The notes beneath the pieces were generated by a model that did not search any database, was not told the DNA's origin, and saw only the letters and a list, made by a program, of their open reading frames with translations. This document shows positions 1 to 64,000 of a stretch of DNA of 64,000 nt, one piece after another. The position numbers and the translations under genes were made by a program. Source of the DNA: Roseateles depolymerans. GTDB lineage: Bacteria; Pseudomonadota; Gammaproteobacteria; Burkholderiales; Burkholderiaceae_C. Within the stretch, counting starts at the first letter, position 1; each line of letters starts with the position of its first letter. The stretch is taken from NCBI RefSeq assembly GCF_003387155.1, contig NZ_QUMT01000005.1, forward strand, positions 1-64,000, read 5' to 3'.

Positions 1-100
1 TCGTGTAATCGCGCTGCGTTCTCTTCACCCTCGTATCCATCAATCTCGCCCTTTTAGCGAGTCCGAGGTGTCAACGTGGGGCAGGACGGGTCACGCCCAC

Positions 101-131
101 AAAAAAAGCCGACACAGCGTCGGCTTTTTTT
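101..131. terminator. bidirectional intrinsic terminator
   Basis: A 13-bp perfect stem (AAAAAAAGCCGAC against GTCGGCTTTTTTT) closes a 5-nt loop, with A and T runs on the two sides, so it can work in both directions. It lies 39 bases past the stop codon of the small minus-strand gene ending at 170 and probably ends that transcript. Bases 1-100 hold no gene I can support. Confidence 0.85.
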
Positions 132-169
132 GTTCGGAGCGCGCGAAACGCCAGCGGGGACTGAAGTCC

Positions 170-457
170 TCAGGCTGCGCGGAAGAGTTCGGGCGAAAAC
201 GCGTCGAGATCGTCCAGCACGGGGGCCTGACGATCGGGATGTCGAGACAGCGGATGGCGGGACAGCGACCGCACATTGGCCGCCGCAGGGGCGGACGGGG
301 CCGGGCCCTGCTTGCGCTGGGCGGCCAGAATGCGGTCGCTCAGCTCGGGTTTCTTCAGCACCTCTCGTGCGAAGTCGGCGGCCTGGCGAAGATCTGCATT
401 CGTCAGCTTGTGCGACTGCAGCTGCAGCAAACCGCCCGTGGTACGAACAAATGCCAT
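170..457 (-). CDS. small hypothetical protein (95 aa)
   Basis: I do not recognise this protein. The start ATG is preceded by GGAG at a good distance, and the gene ends just before a strong terminator, which supports it being real. The first 45 residues are mixed polar and hydrophobic and look helical; the C-terminal half is rich in Pro, Ala, Arg and Ser and probably disordered. There is no signal peptide or membrane segment. It starts 32 bases after the stop of the large metallophosphoesterase gene and is probably co-transcribed with it. Function unknown. Confidence 0.6.
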   Translation of the reverse strand: MAFVRTTGGLLQLQSHKLTNADLRQAADFAREVLKKPELSDRILAAQRKQGPAPSAPAAANVRSLSRHPLSRHPDRQAPVLDDLDAFSPELFRAA

Positions 458-489
458 AAAGCGCTCCGAAAGTGTTCAAAGTTTAGCAG

Positions 490-3396
490 TCAGGGCGCAT
501 TCGGCCAATCGCGGGCGGCGGTGGACGTTGAGGTTTCCGGACTTTCGGGCAGATAGTCCACCAGCAGGTGGGCGCACACCCACAGGACCTTGCCGAGGTC
601 CCGCCGGCGGGGGGTGGGGGCATCGCTGCCGTCGGCGAATTCCCCGTTCTCGAGATCGCTTCCAGACTCGAGCGGCTGTCCGGCCTCCTGAACGGCGTCA
701 TCGGTCAGGAACCCTTCCGCCAGGGCGCCATCGGCCAGCCACGACATCGGCCCCACCAGCTCCACCAGGCCGCTGTCCAGACGCTCGGACGACAGGGTCA
801 GCACGCCCACCGTGGTGTGGGGGCCCCAGTCCGGTGTCACCCCGGCGGAATAGGACGACAGGGGGAAGGCCAGCACATATTTCCAGCGGGTGGCCGGCAG
901 TGCGGCGCCGAAGTGGCCGGGCGAATCTTCGGAGTAGAGGTAGGCCGCCTCATGCGGGCTGCCGCTGAGCTGCGGATCGACATACATCACCGGCAGGGAC
1001 CGCTTGAAGGCGGCGCCGATCACCCCCTCGCCCAGCGGCACGACCAGCGGATGCTGCGGAACGACCTCGTCCTTGCCCGGGGCCAGCACGAGGGTCTGAA
1101 CCAGATCGTGGCGGGACTCGTCGTAGGTGAACATGGCGATCTCGACGTCGTCGAGCTCACGGCCGGCTGAACCGATGCTGTTGAGCACGTCCCGGAACTC
1201 GCTTTCCCAGGCGCGCAGCGGGCCCTCGTAGGCGGCCATGGTCTCGCGGCTGAGCAGCGTGCTGCGCATGGCCAGGGTCCGGCCGCGGATGCGGGTGGTG
1301 TCCTGCAGCGGCACGGCGGGCCGGAACGGCTCCACCCGCCAGCGCACGTCGTAGCGGTGGCCGACCATGGGATAGCTGACCCGCAGTTCCCACACATCCT
1401 CGCCGATCTGCGAGAGATGGCCCGACTCATGGGCGGTCAGTTCGGCGTCGTTGACCCATTCGCCTTCGGTGCCGTGTTCATGGAACTGCAGATGCTCATC
1501 CAGCGGCGTGGCGGGATAGGTGCTCCAGCGCATCACCTGCACGAAGGGCTTGAGCGGATATTGGCCCCCGGGCAGTTGCACCCGGAACACGAGTTGGCGC
1601 AGGGGCGCACGCACCACATAGGAGGTCACCTCCAGCTCGGCCAGCCGCACCCGAGGCCGACGGGCCTGACCGGCGGGTACCCGGGCCCGCTGCAGGGACT
1701 CGCGCTCGCAGGCGGCGATCGTCTCCCAGCGGGTGATGGCGTAGGTGTTGAAGCACTTGTAGCGGTAGCCGTAGTCCAGCGCGGGGCCGGTCAGCCGACG
1801 CCCGACATGGATGCCGGCCCGCACCCGCTGCACCGGTCCTTGCGGCCGGTTCACCCACTGATAACCGGCGCTCTTGGAGATCTCGCTGAGTTCAATCGTG
1901 TTGTGGGAAATGCGCCCCAGGGACACCGAGCACACCACCGGCACCACCTGCGTGGGCAGCGGCCGCTCGAACCAGTGCTGGCTGACGTCCTGCTGCACCA
2001 CGGCCACGCCGGTGGCATCGACGCCCACGGCATGGCGGACGGTATCGATCCACTGCCCCTGCCGCTCGGCCGCGCGTCGATGGACACGGGCCTTGTGCAT
2101 CTCGATGCCGTGGATCTCCTTCTTGCCGCGCGCGATCTCATGAACCGGCGCGCCGCCACCGGCGCCGAAATGGATGGAGCGGAACGACATACGACCGGTT
2201 TCCAGGATGTCGATCAGGTTGACTGAATTGCGCCCGGACTCCGAGTGGGTCACGCCGCCACTGCCGGCGGCCAGCACGGCGATCTCGCCTTCGGTGTGGT
2301 GGTCGATGGAATAGCCCAGTCGGCCGAAGGCGGCGTAGTGCTTGTGGCCGTGCAGGATCAGGTCCACATCGCATTTGTTCAGTTCCTTCAGCACCAGCCC
2401 TGCATTGCGCAGCACCAGGAAGGGTTCGAAGGAGGTCAGCCCTTCGGCGATGGAGGCTTCCGGGATGGGGAGCGGATGGTGATGCAACAGGGCGATGCGC
2501 GGCACGAAGGGCCGGGCGCCCTGGGCCTCACGCAGGTTCAGCATCAGGGCCTTGAGCTTGGTCACCTCGCGCGCATTCACATTGCCAGTGGCCAGGCGCA
2601 TGGAGTCATTGCTGTCCAGATAGACCAGCACCACCTCCTGCGGATCGTCGCTGCGCAGCAGCTCGATGCGATAGCCGCTCTCCTGCCGGGCGAGGAAGCG
2701 TTTGGCGGAGGTCCACCACTTGCGGGCGTAGAGCGCAGGCGTCATGCGCAGGCGCGTCAGACAGCGCACCGGCCAGGAGCTGCGCCGATAGGCCATGTAC
2801 GACGGCATGCCGGCGGGCAGCTCGAACGCGCCGGGCCCGAACACCGCGCCAAAGTTGGTTGAAAACGGACGGAACTTCAGATTGCCCCAGGGGCCGCAAT
2901 CGTGATTGCCGGGCACGCAGCGCAACTGCACCTGCCGGCTCGACCCCTCGCTGACGTTCAGGGCGGTCAGATGACCAATGAAGGCCTCGAACTCCTGCCG
3001 TGCAGCGGCCAGCATGAACAGGCCGCCATGGTCGACCAGGTCTCCGGTGCAGACCACCAGATCCGGCCGCTCCCGACGCGCCAGTTCCCCCACGTAGTTC
3101 CACACCGACTCATCGAAGTGGTTGCCGAAGTGGACATCGGACAAATGAAAGATCCGGAACGGACGCGCCGCCGACGAGGACCGGGGCGCCTCGGCATCCG
3201 CCGAGTCGTCACCGGGGCCTTGGGCGTCGCCCGGGCGCGGCGCCGCCCAACCGGGGTCAGCCGCGGGCCCGCCTGTAAGCCCGGCGACCCACCGCAGTCC
3301 GTCGCTGCCGCCGGCGGTGACCTCCGACGGCCGCGTCCGGGCCTGGACGGGTGCTTGTCCGTCCTGCCGCTCCGTCACGCCTTGATCCTGCGCCAT
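490..3396 (-). CDS. calcineurin-like metallophosphoesterase with C-terminal GAF-like domain (968 aa)
   Basis: All metal-binding blocks of the calcineurin-like phosphoesterase fold are present in order: SDVH (86-89), GDLVD (118-122), GNHD (163-166), LLHHHP (about 303-308) and HGHKH (349-353), so a two-metal phosphohydrolase is expected. A middle region of about 300 residues matches nothing I know. Residues of about 720-900 resemble a GAF sensor domain, including a stretch around VGVLTLSSE. The first 75 residues are low-complexity and probably disordered. I chose the ATG at 3396 because GGGAAGAG lies just upstream; the reading frame stays open further 5' without a better start. No signal peptide, so probably cytoplasmic. 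The substrate is unknown; a regulated nucleotide or phosphoester hydrolase is an inference. Confidence 0.8.
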   Translation of the reverse strand: MAQDQGVTERQDGQAPVQARTRPSEVTAGGSDGLRWVAGLTGGPAADPGWAAPRPGDAQGPGDDSADAEAPRSSSAARPFRIFHLSDVHFGNHFDESVWNYVGELARRERPDLVVCTGDLVDHGGLFMLAAARQEFEAFIGHLTALNVSEGSSRQVQLRCVPGNHDCGPWGNLKFRPFSTNFGAVFGPGAFELPAGMPSYMAYRRSSWPVRCLTRLRMTPALYARKWWTSAKRFLARQESGYRIELLRSDDPQEVVLVYLDSNDSMRLATGNVNAREVTKLKALMLNLREAQGARPFVPRIALLHHHPLPIPEASIAEGLTSFEPFLVLRNAGLVLKELNKCDVDLILHGHKHYAAFGRLGYSIDHHTEGEIAVLAAGSGGVTHSESGRNSVNLIDILETGRMSFRSIHFGAGGGAPVHEIARGKKEIHGIEMHKARVHRRAAERQGQWIDTVRHAVGVDATGVAVVQQDVSQHWFERPLPTQVVPVVCSVSLGRISHNTIELSEISKSAGYQWVNRPQGPVQRVRAGIHVGRRLTGPALDYGYRYKCFNTYAITRWETIAACERESLQRARVPAGQARRPRVRLAELEVTSYVVRAPLRQLVFRVQLPGGQYPLKPFVQVMRWSTYPATPLDEHLQFHEHGTEGEWVNDAELTAHESGHLSQIGEDVWELRVSYPMVGHRYDVRWRVEPFRPAVPLQDTTRIRGRTLAMRSTLLSRETMAAYEGPLRAWESEFRDVLNSIGSAGRELDDVEIAMFTYDESRHDLVQTLVLAPGKDEVVPQHPLVVPLGEGVIGAAFKRSLPVMYVDPQLSGSPHEAAYLYSEDSPGHFGAALPATRWKYVLAFPLSSYSAGVTPDWGPHTTVGVLTLSSERLDSGLVELVGPMSWLADGALAEGFLTDDAVQEAGQPLESGSDLENGEFADGSDAPTPRRRDLGKVLWVCAHLLVDYLPESPETSTSTAARDWPNAP

Positions 3397-3625
3397 GATG
3401 TCTCTTCCCTGATGTTCTTGACGGTGTCCAACCGGTCCACCGGCCTCGCGGTTTTCACTTGACCACTGGACCCCTACGGACCGGTAGTCCCGGTTCTTCT
3501 GGGGTGGTTCCCGTGGCAGCGCTAAAAACTGCGGGGTTGAGTCATTGTGCGCGACTGGTGGCTCACTTCGTGATCCAGGTCCCGAACATCGTCCTCTCGA
3601 GCACCGCGCCCACGCAGAAAGCAAC

Positions 3626-3646
3626 AAAGGCGCCCGAGGGCGCCTT
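3626..3646 (-). terminator. terminator of ppa
   Basis: A 9-bp stem (AAAGGCGCC / GGCGCCTTT) with a short loop follows the ppa stop codon on the minus strand and is followed by a T-rich tract. It separates ppa from the downstream metallophosphoesterase gene, so the two are probably transcribed separately. Confidence 0.75.
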
Positions 3647-3682
3647 TGCAGGGGGTCAGACGGATGCTGACCGGGGGAACGC

Positions 3683-4222
3683 TCAGCCTTGCTGGGCCTT
3701 GGCGTAATTGGCAATGCCGTTGGTGATTTCGGCCTTGGCTTCTTCGGGGCCCTTCCAGCCCTTGACCTTGACCCACTTGCCGGCTTCCAGGTCCTTGTAG
3801 TGCTCGAAGAAATGCTGGATGGCCTTCAGGCGCATCTGGTTGATGTCTTCGGGCTTGGTCCAGTGCTCGTAGATCGGGAGGATCTTGGTGGTGGGCACGG
3901 CCAGGAGCTTGGCGTCGCCGCCGGCTTCGTCGTCCATGTCCAGCATGCCGATGGCGCGGCAGGTCACCACGACGCCGGGGGTCAGCGGGAAGGGCGTGAT
4001 CACCAGCACGTCGACCGGGTCGCCGTCGTCGGCGAGGGTCTGGGGCACGTAGCCGTAGTTGCACGGGTAGTGCATGGCCGTGGTCATGAAGCGGTCGACG
4101 AACAGGGCGCCGCTTTCCTTATCGACCTCGTACTTGATCGGATCGGCGTTCATCGGGATTTCGATGACGACGTTGAACTGTTCGGGGGCCTTGGGGCCCG
4201 GGGTGACTTTGTGCAGGCTCAT
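3683..4222 (-). CDS. ppa: inorganic pyrophosphatase, soluble family I
   Basis: Hydrolyses cytoplasmic pyrophosphate to two phosphates, pulling biosynthetic reactions forward. The 179-residue length is typical of bacterial family I enzymes. The signature DDGDPVDVL carries the metal-binding aspartates; YEVDKESG and the preceding IEIP match the conserved N-terminal active-site strands. The start [10 protein letters not shown] fits the family N-terminus; the frame stays open upstream through the repeat region but that part has no pyrophosphatase similarity. It is divergent from hppA, the membrane enzyme for the same substrate, with a structured repeat between them. Confidence 0.97.
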
Positions 4223-4365
4223 GATGGTTGGACAGCTGACGAATGGGGTAACCCCTGATTCTAGAGGCACTCTCTGACGCCTCCCTGGCTCCTCTCGCCA
4301 CTGCCCGCGCTCGCCACAGCCACAGCCATGGCCACGGCCTTCCTTCGCACCCAGCGAGCGTGGGA

Positions 4366-4562
4366 GGCAACGCTGCGGTGGCGGCCTGCCCCGGCCCCTG
4401 TCCCCGTAAGTCAAGGAAGGAATGGCCGGCGGAGCCGGACAGGAGGGACTGAGCTGGGACTTAAACAGTCCAGTGGACTGTTTATGCCTAGCGAAGGACA
4501 GGGCCACTGGCTCTGGCATGGAGGGGACAGGGGCCGGGGCAGGCCGGCACTGCAGCGTTGCC
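4366..4562 (+). repeat. structured repeat, copy 1 (core with covarying inverted-repeat arms)
   Basis: The left arm 4366-4405 and right arm 4523-4562 are inverted repeats of 40 nt with two mismatches. The 117-nt core between them begins with GTAAGT and ends with ATGGA, each directly touching an arm. Inside are three hairpins: CCGGC/GCCGG (about 4425-4437), AAACAGTCC/GGACTGTTT (4463-4483) and a weaker CAGGGCC/GGCTCTG stem with one G-T pair (about 4499-4515). The core is clearly related to the core at 61445-61555, but the arms are unrelated in sequence. It lies between the divergent genes ppa and hppA. Confidence 0.85.
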
Positions 4563-4874
4563 TGGCTCGGTCCAGGCAAGAACTGGACCGCCCGAGAGCC
4601 CCCAATCGCGAGGGGCGCCATGGCAGATGGACAGCGAGCGGTGCCTCGCCTGCGGCAGGCATTGCCGTGCTCGGCCTTCTCAGGGAAGAAGGAGAGAACC
4701 GCATTGCCACACACTGCCCCCTGCAAGCCCTGACACCCCCTTGTCCCCTCCACTGGTAAACGCCTACCCCGAACCGCCCCGCCGGATTTAGCATCGATTC
4801 ACGGCCTGTATGTGTGCTTGCGCGCAGGACCGGCGCTGTGGGCATCAGGGCGTCTCACAACAAGGAGACAACAC
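4563..4874. other. hppA upstream region, no gene seen
   Basis: There is no supportable gene here. The segment holds one small hairpin, GGTCCAG/CTGGACC (4569-4589), directly beside the repeat, and ends with the AAGGAGA ribosome-binding site of hppA at about 4862-4868. The hppA promoter should be in this stretch, but I see no convincing -35/-10 pair. Confidence 0.5.
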
Positions 4875-7100
<2,226 letters not shown>

Positions 7101-7360
7101 AAAGTGTCGGCGGTGGGTGGCCCGGTGGTGGCCCATCCGCCACGTCCGCCGCCGCCGGCCCGCGCCACCCGTCTACCGCCACGTTCCGCCGCTGCCTCCC
7201 TCGCTTGCACATCCCGGCCAGCGGCCCCATGAACCGCCCATGCGCGACAGAACGCCAAGAAATACCGCCCCCGGACGGCCACTTCGGGCTTTGACCCGAG
7301 GGCCTGGCACGGCAGAATCAGGCACACTCCACCAAAGAATCTTCAGGGACGCTTGCCACC

Positions 7361-8218
7361 ATGACCAGCCAGGCCATCACGCCTCGCGAACTCGACGCTC
7401 GTCGCGAGGCGCTGGCGGAGCTTCAGCGCCAACTGGCTGACGAGGAACAGGCCTATGCAACCACCCGCCGGTGGCTGCAGGCCTTCATCGACCGGTACGT
7501 GGCCGCCCTGGGTCCGCTCTACATGGAGCTGGACTCCCTCGAATCCCAGCTCTACTGCGCCATGCGCTACCTGCATGACGCGCTGAGCCGCAATGGCGTG
7601 GACACCCGCCCCCCCGAACCTCCCCGCGCCACCGGCACACCGCTGCTGCCGCAACTGCCCCCGGGCGCTCCGCTGCCGCCGCAGCCGGAGGGCGGGCTGG
7701 TGCAGGTGGGCCCTCCGCCGCTCAAGACGCTCTACCGCCGCGCCGCCATGCGCCTGCATCCGGACCTGGCGCCGGATGACCAGGAGCGACGCATCCGCGA
7801 GCAGAAGATGGTGGAAGTGAACGAAGCCTATGCCGCGTCCGACCGGCCCCGGCTGGAACAGTTGCTGCTGGCGGCCGGCGAGAGTGCGTTCAAGGTCAAG
7901 GGCGGTGATGCGGATGCGGTGCTGTCCTGGCTGCGTCATGCCGAGCGCAGCGTCCAGGGTCGCCTGCGGGTGGTGCAGGCGCATACCGCGCTGCTGGTCA
8001 ATCACCAGATGCATCAGCTCGGCCAGGCGATCGAGCGCGCCGAGCGAAAAGGCCTGCAGCCGCTGACCATCATGGCCAACCGACTGCGGGCACAGATCAC
8101 CGAGCGCCGTCAGGAGCTCTACATCGGCCAGCGCCTGCAGCCCGAGTCGGGCATGGCCGAGGCCTTCCTGCGGCAGCGTCAGCAGCGCATGGGGGGCGGG
8201 ATCGCGGCTTCGTTCTGA
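7361..8218 (+). CDS. J-domain (DnaJ-like) protein, 285 aa
   Basis: Residues of about 120-155 form a recognisable J-domain, with LYRRAAMRLHPDLAPDD containing the HPD motif needed to stimulate a DnaK ATPase, and VNEAYAA as the last helix. The N-terminal 70 residues and the C-terminal 110 residues are charged helices, likely coiled coil; a Pro-rich linker precedes the J-domain. No Cys-rich zinc domain is present, so this is a specialised J-protein rather than DnaJ itself. A probable role is to recruit DnaK to a specific client; the client is unknown. Upstream bases 7101-7360 show no gene. Confidence 0.8.
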   Translation: MTSQAITPRELDARREALAELQRQLADEEQAYATTRRWLQAFIDRYVAALGPLYMELDSLESQLYCAMRYLHDALSRNGVDTRPPEPPRATGTPLLPQLPPGAPLPPQPEGGLVQVGPPPLKTLYRRAAMRLHPDLAPDDQERRIREQKMVEVNEAYAASDRPRLEQLLLAAGESAFKVKGGDADAVLSWLRHAERSVQGRLRVVQAHTALLVNHQMHQLGQAIERAERKGLQPLTIMANRLRAQITERRQELYIGQRLQPESGMAEAFLRQRQQRMGGGIAASF

Positions 8219-8252
8219 AGCCTGCAGTCTCCATTGGACGTCAGGCGCCTGC

Positions 8253-8930
8253 TCAGGCTTTGCCTGTCGACGGGCTCAGGGACGCCGCCCAAGCCAGCAT
8301 TTCCACACCCAATCGATCCAGCACCTGCGCCATTGCACGGGCACCGCCCTCTGCATCGCCGCCGGCCGGCGCACTGGCTTCGAACAGTCGCCGCTGGCGG
8401 CCCGTCGAGGCGCCCACGCGCAGCGTCACCTCGCTCTGGGTGGGGCTGGAGAACCGCTGCAGGCAGTCCTCCACCTCCACCAGAATCGCAACCGCAGGCA
8501 AGGGTTCCGCGCCGGTTGCGAGCACCGCGCGGGCATTGAGCTGCTTGAGCCGGTCGCCCAGCAGGGTGGACAGGGGCGCCGCCCAGCGGCTGTCGCGGTA
8601 GCTGCGTCGGGTGAAGGGGTCGGTATCGTCCATGCGGTATGCGATGGCGGTGCCGCGGGCGAGCTCCGACGTCGACACGGCCTGGATGTCCACCCGGCGC
8701 GGCAGGATCGTGCCGGCAGGCCAGACGGGTGCCGGCCCCAGGTCCAGTTGACGGACCGGCGCCGGGCGACTGCCACAGGCCGCCAGCAGCGGCGCGGCTG
8801 CCCCCAGCACCAGGCCACCGAGGATCACGCGGCGCCGCGGTAAACCCGCGAAGTGAGCGTCGGCCTCCGACCGGGTGGTCTGCGGCCCGGACACTGAATG
8901 GAGCATGGAAGCAAGGCGGGATTCAGCCAT
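8253..8930 (-). CDS. ABC-type transport auxiliary lipoprotein of the MCE system
   Basis: The protein has a signal sequence with three arginines (PRRRV) followed by a hydrophobic stretch ending in the lipobox LLAAC, so it should be lipid-anchored and periplasmic. The mature part resembles the PqiC/ABC auxiliary lipoprotein family that accompanies MCE proteins, with an alpha/beta pattern and the block VAILVEVEDCLQRF. It is the last gene of the mlaE-F-D operon. The start is uncertain: an ATG at 9065 overlaps the mlaD stop as ATGA but would add an unlikely Cys-rich leader and has its Shine-Dalgarno too close; ATGs at 8930 and 8906 lack clear ribosome sites. I used 8930. Confidence 0.75.
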   Translation of the reverse strand: MAESRLASMLHSVSGPQTTRSEADAHFAGLPRRRVILGGLVLGAAAPLLAACGSRPAPVRQLDLGPAPVWPAGTILPRRVDIQAVSTSELARGTAIAYRMDDTDPFTRRSYRDSRWAAPLSTLLGDRLKQLNARAVLATGAEPLPAVAILVEVEDCLQRFSSPTQSEVTLRVGASTGRQRRLFEASAPAGGDAEGGARAMAQVLDRLGVEMLAWAASLSPSTGKA

Positions 8931-9061
8931 GGCAGGATGCGTAGCGTTGCGCGGCAGGCGCCGCGGCGTTGGACAAGCGGTTGACCCGACCTCCAGCAGG
9001 AGCTCGTGCGGGATACCGTGCATGGATGAGCAAGCTGACGATCGACAAGGCACGCATCGAC

Positions 9062-10027
9062 TCATTTCTCCTTGCGCTCAGGCTGGAAGCCCGCTTCTCC
9101 AGGCCCGGCCGGTCCCGGCTGCGGACCGAGCAACAGACTCTGCGGCTGATCCGCCAGCCCTTGCGCGGCACGCTCCAGCGTCCGCGCCGCCCGGGAGAGC
9201 TCTTCCAGCAGCGCATGCTCACGCGGCCGCTCACCACTGCCGACCAGCGACAGCTCGATGCGCTTGATCGACGCCTGCAACTGCGCCGCTGCATCGCCGA
9301 TCTTCTCGATCTCCGCCGCACGTGCCTTGTAGGCGTCCACCATGTCGCCGCCCTTGACGGCCAGTTGGTCCACCTGCCCCAGCGTCTTCTGCCCGGCGAC
9401 CACCAGGCCATCGGCATTCTTCACCAGCGAAGGCAGCGCCTGCGCCGTCGGATGCATTTCATTCACCAGCTGGTTCAGCCCCGCCGACGCTTCCTTGAGC
9501 TGCGCCAGGGTCTGGCTGAACTGCTGCTGATTGGCATCGCTCAGCACCAAGTTGATGCGTTTCATCGTGTCCAGCGCATTGGCCGCCAGCTTGGGGCCGA
9601 TGTCGGTGAGCTGGTCCAGGATGGACGGCGCCAGCGGAATGCGCCGGGTCTGGATGACGTTCTGCTCCGGTGGCACCGACGGTTCCCCGTCATTGAGGTC
9701 AATGAAGGACAGCCCGGTGATGCCCTGGTAGCCCAGCTTCGCGACCGTGCCGGGGGCGATCGGTGCCGTGGCGTCCACCTCGATGTCCACCAGGATCTGC
9801 CGCGCCTCGGCCGGGTCGAAGCGGATGCCGCCCACCTTGCCGATCACCACGCCGCGCAGTTTCACCGGTGCCTTCACATTCAGACCCGGCACACCGGAGC
9901 GGGACACCACGGTGAAGGCCTGGGTCTCGCCCCGGTCGTCGCGGAACCACAGCACCACCACGATCAGTGCCGCGCTGAGCAGGAGCACGAACAGGCCGGT
10001 GGCCAGGGCGTGGGCTTTGTTTTCCAT
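9062..10027 (-). CDS. mlaD: MCE-domain (MlaD-like) lipid-binding protein
   Basis: One N-terminal membrane anchor (residues about 8-27) is followed by a single MCE domain of about 90 residues (from TVVSRSGVPGLNVKAPVKLRG, broken here as VVSRSGVPGLNVKAPV, to TGLSFIDLN). The long helical C-terminus of about 200 residues is longer than in E. coli MlaD and probably forms part of a periplasmic lipid tunnel. It should sit in the inner membrane as the substrate-handling subunit of the ABC transporter encoded directly upstream. The tail ends in a charged Pro/Glu-rich stretch. Spacing to the upstream mlaF gene is 65 bases. Confidence 0.9.
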   Translation of the reverse strand: MENKAHALATGLFVLLLSAALIVVVLWFRDDRGETQAFTVVSRSGVPGLNVKAPVKLRGVVIGKVGGIRFDPAEARQILVDIEVDATAPIAPGTVAKLGYQGITGLSFIDLNDGEPSVPPEQNVIQTRRIPLAPSILDQLTDIGPKLAANALDTMKRINLVLSDANQQQFSQTLAQLKEASAGLNQLVNEMHPTAQALPSLVKNADGLVVAGQKTLGQVDQLAVKGGDMVDAYKARAAEIEKIGDAAAQLQASIKRIELSLVGSGERPREHALLEELSRAARTLERAAQGLADQPQSLLLGPQPGPAGPGEAGFQPERKEK

Positions 10028-10092
10028 GAGATCGGTCGGGTCCTCTGGGCGTTCGGTGGGAAGGTGGGAAGGGGGTGGTGACGACCCTCCCC

Positions 10093-10977
10093 TCAGGCGG
10101 GTTGCGGGTCGTCCTGATGAGACAGCGCATCGCGGTAGCTGCGCAGGCTTTCCTCCGCGCAGCGCTGCACATGCCCCAGGAAGAAATTGCGAATGAACGG
10201 ATGCTGCATCTGGACGACCTGCTCCAGCGGCCCATGCGCGATCAGGTGCTGGTCCGCCAGCACGGCGATGCGGTCGACCAGCGCGAACAGCGTGTCCACA
10301 TCATGGGTGACCATCACCACCGTCAGGTCCATCTCGCGCTTGAGGCTTTCGATCAGCTGCACAAAACGCTTGGAGCTGGCGGGGTCCAGGCCGGCGGTGG
10401 GTTCATCGAGAAACAGCAGTTGCGGATCCATGATCAGGGCCCGCGCCAGCGACACCCGCTTGATCATGCCGCCGGACAATTCGGCCGGCATCTTGGCGCC
10501 GTCTTCCGGCTTGAGCCCCACCTGCACCAGCTTTTGCATCACCAGCTCGGCAATCAGGTCCTTGGGCAGCGACTTGAGCTCCCGCAGCGGCAGCGCGATG
10601 TTGTCGAAGACGGTCAGCGCGGAAAACAGCGCCCCCTGCTGGAACAGCACGCCCCAGCGGTGACGCACCCGGGCCAGGTCAGAGGCCTCACAGTTGCCCA
10701 GCCGCTGGCCCAGCACCAGCACTTCGCCTTCGCTGGGGCGCTCCAGGCCCAGCATCAGCCGCAGCAGCGTCGTCTTGCCACTGCCGGAGCCGCCGATGAT
10801 GCCCAGCACCTCGCCGGCCTTCACATCCAGGCTGATGTCCTTGTGGATGCGAACGCCGCCCAGCACGGTGCCGACATGACGCACCGAGATCACAGGCGCT
10901 GGCGCTTCCGAGGCGACAGAGGCAGCGACGGCCGGAGCCGCGCCGCTCCCACGAACGTCTTCACAGGTGCCACTCAT
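10093..10977 (-). CDS. mlaF: ABC transporter ATPase of the MCE lipid transport system
   Basis: Walker A (GGSGSGKTT), the signature LSGGM and Walker B (LLFLDEPTAGLDP) are all intact, followed by a His-switch in VTHDVD. The C-terminal extension of about 30 residues after the nucleotide-binding domain is as in MlaF. An Ala-rich N-terminal leader of about 30 residues precedes the first strand. The start codon overlaps the mlaE stop as ATGA, so the two are translationally coupled. It should power movement of phospholipid between the membranes with MlaE and MlaD. Confidence 0.93.
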   Translation of the reverse strand: MSGTCEDVRGSGAAPAVAASVASEAPAPVISVRHVGTVLGGVRIHKDISLDVKAGEVLGIIGGSGSGKTTLLRLMLGLERPSEGEVLVLGQRLGNCEASDLARVRHRWGVLFQQGALFSALTVFDNIALPLRELKSLPKDLIAELVMQKLVQVGLKPEDGAKMPAELSGGMIKRVSLARALIMDPQLLFLDEPTAGLDPASSKRFVQLIESLKREMDLTVVMVTHDVDTLFALVDRIAVLADQHLIAHGPLEQVVQMQHPFIRNFFLGHVQRCAEESLRSYRDALSHQDDPQPA

Positions 10978-12116
10978 ACCTTCAGCCCCACGTTGGAGAA
11001 CATCACGGCAAAGATCGCATCCACCACAATCACCAGCGTGATGGAGGCCACCACTGACTGCGTCGTGCCGGCGGCCAGGCTTTCGCTGTTGGGCCGGATG
11101 CGCAGGCCGAAGTGGCAGGCCACAAAGGCGATCAGCACGCCGAACACGGCCGACTTGGACACGCCCAGCCACAGATTGGCAATCGGCACCGAAGCCGGCA
11201 AGCCCTGCAGGAACTGCACATAGTCCAGGCCCAGGGTTGCACGGGCAGCCAGCATGCCACCCAGCAGCACCATGCTGCTGGTCCAGACGGTGACCAGCGG
11301 CAGGGAGATGGCCAGGGCCACCATCTTCGGGAAGACGAGCCGCACGGTGTGAGAGATGCCCATGACCGACAAGGCATCGAGTTCCTGCGTGACCCGCATG
11401 ACCCCGATCTGCGCCGTCATGGCCGAGCCGCTGCGCCCGGCCACCAGGATGGCTGCCAGCAGCGGCCCCAGCTCCCGCCAGACACTGATGCCCAGGATGT
11501 TGATCACATAGATGTCGGCGCCGAAATTCTGAAGCTGCCGCGCGATCAGATAAGACAGCGTGATGCCCACCAGCACACCCACCAGCGCGGTGATGCCCAG
11601 CGCCTGGGCGCCGCTGCGGTAGATGTGGGCAGAGATGTCGGACCAGGCGACCAGGCCGGGATGACGCAGCATGCGGCCGCAGTCGCGAACGACCTGGCCG
11701 AACAGCGCCACGGCATCGATCAGGTGCTCGGCCAGTTGAAACAGTCCCTGGCCCAGCTTCCAGGGGTTTTCGCGACGATGCGGCCGGGTGGCCTTGCCCT
11801 GCTTGGCACTCAGGCGCGCGAACTGCGCCTGGAACATGGCGGCGGCGGCCGAAGTGGGCCACTGCAATTGCTCCGGCTGCTGGCGGCCCCAGGCCTGCCA
11901 CAGCAGCAAGGCGCCGGTGGGGTCCATGCGGTGGACGGCGCTGAGGTCCCAGTGCACGCCGGAGCTGGGCAGCGTGCCCAGTTCAGTGCGCAGGGCGTCT
12001 ACCCGGTCCCGCAGGGCCAGCAGGGTCCAGTCGCCTTCCAGCCGGGCCTGGACCTGCGCGCCGGACTCGGTGCGCAGCAAGCGCGGCGTGGGATCGGTGA
12101 CAGGAGTGGGTGTCAT
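10974..12116 (-). CDS. mlaE: MlaE-type permease with N-terminal STAS-like domain
   Basis: The C-terminal 250 residues are the MlaE/permease fold with five or six membrane helices and conserved stretches such as GRSGSAMTAQIG and ELDALSVMG. The N-terminal 120 residues resemble a STAS domain (beta-rich, with VHWDLSAVHRMDPTGALLL); in Mla systems that role is normally played by the separate MlaB protein, so the two are fused here. The start ATG is the first in frame after the repeat region; the ribosome site is weak. It is the first gene of an E-F-D-lipoprotein operon. At 380 residues it is longer than E. coli MlaE by about the size of the added domain. Confidence 0.92.
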   Translation of the reverse strand: MTPTPVTDPTPRLLRTESGAQVQARLEGDWTLLALRDRVDALRTELGTLPSSGVHWDLSAVHRMDPTGALLLWQAWGRQQPEQLQWPTSAAAAMFQAQFARLSAKQGKATRPHRRENPWKLGQGLFQLAEHLIDAVALFGQVVRDCGRMLRHPGLVAWSDISAHIYRSGAQALGITALVGVLVGITLSYLIARQLQNFGADIYVINILGISVWRELGPLLAAILVAGRSGSAMTAQIGVMRVTQELDALSVMGISHTVRLVFPKMVALAISLPLVTVWTSSMVLLGGMLAARATLGLDYVQFLQGLPASVPIANLWLGVSKSAVFGVLIAFVACHFGLRIRPNSESLAAGTTQSVVASITLVIVVDAIFAVMFSNVGLKV

Positions 12117-12175
12117 GACCCGCACAGCATAACGGGCCGGCGCGGTGCTCGTGTGGAAGAGAAACAGAACGCCGC

Positions 12176-12259
12176 GTAGAGCGAACCGTGTAGAGCGAAC
12201 CGTGCAGAGCGAACCGTGCAGAGCGAACCGTGTGTGGCGAACCGTGTGTGGCGAACCGC
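12176..12259. repeat. six tandem 14-bp repeats upstream of mlaE
   Basis: Six consecutive 14-bp units share GCGAACCG. Units 1-2 read GTAGAGCGAACCGT, 3-4 begin GCAGAG and 5-6 begin GTGTGG (the last ends in C). The pairs of identical units suggest stepwise duplication. The array lies between the tRNA-Pro terminator and the mlaE start, 60 bases before the start codon, so it probably lies in the mlaE promoter or 5' leader. Confidence 0.9.
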
Positions 12260-12331
12260 GGATGAGGGAGGCGCTCCCCTGCTGAATCCCCCGCGGTGGA
12301 AAGCGGCCCAAAAAAACGGCCGACAAAGCAA

Positions 12332-12361
12332 AACGCCTGGTACTTTGCAGTACCAGGCGTT
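12332..12361 (-). terminator. terminator of tRNA-Pro
   Basis: A 13-bp perfect stem (AACGCCTGGTACT with its complement) and a GCAA loop are followed on the minus strand by TTTTGCTTT. It lies 15 bases downstream of the tRNA 3' end. Confidence 0.88.
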
Positions 12362-12376
12362 CAGTCTTCTTATAAA

Positions 12377-12453
12377 TGGTCGGGGTGGCGGGATTCGAAC
12401 TCGCGACCCCTTGCACCCCATGCAAGTGCGCTACCAGGCTGCGCTACACCCCG
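12377..12453 (-). tRNA. tRNA-Pro (anticodon GGG)
   Basis: On the minus strand a complete 77-nt cloverleaf is visible: acceptor stem CGGGGTG/CACCCCG, D arm with GCGCAGCCTGGTAGCGC, an anticodon stem CTTGC/GCAAG holding the loop ATGGGGT (anticodon GGG), the T arm with GTTCGAATC and a genome-encoded CCA. The first base is C, as in bacterial proline tRNAs. It stands alone between merR and the mla operon. Confidence 0.96.
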
Positions 12454-12487
12454 ACGAAGACTTAGATTCTATACGCGTTTTTAATGC

Positions 12488-13030
12488 TCACGCAAGCAAA
12501 CTCTCTCGAATGGCCAACAATTCTTCTCTCACCTCTTCCAGCGAGAGTTTTTCGAGCGACACCGTTGTGTGCGCTGAACCGTCGGACACCTCCGCTGCAC
12601 GCGCGCGGTAACTGTCGCGATAGGCCTCACGTGCCACTTCGCGGTAGGACGCCAGGCCCAGCGAGTCTTCAAGTTCCAGATGCGACACCTGCGACGCCTG
12701 CTCCGCCGCGGCCTGTGCTTCCGCGCGGAACTCCTGTGCCTGCGTGGCCGGACTGTGGCCGGTGTGCGTGCCGTGGGCCGAATCGCTCAGCTGATTGCGG
12801 GCTCCACTGATGGTGAAGCCCTGGTCATAGAGCAGGTCCCGAATGCGGCGGATCAGCAGCACTTCGTGGTGCTGGTAGTAGCGGCGATTGCCGCGCCGCT
12901 TCATCGGCTTGAGCTGGGTGAATTCCTGTTCCCAATAGCGCAGCACATACGGCTTCACGCCGCACAACTCACTCACCTCACCGATGGTGAAGTAACGTTT
13001 GGCGGGAATGGCGGGAAGCGTGATGTCCAT
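12488..13030 (-). CDS. MerR-family transcriptional regulator downstream of ihfA
   Basis: The N-terminal 75 residues form a MerR-type winged helix, with YFTIGEVSELCGVKPYVLR and the wing around KRRGNRRYYQ. The rest is an acidic, Ala/Glu-rich helical region instead of a metal-binding loop, so no metal sensing is expected. This protein is typically found after ihfA in proteobacteria, where its target is poorly known. It is 40 bases downstream of ihfA and ends the operon; GGAG lies 12 bases before the start. Confidence 0.9.
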   Translation of the reverse strand: MDITLPAIPAKRYFTIGEVSELCGVKPYVLRYWEQEFTQLKPMKRRGNRRYYQHHEVLLIRRIRDLLYDQGFTISGARNQLSDSAHGTHTGHSPATQAQEFRAEAQAAAEQASQVSHLELEDSLGLASYREVAREAYRDSYRARAAEVSDGSAHTTVSLEKLSLEEVREELLAIRESLLA

Positions 13031-13070
13031 TGGAATCAGGTGCTCCGGCAGCTGGGACGGAGGTCAGACT

Positions 13071-13436
13071 CTACTCGAAGTCTCCGGCACCGGGCGCGTT
13101 CCCTTGCACAGCTTCTTTCAATTTGTGACTGGCGTGGAAGGTCACGACATTGCGTGCCTTGATGGGAATCGACTCCCCCGTGCGCGGATTGCGCCCGGGA
13201 CGCGGTGCCTTGCGACGAATGTTGAAGTTGCCAAAGCCGGACAGCTTCACCTCGCGACCGCTGGAGAGGCTGTCGTGGATGATGTCGAAGAAGGCCTCGA
13301 CCATGTCCTTGGACTCGCGCTTGTTCAGGCCGAGCTTGTCGAACAGCAGTTCGGCCAGCTCCGCCTTGGTCAGCGTCGGCGTTTCGAGGCTGCCCAGCAG
13401 CACCCGCGCCTGTTCCTTGATGTCGTCGTCGCTCAT
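13071..13436 (-). CDS. ihfA: integration host factor alpha subunit
   Basis: A small basic DNA-bending protein of the HU/IHF family that pairs with IhfB. The conserved beta-arm segment [10 protein letters not shown] contains the Pro that intercalates into DNA, preceded by [11 protein letters not shown]. The 121-residue length includes a 20-residue acidic extension ([10 protein letters not shown]) beyond the usual end. GGGAAG precedes the start. Its position after pheT is the classical pheST-ihfA arrangement. Confidence 0.96.
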
Positions 13437-13532
13437 CGGCTTCCCTCTCCTCTCCCGCGTCCTCGTTCCTCATGCGCCAGGTCGGCGCCCCCTTGACTGC
13501 GGGGGTGCCGGACCCGGCGTGCCCGCGGCGCC

Positions 13533-15950
13533 TCAGCCGCGCAGCCGGGCCCCGAGCTGTTCCGCCAGGCGGCTCACCACCCGGTTCACGGCCTGCTCGA
13601 TCCGTTCGTCGGTCAATGTGTTGTTGTCGTCCAGCAGTTCCAGGCGCACGGCCAGGCTCCGCTCACCCGCCTTCAGCTCGGCGGTCGGCTGCGCGGGCTT
13701 GAAGACGTCGAACAAACGGGCGGAGCGTACCAGGGTCTCGCCGCTGCTGTGGATGGCATTCATCAGCGCCGCATGGGTCACCTGATCACCGACGATGACC
13801 GCCAGGTCGCGATGCACCGCCTGCAGGCGTGCCACGCCCTTGCCTTGCGGCACGTGACGGGCCAGCACCGCATCCAGCGACAGCTCGAACAGCACCGGCG
13901 CGGTCGGCAGCTCGTAGCTTTGACGCCACTTCGGATGCAGCTCGCCCACGACGCCGATCTCGGTGCCCTCCAGCAGCACGCGGGCGCTGCGGCCCGGATG
14001 CAGTGCGGCATGGTCGGCGACTTCAAACTGCAACTGGCGCGGCGCGAACAGTGCTTCCAGGTCGCCCTTCACATCGAAGAAGTCCACTGCGCGGTCGCGC
14101 TCGGCCCACTGCTGCTGGTCGGCCGGACCCCAGGCCAGACCGGCCAGGCGCAGCGGCTGGCGCACGCCCGCAATGGTGGTGTCGCTCTCTTCCACCGACG
14201 GGTCCCGCAGGAACACGCGGCCGATCTCGAAGACCCGCACCCGTGGTGCCTTGCGGGCCAGGTTGTTGCGCAGCACCTGGATCAGGCTGCCCATCAGGCT
14301 GCTGCGCATCACCGCCAGCGGTGCGGCGATCGGGTTGAGCAGCTGGATCGGCTGTTCATTGCCGGCCAGCTCACGTTCCCAGCGGGCTTCCACGAAGCTG
14401 AAGTTGATCGTCTCGAAGTAGTCGCGCGCGGCCATCGCGTGGCGCAGGGCATGCACGCTGCGGCGGGTCTCGCTCGGCACCTTGCCGACCACCGGCGCCA
14501 GCGGCGGCGTGGCGGGCAGACGGTTGTAGCCCAGCACCCGCACGACTTCCTCGATCAGGTCTTCCTCGATCTGCAGGTCGAAGCGGAAGGTGGGCGGCAC
14601 CACGGTCAGCACGCCAGGGGCCGTGACGCTGAATTCCAGGCCCAGGCGGGTGAAGACGGTTTCGCAGTCGGCCTGGGTCACCGGCATGCCGATGACCTTG
14701 GCGGCGCGGTCCACCCGCAGGGCCACCGGCTTGCGCTCGGGCAGGGCCACCACATGGTCGTCCATCGGGCCGGCCTGGCCCCCGCAGATCTCCAGAATGA
14801 GCTGGGTGATGCGCTCGATGTGGTCGGTGGTGCCGGAGGGGTCCACGCCGCGCTCGAAGCGATGACCGGCATCGGTCGAGAAATTGAAGCGCCGCGAACG
14901 GCCCATCACCGCCTTGGGCCACCAGAAGGCGGCTTCGACATAGACGTTGGTGGTGTCGTCCGACACCGCCGTGGCGTCGCCGCCCATGATGCCGGCCAGG
15001 GACTCGACCTGCTGGCTGTCGGCGATGACGCCCACCGTCTCGTCCAGCTCGATGGTGGTGCCGTTCAGCAGCTTGAGCTGCTCGCCCTTGCGGCCCCAGC
15101 GCACCACCAGTTCGTTGTGGATCTTGTCCAGGTCGAAGATATGGGACGGGCGGCCCAACTCGAACATCACGTAGTTGGAAATGTCCACCAGCGGGGACAC
15201 CGACCGCTGACCGCAGCGGGCCAGGCGGTCCACCATCCAGGCTGGCGTCTGGGCCTTGGTGTTGACGCCGCGCACGATGCGACCGGAGAAGCGGCCGCAC
15301 AGGTCGGCCGCTTCCACGCGCACTGGCAGCTTGTCGGCATGGGCCACGGCCGCCGGGGTGATCGAGGGCGCCTGCAGCGGGGCGCCGGTCAGCGCCGACA
15401 CTTCGCGGGCGATGCCGTAGACGCTCAGCGCGTGCGCCAGATTGGGCGTGAGCTTGAGGGTGAACAGCGTGTCGTCGAGATTCAGGTGCTCGCGGATGTT
15501 CTGGCCCAGCGGCGCGTCGGCCGCCAGTTCCAGCAGGCCGCCGTGGTCCTCGGAGAGCTTGAGCTCCCGGGCCGAGCACAGCATGCCGAAGCTCTCGACA
15601 CCGCGCAGCTTGCCCACCTTGATCCTGAACGGCTTGCCGTCTTCACCGGGCGGCAGTTCAGCGCCCACGGTGGCCAGCGGCACACGGATGCCCACGCGCG
15701 CATTGGGCGCGCCGCAGACGATCTGCAGCAGCTCCGGACCGCCGGCGTTGACCTTGCACACACGCAGCCGGTCCGCATCCGGATGCTGCACGGCCTCGAC
15801 GATCTCGGCCACGACGATGCCGTGGAACGGGGGCGCGACCGGACGGAGTTCTTCCACCTCCAGGCCGGACATGGTGAGCAGCTCGGCCAGTTCTTGGGTA
15901 TTCAGCGCAGGATTGCAAAAGGCCCGCAGCCAGGACTCAGGGAATTGCAT
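13533..15950 (-). CDS. pheT: phenylalanyl-tRNA synthetase beta subunit
   Basis: At 805 residues it is close to the usual 795. Domains in order: an N-terminal OB-fold tRNA-binding domain (about 40-150), the B3/B4 editing domain (about 210-380), B5 (about 405-475), the synthetase-like core, and a C-terminal anticodon-binding FDX-ACB domain (last 90 residues, with FDVFKP and LAVRLELL). It forms an alpha2-beta2 enzyme with PheS, from which it is separated by 21 bases. The ribosome-binding site is weak, consistent with coupling to pheS. Confidence 0.97.
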   Translation of the reverse strand: MQFPESWLRAFCNPALNTQELAELLTMSGLEVEELRPVAPPFHGIVVAEIVEAVQHPDADRLRVCKVNAGGPELLQIVCGAPNARVGIRVPLATVGAELPPGEDGKPFRIKVGKLRGVESFGMLCSARELKLSEDHGGLLELAADAPLGQNIREHLNLDDTLFTLKLTPNLAHALSVYGIAREVSALTGAPLQAPSITPAAVAHADKLPVRVEAADLCGRFSGRIVRGVNTKAQTPAWMVDRLARCGQRSVSPLVDISNYVMFELGRPSHIFDLDKIHNELVVRWGRKGEQLKLLNGTTIELDETVGVIADSQQVESLAGIMGGDATAVSDDTTNVYVEAAFWWPKAVMGRSRRFNFSTDAGHRFERGVDPSGTTDHIERITQLILEICGGQAGPMDDHVVALPERKPVALRVDRAAKVIGMPVTQADCETVFTRLGLEFSVTAPGVLTVVPPTFRFDLQIEEDLIEEVVRVLGYNRLPATPPLAPVVGKVPSETRRSVHALRHAMAARDYFETINFSFVEARWERELAGNEQPIQLLNPIAAPLAVMRSSLMGSLIQVLRNNLARKAPRVRVFEIGRVFLRDPSVEESDTTIAGVRQPLRLAGLAWGPADQQQWAERDRAVDFFDVKGDLEALFAPRQLQFEVADHAALHPGRSARVLLEGTEIGVVGELHPKWRQSYELPTAPVLFELSLDAVLARHVPQGKGVARLQAVHRDLAVIVGDQVTHAALMNAIHSSGETLVRSARLFDVFKPAQPTAELKAGERSLAVRLELLDDNNTLTDERIEQAVNRVVSRLAEQLGARLRG

Positions 15951-15971
15951 GTCGATGTCTTTCGGGCTTTT

Positions 15972-17009
15972 TTACTTGAATTGCGACAGGAAACGCAGAT
16001 CGCCATCAAAGAACAGGCGCAGGTCGTTCACCCCATAACGCAGCATCGCCAGACGGTCGATGCCGGAGCCGAAGGCAAAGCCGATGTAGCGCTCCGGGTC
16101 CAGGCCCATGTTGCGGATGACCTGCGGATGCACCTGGCCGGAGCCGGACACCTCCAGCCAGCGGCCCTTGAGCGGACCGGAGCCAAACATCATGTCGATT
16201 TCGGCGCTGGGTTCGGTGAAGGGGAAATAGCTGGGGCGGAAACGGATCTCCATGTCGGTCGTCTCGAAGAACTGCTGCATGAAGTTCACGTAGACCGACT
16301 TCAGATCCTTGAAGCTGATGTTCTCGCCCACCCACAGGCCTTCGACCTGGTGGAACATGGGGGAGTGGGTGGCGTCGCTGTCCACCCGGTAGGTGCGGCC
16401 CGGCGCGATGACGCGGATCTCGGGCATGGCCTGACCCGCATCAATCAGATGACGATGCTTCTTCACATGCTGCACCGCATAGCGGATCTGCATCGGGCTG
16501 GTGTGGGTGCGAAGCACGAAACCGTTCTCGACATAGAAGGTGTCGTGCATCGAGCGGGCCGGGTGATCGGCCGGCGTGTTCAGCGCGGTGAAGTTGAACC
16601 AGTCGTTCTCGATTTCCGGACCGTCGGCCACGTCAAACCCCATCGAGCCGAAGATCGCTTCGATGCGTTCCATGGCTCGGGTGATGGGGTGCAGGCCACC
16701 GGTGCCGCGCTGGCGTCCCGGCAGGGTCACGTCCAGGGCTTCGGCCTTGAGCTGCTTCTCGAGCTCGGCATCCGCCAGGGCCTGGCGGCGGGCGTTCAGC
16801 GCCGTCTCGATGCCCTGCTTGAGCTGGTTGATCTCTGCGCCGCGCGTTTTCTTCTCTTCGACCGGCAACTTGGCCAGCCCCTTCATCAGCTCGGTCACCT
16901 GGCCAGACTTGCCCAGGAAGCGGGCTTTGGCGTTTTCCAGGTCGGCGGGGGTGGCGGCGGCGGCAAATTCGCCGCTGGCCTGTTGCAGCAATTGATCGAG
17001 ATCGTTCAT
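15972..17009 (-). CDS. pheS: phenylalanyl-tRNA synthetase alpha subunit
   Basis: The catalytic subunit that charges tRNA-Phe. Class II motifs are visible: motif 2 around [12 protein letters not shown], and motif 3 [13 protein letters not shown] near the C-terminus. The N-terminal 90 residues form the usual tRNA-binding coiled coil. The start [10 protein letters not shown] gives the normal 345-residue length. Two tandem stem-loops lie just upstream (17044-17099) and could attenuate transcription coming from rplT. Confidence 0.97.
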
Positions 17010-17043
17010 CGCGGGGCGACTCAATTCGGAACAGACAATAAGA

Positions 17044-17099
17044 AAAGGCCGAACACCGAGGTGTCGGCCTTTGAAAAGGGCGCCTCGGCGAACCGAGGC
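17044..17099 (-). terminator. tandem stem-loops between rplT and pheS
   Basis: On the minus strand the first hairpin is GCCTCGG-TTCG-CCGAGGC (17099-17082) followed by CCCTTTTC; the second is AAAGGCCGACACC with its near complement (17072-17044) followed by TTCTTATT. Both look like intrinsic terminators. Because pheS normally continues this operon, partial termination or attenuation is more likely than a full stop. No Phe-rich leader peptide was found. Confidence 0.7.
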
Positions 17100-17137
17100 T
17101 GCCACGGCCACCTGCTTGCGCAGGCAGCGTGCGGCAA

Positions 17138-17494
17138 TTAAGCGAGAGCGGCCTTCACCTTGGCGAAGATGCTGGCAAAACCAGCAGGATCGTTGACGGC
17201 GAGATCAGCCAGGACCTTGCGGTCGATGTCGATCTGGGCCTTCTTCAGGCCAGCCACGAACTTGCTGTAGCTCAGACCCAGGCCACGGCTTGCCGCATTG
17301 ATACGGGCAATCCACAGCTGGCGGAACACGCGCTTCTTGGCACGACGGTCACGGTAGGCGTATTGGCCCGCCTTCATCACCGCCTGTTTGGCGATGCGGA
17401 AGACGTTCTTACGACGACCACGGAAGCCCTTGGCCAGAGCCAGGACCTTCTTGTGACGAGCACGTGCGGTAACACCACGTTTGACGCGAGGCAT
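17138..17494 (-). CDS. rplT: 50S ribosomal protein L20
   Basis: A typical 118-residue, strongly basic L20 with [20 protein letters not shown] (20 residues) in the helical N-terminus. L20 starts 50S assembly and in other bacteria represses its own operon by binding the rpmI leader. It lies 26 bases after rpmI with a good ribosome-binding site (GGAG). Confidence 0.98.
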
Positions 17495-17520
17495 GTTGTA
17501 TCTCCTTCTCTACAGCTGGA

Positions 17521-17724
17521 TTACAGACCAGCGAAAGGCAACATCGCAGCGATGTGGCCCATGTTGGTCTCATGCACGTTCGCGGCGCCGCGGAGCTGAC
17601 GCTTGTTCTTCGTGGTCTTCTTGGTCAGGATGTGGCGCTTGAACGCCTGACCGCGCTTGACGGTACCACCCGGACGAACGCGAAAACGCTTCTTCGCGCT
17701 GCTCTTGGTCTTCATTTTGGGCAT
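17521..17724 (-). CDS. rpmI: 50S ribosomal protein L35
   Basis: A 67-residue basic protein with the family start [13 protein letters not shown] and the conserved HILTKKT block. It lies between infC and rplT as in most bacteria, with AAGGAG upstream of the start codon. Confidence 0.98.
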
Positions 17725-17800
17725 GACTGCTCCTTAGAAATGCGTCCCTCCAGGCGGCCTCGGGGAAACCGCTGCACTTGATGGCCTGAAGGAGACTAAT

Positions 17801-17829
17801 AAGCCCGCCGACGACCAGATCGACGGGCT
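17801..17829 (-). promoter_or_regulatory. stem-loop between infC and rpmI
   Basis: AGCCCG (17802-17807) pairs with CGGGCT (17824-17829), and on the minus strand the stem is followed by TATTAG. It could be an attenuator or an L20-type control structure for rpmI-rplT; the evidence is position and a short stem only. Confidence 0.4.
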
Positions 17830-17847
17830 GAAACTGCGACCGGACGC

Positions 17848-18393
17848 TCAGCGCTTCTTGGGCGCGAGCACCATGATCATCTGGCGGCCTTCGAGCTTGG
17901 GCATGTGTTCCACCACCGCCACATCCGCCAGTTCATCGCGAATGCGCTCGAGCATGCGCATGCCGATGTCCTGGTGGGTGATCTCGCGGCCGCGGTAACG
18001 CAGCGTGACCTTGCCCTTGTCGCCGTCTTCAGCAATGAAGCGGCGCAGATTGCGCATCTTGATCTGGTAGTCGCCTTCGTCCGTGCCCGGACGGAACTTG
18101 ACTTCCTTGACCTCGATGACCTTCTGCTTCGACTTGGCTTCCGCCGCGCGTTTCTGCTCCTGGTACTTGAACTTGCCGTAGTCCATCAGCCGGCAGACCG
18201 GCGGATTGGCAGTGGCGGCGATTTCGACCAGATCGACGTCCAGTTCACCAGCCATGCGAAGTGCTTCCTGAATGCTCACGATGCCGATGGGCTCGTTCTC
18301 AGGACCATTCAGACGGACTTCAGGGGCGATGATTTCACGGTTCAGCCGATGCTTACGCTCGGGAATCGCACGACGGTCAGCAAAAGTAGCGAT
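17848..18393 (-). CDS. infC: translation initiation factor IF-3, ATC start codon
   Basis: IF-3 binds the 30S subunit and checks start-codon pairing. Translation can be extended upstream of the GTG at 18279 to an ATC at 18393, giving a full 181-residue protein beginning with [18 protein letters not shown]; this segment with [17 protein letters not shown] is the standard IF-3 N-terminal domain. There is no in-frame ATG, GTG or TTG that would give this N-terminus, and AAAGGT lies 8 bases before the ATC. Rare start codons of the ATT/ATC/ATA type are characteristic of infC and let IF-3 limit its own synthesis. It follows thrS by 66 bases. Confidence 0.95.
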
Positions 18394-18459
18394 GGTGGTT
18401 ACCTTTCAGCGAGCCTTGGCAGGGCCCGGATGATCAAAAAATAGCAAAGCGCGCCCGAC

Positions 18460-20379
18460 TCAGGCCTTCTCAGCAATGGTGGAAGACAGCTTTGCAGCGA
18501 AGTCTTCCAGCGACATCACCCCCAGGTCCTGGTTGCCACGGGCGCGCACTGCAACAGCCCCGTTCGCCTTCTCTTTGTCGCCAACGACGAGGATGAACGG
18601 AGTCTTTTGCAGGGAATGCTCACGGATTTTATACGTGATCTTTTCGTTCCGCAAATCGGCCTGGACCCTAACCCCTTGTTTTTGCAGCGTTTTCACAATT
18701 TCACTGACGTAATCCGCTTGCGCATCAGTGATATTGGCCACAACCACCTGGGTCGGCGCCAGCCAAACCGGCAGCGCGCCGGCATGCTGTTCGATCAGGA
18801 TACCAATAAAGCGCTCGAGCGAACCGACGATGGCACGGTGCAGCATCACGGGGGTGTGACGCTCGCCGTCCTCGGCCACGTACTCGGCGCCCAGGCGGCC
18901 CGGCATGGAGAAATCGACCTGCATGGTGCCGCATTGCCACTGGCGGCCGATAGCGTCCTTGAGGGTGTATTCGATCTTCGGGCCGTAGAAGGCACCGTCT
19001 CCCGGGGCGATGATGAACTCCACGCCAGAGGCGCGCAGCGATTCCATCAGGGCGAACTCGGCCTTGTCCCAGACTTCATCCGAGCCAATGCGGGCCTCGG
19101 GACGCGTGGCGACCTTGTAGATGATGTCGGTGAAGCCGAAGTCCTTGTAGACCTTCTGCAGCAGCGCGGTGTAGGCCACGCATTCGGCCAAGATCTGGTC
19201 TTCGGTGCAGAAGATGTGGCCATCGTCCTGCGTGAAGCCGCGCACGCGCATGATGCCGTGCAGGCCGCCGGTGGGCTCGTTGCGGTGGCACTGTCCGAAT
19301 TCACCGAAGCGCAGCGGCAGGTCGCGGTAGCTCTTGATGCCGTGCTTGAAGATCAGGATGTGACCGGGGCAGTTCATCGGCTTGAGCGCGTAGTCGCGCT
19401 TTTCCGATTCGGTCGTGAACATGTTGTCGCGGTACTTGTCCCAGTGGCCGGTGGCCTCCCACAGCGACTTGTCCAGCAGCTGCGGGCCCTTGACCTCCTG
19501 GTAGCCGTTGTCGCGGTAGACGCGGCGCATGTACTGCTCCACCTCCTGCCAGACCGTCCAGCCCTTGGGATGCCAGAACACCACGCCGGGCGCATGCTCG
19601 TCGATATGGAACAGGTCCAGGTCCTTGCCGATCTTGCGGTGGTCGCGCTTCTCGGCCTCTTCCAGCATGCGCAGGTAGGCCTGCAGGTCGTCCTTGGTGG
19701 CCCAGGCCGTGCCGTAGATGCGCTGCAGCTGCTCATTGCGGTGGTCGCCGCGCCAGTAGGCGCCGGCCACCTTCATCAGCTTGAAGTGCTTGAGCTTGCC
19801 GGTGGAAGGCACGTGCGGGCCGCGGCACAGGTCGGTGAAGCCGCCTTCGGCATACAGCGACACATCTTCATTGGCCGGAATGCTGGCAATGATCTCGGCC
19901 TTGTAGGCCTCGCCGATGCCCTTGAAATAGCTCACGGCCTCGTCGCGCGGCAGCACCGAGCGGGTCACCTTCTCGTCCTTCTTCGCCAGCTCGGTCATCT
20001 TCGCTTCGATGGCCGCCAGGTCCTCGGGCGTGAACGGACGCTTGTAGGAGAAGTCGTAGTAGAAGCCGTTCTCGATGACCGGGCCGATGGTGACCTGGGC
20101 TTCGGGGAACAGTTCCTTGACGGCATAGGCCAGCAGGTGGGCGGTCGAGTGACGGATCACTTCCAGGCCGTCCGGGTCCTTTTCGGTGACGATGGCCAGC
20201 GGCATGTCACGGTCGATCAGGTAGCTGGTGTCCACCAGCTTGGCGTCGTCGCCCGAGCCGACACGGCCGGCCAGGGCCGCCTTGGCCAGGCCCGTGCCGA
20301 TGGAGGCCGCCACGTCGGCCACGGTGACCGGTTGGGGAAACTCACGCTTGGAACCGTCAGGCAGTTGGATGGAAATCAT
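18460..20379 (-). CDS. thrS: threonyl-tRNA synthetase
   Basis: Charges tRNA-Thr and proofreads Ser. At 639 residues it has all the domains: TGS (1-60), the editing domain with [16 protein letters not shown], the class II core with [11 protein letters not shown] (motif 2), MNCPGH (zinc Cys, near residue 335) and [16 protein letters not shown] (motif 3), then the anticodon-binding domain. GGAG lies 7 bases before the start. Its 5' leader holds a Thr-rich leader peptide and a terminator hairpin only 20 bases before the start (20480-20518 and 20398-20427), which suggests attenuation by charged tRNA-Thr. Confidence 0.98.
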
Positions 20380-20397
20380 GAAATTGCTCCAGAAAAC

Positions 20398-20427
20398 AAA
20401 AAAGCGCGGCCACTTGCCGCGCTTTTT
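20398..20427 (-). terminator. attenuator hairpin in the thrS leader
   Basis: On the minus strand AAAAAGCGCGGC (20427-20416) pairs with GCCGCGCTTTTT after a 5-nt loop, followed by TGTTTTC, a strong intrinsic terminator located before the thrS ribosome-binding site. A competing pairing exists: GCCGCG just after the leader-peptide stop (20476-20471) is complementary to CGCGGC in the first arm (20421-20416). A separate hairpin GCTGCC/GGCAGC (20433-20450) lies between them. Confidence 0.8.
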
Positions 20428-20479
20428 CTGGGGGCTGCCCGAGGGGGCAGCTGGAAAGACGTGAACGAGCCGCGGCCGA

Positions 20480-20518
20480 CTAAACCTTCGAGGTAGAGGT
20501 CGTAGTTCGCGGTGTCAT
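20480..20518 (-). CDS. thrS leader peptide, Thr-rich (12 aa)
   Basis: This short reading frame encodes [12 protein letters not shown] and then TAG. Five of twelve residues are Thr, using the codons ACA, ACT, ACG, ACC and ACC, and three are consecutive. AAAGG lies 10 bases before the ATG. It is followed by the attenuator hairpin before thrS, the arrangement of ribosome-mediated attenuation. Stalling at Thr codons would leave the GGCCGCGGC segment just after the stop free to pair with the terminator arm; a ribosome that reaches the stop would cover it. The role is inferred from arrangement and composition. Confidence 0.75.
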
Positions 20519-20582
20519 AACCAATTCGCCTTTCCCGGTCCTTGTTGATTGGGGCCCCTGAGGGTGGAGCCGCATGGGGCCA

Positions 20583-20611
20583 ATGATAACCGAGCGCGCA
20601 GCGAGGCCACA
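20583..20611 (-). promoter_or_regulatory. candidate thrS promoter
   Basis: On the minus strand TGTGGC (-35) is followed after 17 bases by TATCAT (-10). A start about 7 bases downstream would place the leader-peptide ATG about 58 nt into the transcript and give a leader of about 200 nt. The -35 match is only partial. Confidence 0.4.
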
Positions 20612-20659
20612 GCCCTGCCCCAGTAAAACCGTGGGTCGCTCAAGGATCCGCCCACACAC

Positions 20660-21742
20660 TCACAACGGCTCGACCTCCAGCCCCGGTCGCCGGCAGGCGG
20701 CCGCGAACTCGTCCCGCAGCCGCTGGGCTTCGCTGACGGCGCGCAGCCAGTCCCGCGCCCGGGCGCCCACATCGTCGCCGTAGAACTTGAAGTCGTTGCG
20801 GTCCGGCAGCTTCCCGTTGGGCAGTGTCTTCACCCAGTCGGGATGCGGCGTGAGCAGCACCACGTTGTCCAGGAAGGCGCTGGGCCGGTGGCGATGCCGC
20901 AGCGCCTTGTCCAGCCATCCCGGGATGACCTGGCGCTGGAAGTGTGGGTAGAGCACCAGCCCGTCGCCCACCATCGCCGAGTAGTTCAGATGCAGGTGGT
21001 AGTCGGTGATGCCGCCGTCCCAGTAGGCGCCGGCGGGCGCGCCTGCGATGTCATGCACCGCCAGCAGCCAGAACGGGATGGAGCAGCTCGCCAGCACGCT
21101 GGGCAGCAGATTGCGCTCGTCCAGAGCCACCTGCCGGCTGCGGAAGTCGTGCAGCGGCATCGGCAGCGGCGCACGCGGATCGGAAAACACCACTCGCTCC
21201 AGCCAGCCGCCCATGGCCCGGCGCGACACGGCATTGGTGGCAAACGCCCCCAGATACCCCAGCGGCGTGCGCCAGCGGCTCTCGCGTCCGAGCAGGTGCC
21301 GGCCGCGGGAGGTGAACACATGCAGCCGGTACTGCGGATGGTTGAGCACCAGCGCCTCCCGTCCGCCGAACACTTCCTCGAGCTTGCCCAGGAAGGTCCG
21401 CGACACCACGCTGGGCAAGGGCTGGCGCCCCGGCAGCGAGTCGTAGGTCTGGTGCGCATAGTCATGCGCCAGGCGGTCGAACTCGGCCTGGATCTCGGCG
21501 CCGCTGCGCGCCACGCAGGCCGTGGCCATGCGCCAGGCCCCGATGGAGGCGCCCAGCAGATGCACCGGCTGACCGCCGGACGGCAGGAACTCACCGAACA
21601 GGAACTGGTCCAGCGGATTGAGGATCAGCCCCTTGGGCCCACCCGCGGCCCCGGGCACCACATGGACGTCCGCCGCCTGCAATCCCCTTTCGCGCAGGCG
21701 CGCCCGGGCCTTGGGGCCAGCCAGAATCTGCAATGCCTGCAT
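20660..21742 (-). CDS. patatin-like phospholipase family protein
   Basis: The nucleophile elbow GASIGAW (GxSxG) and the catalytic Asp block DGGITDYH mark a patatin-type Ser-Asp dyad acyl hydrolase; GAAGGPKG upstream serves as the oxyanion loop. The 360-residue protein has no signal peptide, so it is probably cytoplasmic or membrane-associated. AAAGGA precedes the start. It is 57 bases downstream of the TonB-dependent receptor gene and upstream of the thrS leader. The lipid substrate is not known. Confidence 0.88.
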   Translation of the reverse strand: MQALQILAGPKARARLRERGLQAADVHVVPGAAGGPKGLILNPLDQFLFGEFLPSGGQPVHLLGASIGAWRMATACVARSGAEIQAEFDRLAHDYAHQTYDSLPGRQPLPSVVSRTFLGKLEEVFGGREALVLNHPQYRLHVFTSRGRHLLGRESRWRTPLGYLGAFATNAVSRRAMGGWLERVVFSDPRAPLPMPLHDFRSRQVALDERNLLPSVLASCSIPFWLLAVHDIAGAPAGAYWDGGITDYHLHLNYSAMVGDGLVLYPHFQRQVIPGWLDKALRHRHRPSAFLDNVVLLTPHPDWVKTLPNGKLPDRNDFKFYGDDVGARARDWLRAVSEAQRLRDEFAAACRRPGLEVEPL

Positions 21743-21799
21743 CGGCGGATCATCCTTTCTCGGCGCCCGGCGCAGCGAGGCGGCCGAGGGCGCGGTGGG

Positions 21800-24163
21800 T
21801 CAGAGCTTCATGTCCAGCGTCACGCCCAGCGCAGTGCGCGTGCGACGCTCCACATCCGCATAGTCGCTGCCGATGGTGGTCAGCGCCTGGGTGCGGAGCG
21901 GGGCCAGATTATTGGCCGAGACGCGCAGCGATGTCCTGGGGGAGAACGTCCACTGTGCGAAGACATCCAGTTGGCGCGCGCGAGAGGACTCCAGCGTCTG
22001 CCGGTCGGTCTGGCGGGTGACATAGCCCGGCGTGAAGCTCAGGCTGGCGCCGGTCAGCAGCGGCAGGCTGCTGAGCCGGTAGTCAAAGCCCAGGCTGCCC
22101 ATCCACGGCTGCTGCTGGTCCAGACGGTTGTCCGGGCCGTTCACCGCCTTCACTTTGGAGCGATACAGGCTCAGCGCGCTGCGCAGGTTCAGCGCCGTTT
22201 TGGGGCTGAACACGGCGGGCAGCAGCTCACCCGCCCGCCCCTTGAGCTCCAGCTCCACGCCCGAGGTCTGGGCACTGGAGAAATTGGTCGGACGCAGCAC
22301 GTAGCGCGGCACCGGCACCAGCGCCGTGGCCGGGTCCAGCGTGGTCACATTGCGGATCAGGTTGCTGATGTGGCGATGGAAAAAGCCCAGGCTGAACAGC
22401 CCGCCGCCGCTGAGGTAATGCTCATAGGCCACATCCAGCCCGGTGGCCAGCTCCGGCTTCAGCGCCGGGTTGCCGACGCGGTCCGGGGACAGCTCATCAT
22501 TGGTCCCGGTCTCGACCTGGTATTTGCTGTTGAGGGTGTAGCGGCCCATCAGTTGGGTCAGCTCCGGCGCCTTGTAGCTGCGGGTGAGGCTGCCCCGGAT
22601 CATGTCCTTGCCCTTGGGGTCGATCTTGTAGTTGAGGTGCCACAGCGGCGTGAGCACGCTGCTGACGTTGCGGGCCTGCACCCCCACCCCCTGGCTGGTG
22701 GAGACGATGCGCTCCTGGCGCAACCCGAGATAGGTCGACCACTGCGGGCTGATCTCCCAGTCGTCCTGGATGAAAAATGCCTGCCGCTGGATGCGGGCGT
22801 TGAAGGCTTCGCCGTTGAGCACCGCCAGTTGCGGCTGACCGTTGACCAGCGTGGTGCGGCTTTCGGTGCGGCGGCGCCACTCCAGGTCCCACCCCACGGT
22901 GACCGTGTGATCGTCACCGACCAGTTGGCTGAGCTTGCCGGCCTGGGTGTAGCTGCGGTCCTGGCTGCCGCCCATGGCATCGATGGGCAGCAGCGGGTCT
23001 TCGGTGTGGTTGTTGAAGGTGGCGCGGGCGTCCTGGATCCCGGCCTTGAGCTCCATCTTCTGCGTCTCGCTGAAGCGGTTGTTCCACTGCAGGTTGCCGC
23101 GCAGCATCTGCCAGGTGCCGTCGTTGTCGGAGTTCTGGTCCAGGCGCGGCGTCTTGTAGACGGCATCCGGCGTGGTGCGGATGTCGGTGGTCCACCAGCC
23201 CTTCTGCGCGAAGCCCTGCAGGCTCAGGCTCTGGTCGTCGCTGATGCGCCAGTTCACCCGCGGCGCGCTGTTGAAGCCGTGGCCATGGTTGTACTGATAG
23301 CCGTGCTGGCTCGCGACCACCGGCTGGTCGTTCGCGTCGGTGCCCGGGCGGGACGCATCGAGCGTGCTGCGTGCCAGCCACTGGAAGCCCGAGAGCGGCA
23401 GCGACAGCGACACCGGCCCGACCTTCTCACCAAAGGTGAAGGTGGCATTGGGCACCGGATGCTCGATGTTGTAGTTCATCCCCACCCGCAGGTCGCGCTG
23501 GCTGACGCGCGGCGCTTCCTTGAGGATGATGTTGATGGCCCCGGCCACGGCCTGAGCGCTCTGGTCGGCGGTCGGGCCCTTGGTGACTTCGATCCGCTCG
23601 ACCTGCGACGGGTCCAACTGGTCCAGCTTGAAGCCGGGGGGCGCCGGATCGCCATTGATCAGGATGAGGGTGTAGCCCGACCCCAGCCCGCGCATGCGCG
23701 GCGAGCCGTCGGCCACGCTGACGCCGGGCAGGCGCTTGAGCACATCGGCCACGTTGGTGTCGCCGAACTTGTCCAGTTCGTCGCGGCCATAGATCTGCTT
23801 GGCGACGGCCGCACGGCGGCGCAGGTCGGTGTCGCTCTGCGGCCGGCCGGCAATCTCCACGCGGTCCAGGCGACGGGACGGCGCCTCCGCACCGGGCGCG
23901 CCGGGAATCTCCTGAGCCTGGACGCGCGGGGCGGCGGTCGTGGCCAGCACCAGCACCCCCAGCGCCGCCAGCAGGGCCGGCGTGCAGAACGCATGGGCGG
24001 CAACAGGCCGCATGGCCGCTTGCGCGGCGACGGGCCGCATTGCCGCTTGTGCGGCAACGGGCCGGACGGCCGCTGGCAGACGGGCAGCGGCCAGGAAAGG
24101 GCGGACCGGGGCCAGGCCTCGGTCAAACAGGCAGTCGTTCAAGCGGAACTCCGCAATGGGCAA
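21800..24163 (-). CDS. TonB-dependent outer-membrane receptor
   Basis: A plug domain (about residues 95-220, with RLPGVSVADG, RGLGSGYTLILINGD and VERIEVTKGPTADQSAQAVAG) is followed by a 22-strand-type beta-barrel. It should import a siderophore, cofactor or other nutrient; the ligand cannot be told. The end reads VTLDMKL rather than the usual aromatic residue. The N-terminus is unusual: before the hydrophobic signal core (LLAALGVLVLATTAAP) lie three near-identical 9-residue units MRPVAAQAA. The frame opens at a TTG at 24163; a TTG at 24142 has GGAG 6 bases upstream, and ATGs at 24040 and 24013 would each give a compact signal peptide, so the start is unsettled. Confidence 0.88.
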   Translation of the reverse strand: MPIAEFRLNDCLFDRGLAPVRPFLAAARLPAAVRPVAAQAAMRPVAAQAAMRPVAAHAFCTPALLAALGVLVLATTAAPRVQAQEIPGAPGAEAPSRRLDRVEIAGRPQSDTDLRRRAAVAKQIYGRDELDKFGDTNVADVLKRLPGVSVADGSPRMRGLGSGYTLILINGDPAPPGFKLDQLDPSQVERIEVTKGPTADQSAQAVAGAINIILKEAPRVSQRDLRVGMNYNIEHPVPNATFTFGEKVGPVSLSLPLSGFQWLARSTLDASRPGTDANDQPVVASQHGYQYNHGHGFNSAPRVNWRISDDQSLSLQGFAQKGWWTTDIRTTPDAVYKTPRLDQNSDNDGTWQMLRGNLQWNNRFSETQKMELKAGIQDARATFNNHTEDPLLPIDAMGGSQDRSYTQAGKLSQLVGDDHTVTVGWDLEWRRRTESRTTLVNGQPQLAVLNGEAFNARIQRQAFFIQDDWEISPQWSTYLGLRQERIVSTSQGVGVQARNVSSVLTPLWHLNYKIDPKGKDMIRGSLTRSYKAPELTQLMGRYTLNSKYQVETGTNDELSPDRVGNPALKPELATGLDVAYEHYLSGGGLFSLGFFHRHISNLIRNVTTLDPATALVPVPRYVLRPTNFSSAQTSGVELELKGRAGELLPAVFSPKTALNLRSALSLYRSKVKAVNGPDNRLDQQQPWMGSLGFDYRLSSLPLLTGASLSFTPGYVTRQTDRQTLESSRARQLDVFAQWTFSPRTSLRVSANNLAPLRTQALTTIGSDYADVERRTRTALGVTLDMKL
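23995..24075. repeat. three 27-bp tandem repeats in the receptor 5' end
   Basis: Three units of 27 bp with the theme GGCAACGGGCCGCATTGCCG encode repeats of the peptide MRPVAAQAA near the start of the TonB-dependent receptor. Two of the units begin with an ATG in frame, so repeat number changes both the length of the pre-signal region and the number of possible starts. Confidence 0.7.
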
Positions 24164-24402
24164 GGGATGGAGGGCGCGTGGCCGGCCTCCTACCCACCCC
24201 TCCCCTGCTCAGACTCCGCTCTTGGGGCGGATGCCTGCTCGATCTGGGGGTCCGAGTTCGGACGGCTGCCACGATGAGGACATGATGGCAGGAATGTGTG
24301 ACCGTGCTGAAGGTCAGTGGCGAGCTTCAGACATCCGGCGCGGAAGGCGTCCACAAGTGTGAGGTTGTGGACGCGGCGCTGGCGGGTTGGGCCCAGCCCG
24401 GT

Positions 24403-26763
<2,361 letters not shown>

Positions 26764-26839
26764 GACAACTACGGCCCTGAGGGCAAATGCACCAAACCCC
26801 AAGTATAGGGTGGGCCCTGCCGGCGATGGAGCCGGGCCT

Positions 26840-27694
26840 TCAAGGCCTGATGGCCTGGAGCGGAGCCGCTGCCTGGGGTCCTGCCGCTGCCATCGTGTCG
26901 ATGAGGGATCGAACCTCGTCGGGGCCGAATCGTGCAAGGTCCCGGTTGGTCGTTGTTCGACTGAACGCCCAGAGCATCGCTGCGGCCAAGCGATGCGGCA
27001 ACCTGGCCAGGACCACAACGAACCCTGGCATCCACTGATGTCCGAGCTCGGTGACAAGCGTCAGCCCGGCTTTCAAGGCGGTCGCTAGTTGTCGCGCTTG
27101 ATGCCACGTGACGCCAGGGCCCTGAGGAGGCGTCATGTGAGCGGCTGCCATCAGGGGGACCACGAAGGCGACGTGACTGCGGAGGTAGCTCTGCATGTCC
27201 GCACGCAGTTCTGCAGGCATTCCAGCTGCCTTGAACCGCTCGACCCATTCGACGGAGTCGGTGGCGGTGACCATACCCGGCCCGCCCACCACGTTTCGGA
27301 GCTTGCCTGCTTCGAAGAACGAGATCATGTTGGGAAACGCGAATCGCGTCCTGTGGGCGCCCACGACGTCCCTCAGCGAACCCAGTTCACCGAAGGTATT
27401 GAACATGAACATCACCGTCGCGGCTCGGCAAGACACCAGAGCCGGCAGGACCGCATCCACCTGATGGGCGAGGACGGTGACGAGCACCAGGTCCCAGGGC
27501 GTTGTAGGTTCCAACTGCTCATCGACGTTCACCGATGCTCGGTCGCCAGCGATGCTTTCAATCACACCCCCCTCCCGGCGAAGTTCCTCCAGCCGCCCGC
27601 CGCGCGCGACCAGCGTGACGTCATGCCCGCCGCGAGCCAGGTGATATCCAAACGCGCTGCCAATCCGGCCGGCGCCCACAATCGCAACCTTCAT
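26840..27694 (-). CDS. ketopantoate reductase (PanE/ApbA)-like oxidoreductase
   Basis: The N-terminus [20 protein letters not shown] is a Rossmann NADP-binding motif (GxGxxG) followed by VTLVARG, as in ketopantoate reductases. The C-terminal helical domain is present but more divergent than in true PanE, so a related keto-acid or imine reductase is equally possible. It is divergent from the AraC-type regulator gene; the 180-base interval carries an 18-bp inverted repeat, suggesting that the regulator controls it. Codon use here is less extreme in G/C at third positions than in the flanking housekeeping genes. Confidence 0.75.
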
Positions 27695-27770
27695 CGTTCT
27701 CTTCCTTCAACAACCAGGGGGAGGGGAGGTGTCGTTACAGGCCTCACCTCGTAAGGTCCTTGACTCTGTG

Positions 27771-27788
27771 CCCAAGCGTGCACTTGGG
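27771..27788. promoter_or_regulatory. inverted repeat between divergent reductase and araC-type genes
   Basis: CCCAAG-N6-CTTGGG is an 18-bp palindrome in the divergent intergenic region, just after a TTGACT sequence. A second palindrome, GCGCGA-CA-TCGCGC, follows at 27799-27812. These are candidates for binding of the AraC-type regulator or of polymerase-blocking regulators. Confidence 0.4.
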
Positions 27789-27876
27789 ACAAATCCAAGC
27801 GCGACATCGCGCATGCCAAAGACGACAGGGCCCCTGCAGCGCAGCATGGGGGAAGGAACGTCAGTACGATGCCCGC

Positions 27877-28935
27877 ATGAACAGAGACGCCGTCATGATT
27901 TCAACGTTCGTTCCGGCATTCCTCGCGTCCATCGGGCTTGATTTCGGGCGGCTGGTGTCGCTCGCACGGGCAACGGTGACGAAGGACGCAGAAGGCAGAA
28001 GCTGGGTGTCGACACGCGACTACTTTGCCCTCTGGGATGCGGCCAGCGGACTTGGGCTCCCGCCTGACTTTGGCCTTCGACTCGGCAGCATGCAGCGGAT
28101 CGAAGGTCACTACGACGTGGCGTCGATCGCGGCTCTGCACTCCGAGACCTTCCGGGATGCCATCAACGCGCTTGCTCGGTACAAGCAGATGGTTTGTCCG
28201 GGCCGATGGGTCCTTGACGTCGAGAACGGCGTTGCTTCGCTTGAGTTCAAGTGGCTGCTCGCCGGTGACCATCTGGCCCCGGACTTTCTGACCGATGGCG
28301 GTTTTGCCTACGTGGCTGAGCTGTATCGCCGCGGGACGGGTCGTGCTTTGAAGCTCAGGCGGATTGAGCTGACAAGGAGGCCGAACCGTGAGGACCTGCT
28401 CAGTGACGCCTTCGAATGCGCCATCCGGTTCAACGCACCACGTGACGTGATGGTGTTCGATGCCGCCTCCCTGGAGGATCCGTTCCTGACGCACAACCAG
28501 GAACTGGTGCGCCTCATGATTCCAGGGCTCGAAGCCGCGTTTGGACGATTCAGGGCCGGAGGATCGACGGTGACTGACGTTCAACTGGCCATCCACGGGC
28601 AGCTCAAGGGCGCTCGCCCGAGTGTCGAGCGTGTGGCCAGCGCCATGGGCATCGGGCCTCGGACGCTGCAGCGCAGGCTCGAAGAGGCGGGGACGACCTA
28701 TCAAGAGCAGCTTGACAAGGTTCGCCACGTCATGGCGCGCCAGATGCTTGAGCAGACGGACCTGGAGCAAGGCGAGATTGCCTTCTATCTGGGCTTTGAA
28801 GAAAGCAACTCCTTCGCGCGCGCGTTCCGGGCTTGGCAAGGCATGTCACCGACGCAGTGGCGGCAAGCGGTACGCAGCGGGCCACCGTCAAGGGCGGTGA
28901 CGGAGGGCCTGCTCTCGAGCGAAGGGGTGGCTTGA
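27877..28935 (+). CDS. AraC-family transcriptional regulator (OruR/ArgR-like two-domain type)
   Basis: The first 200 residues form the Arabinose_bd-type ligand-binding domain common in this group (LGLPPDFGLRLGSM, FRDAINALARY). The last 100 residues contain the double helix-turn-helix, with VERVASAMGIGPRTLQRRL and IAFYLGFEESNSFARAFRAW, ending in the family motif TQWRQ. The start ATG at 27877 gives 352 residues; a clear ribosome-binding site at proper spacing is lacking. It is divergent from the reductase-like gene, which is its most likely target. Confidence 0.9.
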   Translation: MNRDAVMISTFVPAFLASIGLDFGRLVSLARATVTKDAEGRSWVSTRDYFALWDAASGLGLPPDFGLRLGSMQRIEGHYDVASIAALHSETFRDAINALARYKQMVCPGRWVLDVENGVASLEFKWLLAGDHLAPDFLTDGGFAYVAELYRRGTGRALKLRRIELTRRPNREDLLSDAFECAIRFNAPRDVMVFDAASLEDPFLTHNQELVRLMIPGLEAAFGRFRAGGSTVTDVQLAIHGQLKGARPSVERVASAMGIGPRTLQRRLEEAGTTYQEQLDKVRHVMARQMLEQTDLEQGEIAFYLGFEESNSFARAFRAWQGMSPTQWRQAVRSGPPSRAVTEGLLSSEGVA

Positions 28936-28947
28936 TAGGCAGGTGGC

Positions 28948-28976
28948 TTGACAAGCAGCCTACCAACTAGTAGATT
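28948..28976 (+). promoter_or_regulatory. tetR promoter overlapping the 16-bp operator
   Basis: TTGACA (28948-28953) and TAGATT (28971-28976) are separated by 17 bases, a near-consensus housekeeping promoter. The 16-mer CCTACCAACTAGTAGA (28959-28974), containing the palindromic ACTAGT, fills the spacer and enters the -10. The same 16-mer recurs at 29641-29656, upstream of the next gene. A TetR protein bound here would block polymerase. Confidence 0.7.
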
Positions 28977-28998
28977 GCGAACCTCATTGAGGATGTTC

Positions 28999-29592
28999 AT
29001 GCGTTCGGAGATCTCGCCCAAAGCCGCTGAAGTCCTGGCCGTGACGCGGCAGCTGTTGGTCCGCGGCGGATACAACAGCTTCAGCTACGCCAACGTCGCG
29101 GAGCAGGTCAACATCACCAAGGCCAGCATCCACCATCACTTCCCCAGCAAGGAAGAGCTGGTGAAAACCGTGGTCGCCCACTATCGGCAGGATGCAGCCC
29201 AGGCGCTGGCAGGCCTGACAGGCCAGCTCAATGATCCAATCGCCGAGCTGCGCGCGTACGTCGATTACTGGGCCAGTTGCATCGCGCGCGGCGAATCAGA
29301 GTTCTGCGTCTGCGTCATGCTGGCCACCGAAATGCCCAGCATCCCCAGCGACGTCGCCCAAGAAGTCCGCGCTCATTTCGACAGCATGACCACCTGGCTC
29401 GCCGACGTCATCGAACGAGGCGTCGCTCGCCAGCAGTTCCAGCTCGATGAAGCCGGCAACGCCACCAGGGCCGCCCACACCGTGCTCGCCGCCGTCCACG
29501 GCGCCATGCTGCTCGCCCGCGTCTCCGCAGACCCCTCGGCCTTTTCCTCAGTGGCCCATGCGGCCCTCCACAGGCTCCAGCGGTCTCACTGA
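28999..29592 (+). CDS. TetR/AcrR-family transcriptional regulator
   Basis: The N-terminal helix-turn-helix reads YANVAEQVNITKASIHHHF followed by PSKEEL, typical for TetR proteins. The remaining 140 residues form the ligand-binding helical domain with a CVCVMLA segment in helix 6. I chose the ATG at 28999 because GAGG lies 6 bases before it; the ATG at 28993 is too close. Its promoter holds a 16-bp sequence that is repeated before the downstream membrane-protein gene, so it probably represses itself and that gene. The ligand is unknown. Confidence 0.92.
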   Translation: MRSEISPKAAEVLAVTRQLLVRGGYNSFSYANVAEQVNITKASIHHHFPSKEELVKTVVAHYRQDAAQALAGLTGQLNDPIAELRAYVDYWASCIARGESEFCVCVMLATEMPSIPSDVAQEVRAHFDSMTTWLADVIERGVARQQFQLDEAGNATRAAHTVLAAVHGAMLLARVSADPSAFSSVAHAALHRLQRSH

Positions 29593-29603
29593 TTCCCCGC
29601 ACC

Positions 29604-29629
29604 GGGAGGCCACACGCCTCCCATTTTTT
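29604..29629 (+). terminator. terminator of tetR
   Basis: GGGAGGC-CACAC-GCCTCCC followed by ATTTTTT is a clear intrinsic terminator 11 bases after the tetR stop. Confidence 0.88.
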
Positions 29630-29656
29630 GACCCTCACACCCTACCAACTAGTAGA
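29628..29656 (+). promoter_or_regulatory. second copy of the 16-bp operator before the membrane-protein gene
   Basis: CCTACCAACTAGTAGA (29641-29656) is identical to the sequence in the tetR promoter. TTGACC (29628-29633) is a suitable -35; TAGTAG or TAGAGC would serve as a weak -10. It lies 6 bases before the ATG at 29663, so binding would block initiation. Confidence 0.65.
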
Positions 29657-29662
29657 GCGATC

Positions 29663-30172
29663 ATGACTCACCCTCTTTCTGCGCTCGGCGCGGTCCACAC
29701 CCTCATCAGCCTGATTCCCCTGGTGGCCGGTGTCCATGCGTTCAGTCGCTTCCGTCGCATTGAACCGCGTACACGCTCCGGCCGCGTCTACCTGCTGGGA
29801 CTGACCGCAGCCGTGCTGACGTCCTTCGGCTTGTCCAGCACCGGCGGCGTGAACCCCGGGCACGTGCTGGGCGTGCTGGCCCTAATCGCCGCCTTCTCAG
29901 GCGCCTGGGCAATCCCGCGTCTGCCCTTTCCCGAACGCCTGCGCTTTCACCTCAGCAACTTCGGCCTGTCCTTCAGCTTCTTCCTGCTGATGGTGCCCGG
30001 CATCAACGAAACCCTCTCCCGTCTGCCGGCCGGCCATCCCATCGCCCACGGCCCCGACGATCCCATCGTGAAGGGCGCGCTGCTGGCATGGCTGCTGATC
30101 TTCCTGGCCGGCTTCGCGCTGCAGGTGGCCCTGCGCCTGGGTCGCCCCTTCCTGCCGGCCTCTCCCCGTTGA
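29663..30172 (+). CDS. small integral membrane protein (possibly DUF2306-like)
   Basis: The 169-residue protein has four or five predicted membrane helices (around 7-25, 45-65, 70-90, 95-118 and 138-160) and no recognised catalytic motif; the His at about residue 68 and several Arg between helices resemble uncharacterised DUF2306-type membrane proteins, but I am not certain of that family. It follows tetR after a terminator, carries its own promoter, and shares the tetR operator. It is therefore the likely regulated target; a role in stress or efflux is only a guess. Confidence 0.7.
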   Translation: MTHPLSALGAVHTLISLIPLVAGVHAFSRFRRIEPRTRSGRVYLLGLTAAVLTSFGLSSTGGVNPGHVLGVLALIAAFSGAWAIPRLPFPERLRFHLSNFGLSFSFFLLMVPGINETLSRLPAGHPIAHGPDDPIVKGALLAWLLIFLAGFALQVALRLGRPFLPASPR

Positions 30173-30189
30173 GGTTCGGCGCGAAACGG

Positions 30190-31857
30190 TCACTCCGGGA
30201 ACGCCCGGGCCAGCAGAGCGTCAGTCTGCGCGGCAGCCAGCTCGCATTGCCCCACGGTCGTGCCCCAGCCTGAGACCGCAGGATCCAGACGTGTGGCGAT
30301 GAAGGCGTCAGCCACCACCGCCGGCGCGCGTTCGCGAAGCAGCAGGGCCTGCGTCACCAGGATCAGCCGGCTGGCCAGACGGCGGCCCTGCCCTTCCAGT
30401 TGCTCCGGAGACATCGTCAGCAGGCGCCGCAGGGGGTCGATCTCGTGGCGCACGGGCGCGTCGTCGTGGGACCGGCGCGCCATGTCCTCCAGCAGCCCGG
30501 CGAAGGCCTCCGGCTCGCGGGCCACGGCCCGCAGCACATCCAGGCACATCACGTTGCCCGAGCCCTCCCAGATGCTGTTCACCGGCGCTTCCCGGTAGAG
30601 CCGCGCCAGGATGCCGTCATTGATGTAGCCATTGCCGCCCAGCACCTCCATCGCCTCACCGGTCAGCTCGACCGTGCGCTTGCAGACCCAGAACTTGGCG
30701 GCCGGCGTCATCAGCCGCATCCACACCCGCTCCGCCGGATCGTCCTGCCGCTCAAAGGCCTGCGCCAGACGCAGGCTCAACTGCAGCGACGCCTCGCTCT
30801 CCAGCGCCAGATCCACCAGCACCGCCCGCATCAGCGGATGCTCCACCAGCCGCCGGCCAAACGCGCGCCGGTGCCGCGCATAGTGCAGCGCCTGCACCAG
30901 CGCCTGCCGCTGCATCGCGGCGCTGCCCACCACACAGTTGAGCCGCGTATGGCCCGCCATCTCGATGATGGTGGGAATGCCGCGCCCTTCCTCGCCCACC
31001 AGAAGGCCGTAGGCGCCCTGGAACTCGACCTCGGAACTGGTGTTGCTGCGGTTGCCCACCTTGTCCTTGAGTCGCTGGATGTGCACCGCATTGAGCGTGC
31101 CGTCCGGCCGCCAGCGCGGCACGAAAAAACACCCCGGCGCACCGTCCGGGGTCTTGGCCACCACCAGGTGCGCATCACTCATCGGGGCCGAGAAAAACCA
31201 CTTGTGCCCCGTCAGACGGTACTCCGCGCCGCGACCGCCCGCGCCCGCTGGCACCGCCTGCGTCGTGTTGGCCCGCACATCGGAGCCGCCCTGCTTCTCC
31301 GTCATGCCCATGCCGATGAGCAGACCGCGCTTGTCCGGGATGGGCAGGTCGAGTGGGTCATGCTCCCGGCTCAGCAGACCCGCCTGGAGGGACTCCCACA
31401 AGGCCGGCTCGCGACGCAGCACCGGCAGGCTGGCCTGCGTCATCGTCACCGGACACAGACTCCCTGCTTCCACCTGACCGTGCAGATAAAAGCCTGCGGC
31501 CCAGGCGGACCAGCGGCCGACCTGCGCATCACGAAAAGGCATCGCGATCAGGTCGGCGCTGCGGTACATCGCCAGCAGCGTGTGCCAGCCAGGGTCGGTG
31601 TCCACCCGGTCCACGCGTCGGCCCCGCGCATCGAAGCGCGCCAGCTCGGGCGTCAACCGGTTGACCCGCTCCGCCAGCGCAAAGGTCTCCGCACGGCCCA
31701 ACTGCCGGGCGTAGTCCGACAACCCCGGCACGAACGCCTGGGCGCCGGCGCGGTCCAAGCCTTCCCGCAGCGCAGCATCGGTGTCGAGCAACGAATAGTC
31801 GGTGAGTTCATCGACCTGGTTGCTGACGTCATGCGTCCACCATGATGAGTCCGTCAT
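30190..31857 (-). CDS. aidB: AidB-like acyl-CoA dehydrogenase
   Basis: The 555-residue length and sequence match the AidB subgroup. The flavin-binding region is visible in GMGMTEKQGGSDVRANTT, the substrate-side segment in TGHKWFFSAPMSD, and the C-terminal helical domain includes EVLGGNGYINDG and SIWEGSGNV. AidB is linked to the adaptive response to alkylation in E. coli and binds DNA; the physiological acyl substrate is unknown. The ATG at 31857 has GGGAG 7 bases upstream. The gene is divergent from the threonine-aldolase-like gene. Confidence 0.85.
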   Translation of the reverse strand: MTDSSWWTHDVSNQVDELTDYSLLDTDAALREGLDRAGAQAFVPGLSDYARQLGRAETFALAERVNRLTPELARFDARGRRVDRVDTDPGWHTLLAMYRSADLIAMPFRDAQVGRWSAWAAGFYLHGQVEAGSLCPVTMTQASLPVLRREPALWESLQAGLLSREHDPLDLPIPDKRGLLIGMGMTEKQGGSDVRANTTQAVPAGAGGRGAEYRLTGHKWFFSAPMSDAHLVVAKTPDGAPGCFFVPRWRPDGTLNAVHIQRLKDKVGNRSNTSSEVEFQGAYGLLVGEEGRGIPTIIEMAGHTRLNCVVGSAAMQRQALVQALHYARHRRAFGRRLVEHPLMRAVLVDLALESEASLQLSLRLAQAFERQDDPAERVWMRLMTPAAKFWVCKRTVELTGEAMEVLGGNGYINDGILARLYREAPVNSIWEGSGNVMCLDVLRAVAREPEAFAGLLEDMARRSHDDAPVRHEIDPLRRLLTMSPEQLEGQGRRLASRLILVTQALLLRERAPAVVADAFIATRLDPAVSGWGTTVGQCELAAAQTDALLARAFPE

Positions 31858-32026
31858 CTCGATCTCCCGGAGCGAAGCATCGGCCGGCCCTGAGGCCCGC
31901 GGCATCGTGTCCATTCTGCGGGATTTGGCTCTGGCCTGGCAGCGCCGTCGTCACGGCCTGGCCAACCGTGCGCGACCGCACGCGGCCGCCCCCAGTCGCC
32001 TGCAGGCCAATGCTCTAATCGCCGCC

Positions 32027-33133
32027 ATGCCTGACATCCGCCCTTCCCACCTCGAGACCACCCTTCGTCTTCAGTGCAGCCGCTGGCTGAACGGCCATCG
32101 CCCCGCGCGTTCGATGCAGGCCTCGCTGCTCGCGCTGAGCCAGGTGGCGGAAGCGTCATTGCCGCTGGACGTCTATGGCGACGGTATCGCCATGCAGACG
32201 CTGGAAGCGGACGTGGCCGCCCTGCTGGGCAAGCCCGCTGCCAGCTTCTTCCACAAGGGCGTTGCCGCCCAGCTCGCCGCCCTTCGCGGCTGGTGTGGGG
32301 AGGGCCAGGGCCCCGTCGCTCTGCATCCGCAATGCCACATTGCCGTGGACGAGTCCGATGCCTTCGAGCACCTGATGGGCCTGCGCGGCCTTCAGGTCGG
32401 CGCGCCCGACACGCCGTTCACCGTGCAGGCGCTGCAGGCCCTGCCGGAGAAACCGGCGGTGGTGGTGGTGGAACTTCCCCTGCGCCGCGCAGGCTTCCAA
32501 CTGACGGCATGGGACGATCTGGTGGCCATCAGCGACTGGTGCCGTCGCGAGGGCATTGCGCTGCATCTGGATGGCGCCCGGCTGTGGGAAGCCCAGCCTC
32601 ATTACGAGCGGCCGCTGGCCGAGATCGCGGCGCTGGCGGATTCCGTGTACGTGTCCTTCTACAAGGGCCTGGGCGGCTTGTCCGGCGCGATGCTGCTGGG
32701 CAGCGAGGCCTTCATCGAGGCATTGCGCCCCTGGAAAAGCCGCCTGGCGGGGAATGTCTACACCCTGTACCCCTTCGTGCTGAGCGCGTTCCAGGGGCTG
32801 CGGGAACAGTTGCCCCACATGGCGGACTATCGCAACCGGGCGCGGAACCTGGCCGCCCACTTGGCGCGTGTGCCGTCCTGGCACGTCGCGCCGGAGCCGC
32901 CCCCCACCAATTCATTCCAGCTGCACCTGCCGGTGGCGCCGGATGCCCTTCGGGAGACCATGCTGGCCGTCGCCCGCGAGCAAGGATTCTGGCTGGGCGC
33001 GCGCACCACGCCCTCCCACAAGATCGCCGATGGCGCCATGGTCGAGGTGGTGGTGGGCAACGCCGCCCAGGACTGGACGGACGACGAGGTCGTCACCCTC
33101 TGGCAGCAGGTGGTGAGCGCCGCACAGCGCTGA
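32027..33133 (+). CDS. PLP-dependent threonine-aldolase-like lyase
   Basis: A fold-type I PLP enzyme of the beta-eliminating lyase/threonine aldolase family. The PLP lysine is in SFYKGLGGLSGA; the Asp that binds the pyridine nitrogen is in LHLDGARLWE. At 368 residues it is slightly longer than typical threonine aldolases (about 340), and the N-terminal 40 residues differ, so the substrate may not be threonine. It ends directly against the stop of the convergent flavoprotein gene (33134), with no room for a terminator. Confidence 0.85.
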   Translation: MPDIRPSHLETTLRLQCSRWLNGHRPARSMQASLLALSQVAEASLPLDVYGDGIAMQTLEADVAALLGKPAASFFHKGVAAQLAALRGWCGEGQGPVALHPQCHIAVDESDAFEHLMGLRGLQVGAPDTPFTVQALQALPEKPAVVVVELPLRRAGFQLTAWDDLVAISDWCRREGIALHLDGARLWEAQPHYERPLAEIAALADSVYVSFYKGLGGLSGAMLLGSEAFIEALRPWKSRLAGNVYTLYPFVLSAFQGLREQLPHMADYRNRARNLAAHLARVPSWHVAPEPPPTNSFQLHLPVAPDALRETMLAVAREQGFWLGARTTPSHKIADGAMVEVVVGNAAQDWTDDEVVTLWQQVVSAAQR

Positions 33134-34534
33134 TCAACGCTTCGCGTGGCGGAGCCAGGTGGCGGCACCGTCACCCGCCACCACGCCACTGGCCATGGTG
33201 GCCGTGAGCAGATAACCGCCGGTGGGCGCTTCCCAGTCCAGCATCTCCCCGGCCACGAAGACGCCGGGACGGCGCTTGACCATCAGGTGCTCATCCAGTG
33301 ACTCCAGTTGCACGCCGCCGGCGGTGCTGATGACTTCCGCGATGGGCCGGGGCGCCGCCAGATGCAGCGGCAAGGCCTTGATGGTTCGTGCCAGCGTGAC
33401 GACGTCGCCGTACTGGGACTTGTCCAGCACTTCGTGCAGCAATGCGGCCTTGAGCCCGTCCAGGTTGAGACGGCTCTTGAGGTGGGAGGACATCGAACGC
33501 GACCCGCGCGGATACGCCACCTGCTCCGCCACCCAGGCCGTGTCACGTCCTGGCAGCAGATCCAGATGGATCAGCGCCTCGCCCTGCGCCTCGATGACGT
33601 CACGGATCAGCGCCGACGCGGCATACACCAGCGAGCCTTCGATGCCGGTGGCGGTGACCACGAACTCGCCCTGCCGCGAGAACTCCCGGCCGTCCGGCGA
33701 CGACACGCTCAGGGCCACCGGCTTGACAGGCTGGCCGGCGAACTTCTCAACGAAGAACGGTGTCCAGCCGGCCTCGCGGCTGGCAGCACCAGCGGCACCA
33801 ACGGTGCCAGCCGACTGAGCACCGGTCGCCTGCGCCGTGTCGCCCGCCACGCTAGCATCGGCGCGGCGCCGACCCAGATCAAAGCCGCAGTTGGCCGGCC
33901 GCAGCGCACGCACGTCGGCGCCCGCCTCGGTCAGCAGCGGCACCCACCGGCCATCGGACCCGAGCTGCGGCCAGGACGCACCGCCCAGGGCCAGCACGAC
34001 CGCATCACCCCGCCACACCGATTCGCCGTCCGGACCCTGGAAGCGGCAACCGCCCTCCTCCGTCCAGCCCAGCCAGCGATGCCGCATGTGCAGGCGCACG
34101 CCCTGCCCGCGCAAGCGATGCAGCCAGGCGCGCAGCAGCGGGGCTGCCTTGAGGTCCTTGGGAAACACGCGTCCGGAGGTTCCGACAAAGGTCTCCACCC
34201 CCAGGTCCGCCGCCCAGCGGCGCAGCGCTTCACCGTCGAAACGGTCCAGCCAGGGGCTCACCGCCGACTGGCGCTCGAAATAGCGCTCCTCGAAACGGGG
34301 ACGCGCCTCCGAATGGGTGAGATTGAGACCGCCCTTGCCGGCCAGCAGGAACTTGCGGCCCACGGAGGCCATCGCATCAAAGAGATCGACCTGCACACCG
34401 GCCAGCGCCAGGCGCTCGGCGGCCATCAGGCCGGCGGGGCCGCCGCCGATGACCAGCACGCGGCCACCGGGGCCGGGCGTGGCATCAGGTTGGGAGGACG
34501 AGGGAAAGGGGGAGGAAGCGTTGTGATCGGGCAT
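33134..34534 (-). CDS. HI0933-family NAD(P)/FAD-dependent flavoprotein
   Basis: The N-terminus VLVIGGGPAGLMAAERLA is the FAD-binding Rossmann motif, followed by GRKFLLAGKGGLNLTHSE, the hallmark of the HI0933/BaiN-like flavoproteins. The C-terminal block FVAGEMLDWEAPTGGYLL is also conserved. Length 466 residues. A low-complexity Ala/Gly insertion around residues 225-250 is atypical. The first 20 residues are Ser/Pro-rich. Substrate unknown; members are often annotated as aminoacetone oxidase-like without proof. Confidence 0.88.
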   Translation of the reverse strand: MPDHNASSPFPSSSQPDATPGPGGRVLVIGGGPAGLMAAERLALAGVQVDLFDAMASVGRKFLLAGKGGLNLTHSEARPRFEERYFERQSAVSPWLDRFDGEALRRWAADLGVETFVGTSGRVFPKDLKAAPLLRAWLHRLRGQGVRLHMRHRWLGWTEEGGCRFQGPDGESVWRGDAVVLALGGASWPQLGSDGRWVPLLTEAGADVRALRPANCGFDLGRRRADASVAGDTAQATGAQSAGTVGAAGAASREAGWTPFFVEKFAGQPVKPVALSVSSPDGREFSRQGEFVVTATGIEGSLVYAASALIRDVIEAQGEALIHLDLLPGRDTAWVAEQVAYPRGSRSMSSHLKSRLNLDGLKAALLHEVLDKSQYGDVVTLARTIKALPLHLAAPRPIAEVISTAGGVQLESLDEHLMVKRRPGVFVAGEMLDWEAPTGGYLLTATMASGVVAGDGAATWLRHAKR

Positions 34535-34621
34535 GTTGAGACCCGGCGCAAAACTCCATCAACATCAGGGCGCCGGGACGGCAGTGTGCCAGACGCGGCG
34601 CCCTTTCGGTCCCGGATGGCT

Positions 34622-35518
34622 TCAGCCTTCCCGCAACGCCTTGCGCAGGCCGGCGCCGATGTCCGGCCGATCCTTGAACGGATCGGTCGGATTGCGCCCC
34701 TGCATCACATCCTCCAGCCGCGTCTGCACGCCCTGCAGGGCCTGCGGATGGCTGAAGATGTAGAAGCGCTCCTCGTCCATGGCGTCGAACACCATGCGGG
34801 CCACGTCCGCGGCGCTGAGCTTGCCGGAGGACACCGCCTTGTCGGTCTGCGCCTGCGAGATCAGCTGGCTGCGCGTGGGCTTGCTGCCCCGCAAGGCCTC
34901 GGGACGGTTCCGATGACTCTGGGTGATGCCGGTGGGCACGAAGAACGGGCACAGCACCGAGCACTTGACCTGGTCAGTCACCAGGGACAGGTCCTGGTAG
35001 AGGGTTTCGCTGAGCGACACCACCGCATGCTTGGACACGTTGTAGACGCCCATGTTGGGCGGGTTCAGCATGCCGGCCATGGACGACGTGTTGACGATGT
35101 GGCCCTGCCAGGATGGGTCGGCCTGCGCCGCCGCCAGCATCATGGGCGTGAACAGCCGCACCCCATGCACCACGCCCATCAGGTTCACGCCCAGCACCCA
35201 TTCCCAGTCGCTGAGGCTGTTCTCCCAGATCAGTCCGCCGGAGCCGACGCCCGCATTGTTGAAGACGAAGTGCGGCGCCCCGAAACGTTCCTGCACCGCC
35301 GTGGCCAGCGCTTCCATCTCGTCGGCCTTGGCCACGTCCACCCGGCGTGCCAGCACCGGATGGGCGGCGAACTCCTGCGCCGCGCGGTCCAGCGCATCCT
35401 GCTGCACATCACACAGCACCAGGTTCATGCCGCGCGATGCGGCAATGCGGGCCACTTCGAGGCCGAAGCCCGAGCCCGCGCCGGTGATGACCGCCGTCTT
35501 GCCTTGATAGTCCTTCAT
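34622..35518 (-). CDS. short-chain dehydrogenase/reductase
   Basis: A classical SDR of 298 residues: TGAGSGFG (cofactor loop), NNAGVGSGG, catalytic Ser in NTSSMAG, and YNVSK (YxxxK). The C-terminal extension of about 40 residues is rich in charged residues. Its start overlaps the stop of the GST-like gene (ATGA), so the two are translationally coupled and may act on the same xenobiotic or acyl substrate. The substrate cannot be read from the sequence. Confidence 0.9.
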   Translation of the reverse strand: MKDYQGKTAVITGAGSGFGLEVARIAASRGMNLVLCDVQQDALDRAAQEFAAHPVLARRVDVAKADEMEALATAVQERFGAPHFVFNNAGVGSGGLIWENSLSDWEWVLGVNLMGVVHGVRLFTPMMLAAAQADPSWQGHIVNTSSMAGMLNPPNMGVYNVSKHAVVSLSETLYQDLSLVTDQVKCSVLCPFFVPTGITQSHRNRPEALRGSKPTRSQLISQAQTDKAVSSGKLSAADVARMVFDAMDEERFYIFSHPQALQGVQTRLEDVMQGRNPTDPFKDRPDIGAGLRKALREG

Positions 35519-36450
35519 GCGCCTGTCTCCTGTTTCTTGAGCATGTAGCCGATGCGCGGGAAGTGCACATGCACCCGGCCCGCCCGTTCGTCGTCCCGCG
35601 CCAGGGTGACGCGGCCCGTGTCCAGCCCCACCAGCACCCCGGTCACCGCATCCCGCGCATAGTCAGCCGGGGTGACGCTGACACGCTCACCCGCGGTGAA
35701 GCCCAGGCCCGGCTGGACCGAAGCGGCGGCCGGCGTGCCGGCGCGGGCGACGGCAATCGCTTCCTCCCCGTCCAGCTTGCCGGCGCGCTCGCCATGGCCC
35801 AGCGCCGCAACGCGCGACATCCAGGTCTTGAGGCCCTCATGCGGCGCCAGGATGTCTGCCATGGCGCCTGCGCGTGAGACGAACCACAGCGGGTGATAGA
35901 CGCTCAGATCGGCGATGGATGGCTGCGCGCCCAGCAGCCAGGGACGACCGTCCTGGAGCAGGTCCGACAGCCAGGCCAGATAGTGCGTCAGCGCCGCGCT
36001 GGCATCGGGGCCGCTGATGCGCGGCGTGCCTTCGGACATGGCCCGCCGGTCCGCCGCGAAGGCCTTGATGACCTCGGGCGGTGCACCGGCAAAGATGGCC
36101 TTGATGCCGTCGGGCTGCATGGCGTGGGGCAGTGCCGTCCAGAACAGGTCGGTATCGGCCCACTGGGCCAGCAGACGCGCCTGGCCGCCCACTCCCTCGG
36201 GGTAGAGGCTGGGCGCCGGCTGACGCTGTTCGAGGACCTCGGCGATCAGGGCGGTGTCGCAGTAGATGTCCGCGCCCACCTGCAAAAAGGGCGTGCGCCG
36301 GTAGCCGCCGGTCAGGGCCACCACATCCGGCTTGGGCAGCATCATCGGCACGGTGACCGATCGCCAGGCCAGGCCCTTGAGGCCCATCATCAGCCGCGTC
36401 TTCTCGGCAAACGGCGAACTGCCGTAGTGGTGGAGGATCAGGTCGCTCAT
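35515..36450 (-). CDS. glutathione S-transferase family protein
   Basis: The N-terminal thioredoxin-like domain (LILHHYGSSPFAEKTRLMM) lacks a CxxC and carries the SPFAEK segment typical of GST relatives of bacteria; the cis-Pro block is RTPFLQVG. The helical C-terminal domain follows. About 90 residues after the GST fold (GLGFTAGERVSVTPADY onwards) are unusual and resemble a small beta-domain. GGAGA precedes the start. First gene of a pair with the SDR downstream. Confidence 0.85.
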   Translation of the reverse strand: MSDLILHHYGSSPFAEKTRLMMGLKGLAWRSVTVPMMLPKPDVVALTGGYRRTPFLQVGADIYCDTALIAEVLEQRQPAPSLYPEGVGGQARLLAQWADTDLFWTALPHAMQPDGIKAIFAGAPPEVIKAFAADRRAMSEGTPRISGPDASAALTHYLAWLSDLLQDGRPWLLGAQPSIADLSVYHPLWFVSRAGAMADILAPHEGLKTWMSRVAALGHGERAGKLDGEEAIAVARAGTPAAASVQPGLGFTAGERVSVTPADYARDAVTGVLVGLDTGRVTLARDDERAGRVHVHFPRIGYMLKKQETGA

Positions 36451-36592
36451 CGTTGTCTCCAAAGCGATTTCAAAGCGAATCCAAAACGATTCCGAAGCGG
36501 GCCTGCCGGTCTGGTGCCGGTCTGATGTGTGTTGACGGCCCGTGGATGCGGTCGGGGGCCGGCGCGGGGGGTGCGCCCGCCCCCGCTCGCGA

Positions 36593-37117
36593 TCAACCCG
36601 ACACGGAACGGCGCATGTCGATGTGGGGAATGCCGTCCTCGTCGTAGACGTCGGAAATGGCGGTGAAGCCAAAGCTGGCGTAGAAGTCCTGCAGATGCGC
36701 CTGAGCGCCCAGCTCGATGGCCATGCCCGGCCACAGCCGCTCACAGGCGGCCAGCGCCTGCTGCATCAGCTGCCGGCCCAGCCCGGTCCCGCGCGCAGAA
36801 GGCGCCGTGATGACCCGCCCGATGCGAGCCGCAGGCTGGCCCGGCCGGCCAGCGGCCGCGCGTGACGGCGTCGGCGCTACTGAGCCCTGCGCATGGCTCG
36901 CCGCAGCCTCAGGCGCCAGCAGGCGCGCATACGCCAGCAGCGCCCCGTTCGCGTCCAGCGCCTGCAGATGCCAGGCGCCTTCGTCCAGCCCGTCCGGGTC
37001 GAGGTAGATGCATTGCTGCTCCACCACGAACACCTCCGAGCGCAGCTTCAGCATGCGATAGAGCGCCACGGCGCTCATCGACGGCAGCGCCTCGCAGCGC
37101 CATTCATGCACGCTCAT
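36593..37117 (-). CDS. GNAT-family acetyltransferase (ElaA-like)
   Basis: The N-terminus RCEALPSMSAVALYRMLKLR and FVVEQQCIYLDPDGLD match ElaA-type GNAT proteins. The acetyl-CoA loop is RGTGLGRQLM, preceded by IGRVITAP; the C-terminus FYASFGFTAISD is conserved too. A 25-residue Ala/Pro/Arg-rich loop interrupts the region before the CoA loop. Its start codon overlaps by one base the stop of the upstream oxidoreductase gene. Substrate unknown. Confidence 0.9.
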   Translation of the reverse strand: MSVHEWRCEALPSMSAVALYRMLKLRSEVFVVEQQCIYLDPDGLDEGAWHLQALDANGALLAYARLLAPEAAASHAQGSVAPTPSRAAAGRPGQPAARIGRVITAPSARGTGLGRQLMQQALAACERLWPGMAIELGAQAHLQDFYASFGFTAISDVYDEDGIPHIDMRRSVSG

Positions 37118-38136
37118 CAGATCAGCTTGACCAGTTGCTTGCCGAAGTTGCGGCCCTTGAGCAGGCCCAGGAAGGCCTCCGGCGCACTGTCCAGGCCCTG
37201 CGCCACGGTCTCGCGGTACTTGAGCTTGCCGGTGGCCACCAGCGTGCCCAGCTCCTTCAGCGCTTCCGGCCACACGTCCATGTGTTCGGAGACGATGAAG
37301 CCTTCCACCTTCATGCGGTTGACCAGGATCAGCTGCGGCGCCGTCATCGGAATCGGCTCGCCGTTGTAGCCGGCGATCATGCCGCACATGGCAATGCGGC
37401 TGAAAGCATTGGCACGCAGCATCACCGCGTCCAGGATCATGCCGCCGACGTTCTCGAAGTAGCCGTCGATGCCATTCGGGCATTCGGCCTTCAGCGCTGC
37501 CGCCAGCGACTTCACATCCTTGTGCTGCTTGTAGTCGATGCAGGCGTCAAAGCCCAGTTCCTCGACCACATAGCGGCACTTCTCGGCCCCACCGGCCAGG
37601 CCCACCGCACGCGCGCCGCGCACCTTGGCCAGTTGGCCCACCGCGCCGCCGACCGCGCCGCTGGCCGCGCTGACCACCACCGTCTCGCCGGCCTTGGGGT
37701 TGATGATCTTCACCAGGCCATACCAGCCGGTCACGCCCGGCATGCCGACCGCGCCCAGATAGGCGGACAGCGGCACATGGGTGGTGTCCACCTTCTGCAG
37801 CACGCCGCGCTGCTGGCCATCCACCACCTGAAACTCCTGCCAGCCGCCCATGCCCACGACCTTGTCGCCAACGGCGAAGTGGCTGTTCTTCGAGGCCACC
37901 ACCTCGCCCACCGTGCCGCCGATCATCACCTGGTTGAGCGGCTGCGGGTCCGCATAGCTCTTGCTCTCGCTCATGCGGCCGCGCATGTACGGGTCCAGGC
38001 TCAGGTAGTGGTTGCGCACCAGCACCTGGCCGTCCGCCAGGTCGGGCACCGGTGTCTCCACCAGCTTGAAGTTGTCGGCGGTGGGTTCACCGGTCGGGCG
38101 GGAGGCCAGGTGGATCTGGCGGTTGATCTGGGTCAT
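37117..38136 (-). CDS. CurA-type NADP-dependent medium-chain oxidoreductase
   Basis: A zinc-less MDR-family reductase of 339 residues, close to the YncB/CurA and leukotriene B4 12-hydroxydehydrogenase group. Landmarks are LSLDPYMRGRM near residue 48 and the NADP-binding loop VSAASGAVGGAVGQLAK. Likely reduces alkenal/one double bonds at the expense of NADPH. The start has GAGGAG 6 bases upstream. It is co-transcribed with the GNAT gene downstream and is divergent from the effector-like gene at 38398. Confidence 0.93.
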   Translation of the reverse strand: MTQINRQIHLASRPTGEPTADNFKLVETPVPDLADGQVLVRNHYLSLDPYMRGRMSESKSYADPQPLNQVMIGGTVGEVVASKNSHFAVGDKVVGMGGWQEFQVVDGQQRGVLQKVDTTHVPLSAYLGAVGMPGVTGWYGLVKIINPKAGETVVVSAASGAVGGAVGQLAKVRGARAVGLAGGAEKCRYVVEELGFDACIDYKQHKDVKSLAAALKAECPNGIDGYFENVGGMILDAVMLRANAFSRIAMCGMIAGYNGEPIPMTAPQLILVNRMKVEGFIVSEHMDVWPEALKELGTLVATGKLKYRETVAQGLDSAPEAFLGLLKGRNFGKQLVKLI

Positions 38137-38341
38137 GGAACGCTCCTCTGAGGGATCAGGCTTCCCAACAAACCGCGCACCTGCGGGCCTGCTGGGAAAT
38201 AGCAAATTTTGGTCATTGAACCACGTTGATTCGTGGGGCTGAAGTCCCTTGCGTGACAAGCATGCTCTCAAGGGGCACGCCGGTTGAACTCAAATTTGAT
38301 CAAGCTTTTGACACAGCGCGCGTCACCACAGTTGTCGACTG

Positions 38342-38369
38342 CGAACCCTGCAGGTTGTCTCGCGACTAC
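38342..38369 (+). promoter_or_regulatory. ECF/HrpL-like promoter of the effector-like gene A
   Basis: GAACC (38343-38347), then 15 bases, then CGACTAC (38363-38369), resembles the hrp-box layout (GGAACC-N15/16-CCACNNA) with some mismatches. The box ends 29 bases before the ATG at 38398. The paralogous gene at 46473 has the same arrangement at almost the same distance. Confidence 0.55.
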
Positions 38370-38397
38370 GTGGTGCCCACCGTCTGGAGTACGCGCC

Positions 38398-39828
38398 ATG
38401 AGCTTGATCCACAGTATCCAATCCCAATTCCATCGTCTTCGGGGCGATACCCCCAAGGCCCACACCGTCCCGCTGAAGGACCCCCAGCTCCAATCCTGGT
38501 GCAAGGCCCAGCCGGGCCATTCGTCCAAGGCAGCGATGGCGCTGGCCGGCGACTTGCAGCAGGCGCTGCTCAGCCAGCCCCGCGAGCTGGACCTGTCGCG
38601 GCATTCACCGCAACTGGTGTCCACGCTGCCGCGCGACTGCATCCGGGCCTTGCGCCCTGCTCTGGATAATCTGACGCTGCCGTCCGGCTGTGAAGCGGCC
38701 ACCGTGCTGAACTTTGCCGAGCAGCTGAATCTGCGGGAGCTGACCGCTCACGATGTGCAGCCTCGCGGCGCCGTGCGGGACCGGGACCTGCCGTCGGGGC
38801 TGGTGGTCCTTCATTGCGATGAAGGCCTGATGCCCGCCGCTGACCGGGCCTCCACCCTCCGTGTGCTGGACACCGTGGGCGCCCGCACAGCGCCACTGCG
38901 CCCGATGCGCCACACCGCATTGAGCGCCCCGGACACGACGCAGAGCCAGCCGAAGACCCCGGTGACGGTCGCGCGCTGGAACGCCGCGGCGACCCAGGCG
39001 AACAAGCTGATGGCGGCGCATCAGCCGCAGGCCCGGCTGGCGTCCGTGGATGCCGCGCCCGGGCTGGAGTCGCACGAAGCGGCTGAGCTGCACGACCTGC
39101 TGCAGGCCGTGCCGACCGAGCTGCTTCCGGTGCGAGGCCGCCACGCCGCCCGTCTGGCCTGCGAGTGGCTGGCGGAAGGGGGCCGCAGTGAGCTGAGCCC
39201 GGAGCAGGCCCGTCACCTGCACACGGCCATCACTCAGGCCCGACTGGCCTTCCTCGTCCCCATGGAAAAGGGCCTGCGTGTGTCGGACGCTGCCGACCAG
39301 TTGCGCTTGCACCAACTGCGCGAATGGGAAAACGTCGGGGCCACCACCCACGAACGCCGCACCCGCGAAGCCGGTTTCGAACGCGACCTCCAGCTCTGCC
39401 ACGACCAGCTCAAGGCGCACTTTCAAAACGGCGTCAAAGGGCTGCAGCCACGCTCCCGTCCGAGCGCTTCGGTCCCCTCGGGCGAACTGGCCCGCGCACG
39501 CACCCAGCTCGCGCCGTTCCTGGAATGGATGAAAACCGCCCCCATGCCGCCTGCGCGGATGAACATTTCCCCGCTGCAATTGGCGCCGCTGGAGCCGCTG
39601 GTCCGACGGGCGGCATGGAGTCCTGCCCTGGCCACTCCTGATCGGCTCGCGCTGCTCTCCTGTTCCTACGTGATCGAGCGGGTGGCCGCCGGCAAGACCT
39701 CCAGCCTGTCCCGCACGGAGGTGGCCACGCTGGCCGATGGTCTGGCCGTGCTGGGCCGTTTGCCGGCAGATGACACCGCGCCCCCGCTGCCGCACCCGCG
39801 CCCCGACCGCAACCCCGTCACCGTTTGA
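38398..39828 (+). CDS. uncharacterised effector-like protein A (476 aa), paralogue of 46473-47819
   Basis: I do not recognise the family. The protein has no signal peptide or membrane helix; it is helical and rich in Leu, Ala, Arg and His. A block around RDCIRALRPALDNLTLPSGC, then LRELTAHDV, recalls leucine-rich repeats and is shared with the protein at 46473-47819 (RDCKRLTLPRGC, IEEITALDI); both also have a LLQAVPTELL / LMQAVPAELL block. GGAG lies 9 bases before the start. The gene is preceded by an ECF-sigma-like promoter. Size, lack of known domains and promoter suggest a secreted (for example type III) effector or a host-interaction factor; this is an inference. Confidence 0.7.
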   Translation: MSLIHSIQSQFHRLRGDTPKAHTVPLKDPQLQSWCKAQPGHSSKAAMALAGDLQQALLSQPRELDLSRHSPQLVSTLPRDCIRALRPALDNLTLPSGCEAATVLNFAEQLNLRELTAHDVQPRGAVRDRDLPSGLVVLHCDEGLMPAADRASTLRVLDTVGARTAPLRPMRHTALSAPDTTQSQPKTPVTVARWNAAATQANKLMAAHQPQARLASVDAAPGLESHEAAELHDLLQAVPTELLPVRGRHAARLACEWLAEGGRSELSPEQARHLHTAITQARLAFLVPMEKGLRVSDAADQLRLHQLREWENVGATTHERRTREAGFERDLQLCHDQLKAHFQNGVKGLQPRSRPSASVPSGELARARTQLAPFLEWMKTAPMPPARMNISPLQLAPLEPLVRRAAWSPALATPDRLALLSCSYVIERVAAGKTSSLSRTEVATLADGLAVLGRLPADDTAPPLPHPRPDRNPVTV

Positions 39829-39841
39829 GGCCTGCCCGGGC

Positions 39842-40294
39842 TCAGCCGGTCGTGCGCTGCAGCGCTTTGAGACTGCGGCCGCGCCCCGGCAGCGCCTTGA
39901 GGTACTTGAAGGTCCCGGTGGCATGGGCGCAGAGCTTGCCGTCCTCCCCCAGCACCGAGCCTTCGCAGAAGGCCATGGTGGTGGAGCGATGCAGCAGCCG
40001 CCCCACCGCCCGCAACTGCCCTTCCCCGGGCCGCATGAAGCTGGTCTTCATTTCCACCGTCACCACGCCGGGGCCGAAGTCCGGCTGGTCCCGATGGATG
40101 CTGCGGGCCGCATGGGCCATGGCCACGTCCAGCAGCGTCATCAACACGCCGCCGTGGGCCACTTCCCAGGAGTTCAGGTGCAGCTCGCGCACCGACAGTC
40201 TCAGTTCGGCTTCCCCGTCGTCCAGGCGGATCAGCTCGAAACCGAGCTGCTGAACAAACGGGATGTGCACCGGAAAGGCAAGAGAGGTCGTCAT
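39842..40294 (-). CDS. PaaI-type hotdog thioesterase
   Basis: A 150-residue hotdog-fold protein with the conserved HGGVLMTLLDVAMAHA helix (catalytic-region Asp) and the strand block VTVEMKTSFMRP. It should release free acid from acyl-CoA. It is the last gene of the beta-oxidation operon, 17 bases after the SDR gene, so a housekeeping role in clearing stuck acyl-CoA is likely. It is convergent with effector-like gene A with only 13 bases between stops. Confidence 0.88.
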   Translation of the reverse strand: MTTSLAFPVHIPFVQQLGFELIRLDDGEAELRLSVRELHLNSWEVAHGGVLMTLLDVAMAHAARSIHRDQPDFGPGVVTVEMKTSFMRPGEGQLRAVGRLLHRSTTMAFCEGSVLGEDGKLCAHATGTFKYLKALPGRGRSLKALQRTTG

Positions 40295-40311
40295 GGCCGC
40301 GAGGATACCGC

Positions 40312-41103
40312 TCAGCCGCCATGCACGGCGGAGACGCCTCCGTCCACCGCCAGCACCTGCCCGGTGATGTGCTTGCCGGCCCGGCTGGCAAACAGCAGCG
40401 CGGCGCCTTTGAGGTCGTCGTCGTCGCCGATGCGGCGCAGCGGCGCGTGGGCCGCGAGCTTGTCCTGGCCGATGCTGGCCATCAGGCCCTTGGTCATCTT
40501 GCTGGGGAAAAAGCCCGGCGCCAGGGCGTTGACGGTGATGCCGTATTCGCCCCACTCCCCGGCCAGCGCGCGGGTGAAGTTCACCGCCGCGCCCTTGCTG
40601 GTGTTGTAGGCAATGGTCTTCATCAAACCGCTGTTGCCGCTCAGGCCCGCGATGGACGCCACATTGATGATGCGGCCCTGGCGGCGCGGAATCATGCTCT
40701 GACGGGCGGCTTCCTGGCTCATCACGAAGAGGCTGCGGATGTTCAGGTCCATCACCTTGTCCCAGGCCTCCACCGGATGGTCCTCGGCCGGTGCGCCCCA
40801 GGTGGCGCCCGCGTTGTTCACCAGGATGTCGATCTGGCCGAGCCGCTGCACCGTCTGGCTGACGATGCTGCGCGCCTGCGCCTCATCGGCGGCATCGGCG
40901 GCGATGTATTGCGCATCGATGCCGCGCGCCTTCAAATGGGCCACCGCCTCTTCCAGGTCAGCCGCCTTGCGGGAGCTGATCATGACGCGGGCACCGGCTT
41001 CGCCCAGCGCTTCGGCGATCTGCAGGCCCAGCCCGCGCGACCCGCCGGTCACCAGGGCCACCTGGCCTGTGAGGTCAAACAGGTCCAGCACTTTGCTGCT
41101 CAT
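40312..41103 (-). CDS. short-chain dehydrogenase/reductase in the beta-oxidation operon
   Basis: A 263-residue classical SDR: cofactor loop TGGSRGLG, NNAGATWG, catalytic Ser in NVASIAG, YNTSK (YxxxK), and a GQVLAVDGGVS C-terminus. It is placed between the acyl-CoA dehydrogenase and thioesterase genes, which suggests a 3-hydroxyacyl or 3-oxoacyl substrate. GGAG precedes its start; 21 bases separate it from the upstream gene. Confidence 0.9.
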   Translation of the reverse strand: MSSKVLDLFDLTGQVALVTGGSRGLGLQIAEALGEAGARVMISSRKAADLEEAVAHLKARGIDAQYIAADAADEAQARSIVSQTVQRLGQIDILVNNAGATWGAPAEDHPVEAWDKVMDLNIRSLFVMSQEAARQSMIPRRQGRIINVASIAGLSGNSGLMKTIAYNTSKGAAVNFTRALAGEWGEYGITVNALAPGFFPSKMTKGLMASIGQDKLAAHAPLRRIGDDDDLKGAALLFASRAGKHITGQVLAVDGGVSAVHGG

Positions 41104-41124
41104 CGGTGTCTCCTTGGTTATGGT

Positions 41125-42942
41125 TCAGAACCAGCGGTCCTGCATCTCACGGACCAGCGGCTCGCGGCGTTCCACCACCGACAGCCAGGCCGCGATGCGG
41201 GGCAGCTCGTATGCATAGAAATAGCGCTGCGCGGCCCGTTTGCCCTGCGCGGCATCGTCATCGCGGCCTTCCACGGCCAGGGCCAGCTCCAGCCAGATCC
41301 AGGCCATCACGGTGTGGCCAAAGGCCTGCAGATACGGCGTGGCATTGGCCAGCGCCTCTTCCGGCACGCCGGTGGCCCAGGCCTTCTTGGTGGCCGATCC
41401 GACCGCTGCCAGCGCGCCGGCCAGCGCGGTCGCCGCCGAGGCCAAGCCTTCCACCTGCCCGGCCCGCTGCACCGTCTCGTTGATGCGGCCAGCCAGCGTC
41501 ATCAGCGCCTTGCCGCCGTCCATCACCACCTTGCGCCCCAGCAGGTCCAGCGCCTGGATGCCGTGGGTGCCTTCATGGATCATGTTCAGGCGGTTGTCCC
41601 GCCAGTACTGCTCCACCGGGAAGTCCCGGGTGTAGCCGTAGCCGCCCAGCACCTGGATGGCCAGCGAATTGGCCTCCAGGCACCATTCGCTGGGCCAGCT
41701 CTTGGCAATGGGCGTGAGCACTTCCAGCATCAGTTGCGCCTGGGCGGCGGCTTCGGGCGTGCCGGTGGCCTGCTCATCGACCAGCCGGGCGCAATACAGC
41801 GCCAGGGCCAGACCGCCTTCCACATAACTCTTTTGCGCCAGCAGCATGCGCTTGACGTCTGCATGCTCGATGATCAGCCGCTGCGGTGCCGCCGCATCCT
41901 TGCCGGCCGCCGTCAACGGCCGTCCTTGCGGTCGCTGGCGGGCATAGGCCAGGCTGGCCTCATAGCCGGCATAACCGAGCATCACCGCGCCCAGGCCGAC
42001 GCCGATGCGGGCCTCGTTCATCATGTGGAACATGCAGCGCAGGCCGTCGCCCGGCTGCCCGACGCGGTAGCCGACGGCCCCGCCGCGGCCGCCGGGACGG
42101 TGGCGCCCTTCCCCGAAATTGAGCAGGCAGTTGGTGGTGCCGCGATAGCCCAGCTTGTGGTTGAGCCCGGCCAGCGACACGTCATTGCGCTCGCCGGTGA
42201 GCCGGCCCTGCCCATCCACCAGGTGCTTGGGCACGATGAACAGCGACAGGCCCTTCACGCCAGGCGGCAGCTTGCCGTCCGGACCCGGAATCTTGGCCAG
42301 CACCAGATGCACGATGTTCTCGGTGATCTCGTGCTCCCCACCGGAGATCCACATCTTGTGGCCGGTCAGGCGGTAGCGGGGACCCAGCGGGTCAGCCTCG
42401 AACGTATCCCCGTCCGGCTCGGCGCGGGTGGCCACGTCGCTGAGGGACGAGCCCGCCTGCGGCTCGGACAGGCACATGGTGCCGAACCAGCGGCCGCTGA
42501 ATTCATTGGCGGCGAAGACCTCCTGCTGCGTCGGCGTGCCATGGGCCATCAGCAGGTTGGCATTGCCCTGGGTGAGCATGGCGTAGCCGCCCATGGCCAC
42601 GCTGGCCTTGCTGAAGAAGGCATTGGCGGCCATCTCCACCGTTAGTGGCAGTTGCATGCCGCCGCGCTCATGGTCCTGCGCCGCCGCCAGCATGCCGGAC
42701 TCGACATAGGCCGCCAGCGCCGCATGGGTGGCCGCCGGCAGATGCACCCGCTCGCCGTCGAAGCGCGGCTCCTCGGTGTCGGCCAGACGGTTGAAGGGCG
42801 CGAACTTGTCGCGGGCGATGCGCTCGCAGGTGTCCAGCACCGCGTCGAAGGTCTCGCGGGAGTGGTCGGCAAAGCGGGGGCGGTCCTGCAGACGCTGGAC
42901 CTGGAGCCAGTCGTACAGCAGGAAATCGAGGGTGTCACGCAT
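41125..42942 (-). CDS. acyl-CoA dehydrogenase, long C-terminal type (605 aa)
   Basis: First oxidation step of fatty-acid breakdown. Landmarks: TMCLSEPQAGSSLSDVAT (flavin region), TGHKMWISGGEHE (start of the central beta-domain) and QVLGGYGYTRDFPVEQYWRD in the C-terminal helices. The length of 605 residues fits the group with an additional C-terminal domain (AcdA/FadE-like in betaproteobacteria), not the 380-residue short type. GGAGA precedes the start. It follows the thiolase gene by 86 bases. Confidence 0.93.
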   Translation of the reverse strand: MRDTLDFLLYDWLQVQRLQDRPRFADHSRETFDAVLDTCERIARDKFAPFNRLADTEEPRFDGERVHLPAATHAALAAYVESGMLAAAQDHERGGMQLPLTVEMAANAFFSKASVAMGGYAMLTQGNANLLMAHGTPTQQEVFAANEFSGRWFGTMCLSEPQAGSSLSDVATRAEPDGDTFEADPLGPRYRLTGHKMWISGGEHEITENIVHLVLAKIPGPDGKLPPGVKGLSLFIVPKHLVDGQGRLTGERNDVSLAGLNHKLGYRGTTNCLLNFGEGRHRPGGRGGAVGYRVGQPGDGLRCMFHMMNEARIGVGLGAVMLGYAGYEASLAYARQRPQGRPLTAAGKDAAAPQRLIIEHADVKRMLLAQKSYVEGGLALALYCARLVDEQATGTPEAAAQAQLMLEVLTPIAKSWPSEWCLEANSLAIQVLGGYGYTRDFPVEQYWRDNRLNMIHEGTHGIQALDLLGRKVVMDGGKALMTLAGRINETVQRAGQVEGLASAATALAGALAAVGSATKKAWATGVPEEALANATPYLQAFGHTVMAWIWLELALAVEGRDDDAAQGKRAAQRYFYAYELPRIAAWLSVVERREPLVREMQDRWF

Positions 42943-43028
42943 GGCAAGGTCTCCGCGCCGGTCGGCGCCGGTCCGGCCGCCCTTCACAGGGGCTGCCGGA
43001 CCTCGAGGGTTTCAGTCCACCGGGGCGG

Positions 43029-44204
<1,176 letters not shown>

Positions 44205-44220
44205 TCCTAGCTCCTTGTTC

Positions 44221-46317
44221 TCAGTCGGTGAAGCCCTTGCCCTGCTCGGCCAGACGGGCCAGCAGCGGTGCGGGTTCCCAGAACTTGCCGTCATCCAGCG
44301 GGTTGCGGGCAAAGCGCTTCATCGTCTGGACCACGTTGTACAGGCCCACCGTGTCCGCATAACACATCGGGCCGCCGCGCCACAGCGGGAAGCCGTAGCC
44401 GGTGAGGTAGACCATGTCGATGTCGGAGGCGCGCAGCGCGATGCCTTCCTCCAGGATGCGGGCGCCTTCGTTGACCAGGGCGAACACCAGGCGCTGCACG
44501 ATCTCCTCGTCGCTGATCTTGCGCGGCGTGATGCCCAGGGCCGAGCGATGCATGTCGATCATCTCCAGCACGGTGCGGGAGGGAATCGCATCCCGCTTGC
44601 CCGGCTGGTAGTCGTACCAGCCCGCACCGGTCTTCTGGCCGAAGCGACCCATCTCGCACAGCAGGTCGGCGGTCTTGGAATAACGCAGGTCCGGCTTTTC
44701 GATGTAGCGCCGCTTGCGGATGTACCAGCCCACGTCGTTGCCGGCCAGGTCGCCCATGCGGAACGGGCCCATGGCGAAGCCGAAACGTTCGACCGCCTTG
44801 TCCACCTGCTGCGGCGTGCAGCCTTCCTCCAGCAGGAAACCGGCCTGCCGGCTGTACTGCTCGATCATGCGGTTGCCGATGAAGCCGTCGCAGACGCCGG
44901 ACACCACGCAGGTCTTGCGGATCTTCTTGCCCAGCGCCATCACCGTGGCGAGCACGTCCTTGGCGGTGGCGGCACCGCGCACCACTTCCAGCAGCTTCAT
45001 CACGTTGGCCGGACTGAAGAAGTGGGTGCCGATGACGTCCTGCGGACGCTTGGTGAAGCTGGCGATCTTGTTGACGTCCAGCGTCGAGGTGTTGCTGGCC
45101 AGGATGGCACCAGGCTTCATCACCTCGTCCAGGCGGCGGAAGACCTGCTCCTTGACGCCGATGTCCTCGAACACGGCCTCGATGACCAGGTCCGCATCGC
45201 CGATCTCGGTGTAGCTCAGCGTGCCTTGCAGCAACGCCATGCGCTGCGCGTACTTGTCTTCCTTGAGCTTGCCCTTGCGGATCTGGGCTTCGTAGTTTTT
45301 GCGGATGGTCTCGATGCCGCGGTCCAGCGCCTCGATCTTCATCTCCAGCAGCGTGACCGGAATGCCGGCATTGAGGAAGTTCATCGCGATGCCGCCGCCC
45401 ATGGTGCCGGCACCGATGATGGCGACCTTCTGGATCGGCCGCAGCGGCGTGTCCTCCGGCACATCGGGAATCTTCGCAGCGGCACGCTCGGCGAAGAAGG
45501 CATGGCGCAGCGCCTTGGATTCCGGCGTCAGCATCAGCTGGGCGAAGGCATCGCGCTCGGCCTTCATGCCGTCCTCGAAGCGCTGGCTCACCGCCGCGGC
45601 CACCGCATCGACGCACTGCAGCGGCGCGGGGAAATGCTTGCTCATCGCCTGCACCGTGTTGCGGGCGAACTGGAAGTAGCCCTGCGGCTCGGGATGCTGC
45701 GCCTTGAGGTCCCGCACCCGTGGCAGCGGGCGCTTGTCCGCCACCTCCATGGCAAAGGCCACGGCGCCATCGAGCAGGTCGCCCTCGACGATCTTCTGGA
45801 ACAGCACCTGGCCCGGCACCTGGGCCAGCAGCTCGCTGTTGACCGGCTCGCCGCTGACGATCATGTTCAGCGCCGGCTCCACGCCCAGCGCACGCGGCAG
45901 TCGCTGCGTGCCGCCAGCGCCGGGCAACAGGCCCAGCTTCACTTCCGGCAGGGCCACCTTGGTGCCGGGCGCCGCGACGCGGTAGTGGCAGCCCAGCGCC
46001 AGCTCCAGGCCACCGCCCATGCAGACGCTGTGGATGGCGGCCACCACCGGCTTGCTGCAGGACTCCACCCGCGCGATCAGCGACAGCAGGTTGGGCTCGG
46101 CCAGCGCCTTGGGGGAGCCGAACTCACGGATGTCGGCACCGCCGGAAAACGCCTTGCCGGCGCCGGCGATCACCACCGCCTTGATGGCCGCGTCGTTCTC
46201 GGCCCGCTCGATCCCCTCGGCGGTCGCCTTGCGGGTGGCATGGCCCAGGCCATTCACCGGCGGATTGTTCAGCGTGATCACGGCCACCGAGCCGCGGACT
46301 TCGTAGTTGGCACTCAT
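44221..46317 (-). CDS. FadB/FadJ-like bifunctional enoyl-CoA hydratase / 3-hydroxyacyl-CoA dehydrogenase
   Basis: The N-terminal crotonase domain (about 1-190) has the oxyanion hole segments [11 protein letters not shown] and [14 protein letters not shown] and the Glu block [15 protein letters not shown]. The dehydrogenase part (about 295-590) starts with the NAD-binding [12 protein letters not shown] and has [17 protein letters not shown]-terminal repeat domain completes 698 residues. It is first in an operon hydratase/dehydrogenase - thiolase - acyl-CoA dehydrogenase - SDR - thioesterase. AAGGAAC precedes the start, and an inverted repeat GAACG-GT-CGTTC lies directly upstream. Confidence 0.95.
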
Positions 46318-46333
46318 GCGTGTTCCTTGAAAA

Positions 46334-46352
46334 GAACGGTCGTTCGATTCTA
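46334..46352 (-). promoter_or_regulatory. operator and -10 of the beta-oxidation operon
   Basis: GAACGGTCGTTC (46334-46345) is a 12-bp palindrome, the style bound by TetR-type fatty-acid regulators. On the minus strand TAGAAT (46352-46347) sits immediately upstream as a -10, so the palindrome falls at the transcription start. I see no good -35. The regulator is not in this window. Confidence 0.5.
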
Positions 46353-46414
46353 GGCAGAGCGCTCGCCGCTGTGATGTCCCTGCGGCGACAAACCGACGGC
46401 ACCCGCCCAGACAT

Positions 46415-46443
46415 GGAACCTCTTGGCCCTGTTCGGCGACACA
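46415..46443 (+). promoter_or_regulatory. ECF/HrpL-like promoter of the effector-like gene B
   Basis: GGAACC (46415-46420), 16 bases, then CGACACA (46437-46443) differs from the hrp-box consensus (GGAACC-N15/16-CCACNNA) by one base. The box ends 30 bases before the ATG at 46473, the same geometry as at the paralogous gene A. Confidence 0.65.
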
Positions 46444-46472
46444 TGGCGATTCAACCTGGCTGAGGAGCTTCC

Positions 46473-47819
46473 ATGTGGCGGTGCTGTTTCCCCAAACCCC
46501 TTCACAGCGCAGATGCCGGAGCCGGCACCCACGCGTTTGAGGCTGCCACCGATGCAGAGCCCGAGGTGGAGCCCGACCCGTCGCCCGGTACCGAGGGTTG
46601 GCGGCCGGCGGACGGCGCGGGCCGTCCCTCCCGGCATGAACGGCCCCGCTCGCTGCAGGAGGCCCCCGAGGGCGAAGCCCCGGACCGGCCGGGCGCCTCG
46701 CGGGTCAAGGTGCCACTGCTTCGGGCGCTGAGCCAGCCTTCCGCCCCCACGGCGGAGGCGTTGCAGCGCCGCTCGCGCCGAGGCACGTTGGATGGCAGCA
46801 GGACGCTCAGTCTCCGGTCCGAGGGCAGCAACGGCCCGGACAGCGTGTTTTCGTCCGGCAGCGACTCTGGCCTGGGTGGGGGGCCGGTTCCTGCCGTCTC
46901 CTCCACCGGTCATCTGGACATGTCCGGCATGAGACGGCGCGACTTCATGGCGCTGTCCCAGGACCAGATGCGAGCCATGGGTCGCGATTGCAAGCGGCTG
47001 ACCCTGCCCCGCGGCTGCACGGCGGAGGCGGTCCGCGCATGGCTCAGGGCCTGCCCGGACATCGAGGAGATCACTGCGCTGGACATCGTGGAAGACGGCA
47101 GGCCGTTATCCGCCGTGCAGGCCCAGCAGCTGCGTTATTTCCGGACGTTCCCGCCTGGGCCCAACCCGCTGTACTTGGGGCTCAAGGCCCGCGCAGTGGT
47201 GCCCCAGGATCTGGCTCCGCACCCGGACCCGGGCCTGACCCTGGACCGGTTGCGGGGATGGGCGCAAACGCCAGAGACGCTGCCCCAACTGAGCGATGCG
47301 GAGTTCGTCGCCATCAGGGATGTGGTGGAACGCCATGTGCTGGACTCTGCCCATAAATTCCGCGATGGATTCTGGGTCACCCCGAGATTCCAAAGCTGCG
47401 CACCCGCCCTGATGCAAGCCGTGCCCGCCGAGTTGCTCAGCGGTGTGGACGCGGCCAACCATGCGCACGTCCTGAAACGCCTCTCCGACCGGCGCAACAT
47501 GCGTCTGAGCTACACGGAGCTGTTGAACTTCGTGAGGCCCATGCTGAAGGCCTGCTGGGACGTCGTGGCGCGTCAGAACGATTCATTCCGTTATGAACGG
47601 CGAGCGCCGGACGAGCTTGCAGCGCTGGCGGCCTTGCAGCTCTGGGTGCTGAGTGCGTCGCCGCAGGAAATCGCGGGGCAGCGCGAGCGGGTGGCCGCCT
47701 TTGCGCGAAGGTCCGAGCAATGGGGCGATGAGCAATGGCGGCGCCAGTTGATCGATGCCGCGCTGCAGGGTCACACGCCCGTGCTGGACGGCGATCAGGT
47801 CGTGTCACAGCGGCCCTGA
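46473..47819 (+). CDS. uncharacterised effector-like protein B (448 aa), paralogue of 38398-39828
   Basis: Not a recognised family. It starts MWRCCFPKP, with two adjacent cysteines close to the N-terminus, and continues with about 140 residues that are rich in Ser, Pro, Gly, Glu and Arg and look disordered (for example SVFSSGSDSGLGGG). The folded part from about residue 150 shares the blocks RDCKRLTLPRGC, EEITALDI and LMQAVPAELL with protein A. GAGGAG lies 6 bases before the start, and a near-consensus ECF/hrp-type promoter lies 30 bases upstream. A flexible polar N-terminus is common in type III effectors; secretion is inferred, not shown. It is divergent from the beta-oxidation operon. Confidence 0.7.
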   Translation: MWRCCFPKPLHSADAGAGTHAFEAATDAEPEVEPDPSPGTEGWRPADGAGRPSRHERPRSLQEAPEGEAPDRPGASRVKVPLLRALSQPSAPTAEALQRRSRRGTLDGSRTLSLRSEGSNGPDSVFSSGSDSGLGGGPVPAVSSTGHLDMSGMRRRDFMALSQDQMRAMGRDCKRLTLPRGCTAEAVRAWLRACPDIEEITALDIVEDGRPLSAVQAQQLRYFRTFPPGPNPLYLGLKARAVVPQDLAPHPDPGLTLDRLRGWAQTPETLPQLSDAEFVAIRDVVERHVLDSAHKFRDGFWVTPRFQSCAPALMQAVPAELLSGVDAANHAHVLKRLSDRRNMRLSYTELLNFVRPMLKACWDVVARQNDSFRYERRAPDELAALAALQLWVLSASPQEIAGQRERVAAFARRSEQWGDEQWRRQLIDAALQGHTPVLDGDQVVSQRP

Positions 47820-47838
47820 TCAGCCGCACTGATGGCGC

Positions 47839-48279
47839 TCAGCGCCCCCGCGGCCGGTCGATCTGCGTGGGCGCAAACCCGCTGTTGTCCTCAAGATCCT
47901 CATGCTGGGTCGGCAGGAAAGCGCCGCCGCCCTGCGCCACCCGCGCCTGCATCGGCATGCCCTGCGGGGCCAGGGGCGAGGCCACACGCGGCTCGATCGG
48001 CGGCCCCAGCGTGTCCGGCGGGCTGACGGTGTTGGCCGCGCGGCGACGCACCCGCTCGGCGATCAGCCGCAGCTCACCCAGCTCCAGCTGGAGCTGCTCG
48101 ATCTGCCGCCGCGCCTGGCTGTTCTGCTGGTTGAGCAGATCCCGCGAGGCCTTGAGCTGCTCGATCAGCCCCCGGGCCTTGCCCAGCCGGTTGTGCCACC
48201 ACAGGCTGGCGCCGACCCCGACGACCACCCCACCACCCACAGCACCCGCCACGATGCTCCAAACCTGCCCGATGTCCAT
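47839..48279 (-). CDS. membrane-anchored coiled-coil protein (146 aa)
   Basis: An N-terminal membrane helix (IVAGAVGGGVVVGVGASLW) is followed by a predicted coiled coil (about residues 30-78, rich in Leu, Glu, Gln and Arg) and a Pro-rich tail. I see no enzyme motif. The size and layout recall small envelope proteins that organise or tether other proteins, but I do not recognise the family. AGGAG precedes the start at 9 bases. It is convergent with effector-like gene B (19 bases between stops). Confidence 0.65.
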   Translation of the reverse strand: MDIGQVWSIVAGAVGGGVVVGVGASLWWHNRLGKARGLIEQLKASRDLLNQQNSQARRQIEQLQLELGELRLIAERVRRRAANTVSPPDTLGPPIEPRVASPLAPQGMPMQARVAQGGGAFLPTQHEDLEDNSGFAPTQIDRPRGR

Positions 48280-48556
48280 GTTGTTTGGCTCCTTCTGGAA
48301 CTTCTGAATGTCCGCTGCGACCGGCCGAGGCACCGCTGCGCAGGGGCCGGCGCCCCTGGCGGGCGCCGCTTCAGGCCAATGTAGTGTGCTGTCACGGGCC
48401 TGTAACGCCACCCACCCACCCGGAACAGGGGACCCGGGTCGGGGTTTCGCGACGGGCGACACAAGTTTTCACCTTGATGAGCTCACGAGCGTGCGATGGG
48501 GCACCGTTTTGCGGCTGCTAGCATCCGAAGATGGTCACCCCTTGAGGAGCAGATGG

Positions 48557-48922
48557 ATGACGCCTTCCCCCCGCTCAGCCGTCCCCGACTGGCGCGCCCG
48601 CCGGCTGGATCACCTCCGGTCGCTGATCCGCGCCGCGGCGCCGGAGGCCACCGAAGAAGCCAAGTGGAAAAAACCCACCAACCCGGCTGGGGTGCCCACC
48701 TGGTCCGACCACGGCATCCTCTGCACCGGCGAGACCTACAAGGACAAGATCAAGCTGACCTTTGCGCAGGGCGCCCGGCTGCCGGACCCGCATCAGCTCT
48801 TCAATGCCAGCCTGGATGGCGGCACCCGGCGCGCCATCGACTTGAAGGAACAGGACCCGCTGGATGAGGACGCCTTCCAGGACCTCATCCGCGCAGCGGT
48901 CGCCTACAACCGGGGTGCGTGA
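48557..48922 (+). CDS. DUF1801-family protein
   Basis: The 121-residue protein carries the pattern typical of DUF1801/YdhG-like proteins: DHLRSLIRAAAPEATEEAKW, then WSDHGILCTGETYKDKIKL and a small alpha/beta fold. Function is not established for the family. GAGGAG lies 6 bases before the start. It is convergent with livF; a GC-only hairpin (48930-48946) lies between the two without a T run. Confidence 0.82.
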   Translation: MTPSPRSAVPDWRARRLDHLRSLIRAAAPEATEEAKWKKPTNPAGVPTWSDHGILCTGETYKDKIKLTFAQGARLPDPHQLFNASLDGGTRRAIDLKEQDPLDEDAFQDLIRAAVAYNRGA

Positions 48923-48980
48923 TCGCCAGGGGCGCCTGCGGCGCCCGATCGCCCGATGGCCCGGTCGGTCCCCGCCGGCC

Positions 48981-49700
48981 TCAGACCTCCAGCCACTCCT
49001 TGCGGATGTAGGCATTGGCCTTGAGATCGGCCGGCGTGCCCTCGAACACGATGCGCCCGTGGCCCATCACATAGCAGCGCTCCGAGATCTCCAGCGCAAT
49101 GGCGAGTTTCTGCTCCACCAGCAGCACCGACACCCCGCGCCGCTTCAGCTCCTTGAGATAGTCCGCCACCAGTTCCACGATCTTGGGCGCCAGGCCCTCC
49201 GTCGGCTCGTCGATCATGATCAGGTCCGGGTCGCCCATCAGCGTGCGGCACAGGGTCAGCATCTGCTGCTCGCCGCCCGACAGCACGCCGGCCTCGGTAT
49301 GCTGACGCTCCTTCAGGCGGGGGAACATCTGGTACATGTCGTCGAAGCCCCAGCGCGGCTTTTGGGCGCGGCGTCCACTTTTCTGCCCCAGCATCAGGTT
49401 CTGATGCACGGTGAGCTTGGGAAAGATGTCCCGGTTCTCCGGCACATAGCCGATGCCTTCATGGGCGATCTCATAGGCCTTGCGGCCCAGCAGCGCCCGG
49501 CCGCCCCAGTTCACCGCGCCGGTGCCTTCCACCTGGCCCATGATGGTCTTGACCGTGGTGGACCGGCCAGAGCCGTTGCGCCCGAGCAGGCTGACGATCT
49601 CCCCCGGCCGCACCTCCATCGTCACCCCGTGCAGCACATGGCTCTTGCCGTAGAAGGCATGCAGGTTCTCCAGCGTGAGCGTTCGTGTCGCCTGGCTCAT
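48981..49700 (-). CDS. livF: branched-chain-type ABC transporter ATPase (LivF), Walker A Lys replaced by Arg
   Basis: Second ATPase of a LivKHMGF-type importer. The signature LSGGEQQ, Walker B (LIMIDEPTEGLAP) and the switch region (LLVEQKLAIALE) are intact. The Walker A reads GRNGSGRST: the usual Lys is Arg (codon CGG at 49563-49565). LivG keeps the normal GPNGAGKST, so at most one of the two ATP sites of the heterodimer carries the change. The start overlaps the livG stop by 4 bases. Confidence 0.92.
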   Translation of the reverse strand: MSQATRTLTLENLHAFYGKSHVLHGVTMEVRPGEIVSLLGRNGSGRSTTVKTIMGQVEGTGAVNWGGRALLGRKAYEIAHEGIGYVPENRDIFPKLTVHQNLMLGQKSGRRAQKPRWGFDDMYQMFPRLKERQHTEAGVLSGGEQQMLTLCRTLMGDPDLIMIDEPTEGLAPKIVELVADYLKELKRRGVSVLLVEQKLAIALEISERCYVMGHGRIVFEGTPADLKANAYIRKEWLEV

Positions 49701-50494
49701 GCGTGCGCTCCTTCCGCCTGCGCCTCGGCCAGCACCGAGCCCAGATAGGCCTCCTGCACCCGCGGATTGGCCCGCACCGCTTCCGGCACGTCGAAGGCGA
49801 TCACCTCCCCATACACCAGCACCGCGATCTTGTCGGCCAGGCCGAAGACCACGCCCATGTCGTGCTCCACCGTCAGCAGCGTGCGGCCCTCGGTGACCTG
49901 CCGGATCAGCTGGATGAAGCGCTTGGTCTCGCTCTTGCTCATGCCGGCGGTGGGCTCGTCCAGCAGGATCACCTTGGCCCCGCCGGCAATGGTGATGCCG
50001 ATCTCCAGCGCCCGCGCCTCGGCATAGGTCAGGTTCATCGCCGGCACGTCGCGTTTCTTGTCCAGATGCAGCATCTCCAGCAGTTCATCGGCGCGGTCAT
50101 TGAGGTCGTCCAGGCCGGCGAGGAATTTCCAGAAGGCATAGCGGTGGCCCATCGACCACAGCAGCGCGCAGCGGATGTTTTCGAAGACCGACAGGCGGGT
50201 GAACAGGTTGGACACCTGGAAACTGCGCGACAGGCCGCGGCGATTGATCTGATGCGGGGCCAGCTGGTCGATGCGCTCGCCAAACAGGTGGATCTCGCCG
50301 CTGCTGGGCGCAAACCGGCCACTGATCAGGTTGAACAGCGTGGACTTGCCGGCGCCGTTGGGGCCAATGATGGCCACCCGCTCGCCGGGTTTCACGGCCA
50401 GTTCCGCGCCGCGGATGATTTCGCTGCGGCCAAAGCTCTTGCGCAGGCTGCGCAGTTCCAGGGCCCAGGGGGTCGTGTCCGTCGATGTGCTCAT
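49697..50494 (-). CDS. livG: branched-chain-type ABC transporter ATPase (LivG)
   Basis: A 265-residue ATPase with Walker A GPNGAGKST, the LivG-type insertion, a signature region reading LTYAEARALEIG (the standard LSGGQ is replaced by a LivG variant), and Walker B VILLDEPTAGM. It pairs with LivF to drive transport through LivH/LivM. It starts 16 bases after livM. Confidence 0.95.
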   Translation of the reverse strand: MSTSTDTTPWALELRSLRKSFGRSEIIRGAELAVKPGERVAIIGPNGAGKSTLFNLISGRFAPSSGEIHLFGERIDQLAPHQINRRGLSRSFQVSNLFTRLSVFENIRCALLWSMGHRYAFWKFLAGLDDLNDRADELLEMLHLDKKRDVPAMNLTYAEARALEIGITIAGGAKVILLDEPTAGMSKSETKRFIQLIRQVTEGRTLLTVEHDMGVVFGLADKIAVLVYGEVIAFDVPEAVRANPRVQEAYLGSVLAEAQAEGAHA

Positions 50495-50510
50495 GGGGTG
50501 CTCCCGGCGT

Positions 50511-51935
50511 TCACAGGCTTTCCCTGCGCTTGATCTCTTTTTCGATCTCTTCCTGGGCCTCGTTCCAGTGGCGGCGGAACTCCCGCCGCGCCAGCTCGAA
50601 CAGCCCCAGCCCGGTCACCAGGACAAAGACCGCCCCGAACCAGGCATCCAGGCCCTTGGTGTTGAGCTCCACGCCCAGCACACGCGCCTGCGGCCCCAGG
50701 GCTTCATTGAGCTGCAGGTGGTAGAGCATCTCCACCATCACCGAGCCGCCCAGCAACGCCAGCAGCGCGGTGCCGCCCAGGGCCAGGTAGGCCGGCCAGA
50801 TCGAGCGCAGCCGGCCAAAGGCCGCCAGGCGCAGGTTCATCATGATCAGCGACGCAAAGCCGCCGGGCGCATACATCACCATGAAGAGGAAGACCAGGCC
50901 CAGGTACAGCAGCCAGGCCTTGGTCAGCTCCGACAGCAGCACCAGCGCCACCACCATCAGCACCGCGCCGATGATGGGGCCGAAGAAGAAGGTGGCCCCG
51001 CCCAGGAAGGTGAACAGCAGGTAGGCGCCGGAGCGGGCCGCGCCCACCACCTCGGCGGTCACGATCTCGAAGTTCAGCGCTGACAGGCCGCCCGACACCC
51101 CGGCAAAGAAACCGGCGATCAGGAAGGCCAGGAAGCGGACCCATTGCGTGTCGTACCCGATGAACTGCACCCGCTCGGGGTTGTCCCGCACCGCATTGAG
51201 CATGCGCCCCAGCGGCGTGCGGGTGAAAGCGAACATCAGCCCGGTGCAGATGAAGCAGTAGACCGCGATGAGGTAGTACACCTGCACCTGCGGCCCGAAG
51301 CTGATGCCCAGCACCGGCGCGCCGACGACGCGGTTGCCGGAGATGCCGCCTTCCCCGCCGAAGAACTCCGGCAGCATCAGCGACATCGACCAGATCAGCT
51401 CGGCCAGGCCCAGCGTGATCATCGCGAAGGGCGTGCCCGACTTCTTGGTCGAGACATAACCAAACAGCGCCGCAAAGCCCAGCCCGGCCAGCCCGCCCAC
51501 GATGGGGATCAGGCTCACTGGCAGCCACTGAAGCTGTCCGCCGGAGACTGCATTGAGGGTGTGGATGGCCAGGTAGGCCCCCAGGCCGCTGTAGACCGCA
51601 TGCCCGAAGCTCAGCATGCCGCCCTGCCCCAGCAGCAGGTTGTAGGACAGGCAGGCAATGATGGCGATGCCGATCTGCGACAGCATCGTCTGCGCCAGGC
51701 TGCTGGTCCACAGCAGGGGCGCGACCAGCAAGGCCAGCGCATACACGCCCCATACCAGCCAGCGGCCGACGTTGTAGGGCTTGAAGTGGTAGCTCTGGCC
51801 CCGGGGCACGCGGCCGGGACGCTGGAGCTGCGGCGAGGATCCGGCGCTGATGCCGGTGCTGGAGCCGGCGCTGGAGCCGGAACCGGCGCCGGACGTGGCC
51901 GGACCGGCCTGCGCAGAGGGCATGACGACGGACAT
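50511..51935 (-). CDS. livM: branched-chain-type ABC transporter permease (LivM)
   Basis: A membrane permease of the LivM family with about 9-10 helices; the block GQGGMLSFGHAVYSGLGAY is characteristic. At 474 residues it is longer than usual because of a 45-residue Ser/Gly/Ala-rich N-terminal extension, encoded by short GC repeats, and a C-terminal charged stretch (EAQEEIEKEIKRRE). It starts only 2 bases after livH. Confidence 0.94.
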   Translation of the reverse strand: MSVVMPSAQAGPATSGAGSGSSAGSSTGISAGSSPQLQRPGRVPRGQSYHFKPYNVGRWLVWGVYALALLVAPLLWTSSLAQTMLSQIGIAIIACLSYNLLLGQGGMLSFGHAVYSGLGAYLAIHTLNAVSGGQLQWLPVSLIPIVGGLAGLGFAALFGYVSTKKSGTPFAMITLGLAELIWSMSLMLPEFFGGEGGISGNRVVGAPVLGISFGPQVQVYYLIAVYCFICTGLMFAFTRTPLGRMLNAVRDNPERVQFIGYDTQWVRFLAFLIAGFFAGVSGGLSALNFEIVTAEVVGAARSGAYLLFTFLGGATFFFGPIIGAVLMVVALVLLSELTKAWLLYLGLVFLFMVMYAPGGFASLIMMNLRLAAFGRLRSIWPAYLALGGTALLALLGGSVMVEMLYHLQLNEALGPQARVLGVELNTKGLDAWFGAVFVLVTGLGLFELARREFRRHWNEAQEEIEKEIKRRESL

Positions 51936-51937
51936 GG

Positions 51938-52948
51938 TCAGTCCTCCCGGTTACCGAGCAGGCCCTTGGGCCGGAAGATCAGGATCAGCACCATCAGCAA
52001 GTACGGCAGGATGGGCGCCACCTGAGCGAGGGTCAGCTTGAGCAGCGGATAGCCGAAGGTGTCCGGCGTGGCCTTGAAGACGCTGGCCAGCGAGGCATCC
52101 ACCGTCAGCGGCATCGTCTGCAGCAGGCCGATGAGGATGGAGGCGACGAAAGCGCCGGCCAAGGACCCGACGCCGCCCACCACCACCACCACGAAGATGA
52201 TGGAGCCGACGATGACCGCCATGGCCGGCTCGGTGACAAAGGTGATGCCGCCGATGACGCCGGCCAGCGCCGCCAGGGCGCAGCCGCTGCCAAACACCAG
52301 CATGAAGACCCGCGGCACGTTGTGGCCGAGCGATTCCACCATCTCCGGATGGGTGAGCGCCGCCTGGATCACCAGCCCGATGCGGGTGCGGGTGAGCAGC
52401 AGCCACAGCGCCAGCAGCATGCCCAGCGCCACCAGCATCATGAAGGCCCGGGTCATCGGGAATTTGGAACAGGACGCGGCCGCGCACAGGGCGGGCGCCG
52501 CCTCGCCCCACACCCATTGCAGACCCTGCCCCGGCGCATGCACCAGGGTGAAAGCGGCACCTTGCAGCGACGGGGGCGGCGAGAACGGCACCGCCGTGCG
52601 GCCCCACACCAGCTGCACCAGCTCCAGCACCACATAGGACAGGCCAAAGGTGATCAGGAGCTCGGCCACGTGGCCGAACTTGTGGACCCGCCGCAGTGCC
52701 CCGCGCTCGAACAGCGCGCCCAGGGCGCCCACGGCCAGCGGGGCCAGCAACAGCGCCGGCCAGAAACCCAGCCAGCCGGCCATGCTGTAGGCCACGTAAG
52801 CGCCCAGCATGTAGAAGCTGGCATGGGCGAAGTTCAGCACGCCCATCATGCTGAAGATCAGCGTGAGGCCGGAGCTGAGCATGAACAGCAGCAGTCCGGA
52901 GGACAGCCCGTTCAGCAGATTGATCAGCAGTTGTTCCACAAGAAGCAC
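51938..52948 (-). CDS. livH: branched-chain-type ABC transporter permease (LivH)
   Basis: A 336-residue permease with 8 or more helices and the LivH hallmark GLTLIFSMMGVLNFAHASFY. A periplasmic loop of about 50 residues (with several Pro and a Cys pair) sits between helices 4 and 5. It is separated from the livK gene by a 129-base gap with a long stem-loop that probably reduces transcription into the permease genes. Confidence 0.94.
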   Translation of the reverse strand: MLLVEQLLINLLNGLSSGLLLFMLSSGLTLIFSMMGVLNFAHASFYMLGAYVAYSMAGWLGFWPALLLAPLAVGALGALFERGALRRVHKFGHVAELLITFGLSYVVLELVQLVWGRTAVPFSPPPSLQGAAFTLVHAPGQGLQWVWGEAAPALCAAASCSKFPMTRAFMMLVALGMLLALWLLLTRTRIGLVIQAALTHPEMVESLGHNVPRVFMLVFGSGCALAALAGVIGGITFVTEPAMAVIVGSIIFVVVVVGGVGSLAGAFVASILIGLLQTMPLTVDASLASVFKATPDTFGYPLLKLTLAQVAPILPYLLMVLILIFRPKGLLGNRED

Positions 52949-53006
52949 CCCTCCCCGCGGGCCGACCGGACGGCCCGATGTGCAGGCCGCAGCCTATCCA
53001 GAAATT

Positions 53007-53066
53007 CGCGGTGACGGCGGCTGAGCCGGCCTCGACGGTGCGAGGAGCCTCACCGCCGTCACCGCC
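53007..53066 (-). promoter_or_regulatory. long intercistronic stem-loop between livK and livH
   Basis: GCGGTGACGGCGG (53008-53020) is complementary to the right arm ending at 53066 (13 bp plus a further 3 bp after a bulge), with an inner CCTCG/CGAGG hairpin. There is no T run, so it is better explained as a stabiliser or processing signal that lets the binding-protein transcript outnumber the permease transcript. Confidence 0.6.
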
Positions 53067-53076
53067 ATGGGCGGTC

Positions 53077-54339
53077 TCAGCCCGGACGCTTCATCTGGCA
53101 GGAGGTCGGCGTGGACGACACATAGGCGTCGTAGGTCTTCACCGGCGCGAAGTTGAAGCCGGTGTTCTCCACGTTGTAGGGATGCTTGGCATCGACCTTC
53201 TGCCACACCGAGATGAACAGCGGCTGCTGCAACTGGTGGTCGGTCTTGCGGATTTCCACATCGCCGTTGAAGGTCTTGAAACGCAGCCCTTCCAGCGCGG
53301 CGGCCACCTTCACCGGGTCGGTGCTCTTGGCCTTGGCCATGGCCGTGCCCAGGGCGCTGTAGATGTGGATGATGGAGCCGGTGTAGAAGTCGTCGCCGAA
53401 CTTGGCCTTGTACTCATTGGCCCACTGGTCCATCTGGCCGCCCATGTTGTTGTGGTTGTAGGCGACCTGGAAGACGCGTCCGGCACCGCTGGCGCCCATG
53501 GCGGTGGGCGTGCCGCTCACCCCGGCGTAGTAGGTGAAGAACTTGCCGTTGTAGCCCGCCTCGTTGGCGGCCTTGATCAGCAGCGCCAGGTCCGAGCCCC
53601 AGTTGCCGGTGATGACGGTGTCGGCCCCGGCCGCCTTGATCTTGGCCACGTAGGGCGCGAAGTCACGCACCTGGGCCAGCGGATGCAGGTCTTCGCCCAC
53701 CACCTGCACATCGGGCCGCTTCTTGGCCAGCATCTCCTTGGCGTACTTGGCCACCTGCTGGCCGTGGGCGTAGTTCTGGTTGAGCAGGTAGACCTTCTTC
53801 ACCTCCGGCTGGTCCTTGAGGAAGGTGGTGATGGCCTCCATCTTCATCGAGGTGTCCGCATCGAAGCGGAAATGCCAGTAGCTGCACTTGCTGTTGGTCA
53901 GGTCCGGGTCCACCGCCGAGTGGTTGAGGTAGAGCACCTCCTTGCCGGGGTTGCGCTCGTTGTGCTTGTTGACCGCATCGATGATGGCCAGTGCCGCGCC
54001 CGAGCCGTTGCCCTGGGTGACATAGCGCACGCCCTGGTCGATGGCCGACTTCAGCGCATTGAGCGATTCCGCCGGGCTGAGCTTGTTGTCGATGGCGATG
54101 ATCTCGAACTTCACGCCGGCCGGATTGGTGGCATTGAACTTCTCGGCGAAGAACTGGAAGCTCTTGACCTGGTTCTGGCCCACCGGCGCCATCAGGCCCG
54201 AGAGCGGGTCGATCCAGGCGATCTTCACCGTCTCGCCTTTTTGCGCCTGCGCGCTGCCCATGGCCAGGGCCAGGAAGGCGGCCGCGGCCAGGGGTTGGAT
54301 CAACAGTCGGAGGGAACGCTGGGGGCTGTGCGGGATCAT
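53077..54339 (-). CDS. livK: periplasmic substrate-binding protein of the LivK type
   Basis: A 420-residue type I periplasmic binding protein. The first 34 residues are a signal peptide ending at AQAQK. The mature protein begins with VKIAWIDPLSGLMAPVG, as in amino-acid or aromatic-acid binding LivK homologues; a single Cys pair (KCSYWH and SCQM) may form a disulphide. The substrate cannot be predicted reliably; the adjacent acyl-CoA ligase suggests a carboxylic acid as an alternative to amino acids. AGGAGA precedes the start. Confidence 0.93.
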   Translation of the reverse strand: MIPHSPQRSLRLLIQPLAAAAFLALAMGSAQAQKGETVKIAWIDPLSGLMAPVGQNQVKSFQFFAEKFNATNPAGVKFEIIAIDNKLSPAESLNALKSAIDQGVRYVTQGNGSGAALAIIDAVNKHNERNPGKEVLYLNHSAVDPDLTNSKCSYWHFRFDADTSMKMEAITTFLKDQPEVKKVYLLNQNYAHGQQVAKYAKEMLAKKRPDVQVVGEDLHPLAQVRDFAPYVAKIKAAGADTVITGNWGSDLALLIKAANEAGYNGKFFTYYAGVSGTPTAMGASGAGRVFQVAYNHNNMGGQMDQWANEYKAKFGDDFYTGSIIHIYSALGTAMAKAKSTDPVKVAAALEGLRFKTFNGDVEIRKTDHQLQQPLFISVWQKVDAKHPYNVENTGFNFAPVKTYDAYVSSTPTSCQMKRPG

Positions 54340-54446
54340 GGGTTTGTCTCCTGATATGGTTGTAGGCACGGCTTGGAACAGCGAAGGGCGCGTCCGTCAG
54401 TCGGGTGGGGCCAGGCCCATCGGCCGGGGAGCGCGCAGGGGACTTT

Positions 54447-56108
54447 TCACGCGGTGGGCAACACGTGGTCGCGGAACTGCTCACGCAGCTTCAGCTTGAG
54501 CATCTTGCCGGTGGCGGTGTGGGGAATCTCGTTCACGAAGGCCACGTCGTCGGGCACCTGCCACTTGGCAATCTTGCCCTCATAGAACTTGAGGATGTCG
54601 TCGCGGCTGACGGTCGCGCCCGGCTTGGTCACCACCACCAGCAGCGGACGTTCGTCCCATTTCGGATGCGCCACCGCGATCACCGCCGCTTCATGCACCG
54701 CCGGATGCGCCATGGCGATGTTCTCCAGTTCGATGGAGCTGATCCACTCACCGCCGGACTTGATCACGTCCTTGCTGCGGTCGGTGATCTGCATGAAGCC
54801 GTCTTCATCGATGGTGGCCACGTCGCCGGTGGGAAACCACAGGCCTGCATCGCGCCCGTCGCGCCCGGTCACGGGGATCAAGGGGCTTTCCTCATGACCG
54901 AAGTAGCTGGCGATCACCCACGGGCCGCGCACCACCAGGTTGCCGGCGCTGCGACCGTCCCAGGGCAGCTCGCGGCGGGCATCGTCGATCACCGTCATGT
55001 CGATGCCGTAGATGGACTTGCCCTGCTTCTCCAGCAGATGACGCTGCTGCTCCGGCGGCAGCGACAGATGCTTGCTGCTCAGGCGGCTGAGCGTGCCCAA
55101 GGGCGACAGCTCGGTCATCCCCCAGGCATGGATCACCTCGACGCCGTACACGTCCATCAGCGTGGCCAGCATCGCGGGCGGGCAGGCCGAGCCGCCGATC
55201 ACGGTGCGCTTGAAGCTGCTGAACTTCAGGCCCTGGCTGCCGACGTAGTTGAGCAGCCCCAGCCACACGGTGGGCACGCCGGCGCTGAAGGTGACCTGCT
55301 CCTGCTCGAACAGCTCATACAGCGACTTGCCGTCCAGATGCGGGCCCGGGAAGACCACCTTCGCGCCCACCAGCGCCGTGCTGTAGGGCAGGCCCCAGGC
55401 ATTGACGTGGAACATCGGCACGACCGGCAGGATGACGTCGCGGCGGGTGCAGGCCATCGCGTCCGGCAGCGCTGCGCCGAAGGCATGCAGCACGCTGCTG
55501 CGGTGGCTGTAGACGGCGCCCTTGGGGTGGCCGGTGGTGCCGCTGGTGTAGCAGAGGGTGGAGGCGGTGTCCTCGTCCATCAGCGGCCAGGTGTAGTGGC
55601 CGTCTTCGGCGGCCAGCAGGTCCTCGTAGCAGAGCAGGCCGGGCAGCGAGGACTCGGCGGGCATATGGGCCCGGTCGGTCATCAGGATGAAATGGCGCAC
55701 CGTCTTGAGCTGCGGCGCGATCTTCTCCACCAGCGGCAGGAAGCTCAGGTCCAGGCACAGGGCCTGGTCCTGCGCATCGTTGGCGATCCACGCGATCTGC
55801 TCGGGGAACAGGCGCGGATTGATGGTGTGGCAGACCAGGCCGGAGCCCGACGTCCCGTAGTAGATCTCCAGGTGACGATGGCCGTTCCATGCCAGCGTGC
55901 CAACGCGCTCGCCAGCGGTCAGGCCCAGCCGCGCCAGTGCCTGCGCAAGCTGGCGGGACCGCAGCTCCACCTCTGCCCAGGTGCTCCGGTGCAAGTCGCC
56001 CTCACAGCGCTTGCTCACGATCTCGGTGTCTCCGGCGTGCCGGGCCGCATGCTGGATCAATGAAGAGATCAGCAACGGCATCGACATCATCTGGCCCAAC
56101 AGTGCCAT
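54447..56108 (-). CDS. acyl-CoA synthetase (AMP-forming ligase)
   Basis: A 553-residue ANL-family ligase that activates a carboxylate with ATP and CoA. Motifs: P-loop [25 protein letters not shown] and the C-terminal catalytic Lys in [12 protein letters not shown]. It resembles medium/long-chain fatty acyl ligases (FadK/AlkK type). It lies upstream of livK on the same strand, 107 bases away, and a 16-bp palindrome precedes it. Confidence 0.93.
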
Positions 56109-56196
56109 CCATGTCTCCTTGATCTTGGGGCCGTCAGACCGGTGGGGTCTGCAGTCCTGTGTTTGGATCAGTCTATGTCCGCCCCGGTGCGGGTAA

Positions 56197-56212
56197 CGTC
56201 ACCCTAGTGACG
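56197..56212. promoter_or_regulatory. palindromic operator upstream of the acyl-CoA ligase
   Basis: CGTCAC-CCTA-GTGACG is a perfect 6-bp inverted repeat with a 4-nt spacer, 89 bases before the ligase start codon and 111 bases before selO (divergent). It is a candidate site for a repressor. No regulator gene is adjacent. Confidence 0.4.
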
Positions 56213-56322
56213 CTGCGGACCGTACGGCATAAGGATATTTACTTACGCAGCGAGAGCGAGGGGGGTGGGCGGTGCTTGCCCCTACCGCGGTGACGACACC
56301 GGTCGATCGGTACACTGGCCCC

Positions 56323-57861
56323 ATGAATGCGCCAGAGATGTTCGCGCCTGACGGGGTGGCGGCTGATTCCTTTGCTCCCCGGTTCTCCAACCGTTTCCTC
56401 GATCTGGGCTCCAGGTTCTACACCGAGCTTGCGGCATCGCCCCTGCCGGATCCGCACTGGGTGGCGGTAAGCAGCGCCTGCACCGACCTCCTGGGCTGGC
56501 CGCAGGACTGGTGGCAGCGCCCGGGCGCCCTGGCCGCCTTCAGTGGCAACGCGTCCTGGCCGGGCATGCGGCCGCTGGCCAGTGTCTACAGCGGGCACCA
56601 GTTTGGGGTGTGGGCCGGTCAGCTTGGCGATGGTCGTGCCTTGTGGCTGGGGGAAGTGGAAGCGCCGGCGGGCCCCCTGGAGCTGCAGCTCAAGGGCGCC
56701 GGCCCGACGCCTTACTCGCGTCGCGGCGACGGCCGCGCGGTGCTGCGTTCTTCCATTCGCGAGTTCCTCTGCTCGGAAGCCATGGCGGCCCTGGGCATTC
56801 CCACCACCCGTGCGCTGTGCCTGGTGGGCTCGCGCGAGTTGAAGATCCAGCGTGAGACGGTGGAGACCGCTGCGGTCGTGACCCGCGTGGCGCCGAGCTT
56901 CCTGCGCTTCGGTCACTTCGAGCATTTCGCCCATCACGGCCAGCATGCCGAGCTGCGGCAGTTGTTTGACTATTTCCTGCAGACCTATGCGCCGGATTGC
57001 GCGGACGCGCCCAATCCGGTGGTGGCCGTGCTGGCGCGGGTGGCGGGGCAGACCGCCGATCTGATCGCGCAATGGCAGGCGGTTGGATTCATGCATGGCG
57101 TGATGAACACCGACAACATGTCGATGCTGGGCCTGACCATCGACTACGGCCCCTTCGGATTCATGGACGGTTTCAACCCGGGCCATATCTGCAACCACTC
57201 GGACCATCAGGGCCGTTATGCCTTTGCCCGCCAGCCGCAGATCGGCCTGTGGAATCTGCATGCGCTGGCCCAGGCGCTGTTCCCGCTGATGCCCACGGCC
57301 GAGACCGATGCCGACGCAGCGGCCGAAGCCCTGCAGGAGGCGCTGGAGGTCTACCGCGAACGCTTTGGCCAGTCGCTGCTGGGCGCCATGCGGGCCAAGC
57401 TGGGCCTGCTGGATGCGCTGGAGGAGGATGGTCTGCTGATCGACGATTGGCTGCGACTGTTGGCCAAGCACCAGAGCGACTACACCCTGGCCCACCGTCG
57501 CCTGTCCGCCTTCGACCCGGAGCAGCCGCCGGAGGCCCCGGTGCATGCGCCGCTGCGCGACCTCTTCCTGGACCGCGAGGCCTTTGATGCCTGGGCGCTG
57601 CGTTATGCCCAGCGCTTGAAGAAGGCGGCGGCGGACTCATCTGCATCCCGTGCGGCGCGCATGAATGCCGTCAATCCGGCGGTCGTGCTGCGCAACCATC
57701 TGGCGCAAACCGCCATCAAGCAGGCCGAAGCGGGCGATTTCTCGGAAGTGCAGCGGCTGGCACAGGTGCTCAGCCGCCCGTACGACGATCCCCTCAACCC
57801 CGCCGACGCCAGTCTTCCGCCCGACTGGGCGCAACATCTGGAGGTCTCCTGTTCATCATGA
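56323..57861 (+). CDS. selO: SelO-family protein AMPylase
   Basis: SelO is a pseudokinase-fold enzyme that attaches AMP to protein hydroxyls, linked to redox stress. The sequence has [20 protein letters not shown] (20 residues), the flipped-kinase block [13 protein letters not shown] and DYGPFGFMD, and the family end CSS, in which the Cys takes the place of the selenocysteine of animal SelO (the codon here is TGT). Length is 512 residues. The start ATG is the first that fits the family N-terminus. msrB overlaps its stop by 4 bases. Confidence 0.94.
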
Positions 57862-58295
57862 GCAAGCCTGTGAACCATCAAGAACGCGACCGCGACAGCG
57901 ACTACGAAGTCAAGAAGACCGATGCCGAGTGGCGGGAGCAACTGGACCCGATCCAATACCAGGTGGCGCGCCAGGCGGCGACCGAACGCGCCTTCACCGG
58001 CAAGTACTGGGACCACTGGGAAGCGGGCCGCTACAACTGCGTGGGCTGCGGCACGCCGCTGTTCCAGGCGGACACCAAGTTCGACGCCGGCTGCGGCTGG
58101 CCCAGCTATTACGAGCCGATCAACTCGGAAGTGGTGGAGCGGGTGGTGGACGAGAGCCACGGCATGGTGCGGGTGGAAGTGCGGTGCAACAAATGTGGCA
58201 CCCATCTCGGTCACGTCTTTCCCGATGGCCCGGAACCGACCGGCGAGCGGTTTTGCATCAACTCGGCCGCGATAGACTTCGAACCTCAGCGCTGA
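57858..58295 (+). CDS. msrB: methionine-R-sulfoxide reductase B
   Basis: Reduces methionine-R-sulfoxide in proteins. The zinc Cys pairs CVGC and CNKC, the region GCGWPSY, and the catalytic Cys in RFCINSAA are all present in 145 residues. The start overlaps the selO stop (ATGA), so SelO and MsrB are made together; both act in oxidative damage control. Confidence 0.96.
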
Positions 58296-58340
58296 GCGCT
58301 CCTTCCGGTCCTTCTGCCGGACTGTCCACCGGTCTTTCGA

Positions 58341-59003
58341 ATGAAGTTGCTCCTCGATTTTTTGCCGCTCCTGCTGTTTTTCGCGACCTTCAAGTACGCG
58401 GACGCCCAGCCGGAGTGGGCCGCCGGTTTTGCCACCGAGCATCTGGGTTTCCTGGTGTCTGGCGGGCAGGTGCCTGCGGAAGTGGCCCCGGTGCTGCTGG
58501 CCACCGTGGTGGTCATGGCGGCCACGGTGGCGCAGGTGCTGTTCCTCAAGCTCACCCGCCGCAAGGTGGACCTGATGCTGTGGATCAGCCTGGTGCTGGT
58601 GGTGGTGATGGGCAGCGCCACCATCTACTTCCACAGCGAAATGTTCATCAAGTGGAAGCCTTCGCTGCTGTACTGGGCCTTCTCCCTGACTTTCCTGGTC
58701 AGTCACCTGGTGCTGGGCCGCAACCTGCTGCGCAAGATGCTGGGCGGCGAGCTGCAACTGCCCGATGACGTCTGGGCCCGGCTCAACTGGGCCTGGGCGC
58801 TGTTCTTCGGCGCCATGGGGTTTGCCAATCTTTACGTCGCTTACGAGTTCAGCAGCTCGGCCTGGGCCAACTTCAAGGCCTTTGGATCGACTGGCCTGAT
58901 TGTGCTGTTCACCCTGGCCCAGGGGATCTACATGAGCCGCCACCTGCCGGCGCCGGACGAGGCCACGGACGGCGCTGCCGACGCCAAGGAGCAGGGACGA
59001 TGA
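58341..59003 (+). CDS. yciB: inner-membrane septation protein A (YciB/IspZ)
   Basis: A 220-residue membrane protein with five helices and the family blocks LLLDFLPLLLFFATFKYAD, IYFHSEMFIKWKP and NLYVAYEF. It is implicated in cell-envelope and septum synthesis. The acidic C-terminal tail of about 20 residues is extra. bolA overlaps its stop by 4 bases. Confidence 0.95.
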   Translation: MKLLLDFLPLLLFFATFKYADAQPEWAAGFATEHLGFLVSGGQVPAEVAPVLLATVVVMAATVAQVLFLKLTRRKVDLMLWISLVLVVVMGSATIYFHSEMFIKWKPSLLYWAFSLTFLVSHLVLGRNLLRKMLGGELQLPDDVWARLNWAWALFFGAMGFANLYVAYEFSSSAWANFKAFGSTGLIVLFTLAQGIYMSRHLPAPDEATDGAADAKEQGR

Positions 59004-59341
59004 GCGGCCCGCAAACCCCGATGGAATCGGGCCTGGCGGGCGCCGGGTCGGTGCCGCTGTCGGCTGAGATCGAAGCGCGTGTCCGGGCCGCGCTGAGCCC
59101 CGACCTTTTGAAGCTACGGGATGACAGTGCCTTGCACGCCGGGCATGCGGGGGCCCGCGAAGGGGGGCACTACTACATCGAAATCGTGAGCGCGCGCTTT
59201 GCCGGTTTACCCAGGGTGGCGCGGCATCGGCTCGTATATGATGCCCTCGCCGATCTGATGAAGAAGGGCATTCACGCGCTGGCGATTGAGGCGCGAGCGC
59301 CCGACGAACAGCAGAACAAGGTCCATGAGCAGCGCCGTTGA
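59000..59341 (+). CDS. bolA: BolA-family protein
   Basis: A 113-residue BolA-like protein with the class II KH-like fold: GHYYIEIVSARFAGLPRVARH and the C-terminal helix region HALAIEARAP. The first 20 residues are Gly/Ser-rich. BolA proteins work with monothiol glutaredoxins in Fe-S cluster transfer and affect cell shape. It overlaps the yciB stop (ATGA) and is followed by the PPIase gene. Confidence 0.92.
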   Translation: MSGPQTPMESGLAGAGSVPLSAEIEARVRAALSPDLLKLRDDSALHAGHAGAREGGHYYIEIVSARFAGLPRVARHRLVYDALADLMKKGIHALAIEARAPDEQQNKVHEQRR

Positions 59342-59403
59342 CGGCGCTTTGTTTTGGAGCGTGATTGGACGCTCACCGGGAGTCTCTGAAAGGCCCTTTA
59401 TCC

Positions 59404-60198
59404 ATGAAGAAGTTTGTGCTTGCCGCCACTGTGGCGGCCTTCGGCGCCCTGTCCCTGCCGGCTGTGGCGCAGAACATTGCGATCGTGAACGGCAAGCCCG
59501 TTCCGAAGGCGCGTGCTGACCAGCTGATCTCGCAGATTGCCAAGAGCGGCCAACCGCGCAGCCCGGAGATGGAAAGCAAGGTCAAGGACGAGGTGGTCCT
59601 GCGTGAGATCTTCATGCAGGAAGCCGAGAAGCGTGGCCTGGCGGCTTCGAACGACTACAAGGCTCAGCTGGAGCTGGCCCGTCAGTCGCTGCTGATCCGT
59701 GAGCTGTTTGCGGACTATGCCAAGAAGAACCCGGTGACCGATGCGGAAGCCAAGGCCGAATACGACAAGTTCAAGGCCCAGGCTCCGAGCAAGGAATACC
59801 ACGCCCGTCACATTCTGGTGAAGACGGAAGACGAAGCCAAGGCGCTGATCAAGCAGCTCAATGGCGGCGCCAAGTTTGACGACCTGGCGGGCAAGAACTC
59901 GATCGACACCGAGTCGGCCAAGAATGGTGGCGACCTGGGCTGGTCCACGCCGGACACGTATGTGCCCGAATTTGGTCAGGCGCTGAGCCAGCTCAAGGGT
60001 GGCGAAATGACGCAGACCCCGGTGAAGACGCAGTTTGGTTTCCACATCATCAAGCTGGAAGAAACGCGTGATGCGCAGTTCCCGGCCTTTGACGATGTGA
60101 AGGCCCAGATCGTCCAGCGCATCAGCCAGCAGAAGGTCGCAGCCTTCCAGGAAGAGCTGCGTACCAAGGCCAAGACGGACTACAAGTTCTCGAACTGA
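59404..60198 (+). CDS. periplasmic parvulin-type peptidyl-prolyl isomerase
   Basis: A 264-residue PpiC/SurA-like chaperone: a signal peptide (residues 1-20, ending AVAQ), a helical chaperone region, and one parvulin domain from YHARHILVKTEDEAK to FGFHIIKLEETRD. It should assist folding of periplasmic or outer-membrane proteins. Codon use is heavily biased towards efficient codons, which suggests high expression. Two hairpins follow it. Confidence 0.93.
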   Translation: MKKFVLAATVAAFGALSLPAVAQNIAIVNGKPVPKARADQLISQIAKSGQPRSPEMESKVKDEVVLREIFMQEAEKRGLAASNDYKAQLELARQSLLIRELFADYAKKNPVTDAEAKAEYDKFKAQAPSKEYHARHILVKTEDEAKALIKQLNGGAKFDDLAGKNSIDTESAKNGGDLGWSTPDTYVPEFGQALSQLKGGEMTQTPVKTQFGFHIIKLEETRDAQFPAFDDVKAQIVQRISQQKVAAFQEELRTKAKTDYKFSN

Positions 60199-60218
60199 TT
60201 TCCGAACCAAAAGCACTC

Positions 60219-60285
60219 GACGGCCGCTGCGGTGGCCGTCATGATGCAGGCCCGCGATGCTGATGTTCAGCCGCGGGCTTTTTTT
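60219..60285 (+). terminator. tandem stem-loop terminator after the PPIase gene
   Basis: The first hairpin GACGGCC/GGCCGTC (60219-60240) is followed by GCCCGCG/CGCGGGC (60250-60278) and a run of seven T (60279-60285). The second hairpin with its T run is a strong intrinsic terminator. Confidence 0.88.
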
Positions 60286-60303
60286 CTGGATGGATGATTT
60301 TTC

Positions 60304-60870
60304 ATGACGGCTTCCCGCTTGGCTCGGCGACTGCTTCCTTCGCCTGAGATGCTGTCCCGCACGCGGGGCCTGGGCTGGCTGGGGGCCTATCTGCGGGAGC
60401 GGCCGTGGCTGTGGGTGGCGCACCGGCGGCGTGTGGCGCTGGGCGCGGCTGTCGGTCTGGCGGTGGGGGTGATTCCGCTGCCGACGCAGATGCTGCTGGC
60501 GGCCTTGGCGGCAATTGTTTTCCGGGCCAATGTGGCGGCAGCGATTGCGGCCACCTGGCTGACCAACCCGCTGACGCTGGTCCCGATCTGGGGTTTGGCG
60601 ATCTTTCTAGGCCGGCAGGTATTGGGCATTCACGGGCCGATCTCGGCCCCACGTGAACTGGCGCTGAACTGGAGCGAGCCCTCCACCTGGTGGCATGCCA
60701 TTGCCCAGTGGTTCACAGAGCTCGGCACGCCGCTGCTGGTCGGTTTACCGCTGGCCGGTGTGGTGCTGGGGGCTAGCCTCTACGTCATCGTCTACATCGG
60801 CTGGTGGCTCGTCATCCGCACCGAACGCCGTCGGCGCCTGCGGGAGCGGGAGCTGAGACTCCCCTCTTGA
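60304..60870 (+). CDS. DUF2062 membrane protein
   Basis: The 188-residue protein has the DUF2062 pattern: a basic N-terminus, VALGAAVGLAVGVIPLPTQM, two or three membrane helices and a large hydrophobic C-terminal helix, then an Arg-rich tail. The family is found beside envelope biogenesis genes but has no assigned function. It starts after the PPIase terminator and has no clear ribosome-binding site. Confidence 0.85.
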   Translation: MTASRLARRLLPSPEMLSRTRGLGWLGAYLRERPWLWVAHRRRVALGAAVGLAVGVIPLPTQMLLAALAAIVFRANVAAAIAATWLTNPLTLVPIWGLAIFLGRQVLGIHGPISAPRELALNWSEPSTWWHAIAQWFTELGTPLLVGLPLAGVVLGASLYVIVYIGWWLVIRTERRRRLRERELRLPS

Positions 60871-60950
60871 AGCTTCCCTCGACTTTCTGACGGCGACCTC
60901 TCCGGGGGGCATGCATGCCGGCGTTGCTCATTCATTCTTTGACCTCGCCC

Positions 60951-61047
60951 GAAGCCGGCAAGTGGGCCCCCTTTTGCTCCATGTCCCCCGGACCCTCCGG
61001 GTCCTCCTCCTAATACTTACGCAAAAGGGGGCCCACTTGCCGGCTTC
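60951..61047 (-). repeat. structured repeat, copy 2 (short form)
   Basis: A perfect 27-bp inverted repeat (60951-60977 with 61021-61047) encloses a 43-nt core. On the minus strand the core begins with GTAAGT, has a GGACCC/GGGTCC hairpin and ends with ATGGA next to the arm. Compared with copies 1 and 3 it lacks the central AAACAGTCC and CAGGGCC hairpins. The arms match those of copy 3 except for one base in each arm, changed in a compensating way (T-A here, C-G in copy 3). Confidence 0.88.
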
Positions 61048-61093
61048 TCGAACGGAGGACTTCCTAGAACTCCGGCCACCAGCCAGCGTGCCA

Positions 61094-61162
61094 CTCCCAT
61101 CTTTGACCTCCGCCGCCCATGGTCGCCCTCCTGGCGACACCCGCGAGCGGCGCTCATGGGAG
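61094..61162. other. nested stem-loop between repeat copies 2 and 3
   Basis: Three consecutive complementary segment pairs are nested: CTCCCAT/ATGGGAG (61094-61100, 61156-61162), CGCCGC/GCGGCG (61111-61116, 61147-61152) and GTCGCC/GGCGAC (61122-61127, 61133-61138). It has no coding sense and no T run. A TCTTTGACCTC-GCC-type sequence just inside it also flanks copy 2. Confidence 0.65.
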
Positions 61163-61417
61163 TTCGGGCTACCGGGCGGCATGACAAAACTCAGCCCCCG
61201 CGAACGGAGTTCGTGGAACTGGCGCAACCGGGCCACGGAGCGTCCCCGGATGACGCCGCCGCAGAGCGCGAGGGGATATCTAGCCGTGGCGCTTCACCAG
61301 GTTGGCGAGGGTGATGAGGGGGGTTACCTGAGGCAAGGATGGATGCCGAGGACGTTCTTGGTCCCGGTCAGGCTCGCTCGATGATGGCAGGAGGACTGTG
61401 GGAAGTCCTGGGTGCGA

Positions 61418-61582
61418 GAAGCCGGCAAGCGGGCCCCCTTTTGCGTAAGTATTAGGAGGAGGCCCCGAAGGGGACGGGGGACTGAGCCCGGACACAAACA
61501 GTCCTGAGGACTGTTTGTGCCTGGCGAAGGCCAGGGCCTCTGGCCCTGGCATGGAGCAAAAGGGGGCCCGCTTGCCGGCTTC
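61418..61582 (+). repeat. structured repeat, copy 3 (long form)
   Basis: A perfect 27-bp inverted repeat (61418-61444 with 61556-61582) flanks a 111-nt core from GTAAGT to ATGGA. Hairpins: CCCC/GGGG (about 61463-61473), CACAAACAGTCC/GGACTGTTTGTG (about 61493-61519) and GCCAGGGCC/GGCCCTGGC (about 61530-61550). The core is closely related to that of copy 1 (4406-4522), where the pair beside AAAC/GTTT is T-A instead of C-G. It is inverted relative to copy 2, 370 bases away. Confidence 0.9.
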
Positions 61583-61677
61583 GGGCGTAGTCAAAGAAGC
61601 GCCCCGCCCGCCCCCCACGCTCATCAGCAAGAGCGAGCGACACTCACCTGAGGTTCGCGTATGGAGAGCGACCCGAC

Positions 61678-62373
61678 TCAGGCAGGAAGATCCGCCAGCG
61701 TGATGTCTTGCAGATGCCCCGCCGCGATCTTCAGCTGCCGATCGCACTGCCTCGCGATGTTCTGATCGTGGGTGACCATCACCAACGTCGTCCCCAGCTC
61801 GCGATTCAGATCGAACATCAGCTTCATCACCTGCTCCCCGGTCGCGAAGTCCAGGCTCCCGGTGGGCTCATCGGCCAGCAACAGATCCGGCTGCTGCACA
61901 AACGCCCGCGCCAACGCCACCCGCTGCTGCTCGCCCCCCGACAACACCCGTGGGTAGTGGGACAGCCGCTGCCCCAACCCCACCCGGTCCAGCATCTGGC
62001 GCGCCAACCCCCGGGCATCCCGTTCGCCCCGCAACTCCAGCGGCAGCATCACGTTTTCCAGCGCGGTCAAATGGCCCAGCAACTGGAAACTCTGGAAGAC
62101 AAAGCCCAGATGCGCCCCCCGCAGCGCCGCACGGCCGTCCTCGTCCAGGGCAAACATGTCCTGACCCCGCAGACGCACCGTGCCGCTCGTGGGCGTGTCC
62201 AGGCCCGCCAGGATGGATAGCAGCGTACTCTTGCCCGAGCCCGATGCGCCCACGATGGCGACCGATTCCCGTGCCTGCAGCTGAAAGGTGATGTCATGCA
62301 GAATGGTCAGCACGCCGCTGGCGTCCTGCACCGACTTGTTGACGTGATCGACCTCGAGGATGTTTAGAACCAT
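61678..62373 (-). CDS. ABC transporter ATPase of the lipoprotein-release/YbbA (MacB) type
   Basis: A 231-residue ATPase with Walker A (GASGSGKST), signature LSGGEQQR, Walker B (LLLADEPTGSLD) and the His switch. It groups with LolD/MacB/YbbA ATPases that work with an FtsX-like permease; its partner is not beside it. In several genera YbbA is next to tesA, as here, divergently. The start ATG shares the tetranucleotide CATG with a possible tesA start. Confidence 0.9.
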   Translation of the reverse strand: MVLNILEVDHVNKSVQDASGVLTILHDITFQLQARESVAIVGASGSGKSTLLSILAGLDTPTSGTVRLRGQDMFALDEDGRAALRGAHLGFVFQSFQLLGHLTALENVMLPLELRGERDARGLARQMLDRVGLGQRLSHYPRVLSGGEQQRVALARAFVQQPDLLLADEPTGSLDFATGEQVMKLMFDLNRELGTTLVMVTHDQNIARQCDRQLKIAAGHLQDITLADLPA

Positions 62374-63064
62374 GAATCAACCGCAGATGCGCCGCCGTGA
62401 GTGGATGCTCTACTCTAGCGCCTCTCTCCTCACCGCGAGCTTGGCGGTGTCTCTGGCCGGACCTGCCGCCGCACAAGGAAAGTCCGCCACCGCCGCCAAG
62501 GCCGATGCCCCCCGACGCATCCTGGTGCTCGGCGACAGCCTCTCCGCCGAATACGGCCTGGCCCGCGGCACCGGCTGGGTTGCCCTCATGACGCAGCGCC
62601 TGAACCAGCAGCAACTGCCCGCCGAGGTCATCAATGCCAGCATCAGCGGCGACACCACCTCCGGCGGCCTCGCCCGCCTCCCCGCCCTGCTCAAGCAGCA
62701 CCAGCCCACCCTGCTCGTGATCGAGCTCGGCGGCAACGACGCCCTGCGCGGACTGCCCCTGGCCAACACCCGGGACAACCTGCGCGCCATGGTCCGCGCC
62801 GGCAAGGCAGCCGGCGCCAAGGTCCTGCTCGTGGGCATGCAGATCCCGCCCAACATGGGCCCCAGCTACACCCGCGAATTCGAAGCCGGTTTCAAAACCG
62901 TCGCCCAGGAAGAAAAAGTCCCCCTGGTGCCCTTCCTCCTGGCCGGCGTCGCCGACCGCAGCGACGCCGCCGACTGGTTCCAGCCCGACCGCATCCATCC
63001 CCTGGCCAAGGCCCATCCTGTCATGCTGGAGAACGTCTGGAAGCAACTTCGTCCCATGCTGTGA
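62372..63064 (+). CDS. tesA: TesA-like periplasmic esterase/lysophospholipase (GDSL family)
   Basis: An SGNH hydrolase with the four blocks GDSLSAEYG, SISGDTTSGG, GGNDALRG and DRIHP. A Tat-like or Sec signal peptide (MRRREWML...AAAQ) places it in the periplasm. It splits thioesters, esters or lysophospholipids. The start at 62372 overlaps the ABC ATPase start codon; an ATG at 62360 or the ATG at 62387 (directly at the signal peptide) are alternatives. No convincing ribosome-binding site supports any one. Confidence 0.92.
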   Translation: MNQPQMRRREWMLYSSASLLTASLAVSLAGPAAAQGKSATAAKADAPRRILVLGDSLSAEYGLARGTGWVALMTQRLNQQQLPAEVINASISGDTTSGGLARLPALLKQHQPTLLVIELGGNDALRGLPLANTRDNLRAMVRAGKAAGAKVLLVGMQIPPNMGPSYTREFEAGFKTVAQEEKVPLVPFLLAGVADRSDAADWFQPDRIHPLAKAHPVMLENVWKQLRPML

Positions 63065-63187
63065 CGACGCCGTAGCAGTTCTTCACCGCATTGCATCAAG
63101 TTTGACAAGCTCGCTTTACCGCTGAGCCAACACCGTACGGGTGCCGGTGCGGCATGATGACGGGGACCTCATTGATTTGATCGCCGA

Positions 63188-64000
63188 ATGACTCTCGCCC
63201 GAGCGCGCCTGCGGCCGCGCTGGCGTCCCGCCTCAGCCCTGGTGCTGAGTCTGGCGCTGGCCGGCTGCGTGAACCTGGCGCCCGACTACCACCGCCCTGC
63301 CCCCGCCGTGCCCCACGAAGGCACCGAAGCCCTCCAGGATGCCGCGCGCCTGCCCTGGCGCACCGTCTTCATCGACACGCGCCTGAAGGACACCATCGCG
63401 CTGGCGCTGACGCAAAACCGGGACCTGCGCGTCGCCGCGCTGAATGTGGACAAGGCCCGCGCCGCCCTGGTGCAGACCGACGCCCAGCGCTGGCCGACCG
63501 TCACCGCCGGCGTCAGTGCCAGCCGTTCCGGCTCAGGCGCCGGCAGCACCGCCACCACCAGCCAGTCCGTCTCGGCCCAACTGGCCCTGACCAGCTTCGA
63601 GCTGGACCTGTTCGGCCGCGTCCGCAACCTGAGCGCCTCCGCCCAGGCCTCCGTCTGGGCCCTGGACGACACCCGCCAGAGCGTGCAGATCAGCCTCGTG
63701 GCCGAAGTCGCCAGCGCCTGGCTGACCTGGGCGGCCGACCTGCAGCGGCAAGCCCTGGCCCAGCAAACCCTGGCCAGCCAACAGCAGACCCTGTCGCTGA
63801 CCGAGCGCCGCCATGCCGTCGGCGCCGTCTCCGGACTGGCGCTGGCCCAGGCCCGCACCGCCGTCGAAAGCGCCCGGGCCGACGTGGCCACCTATCCCGC
63901 CACGCTGCAGCAAGACCGCCACGCCCTGGAACTGCTGCTGGGCTCCGCCCTGCCCGACGCGCTGCACCCCACGGCCGCCGATGCGCAAACCAACGTCAGC
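63188..64000 (+). CDS. RND-type efflux outer-membrane factor, truncated at window end (271 codons seen)
   Basis: A TolC-family (NodT/OprM-like) lipoprotein. The signal peptide ends in LALAGC, a lipobox, followed by VNLAPDYHRPA, typical for these factors. The helical repeats that form the periplasmic tunnel begin with RTVFIDTRLKDTIALALTQN. Only the N-terminal part is present; the frame remains open to the last base. An RND pump and membrane-fusion protein may follow outside the window. Confidence 0.9.
   Translation, partial: MTLARARLRPRWRPASALVLSLALAGCVNLAPDYHRPAPAVPHEGTEALQDAARLPWRTVFIDTRLKDTIALALTQNRDLRVAALNVDKARAALVQTDAQRWPTVTAGVSASRSGSGAGSTATTSQSVSAQLALTSFELDLFGRVRNLSASAQASVWALDDTRQSVQISLVAEVASAWLTWAADLQRQALAQQTLASQQQTLSLTERRHAVGAVSGLALAQARTAVESARADVATYPATLQQDRHALELLLGSALPDALHPTAADAQTNVS

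Follow-up and report, generated by a model that had tools for sequence, protein, structure and literature searches.

The DNA analysed here, called the window, is a stretch of 64,000 nt from Roseateles depolymerans (contig NZ_QUMT01000005.1, positions 1 to 64,000). The genome that carries it is referred to as G000, and the genomes G002–G015 cited here are relatives from the same GTDB genus. The window contains three copies of a palindromic repeat: copy 1 separates two pyrophosphatase genes, and copies 2 and 3 are located between a DUF2062 gene and an ABC ATPase gene. The features are as follows:

3686..4222, minus strand: inorganic pyrophosphatase (PF00719), left neighbour of copy 1
4365..4404, plus strand: left arm of copy 1, locus-specific stem, 40 nt
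4405..4449, plus strand: 5' part of the copy 1 core, C-GTAAGT-CAAGGAAGGAATGG-hairpin(4426-4438)-ACAGGAGGGAC, matching the short-form core of the family
4450..4517, plus strand: 68-nt long-form module of copy 1, with hairpins at 4463-4483 and 4499-4515
4518..4523, plus strand: ATGGAG, 3' end of the copy 1 core
4524..4563, plus strand: right arm of copy 1
4887..7097, plus strand: H+-pyrophosphatase (PF03030), right neighbour of copy 1
12380-12453, minus strand: tRNA gene, the sole Rfam gathering-level match in the window
60951..61047, minus strand: copy 2, short form, core 60977-61021, arms of 26 nt (26/26 Watson-Crick)
61418..61443, plus strand: left arm of copy 3, 26/26 Watson-Crick with 61557-61582
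61444..61482, plus strand: 5' part of the copy 3 core, of the GTAAGTATTAGGAGGAG type
61483..61550, plus strand: 68-nt module of copy 3, with the AAACAGTCC/GGACTGTTT hairpin at 61496-61516
61551..61556, plus strand: ATGGAG, 3' end of the copy 3 core
61557..61582, plus strand: right arm of copy 3

The first-pass annotation had described copies 1 and 3 as a conserved core held between near-perfect inverted repeats of unrelated sequence, and our analysis agrees: the cores can be aligned and the arms share no sequence. The arms of copy 1 (4365-4404/4524-4563) form 38 Watson-Crick pairs, one G.T pair and one mismatch over 40 positions, around a core of 4406-4522 (119 nt with the closing pair C4405-G4523), and an inverted-repeat search allows them to be extended to 50 nt at 88% complementarity. 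Those of copy 3, 27 nt with the closing pair (61418-61444/61556-61582), are 100% complementary and enclose a core of 113 nt, closing pair included. The inner stems said to differ in sequence yet keep their pairing (CCGGC/GCCGG, GGACCC/GGGTCC, CCCC/GGGG) do so, and the pair next to AAAC/GTTT is indeed T-A in copy 1 and C-G in copy 3. The inner AAACAGTCC/GGACTGTTT hairpin pattern occurs in the window only at 4463-4483 and 61496-61516 (expected 0.00), and the plus strand folds with z-scores of -11.7 in copy 1 and -10.3 in copy 3, none of 200 shuffles being as good. Both copies belong to the less common long form, in which 68 additional nt stand ahead of ATGGAG.

The three copies belong to a large repeat family that is chromosomal and lies mostly between genes. 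There are about 55 copies in G000, copies 1 and 3 among them: the copy 1 core yields 44 BLAST matches in this genome at E<=10 (30 at E<1e-6), the copy 3 core 23 at E<=1, with BLAST finding the core alone in most copies, and a covariance model (R1) built from 27 short G000 copies yields 54 matches at E<=1. The common short form in G000 reads CGGAAGT-NAAGGAAGGAATGG-hairpin-ACAGGAGGGAC-ATGGAG, with subtypes; short-form cores span 34-76 nt and the arms have a median of 27 nt. The long form accounts for 7 copies in G000 (copy 1 and copy 3 core searches combined), and matching long-form places are found in six other genomes of the genus (G002, G003, G010, G011, G012 and G015). Three tandem copies with 146-bp spacing lie near C1:666,000 of G000. 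According to gene calls from an in-house caller trained on G000, none of the 55 copies in this genome overlaps a called gene, and across genomes 35 of 273 copies overlap one.

The family extends far beyond the window, a matter on which the first-pass annotation had made its reading depend. With its own genome counted, members are present in 15 of 16 genomes at the genus level (E<=0.01) and in 74 of 250 sampled genomes at the family level, representing 55 of 141 genera (E<=1e-4). The core pattern matched at least 120 stretches of named genomes; the matches listed come mainly from Comamonadaceae and relatives (Rhodoferax, Hydrogenophaga, Curvibacter, Rubrivivax, Ideonella, Roseateles/Paucibacter), with a smaller share from Rhodocyclaceae, Ca. 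Nitricoxidireducens and Ca. Luteimonas. Rhodoferax ferrireducens isolate A7 has 26 matches and a Paracidovorax wautersii MAG has 22 (E<=0.001). The class-level search with R1, a model tuned to Roseateles, found one genome besides its own among 369 (10 candidates scored per genome), and the order-level search with another covariance model (R2) found 15 of 399 genomes, own included (11 scored), counts that are no evidence of absence elsewhere. Plasmids gave no match to the copy 3 core and three weak matches to the short-form core, and phages gave no element match. In four loci of Ca. Nitricoxidireducens (L295, L296, L346, L348) two different elements and their linker seem, by eye, to recur as a unit.

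Each copy consists of a locus-specific stem of ~27 bp (~24-30 bp), a conserved purine-rich loop and a variable capping hairpin. The self-complementarity of the arms holds in copies elsewhere: in the 27 short G000 copies 97.7% of 888 cells pair, compared with 67.3% after shuffling and 39-54% in slid structures, and double changes are seen in 29 of 33 pairs (26 of 28 stem pairs). Among 47 diverse copies 93.1% of 1078 cells are paired vs 58.3% in shuffles, and double-change cells number 337 vs 93.2; of five measures compared, the observed count of doubly changed pairs was attained in 56 of 500 shuffles and that of pair types in 7. The capping hairpin is poorly alignable across subtypes (71.6% of cells paired in this set). 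Pairs that are preserved through double substitutions more often than in shuffled and slid controls are a general mark of a structured RNA, and the covariation that the first-pass annotation proposed to look for with a covariance model proved strong in the stem and was detected inside the core as well. There, among 238 de-duplicated copies, loop pair 34-76 is A-T in 143, G-C in 94 and G-T in one, and loop pair 35-74 is G-C in 231 and C-G in 7. A purine pair of the core also covaries (A.G 122, G.A 24, A.A 10, G.G 2; Fisher p 2e-18). These three results are unforced by the search pattern, whereas that pattern, from which the larger set of 273 copies was obtained, fixes several core positions and partly forces the invariance seen at them; neither long cores nor the GCGAAGT variant are represented among the 273 copies, many of which are related to one another. 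The core could be modelled as a stem followed by a 3x3 loop (GNA/GRA), an R-Y pair, a bulged A, a G-C and a U-A pair, a purine-rich loop and the variable hairpin, where the 3x3 purine loop and the bulged A are the putative parts that complete the model. In many copies outside Roseateles the consensus NAAGGAGGAG at core positions 37-46 resembles a Shine-Dalgarno sequence, and the ACATGG in the core of such copies contains an ATG, replaced by ACG in the AGGT subtype; a role in ribosome binding is conceivable.

The arms of the 273 copies comprise 6303 Watson-Crick pairs, 383 G.T, 54 A.C and 95 other combinations. Divided by gene context, the G.T:A.C ratio is 98:7 for ++, 118:17 for --, 56:7 for +- and 40:10 for -+; an earlier set of 109 copies gave 117 G.T and 10 A.C, and the 7 long G000 copies, which are outside the 273-copy set, 9 and 0. 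An excess of G.T over A.C implies that one strand is constrained, since a role as duplex or cruciform would treat the strands alike. The constrained strand is the purine-core strand, acting either as RNA or as a particular strand of the DNA; RNA is the most likely, and a strand-specific single-stranded DNA role would yield the same excess. Folding of three other copies gave z-scores for the two strands of -9.2/-9.1, -8.6/-8.2 and -5.0/-5.3, and in each case the purine-core strand had the higher stability, though these scores fail to separate the strands.

The asymmetry weighs on an explanation that dispenses with selection on structure, namely that replication template switching between the arms (quasipalindrome correction) keeps the stems perfect. 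The stems are long, as this process would favour, and 29 of 52 double changes from one Watson-Crick pair to another, observed at sites shared between genomes (see below), are transversional, a kind of change that point mutation could reach only through a mispaired intermediate. Template switching, however, makes no distinction between the strands, and G.T is seven times as frequent as A.C; the loop covariation, including that of the purine-purine pair, needs selection. The asymmetry speaks strongly against template switching as the whole story, in which role we regard it as improbable, but it may still help to maintain the stems.

Orientation relative to genes is random: 79 of the 273 copies lie in ++ context, 74 in --, 50 in +- and 28 in -+, with one side undefined for 42. 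As a consequence, many copies would need antisense transcription. An ungapped test found no conserved promoter-like motif upstream of the elements, and the two window spacers contain no sigma-70-like site. The spacer of copy 1 has no terminator-like site, and that of copies 2 and 3 has a single one, elsewhere, at 61196-61209. Function as ordinary transcription terminators or mRNA 3' stabilisers, to which GC-rich and mostly intergenic hairpins would be suited, seems highly improbable: the window copies lack a T tract after the stem, on which ground we rejected them as intrinsic terminators, the elements show no preferred orientation, and they also occur in divergent spacers. The conserved loop nucleotides, the arbitrary helices and the lack of a fixed gene context recall a small self-cleaving ribozyme or a ligand-binding RNA, with a conserved purine core set in sequence-free helices. 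We consider this very unlikely, as the elements have no Rfam match at the gathering level anywhere in the window, and at E<=5 the 801 bases around copies 2 and 3 give only miRNA/CRISPR noise; covariation of the type that defines Rfam families is present without a relevant match. Moreover, small ribozymes are not known to need an outer stem of 24-30 bp.

Sites shared between genomes reveal how the arms change. From 33 locus pairs with shared flanks we obtained 29 distinct pairs with alignable arms and 755 position pairs (3 of 32 locus pairs, with arms less than 60% identical, were left out). At 669 position pairs both sides are the same, 55 changed on both sides and remained paired, 24 show a one-sided wobble change, and the outcome is unpaired at 7 (6 one-sided, 1 two-sided). 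The 29 include L055/L098 and L082/L229, where the spacers are the same and the element is inverted between G000 and G010, and which may each not be one insertion. Close relatives differ at about 9% of arm sites, mostly in pairs, so that "freely varying", the expression used for the arms in the first-pass annotation, overstates the case. In the spacer next to a biotin carboxylase gene (NCBIfam acetyl-CoA carboxylase biotin carboxylase subfamily, presumably the gene named propionyl-CoA carboxylase) we aligned 14 loci (L266, L269, L273, L279, L280 and others) from Rhodoferax, Hylemonella, Hydrogenophaga and other Comamonadaceae. The element is antisense to the gene in all 14, belongs mostly to one hairpin subtype, and shows 25 G.T, 3 A.C and 10 other mismatches. 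At many of these loci an inverted variant core, GCGAAGT...ACATGAGC, appears by eye to adjoin the element.

Core and arms are decoupled at single sites, and statistics across sites support the same conclusion. The copy 1 spacer carries long cores in G000 and G015, a short core of the GGAGGAG type in G010 and a short core of the GGAATGAATGG type in G009; no core was recognised in the corresponding spacer of G012. At this site G015 and G010 show 3 differences in the 37 positions of the left arm and 7 in the 37 of the right, and they carry distinct kinds of core. The stems there are imperfect, with 28 of 37 Watson-Crick pairs, 5 G.T and 4 mismatches in G015 and 32, 3 and 2, respectively, in G010. 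In the G010 spacer (L456) the left arm foot CAACGGCTTGG and sequence upstream of it form three tandem repeats before the element. At another locus (L195 in G000, L211 in G010, L101 in G015) nearly identical arms enclose cores of different types.

Over 32 pairs, the arms are nearer to the orthologue in 22, to a paralogue in 8 and tied in 2, while the cores are nearer to a paralogue in 27, to the orthologue in 2 and tied in 3, the latter test setting one orthologue against 46 paralogues and so favouring paralogues. With G010 as the reference (24 rows) the arms give 17 orthologue, 4 paralogue and 3 ties, and the cores, more weakly, 7 orthologue, 13 paralogue and 4 ties. In a sample-matched comparison the mean distance to the nearest core is 1.70 edits within G000 vs 2.72 to G010, and that to the nearest arm is 8.11 within G000 vs 6.66 to G010. 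The ATGGAG/ATGAAG end also differs between genomes (38:9 vs 13:18, p 0.0006). Arms tend to go with the locus, and cores tend to be like those elsewhere in their own genome; part of the core similarity may reflect convergence under constraint, and recombination or copying between copies could homogenise the cores. Tentatively, and with a good deal of speculation, the family might represent a kind of dispersed RNA element not recognised so far, whose two parts are inherited at different speeds. A site-private stem would evolve by paired changes, and the functional tip would be a cassette copied from other copies within the genome, possibly spread by RNA-templated or hairpin-templated core replacement. 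The genome would in this way keep dozens of similar RNA tips evolving in concert, each on a stem that marks its site like a barcode.

Bacterial palindromic repeats such as REP, ERIC and BRE are commonly viewed as remnants of mobile DNA or as terminators. The present elements are like REP/BIME/REPIN sequences with their RAYT in being dispersed intergenic palindromes and in forming inverted pairs with a short linker. They could accordingly be imagined as REP/REPIN-like palindromes mobile at the DNA level, one strand of which folds as single-stranded DNA and serves as the substrate of a transposase, whether of the tyrosine (HUH/RAYT) or another type, the structure being kept as only folded copies transpose. 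Several observations point in this direction. At two further G000 sites, G010 and G015 have short spacers without the element. One G000 copy and one G010 copy share a 137-nt stretch (flanks GGCAGTGCTCGGTGCA and GACGCGCAGTCAG) at 96% identity; they occupy the same spacer in opposite orientation, and their surroundings match only briefly and weakly that way. Judged from this ~137-nt unit, shared with arms and short flanks by differently placed copies, the arms seem to belong to the element. The first-pass annotation had offered a mobile core inserting into palindromes as one of two readings; the exchange of cores inside kept arms agrees with it, and the apparent inclusion of the arms in the unit speaks against it. 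Close pairs are predominantly back to back: among the loci fetched, rather than whole genomes, we counted 22 in '-+' arrangement, 1 '+-', 4 '--' and 4 '++'. The linker measures 39-68 nt in 20 of the 22 back-to-back pairs, and these pairs argue against a replication-strand bias. Several of their linkers resemble inverted repeats by eye.

As to a transposase, none was evident by eye among the 25 largest clusters of neighbouring proteins; the clustering did bring out the carboxylase spacer as a recurrent site. A Y1_Tnp (RAYT-like) match in G000 (C3:233742-234041, L376) has an element about 230 nt upstream, and the element is also found near the Y1 matches of G010 and G012 (L371 and L373), but not near those of G015, G009 and G008. 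A pattern scan over 16 Y1 loci, each of about 3 kb, showed the element in only 3, probably owing to one ancestral insertion. Y1_Tnp is absent at E<=1e-5 from the element-bearing genomes G226, G113 and G026, and G008 has two Y1_Tnp matches and no element at E<=0.01; RAYT is thus neither necessary nor sufficient, and we rejected dependence on it. REP/REPIN sequences have a conserved tetranucleotide tag, GTAG, at the foot of the hairpin; here, in contrast, the conserved motif is at the tip, the stem is locus-specific, and an ungapped test found no conserved flank tag outside Roseateles. Paired changes, besides, go on at shared sites. We therefore think a mobile palindrome of this kind rather unlikely to be the explanation; the first-pass annotation, too, had found the elements unlike ordinary terminators or REP elements. 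Among viral contigs, two stretches (L367/L368) of one Mu-like contig, IMGVR_UViG_3300024949_000020 (Portal_Mu), were matched, so that this contig has an element near each end. One of these adjoins a host-like gene, and we read them as host DNA beside a prophage rather than as an att site.

ERIC arms are conserved in sequence, unlike the present arms, which differ between loci. The resemblance to ERIC, which PMC3110155 also cites, lies in its being a ~127-bp imperfect palindrome in intergenic DNA. A closer relative is suggested by the Beta-proteobacterial Repeat Element (BRE) of Hot et al. 2011 (PMC3110155). That paper describes BRE as ~90 bp long (75-91 bp in Bordetella), with a conserved or partial part of 40-60 bp, usually intergenic, chromosomal and GC-rich, dispersed in several copies per genome, sometimes in tandem, and possibly mobile. 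Its hosts include Bordetella, Polaromonas, Delftia, Rhodoferax, Acidovorax and Azoarcus, with 4 copies, counted by another method, in Rhodoferax ferrireducens T118; transcripts of ~80 and ~200 nt are given for one copy, and BRE is reported there without a function. According to PMC8386462, bprJ is differentially expressed in an RNase III mutant. Size, intergenic and chromosomal position and the presence of several copies per genome fit the present family, which also occurs in R. ferrireducens, the Paracidovorax wautersii MAG and Rhodocyclaceae contigs. Matched by description and not by sequence, the present family is probably BRE; the BRE transcripts would carry over to the present copies if the two are one and the same. 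Structure, covariation, strand constraint, arm/core decoupling and the long form do not figure in the passages of PMC3110155 considered. Beyond these two papers (PMC3110155 and PMC8386462), none of those listed by our literature searches was recognisable as a description of the element.

We propose, with a probability of about 0.58, that the family is a dispersed structured-RNA element, each copy of which would encode one structured single strand, most likely RNA. This reading is favoured because the stem and loop covary, because the G.T excess is strand-specific and because paired changes occur at shared sites; on the same sequence-based grounds the "structured RNA" of the first-pass annotation, its other reading, is the best supported. 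An element would be transcribed by read-through or from an unrecognised promoter and then fold, presenting its loop to a putative RNA-binding partner, and its stem might serve as an RNase III substrate from which short RNAs are released. Spread could take place as the ~137-nt unit or as back-to-back pairs. Transcription, partner binding and RNase III processing are thus predicted steps.

Paired and strand-specific upkeep of the stem, together with a covarying loop, is the mark of a working single-stranded molecule, here at dozens of sites per genome. The partial decoupling of arms and core makes these elements a natural setting in which to study how hairpin tips recombine. If the proposed reading is confirmed, a probably known and unexplained repeat would acquire a structure and an RNA role that can be tested, and one could look for its protein partner.
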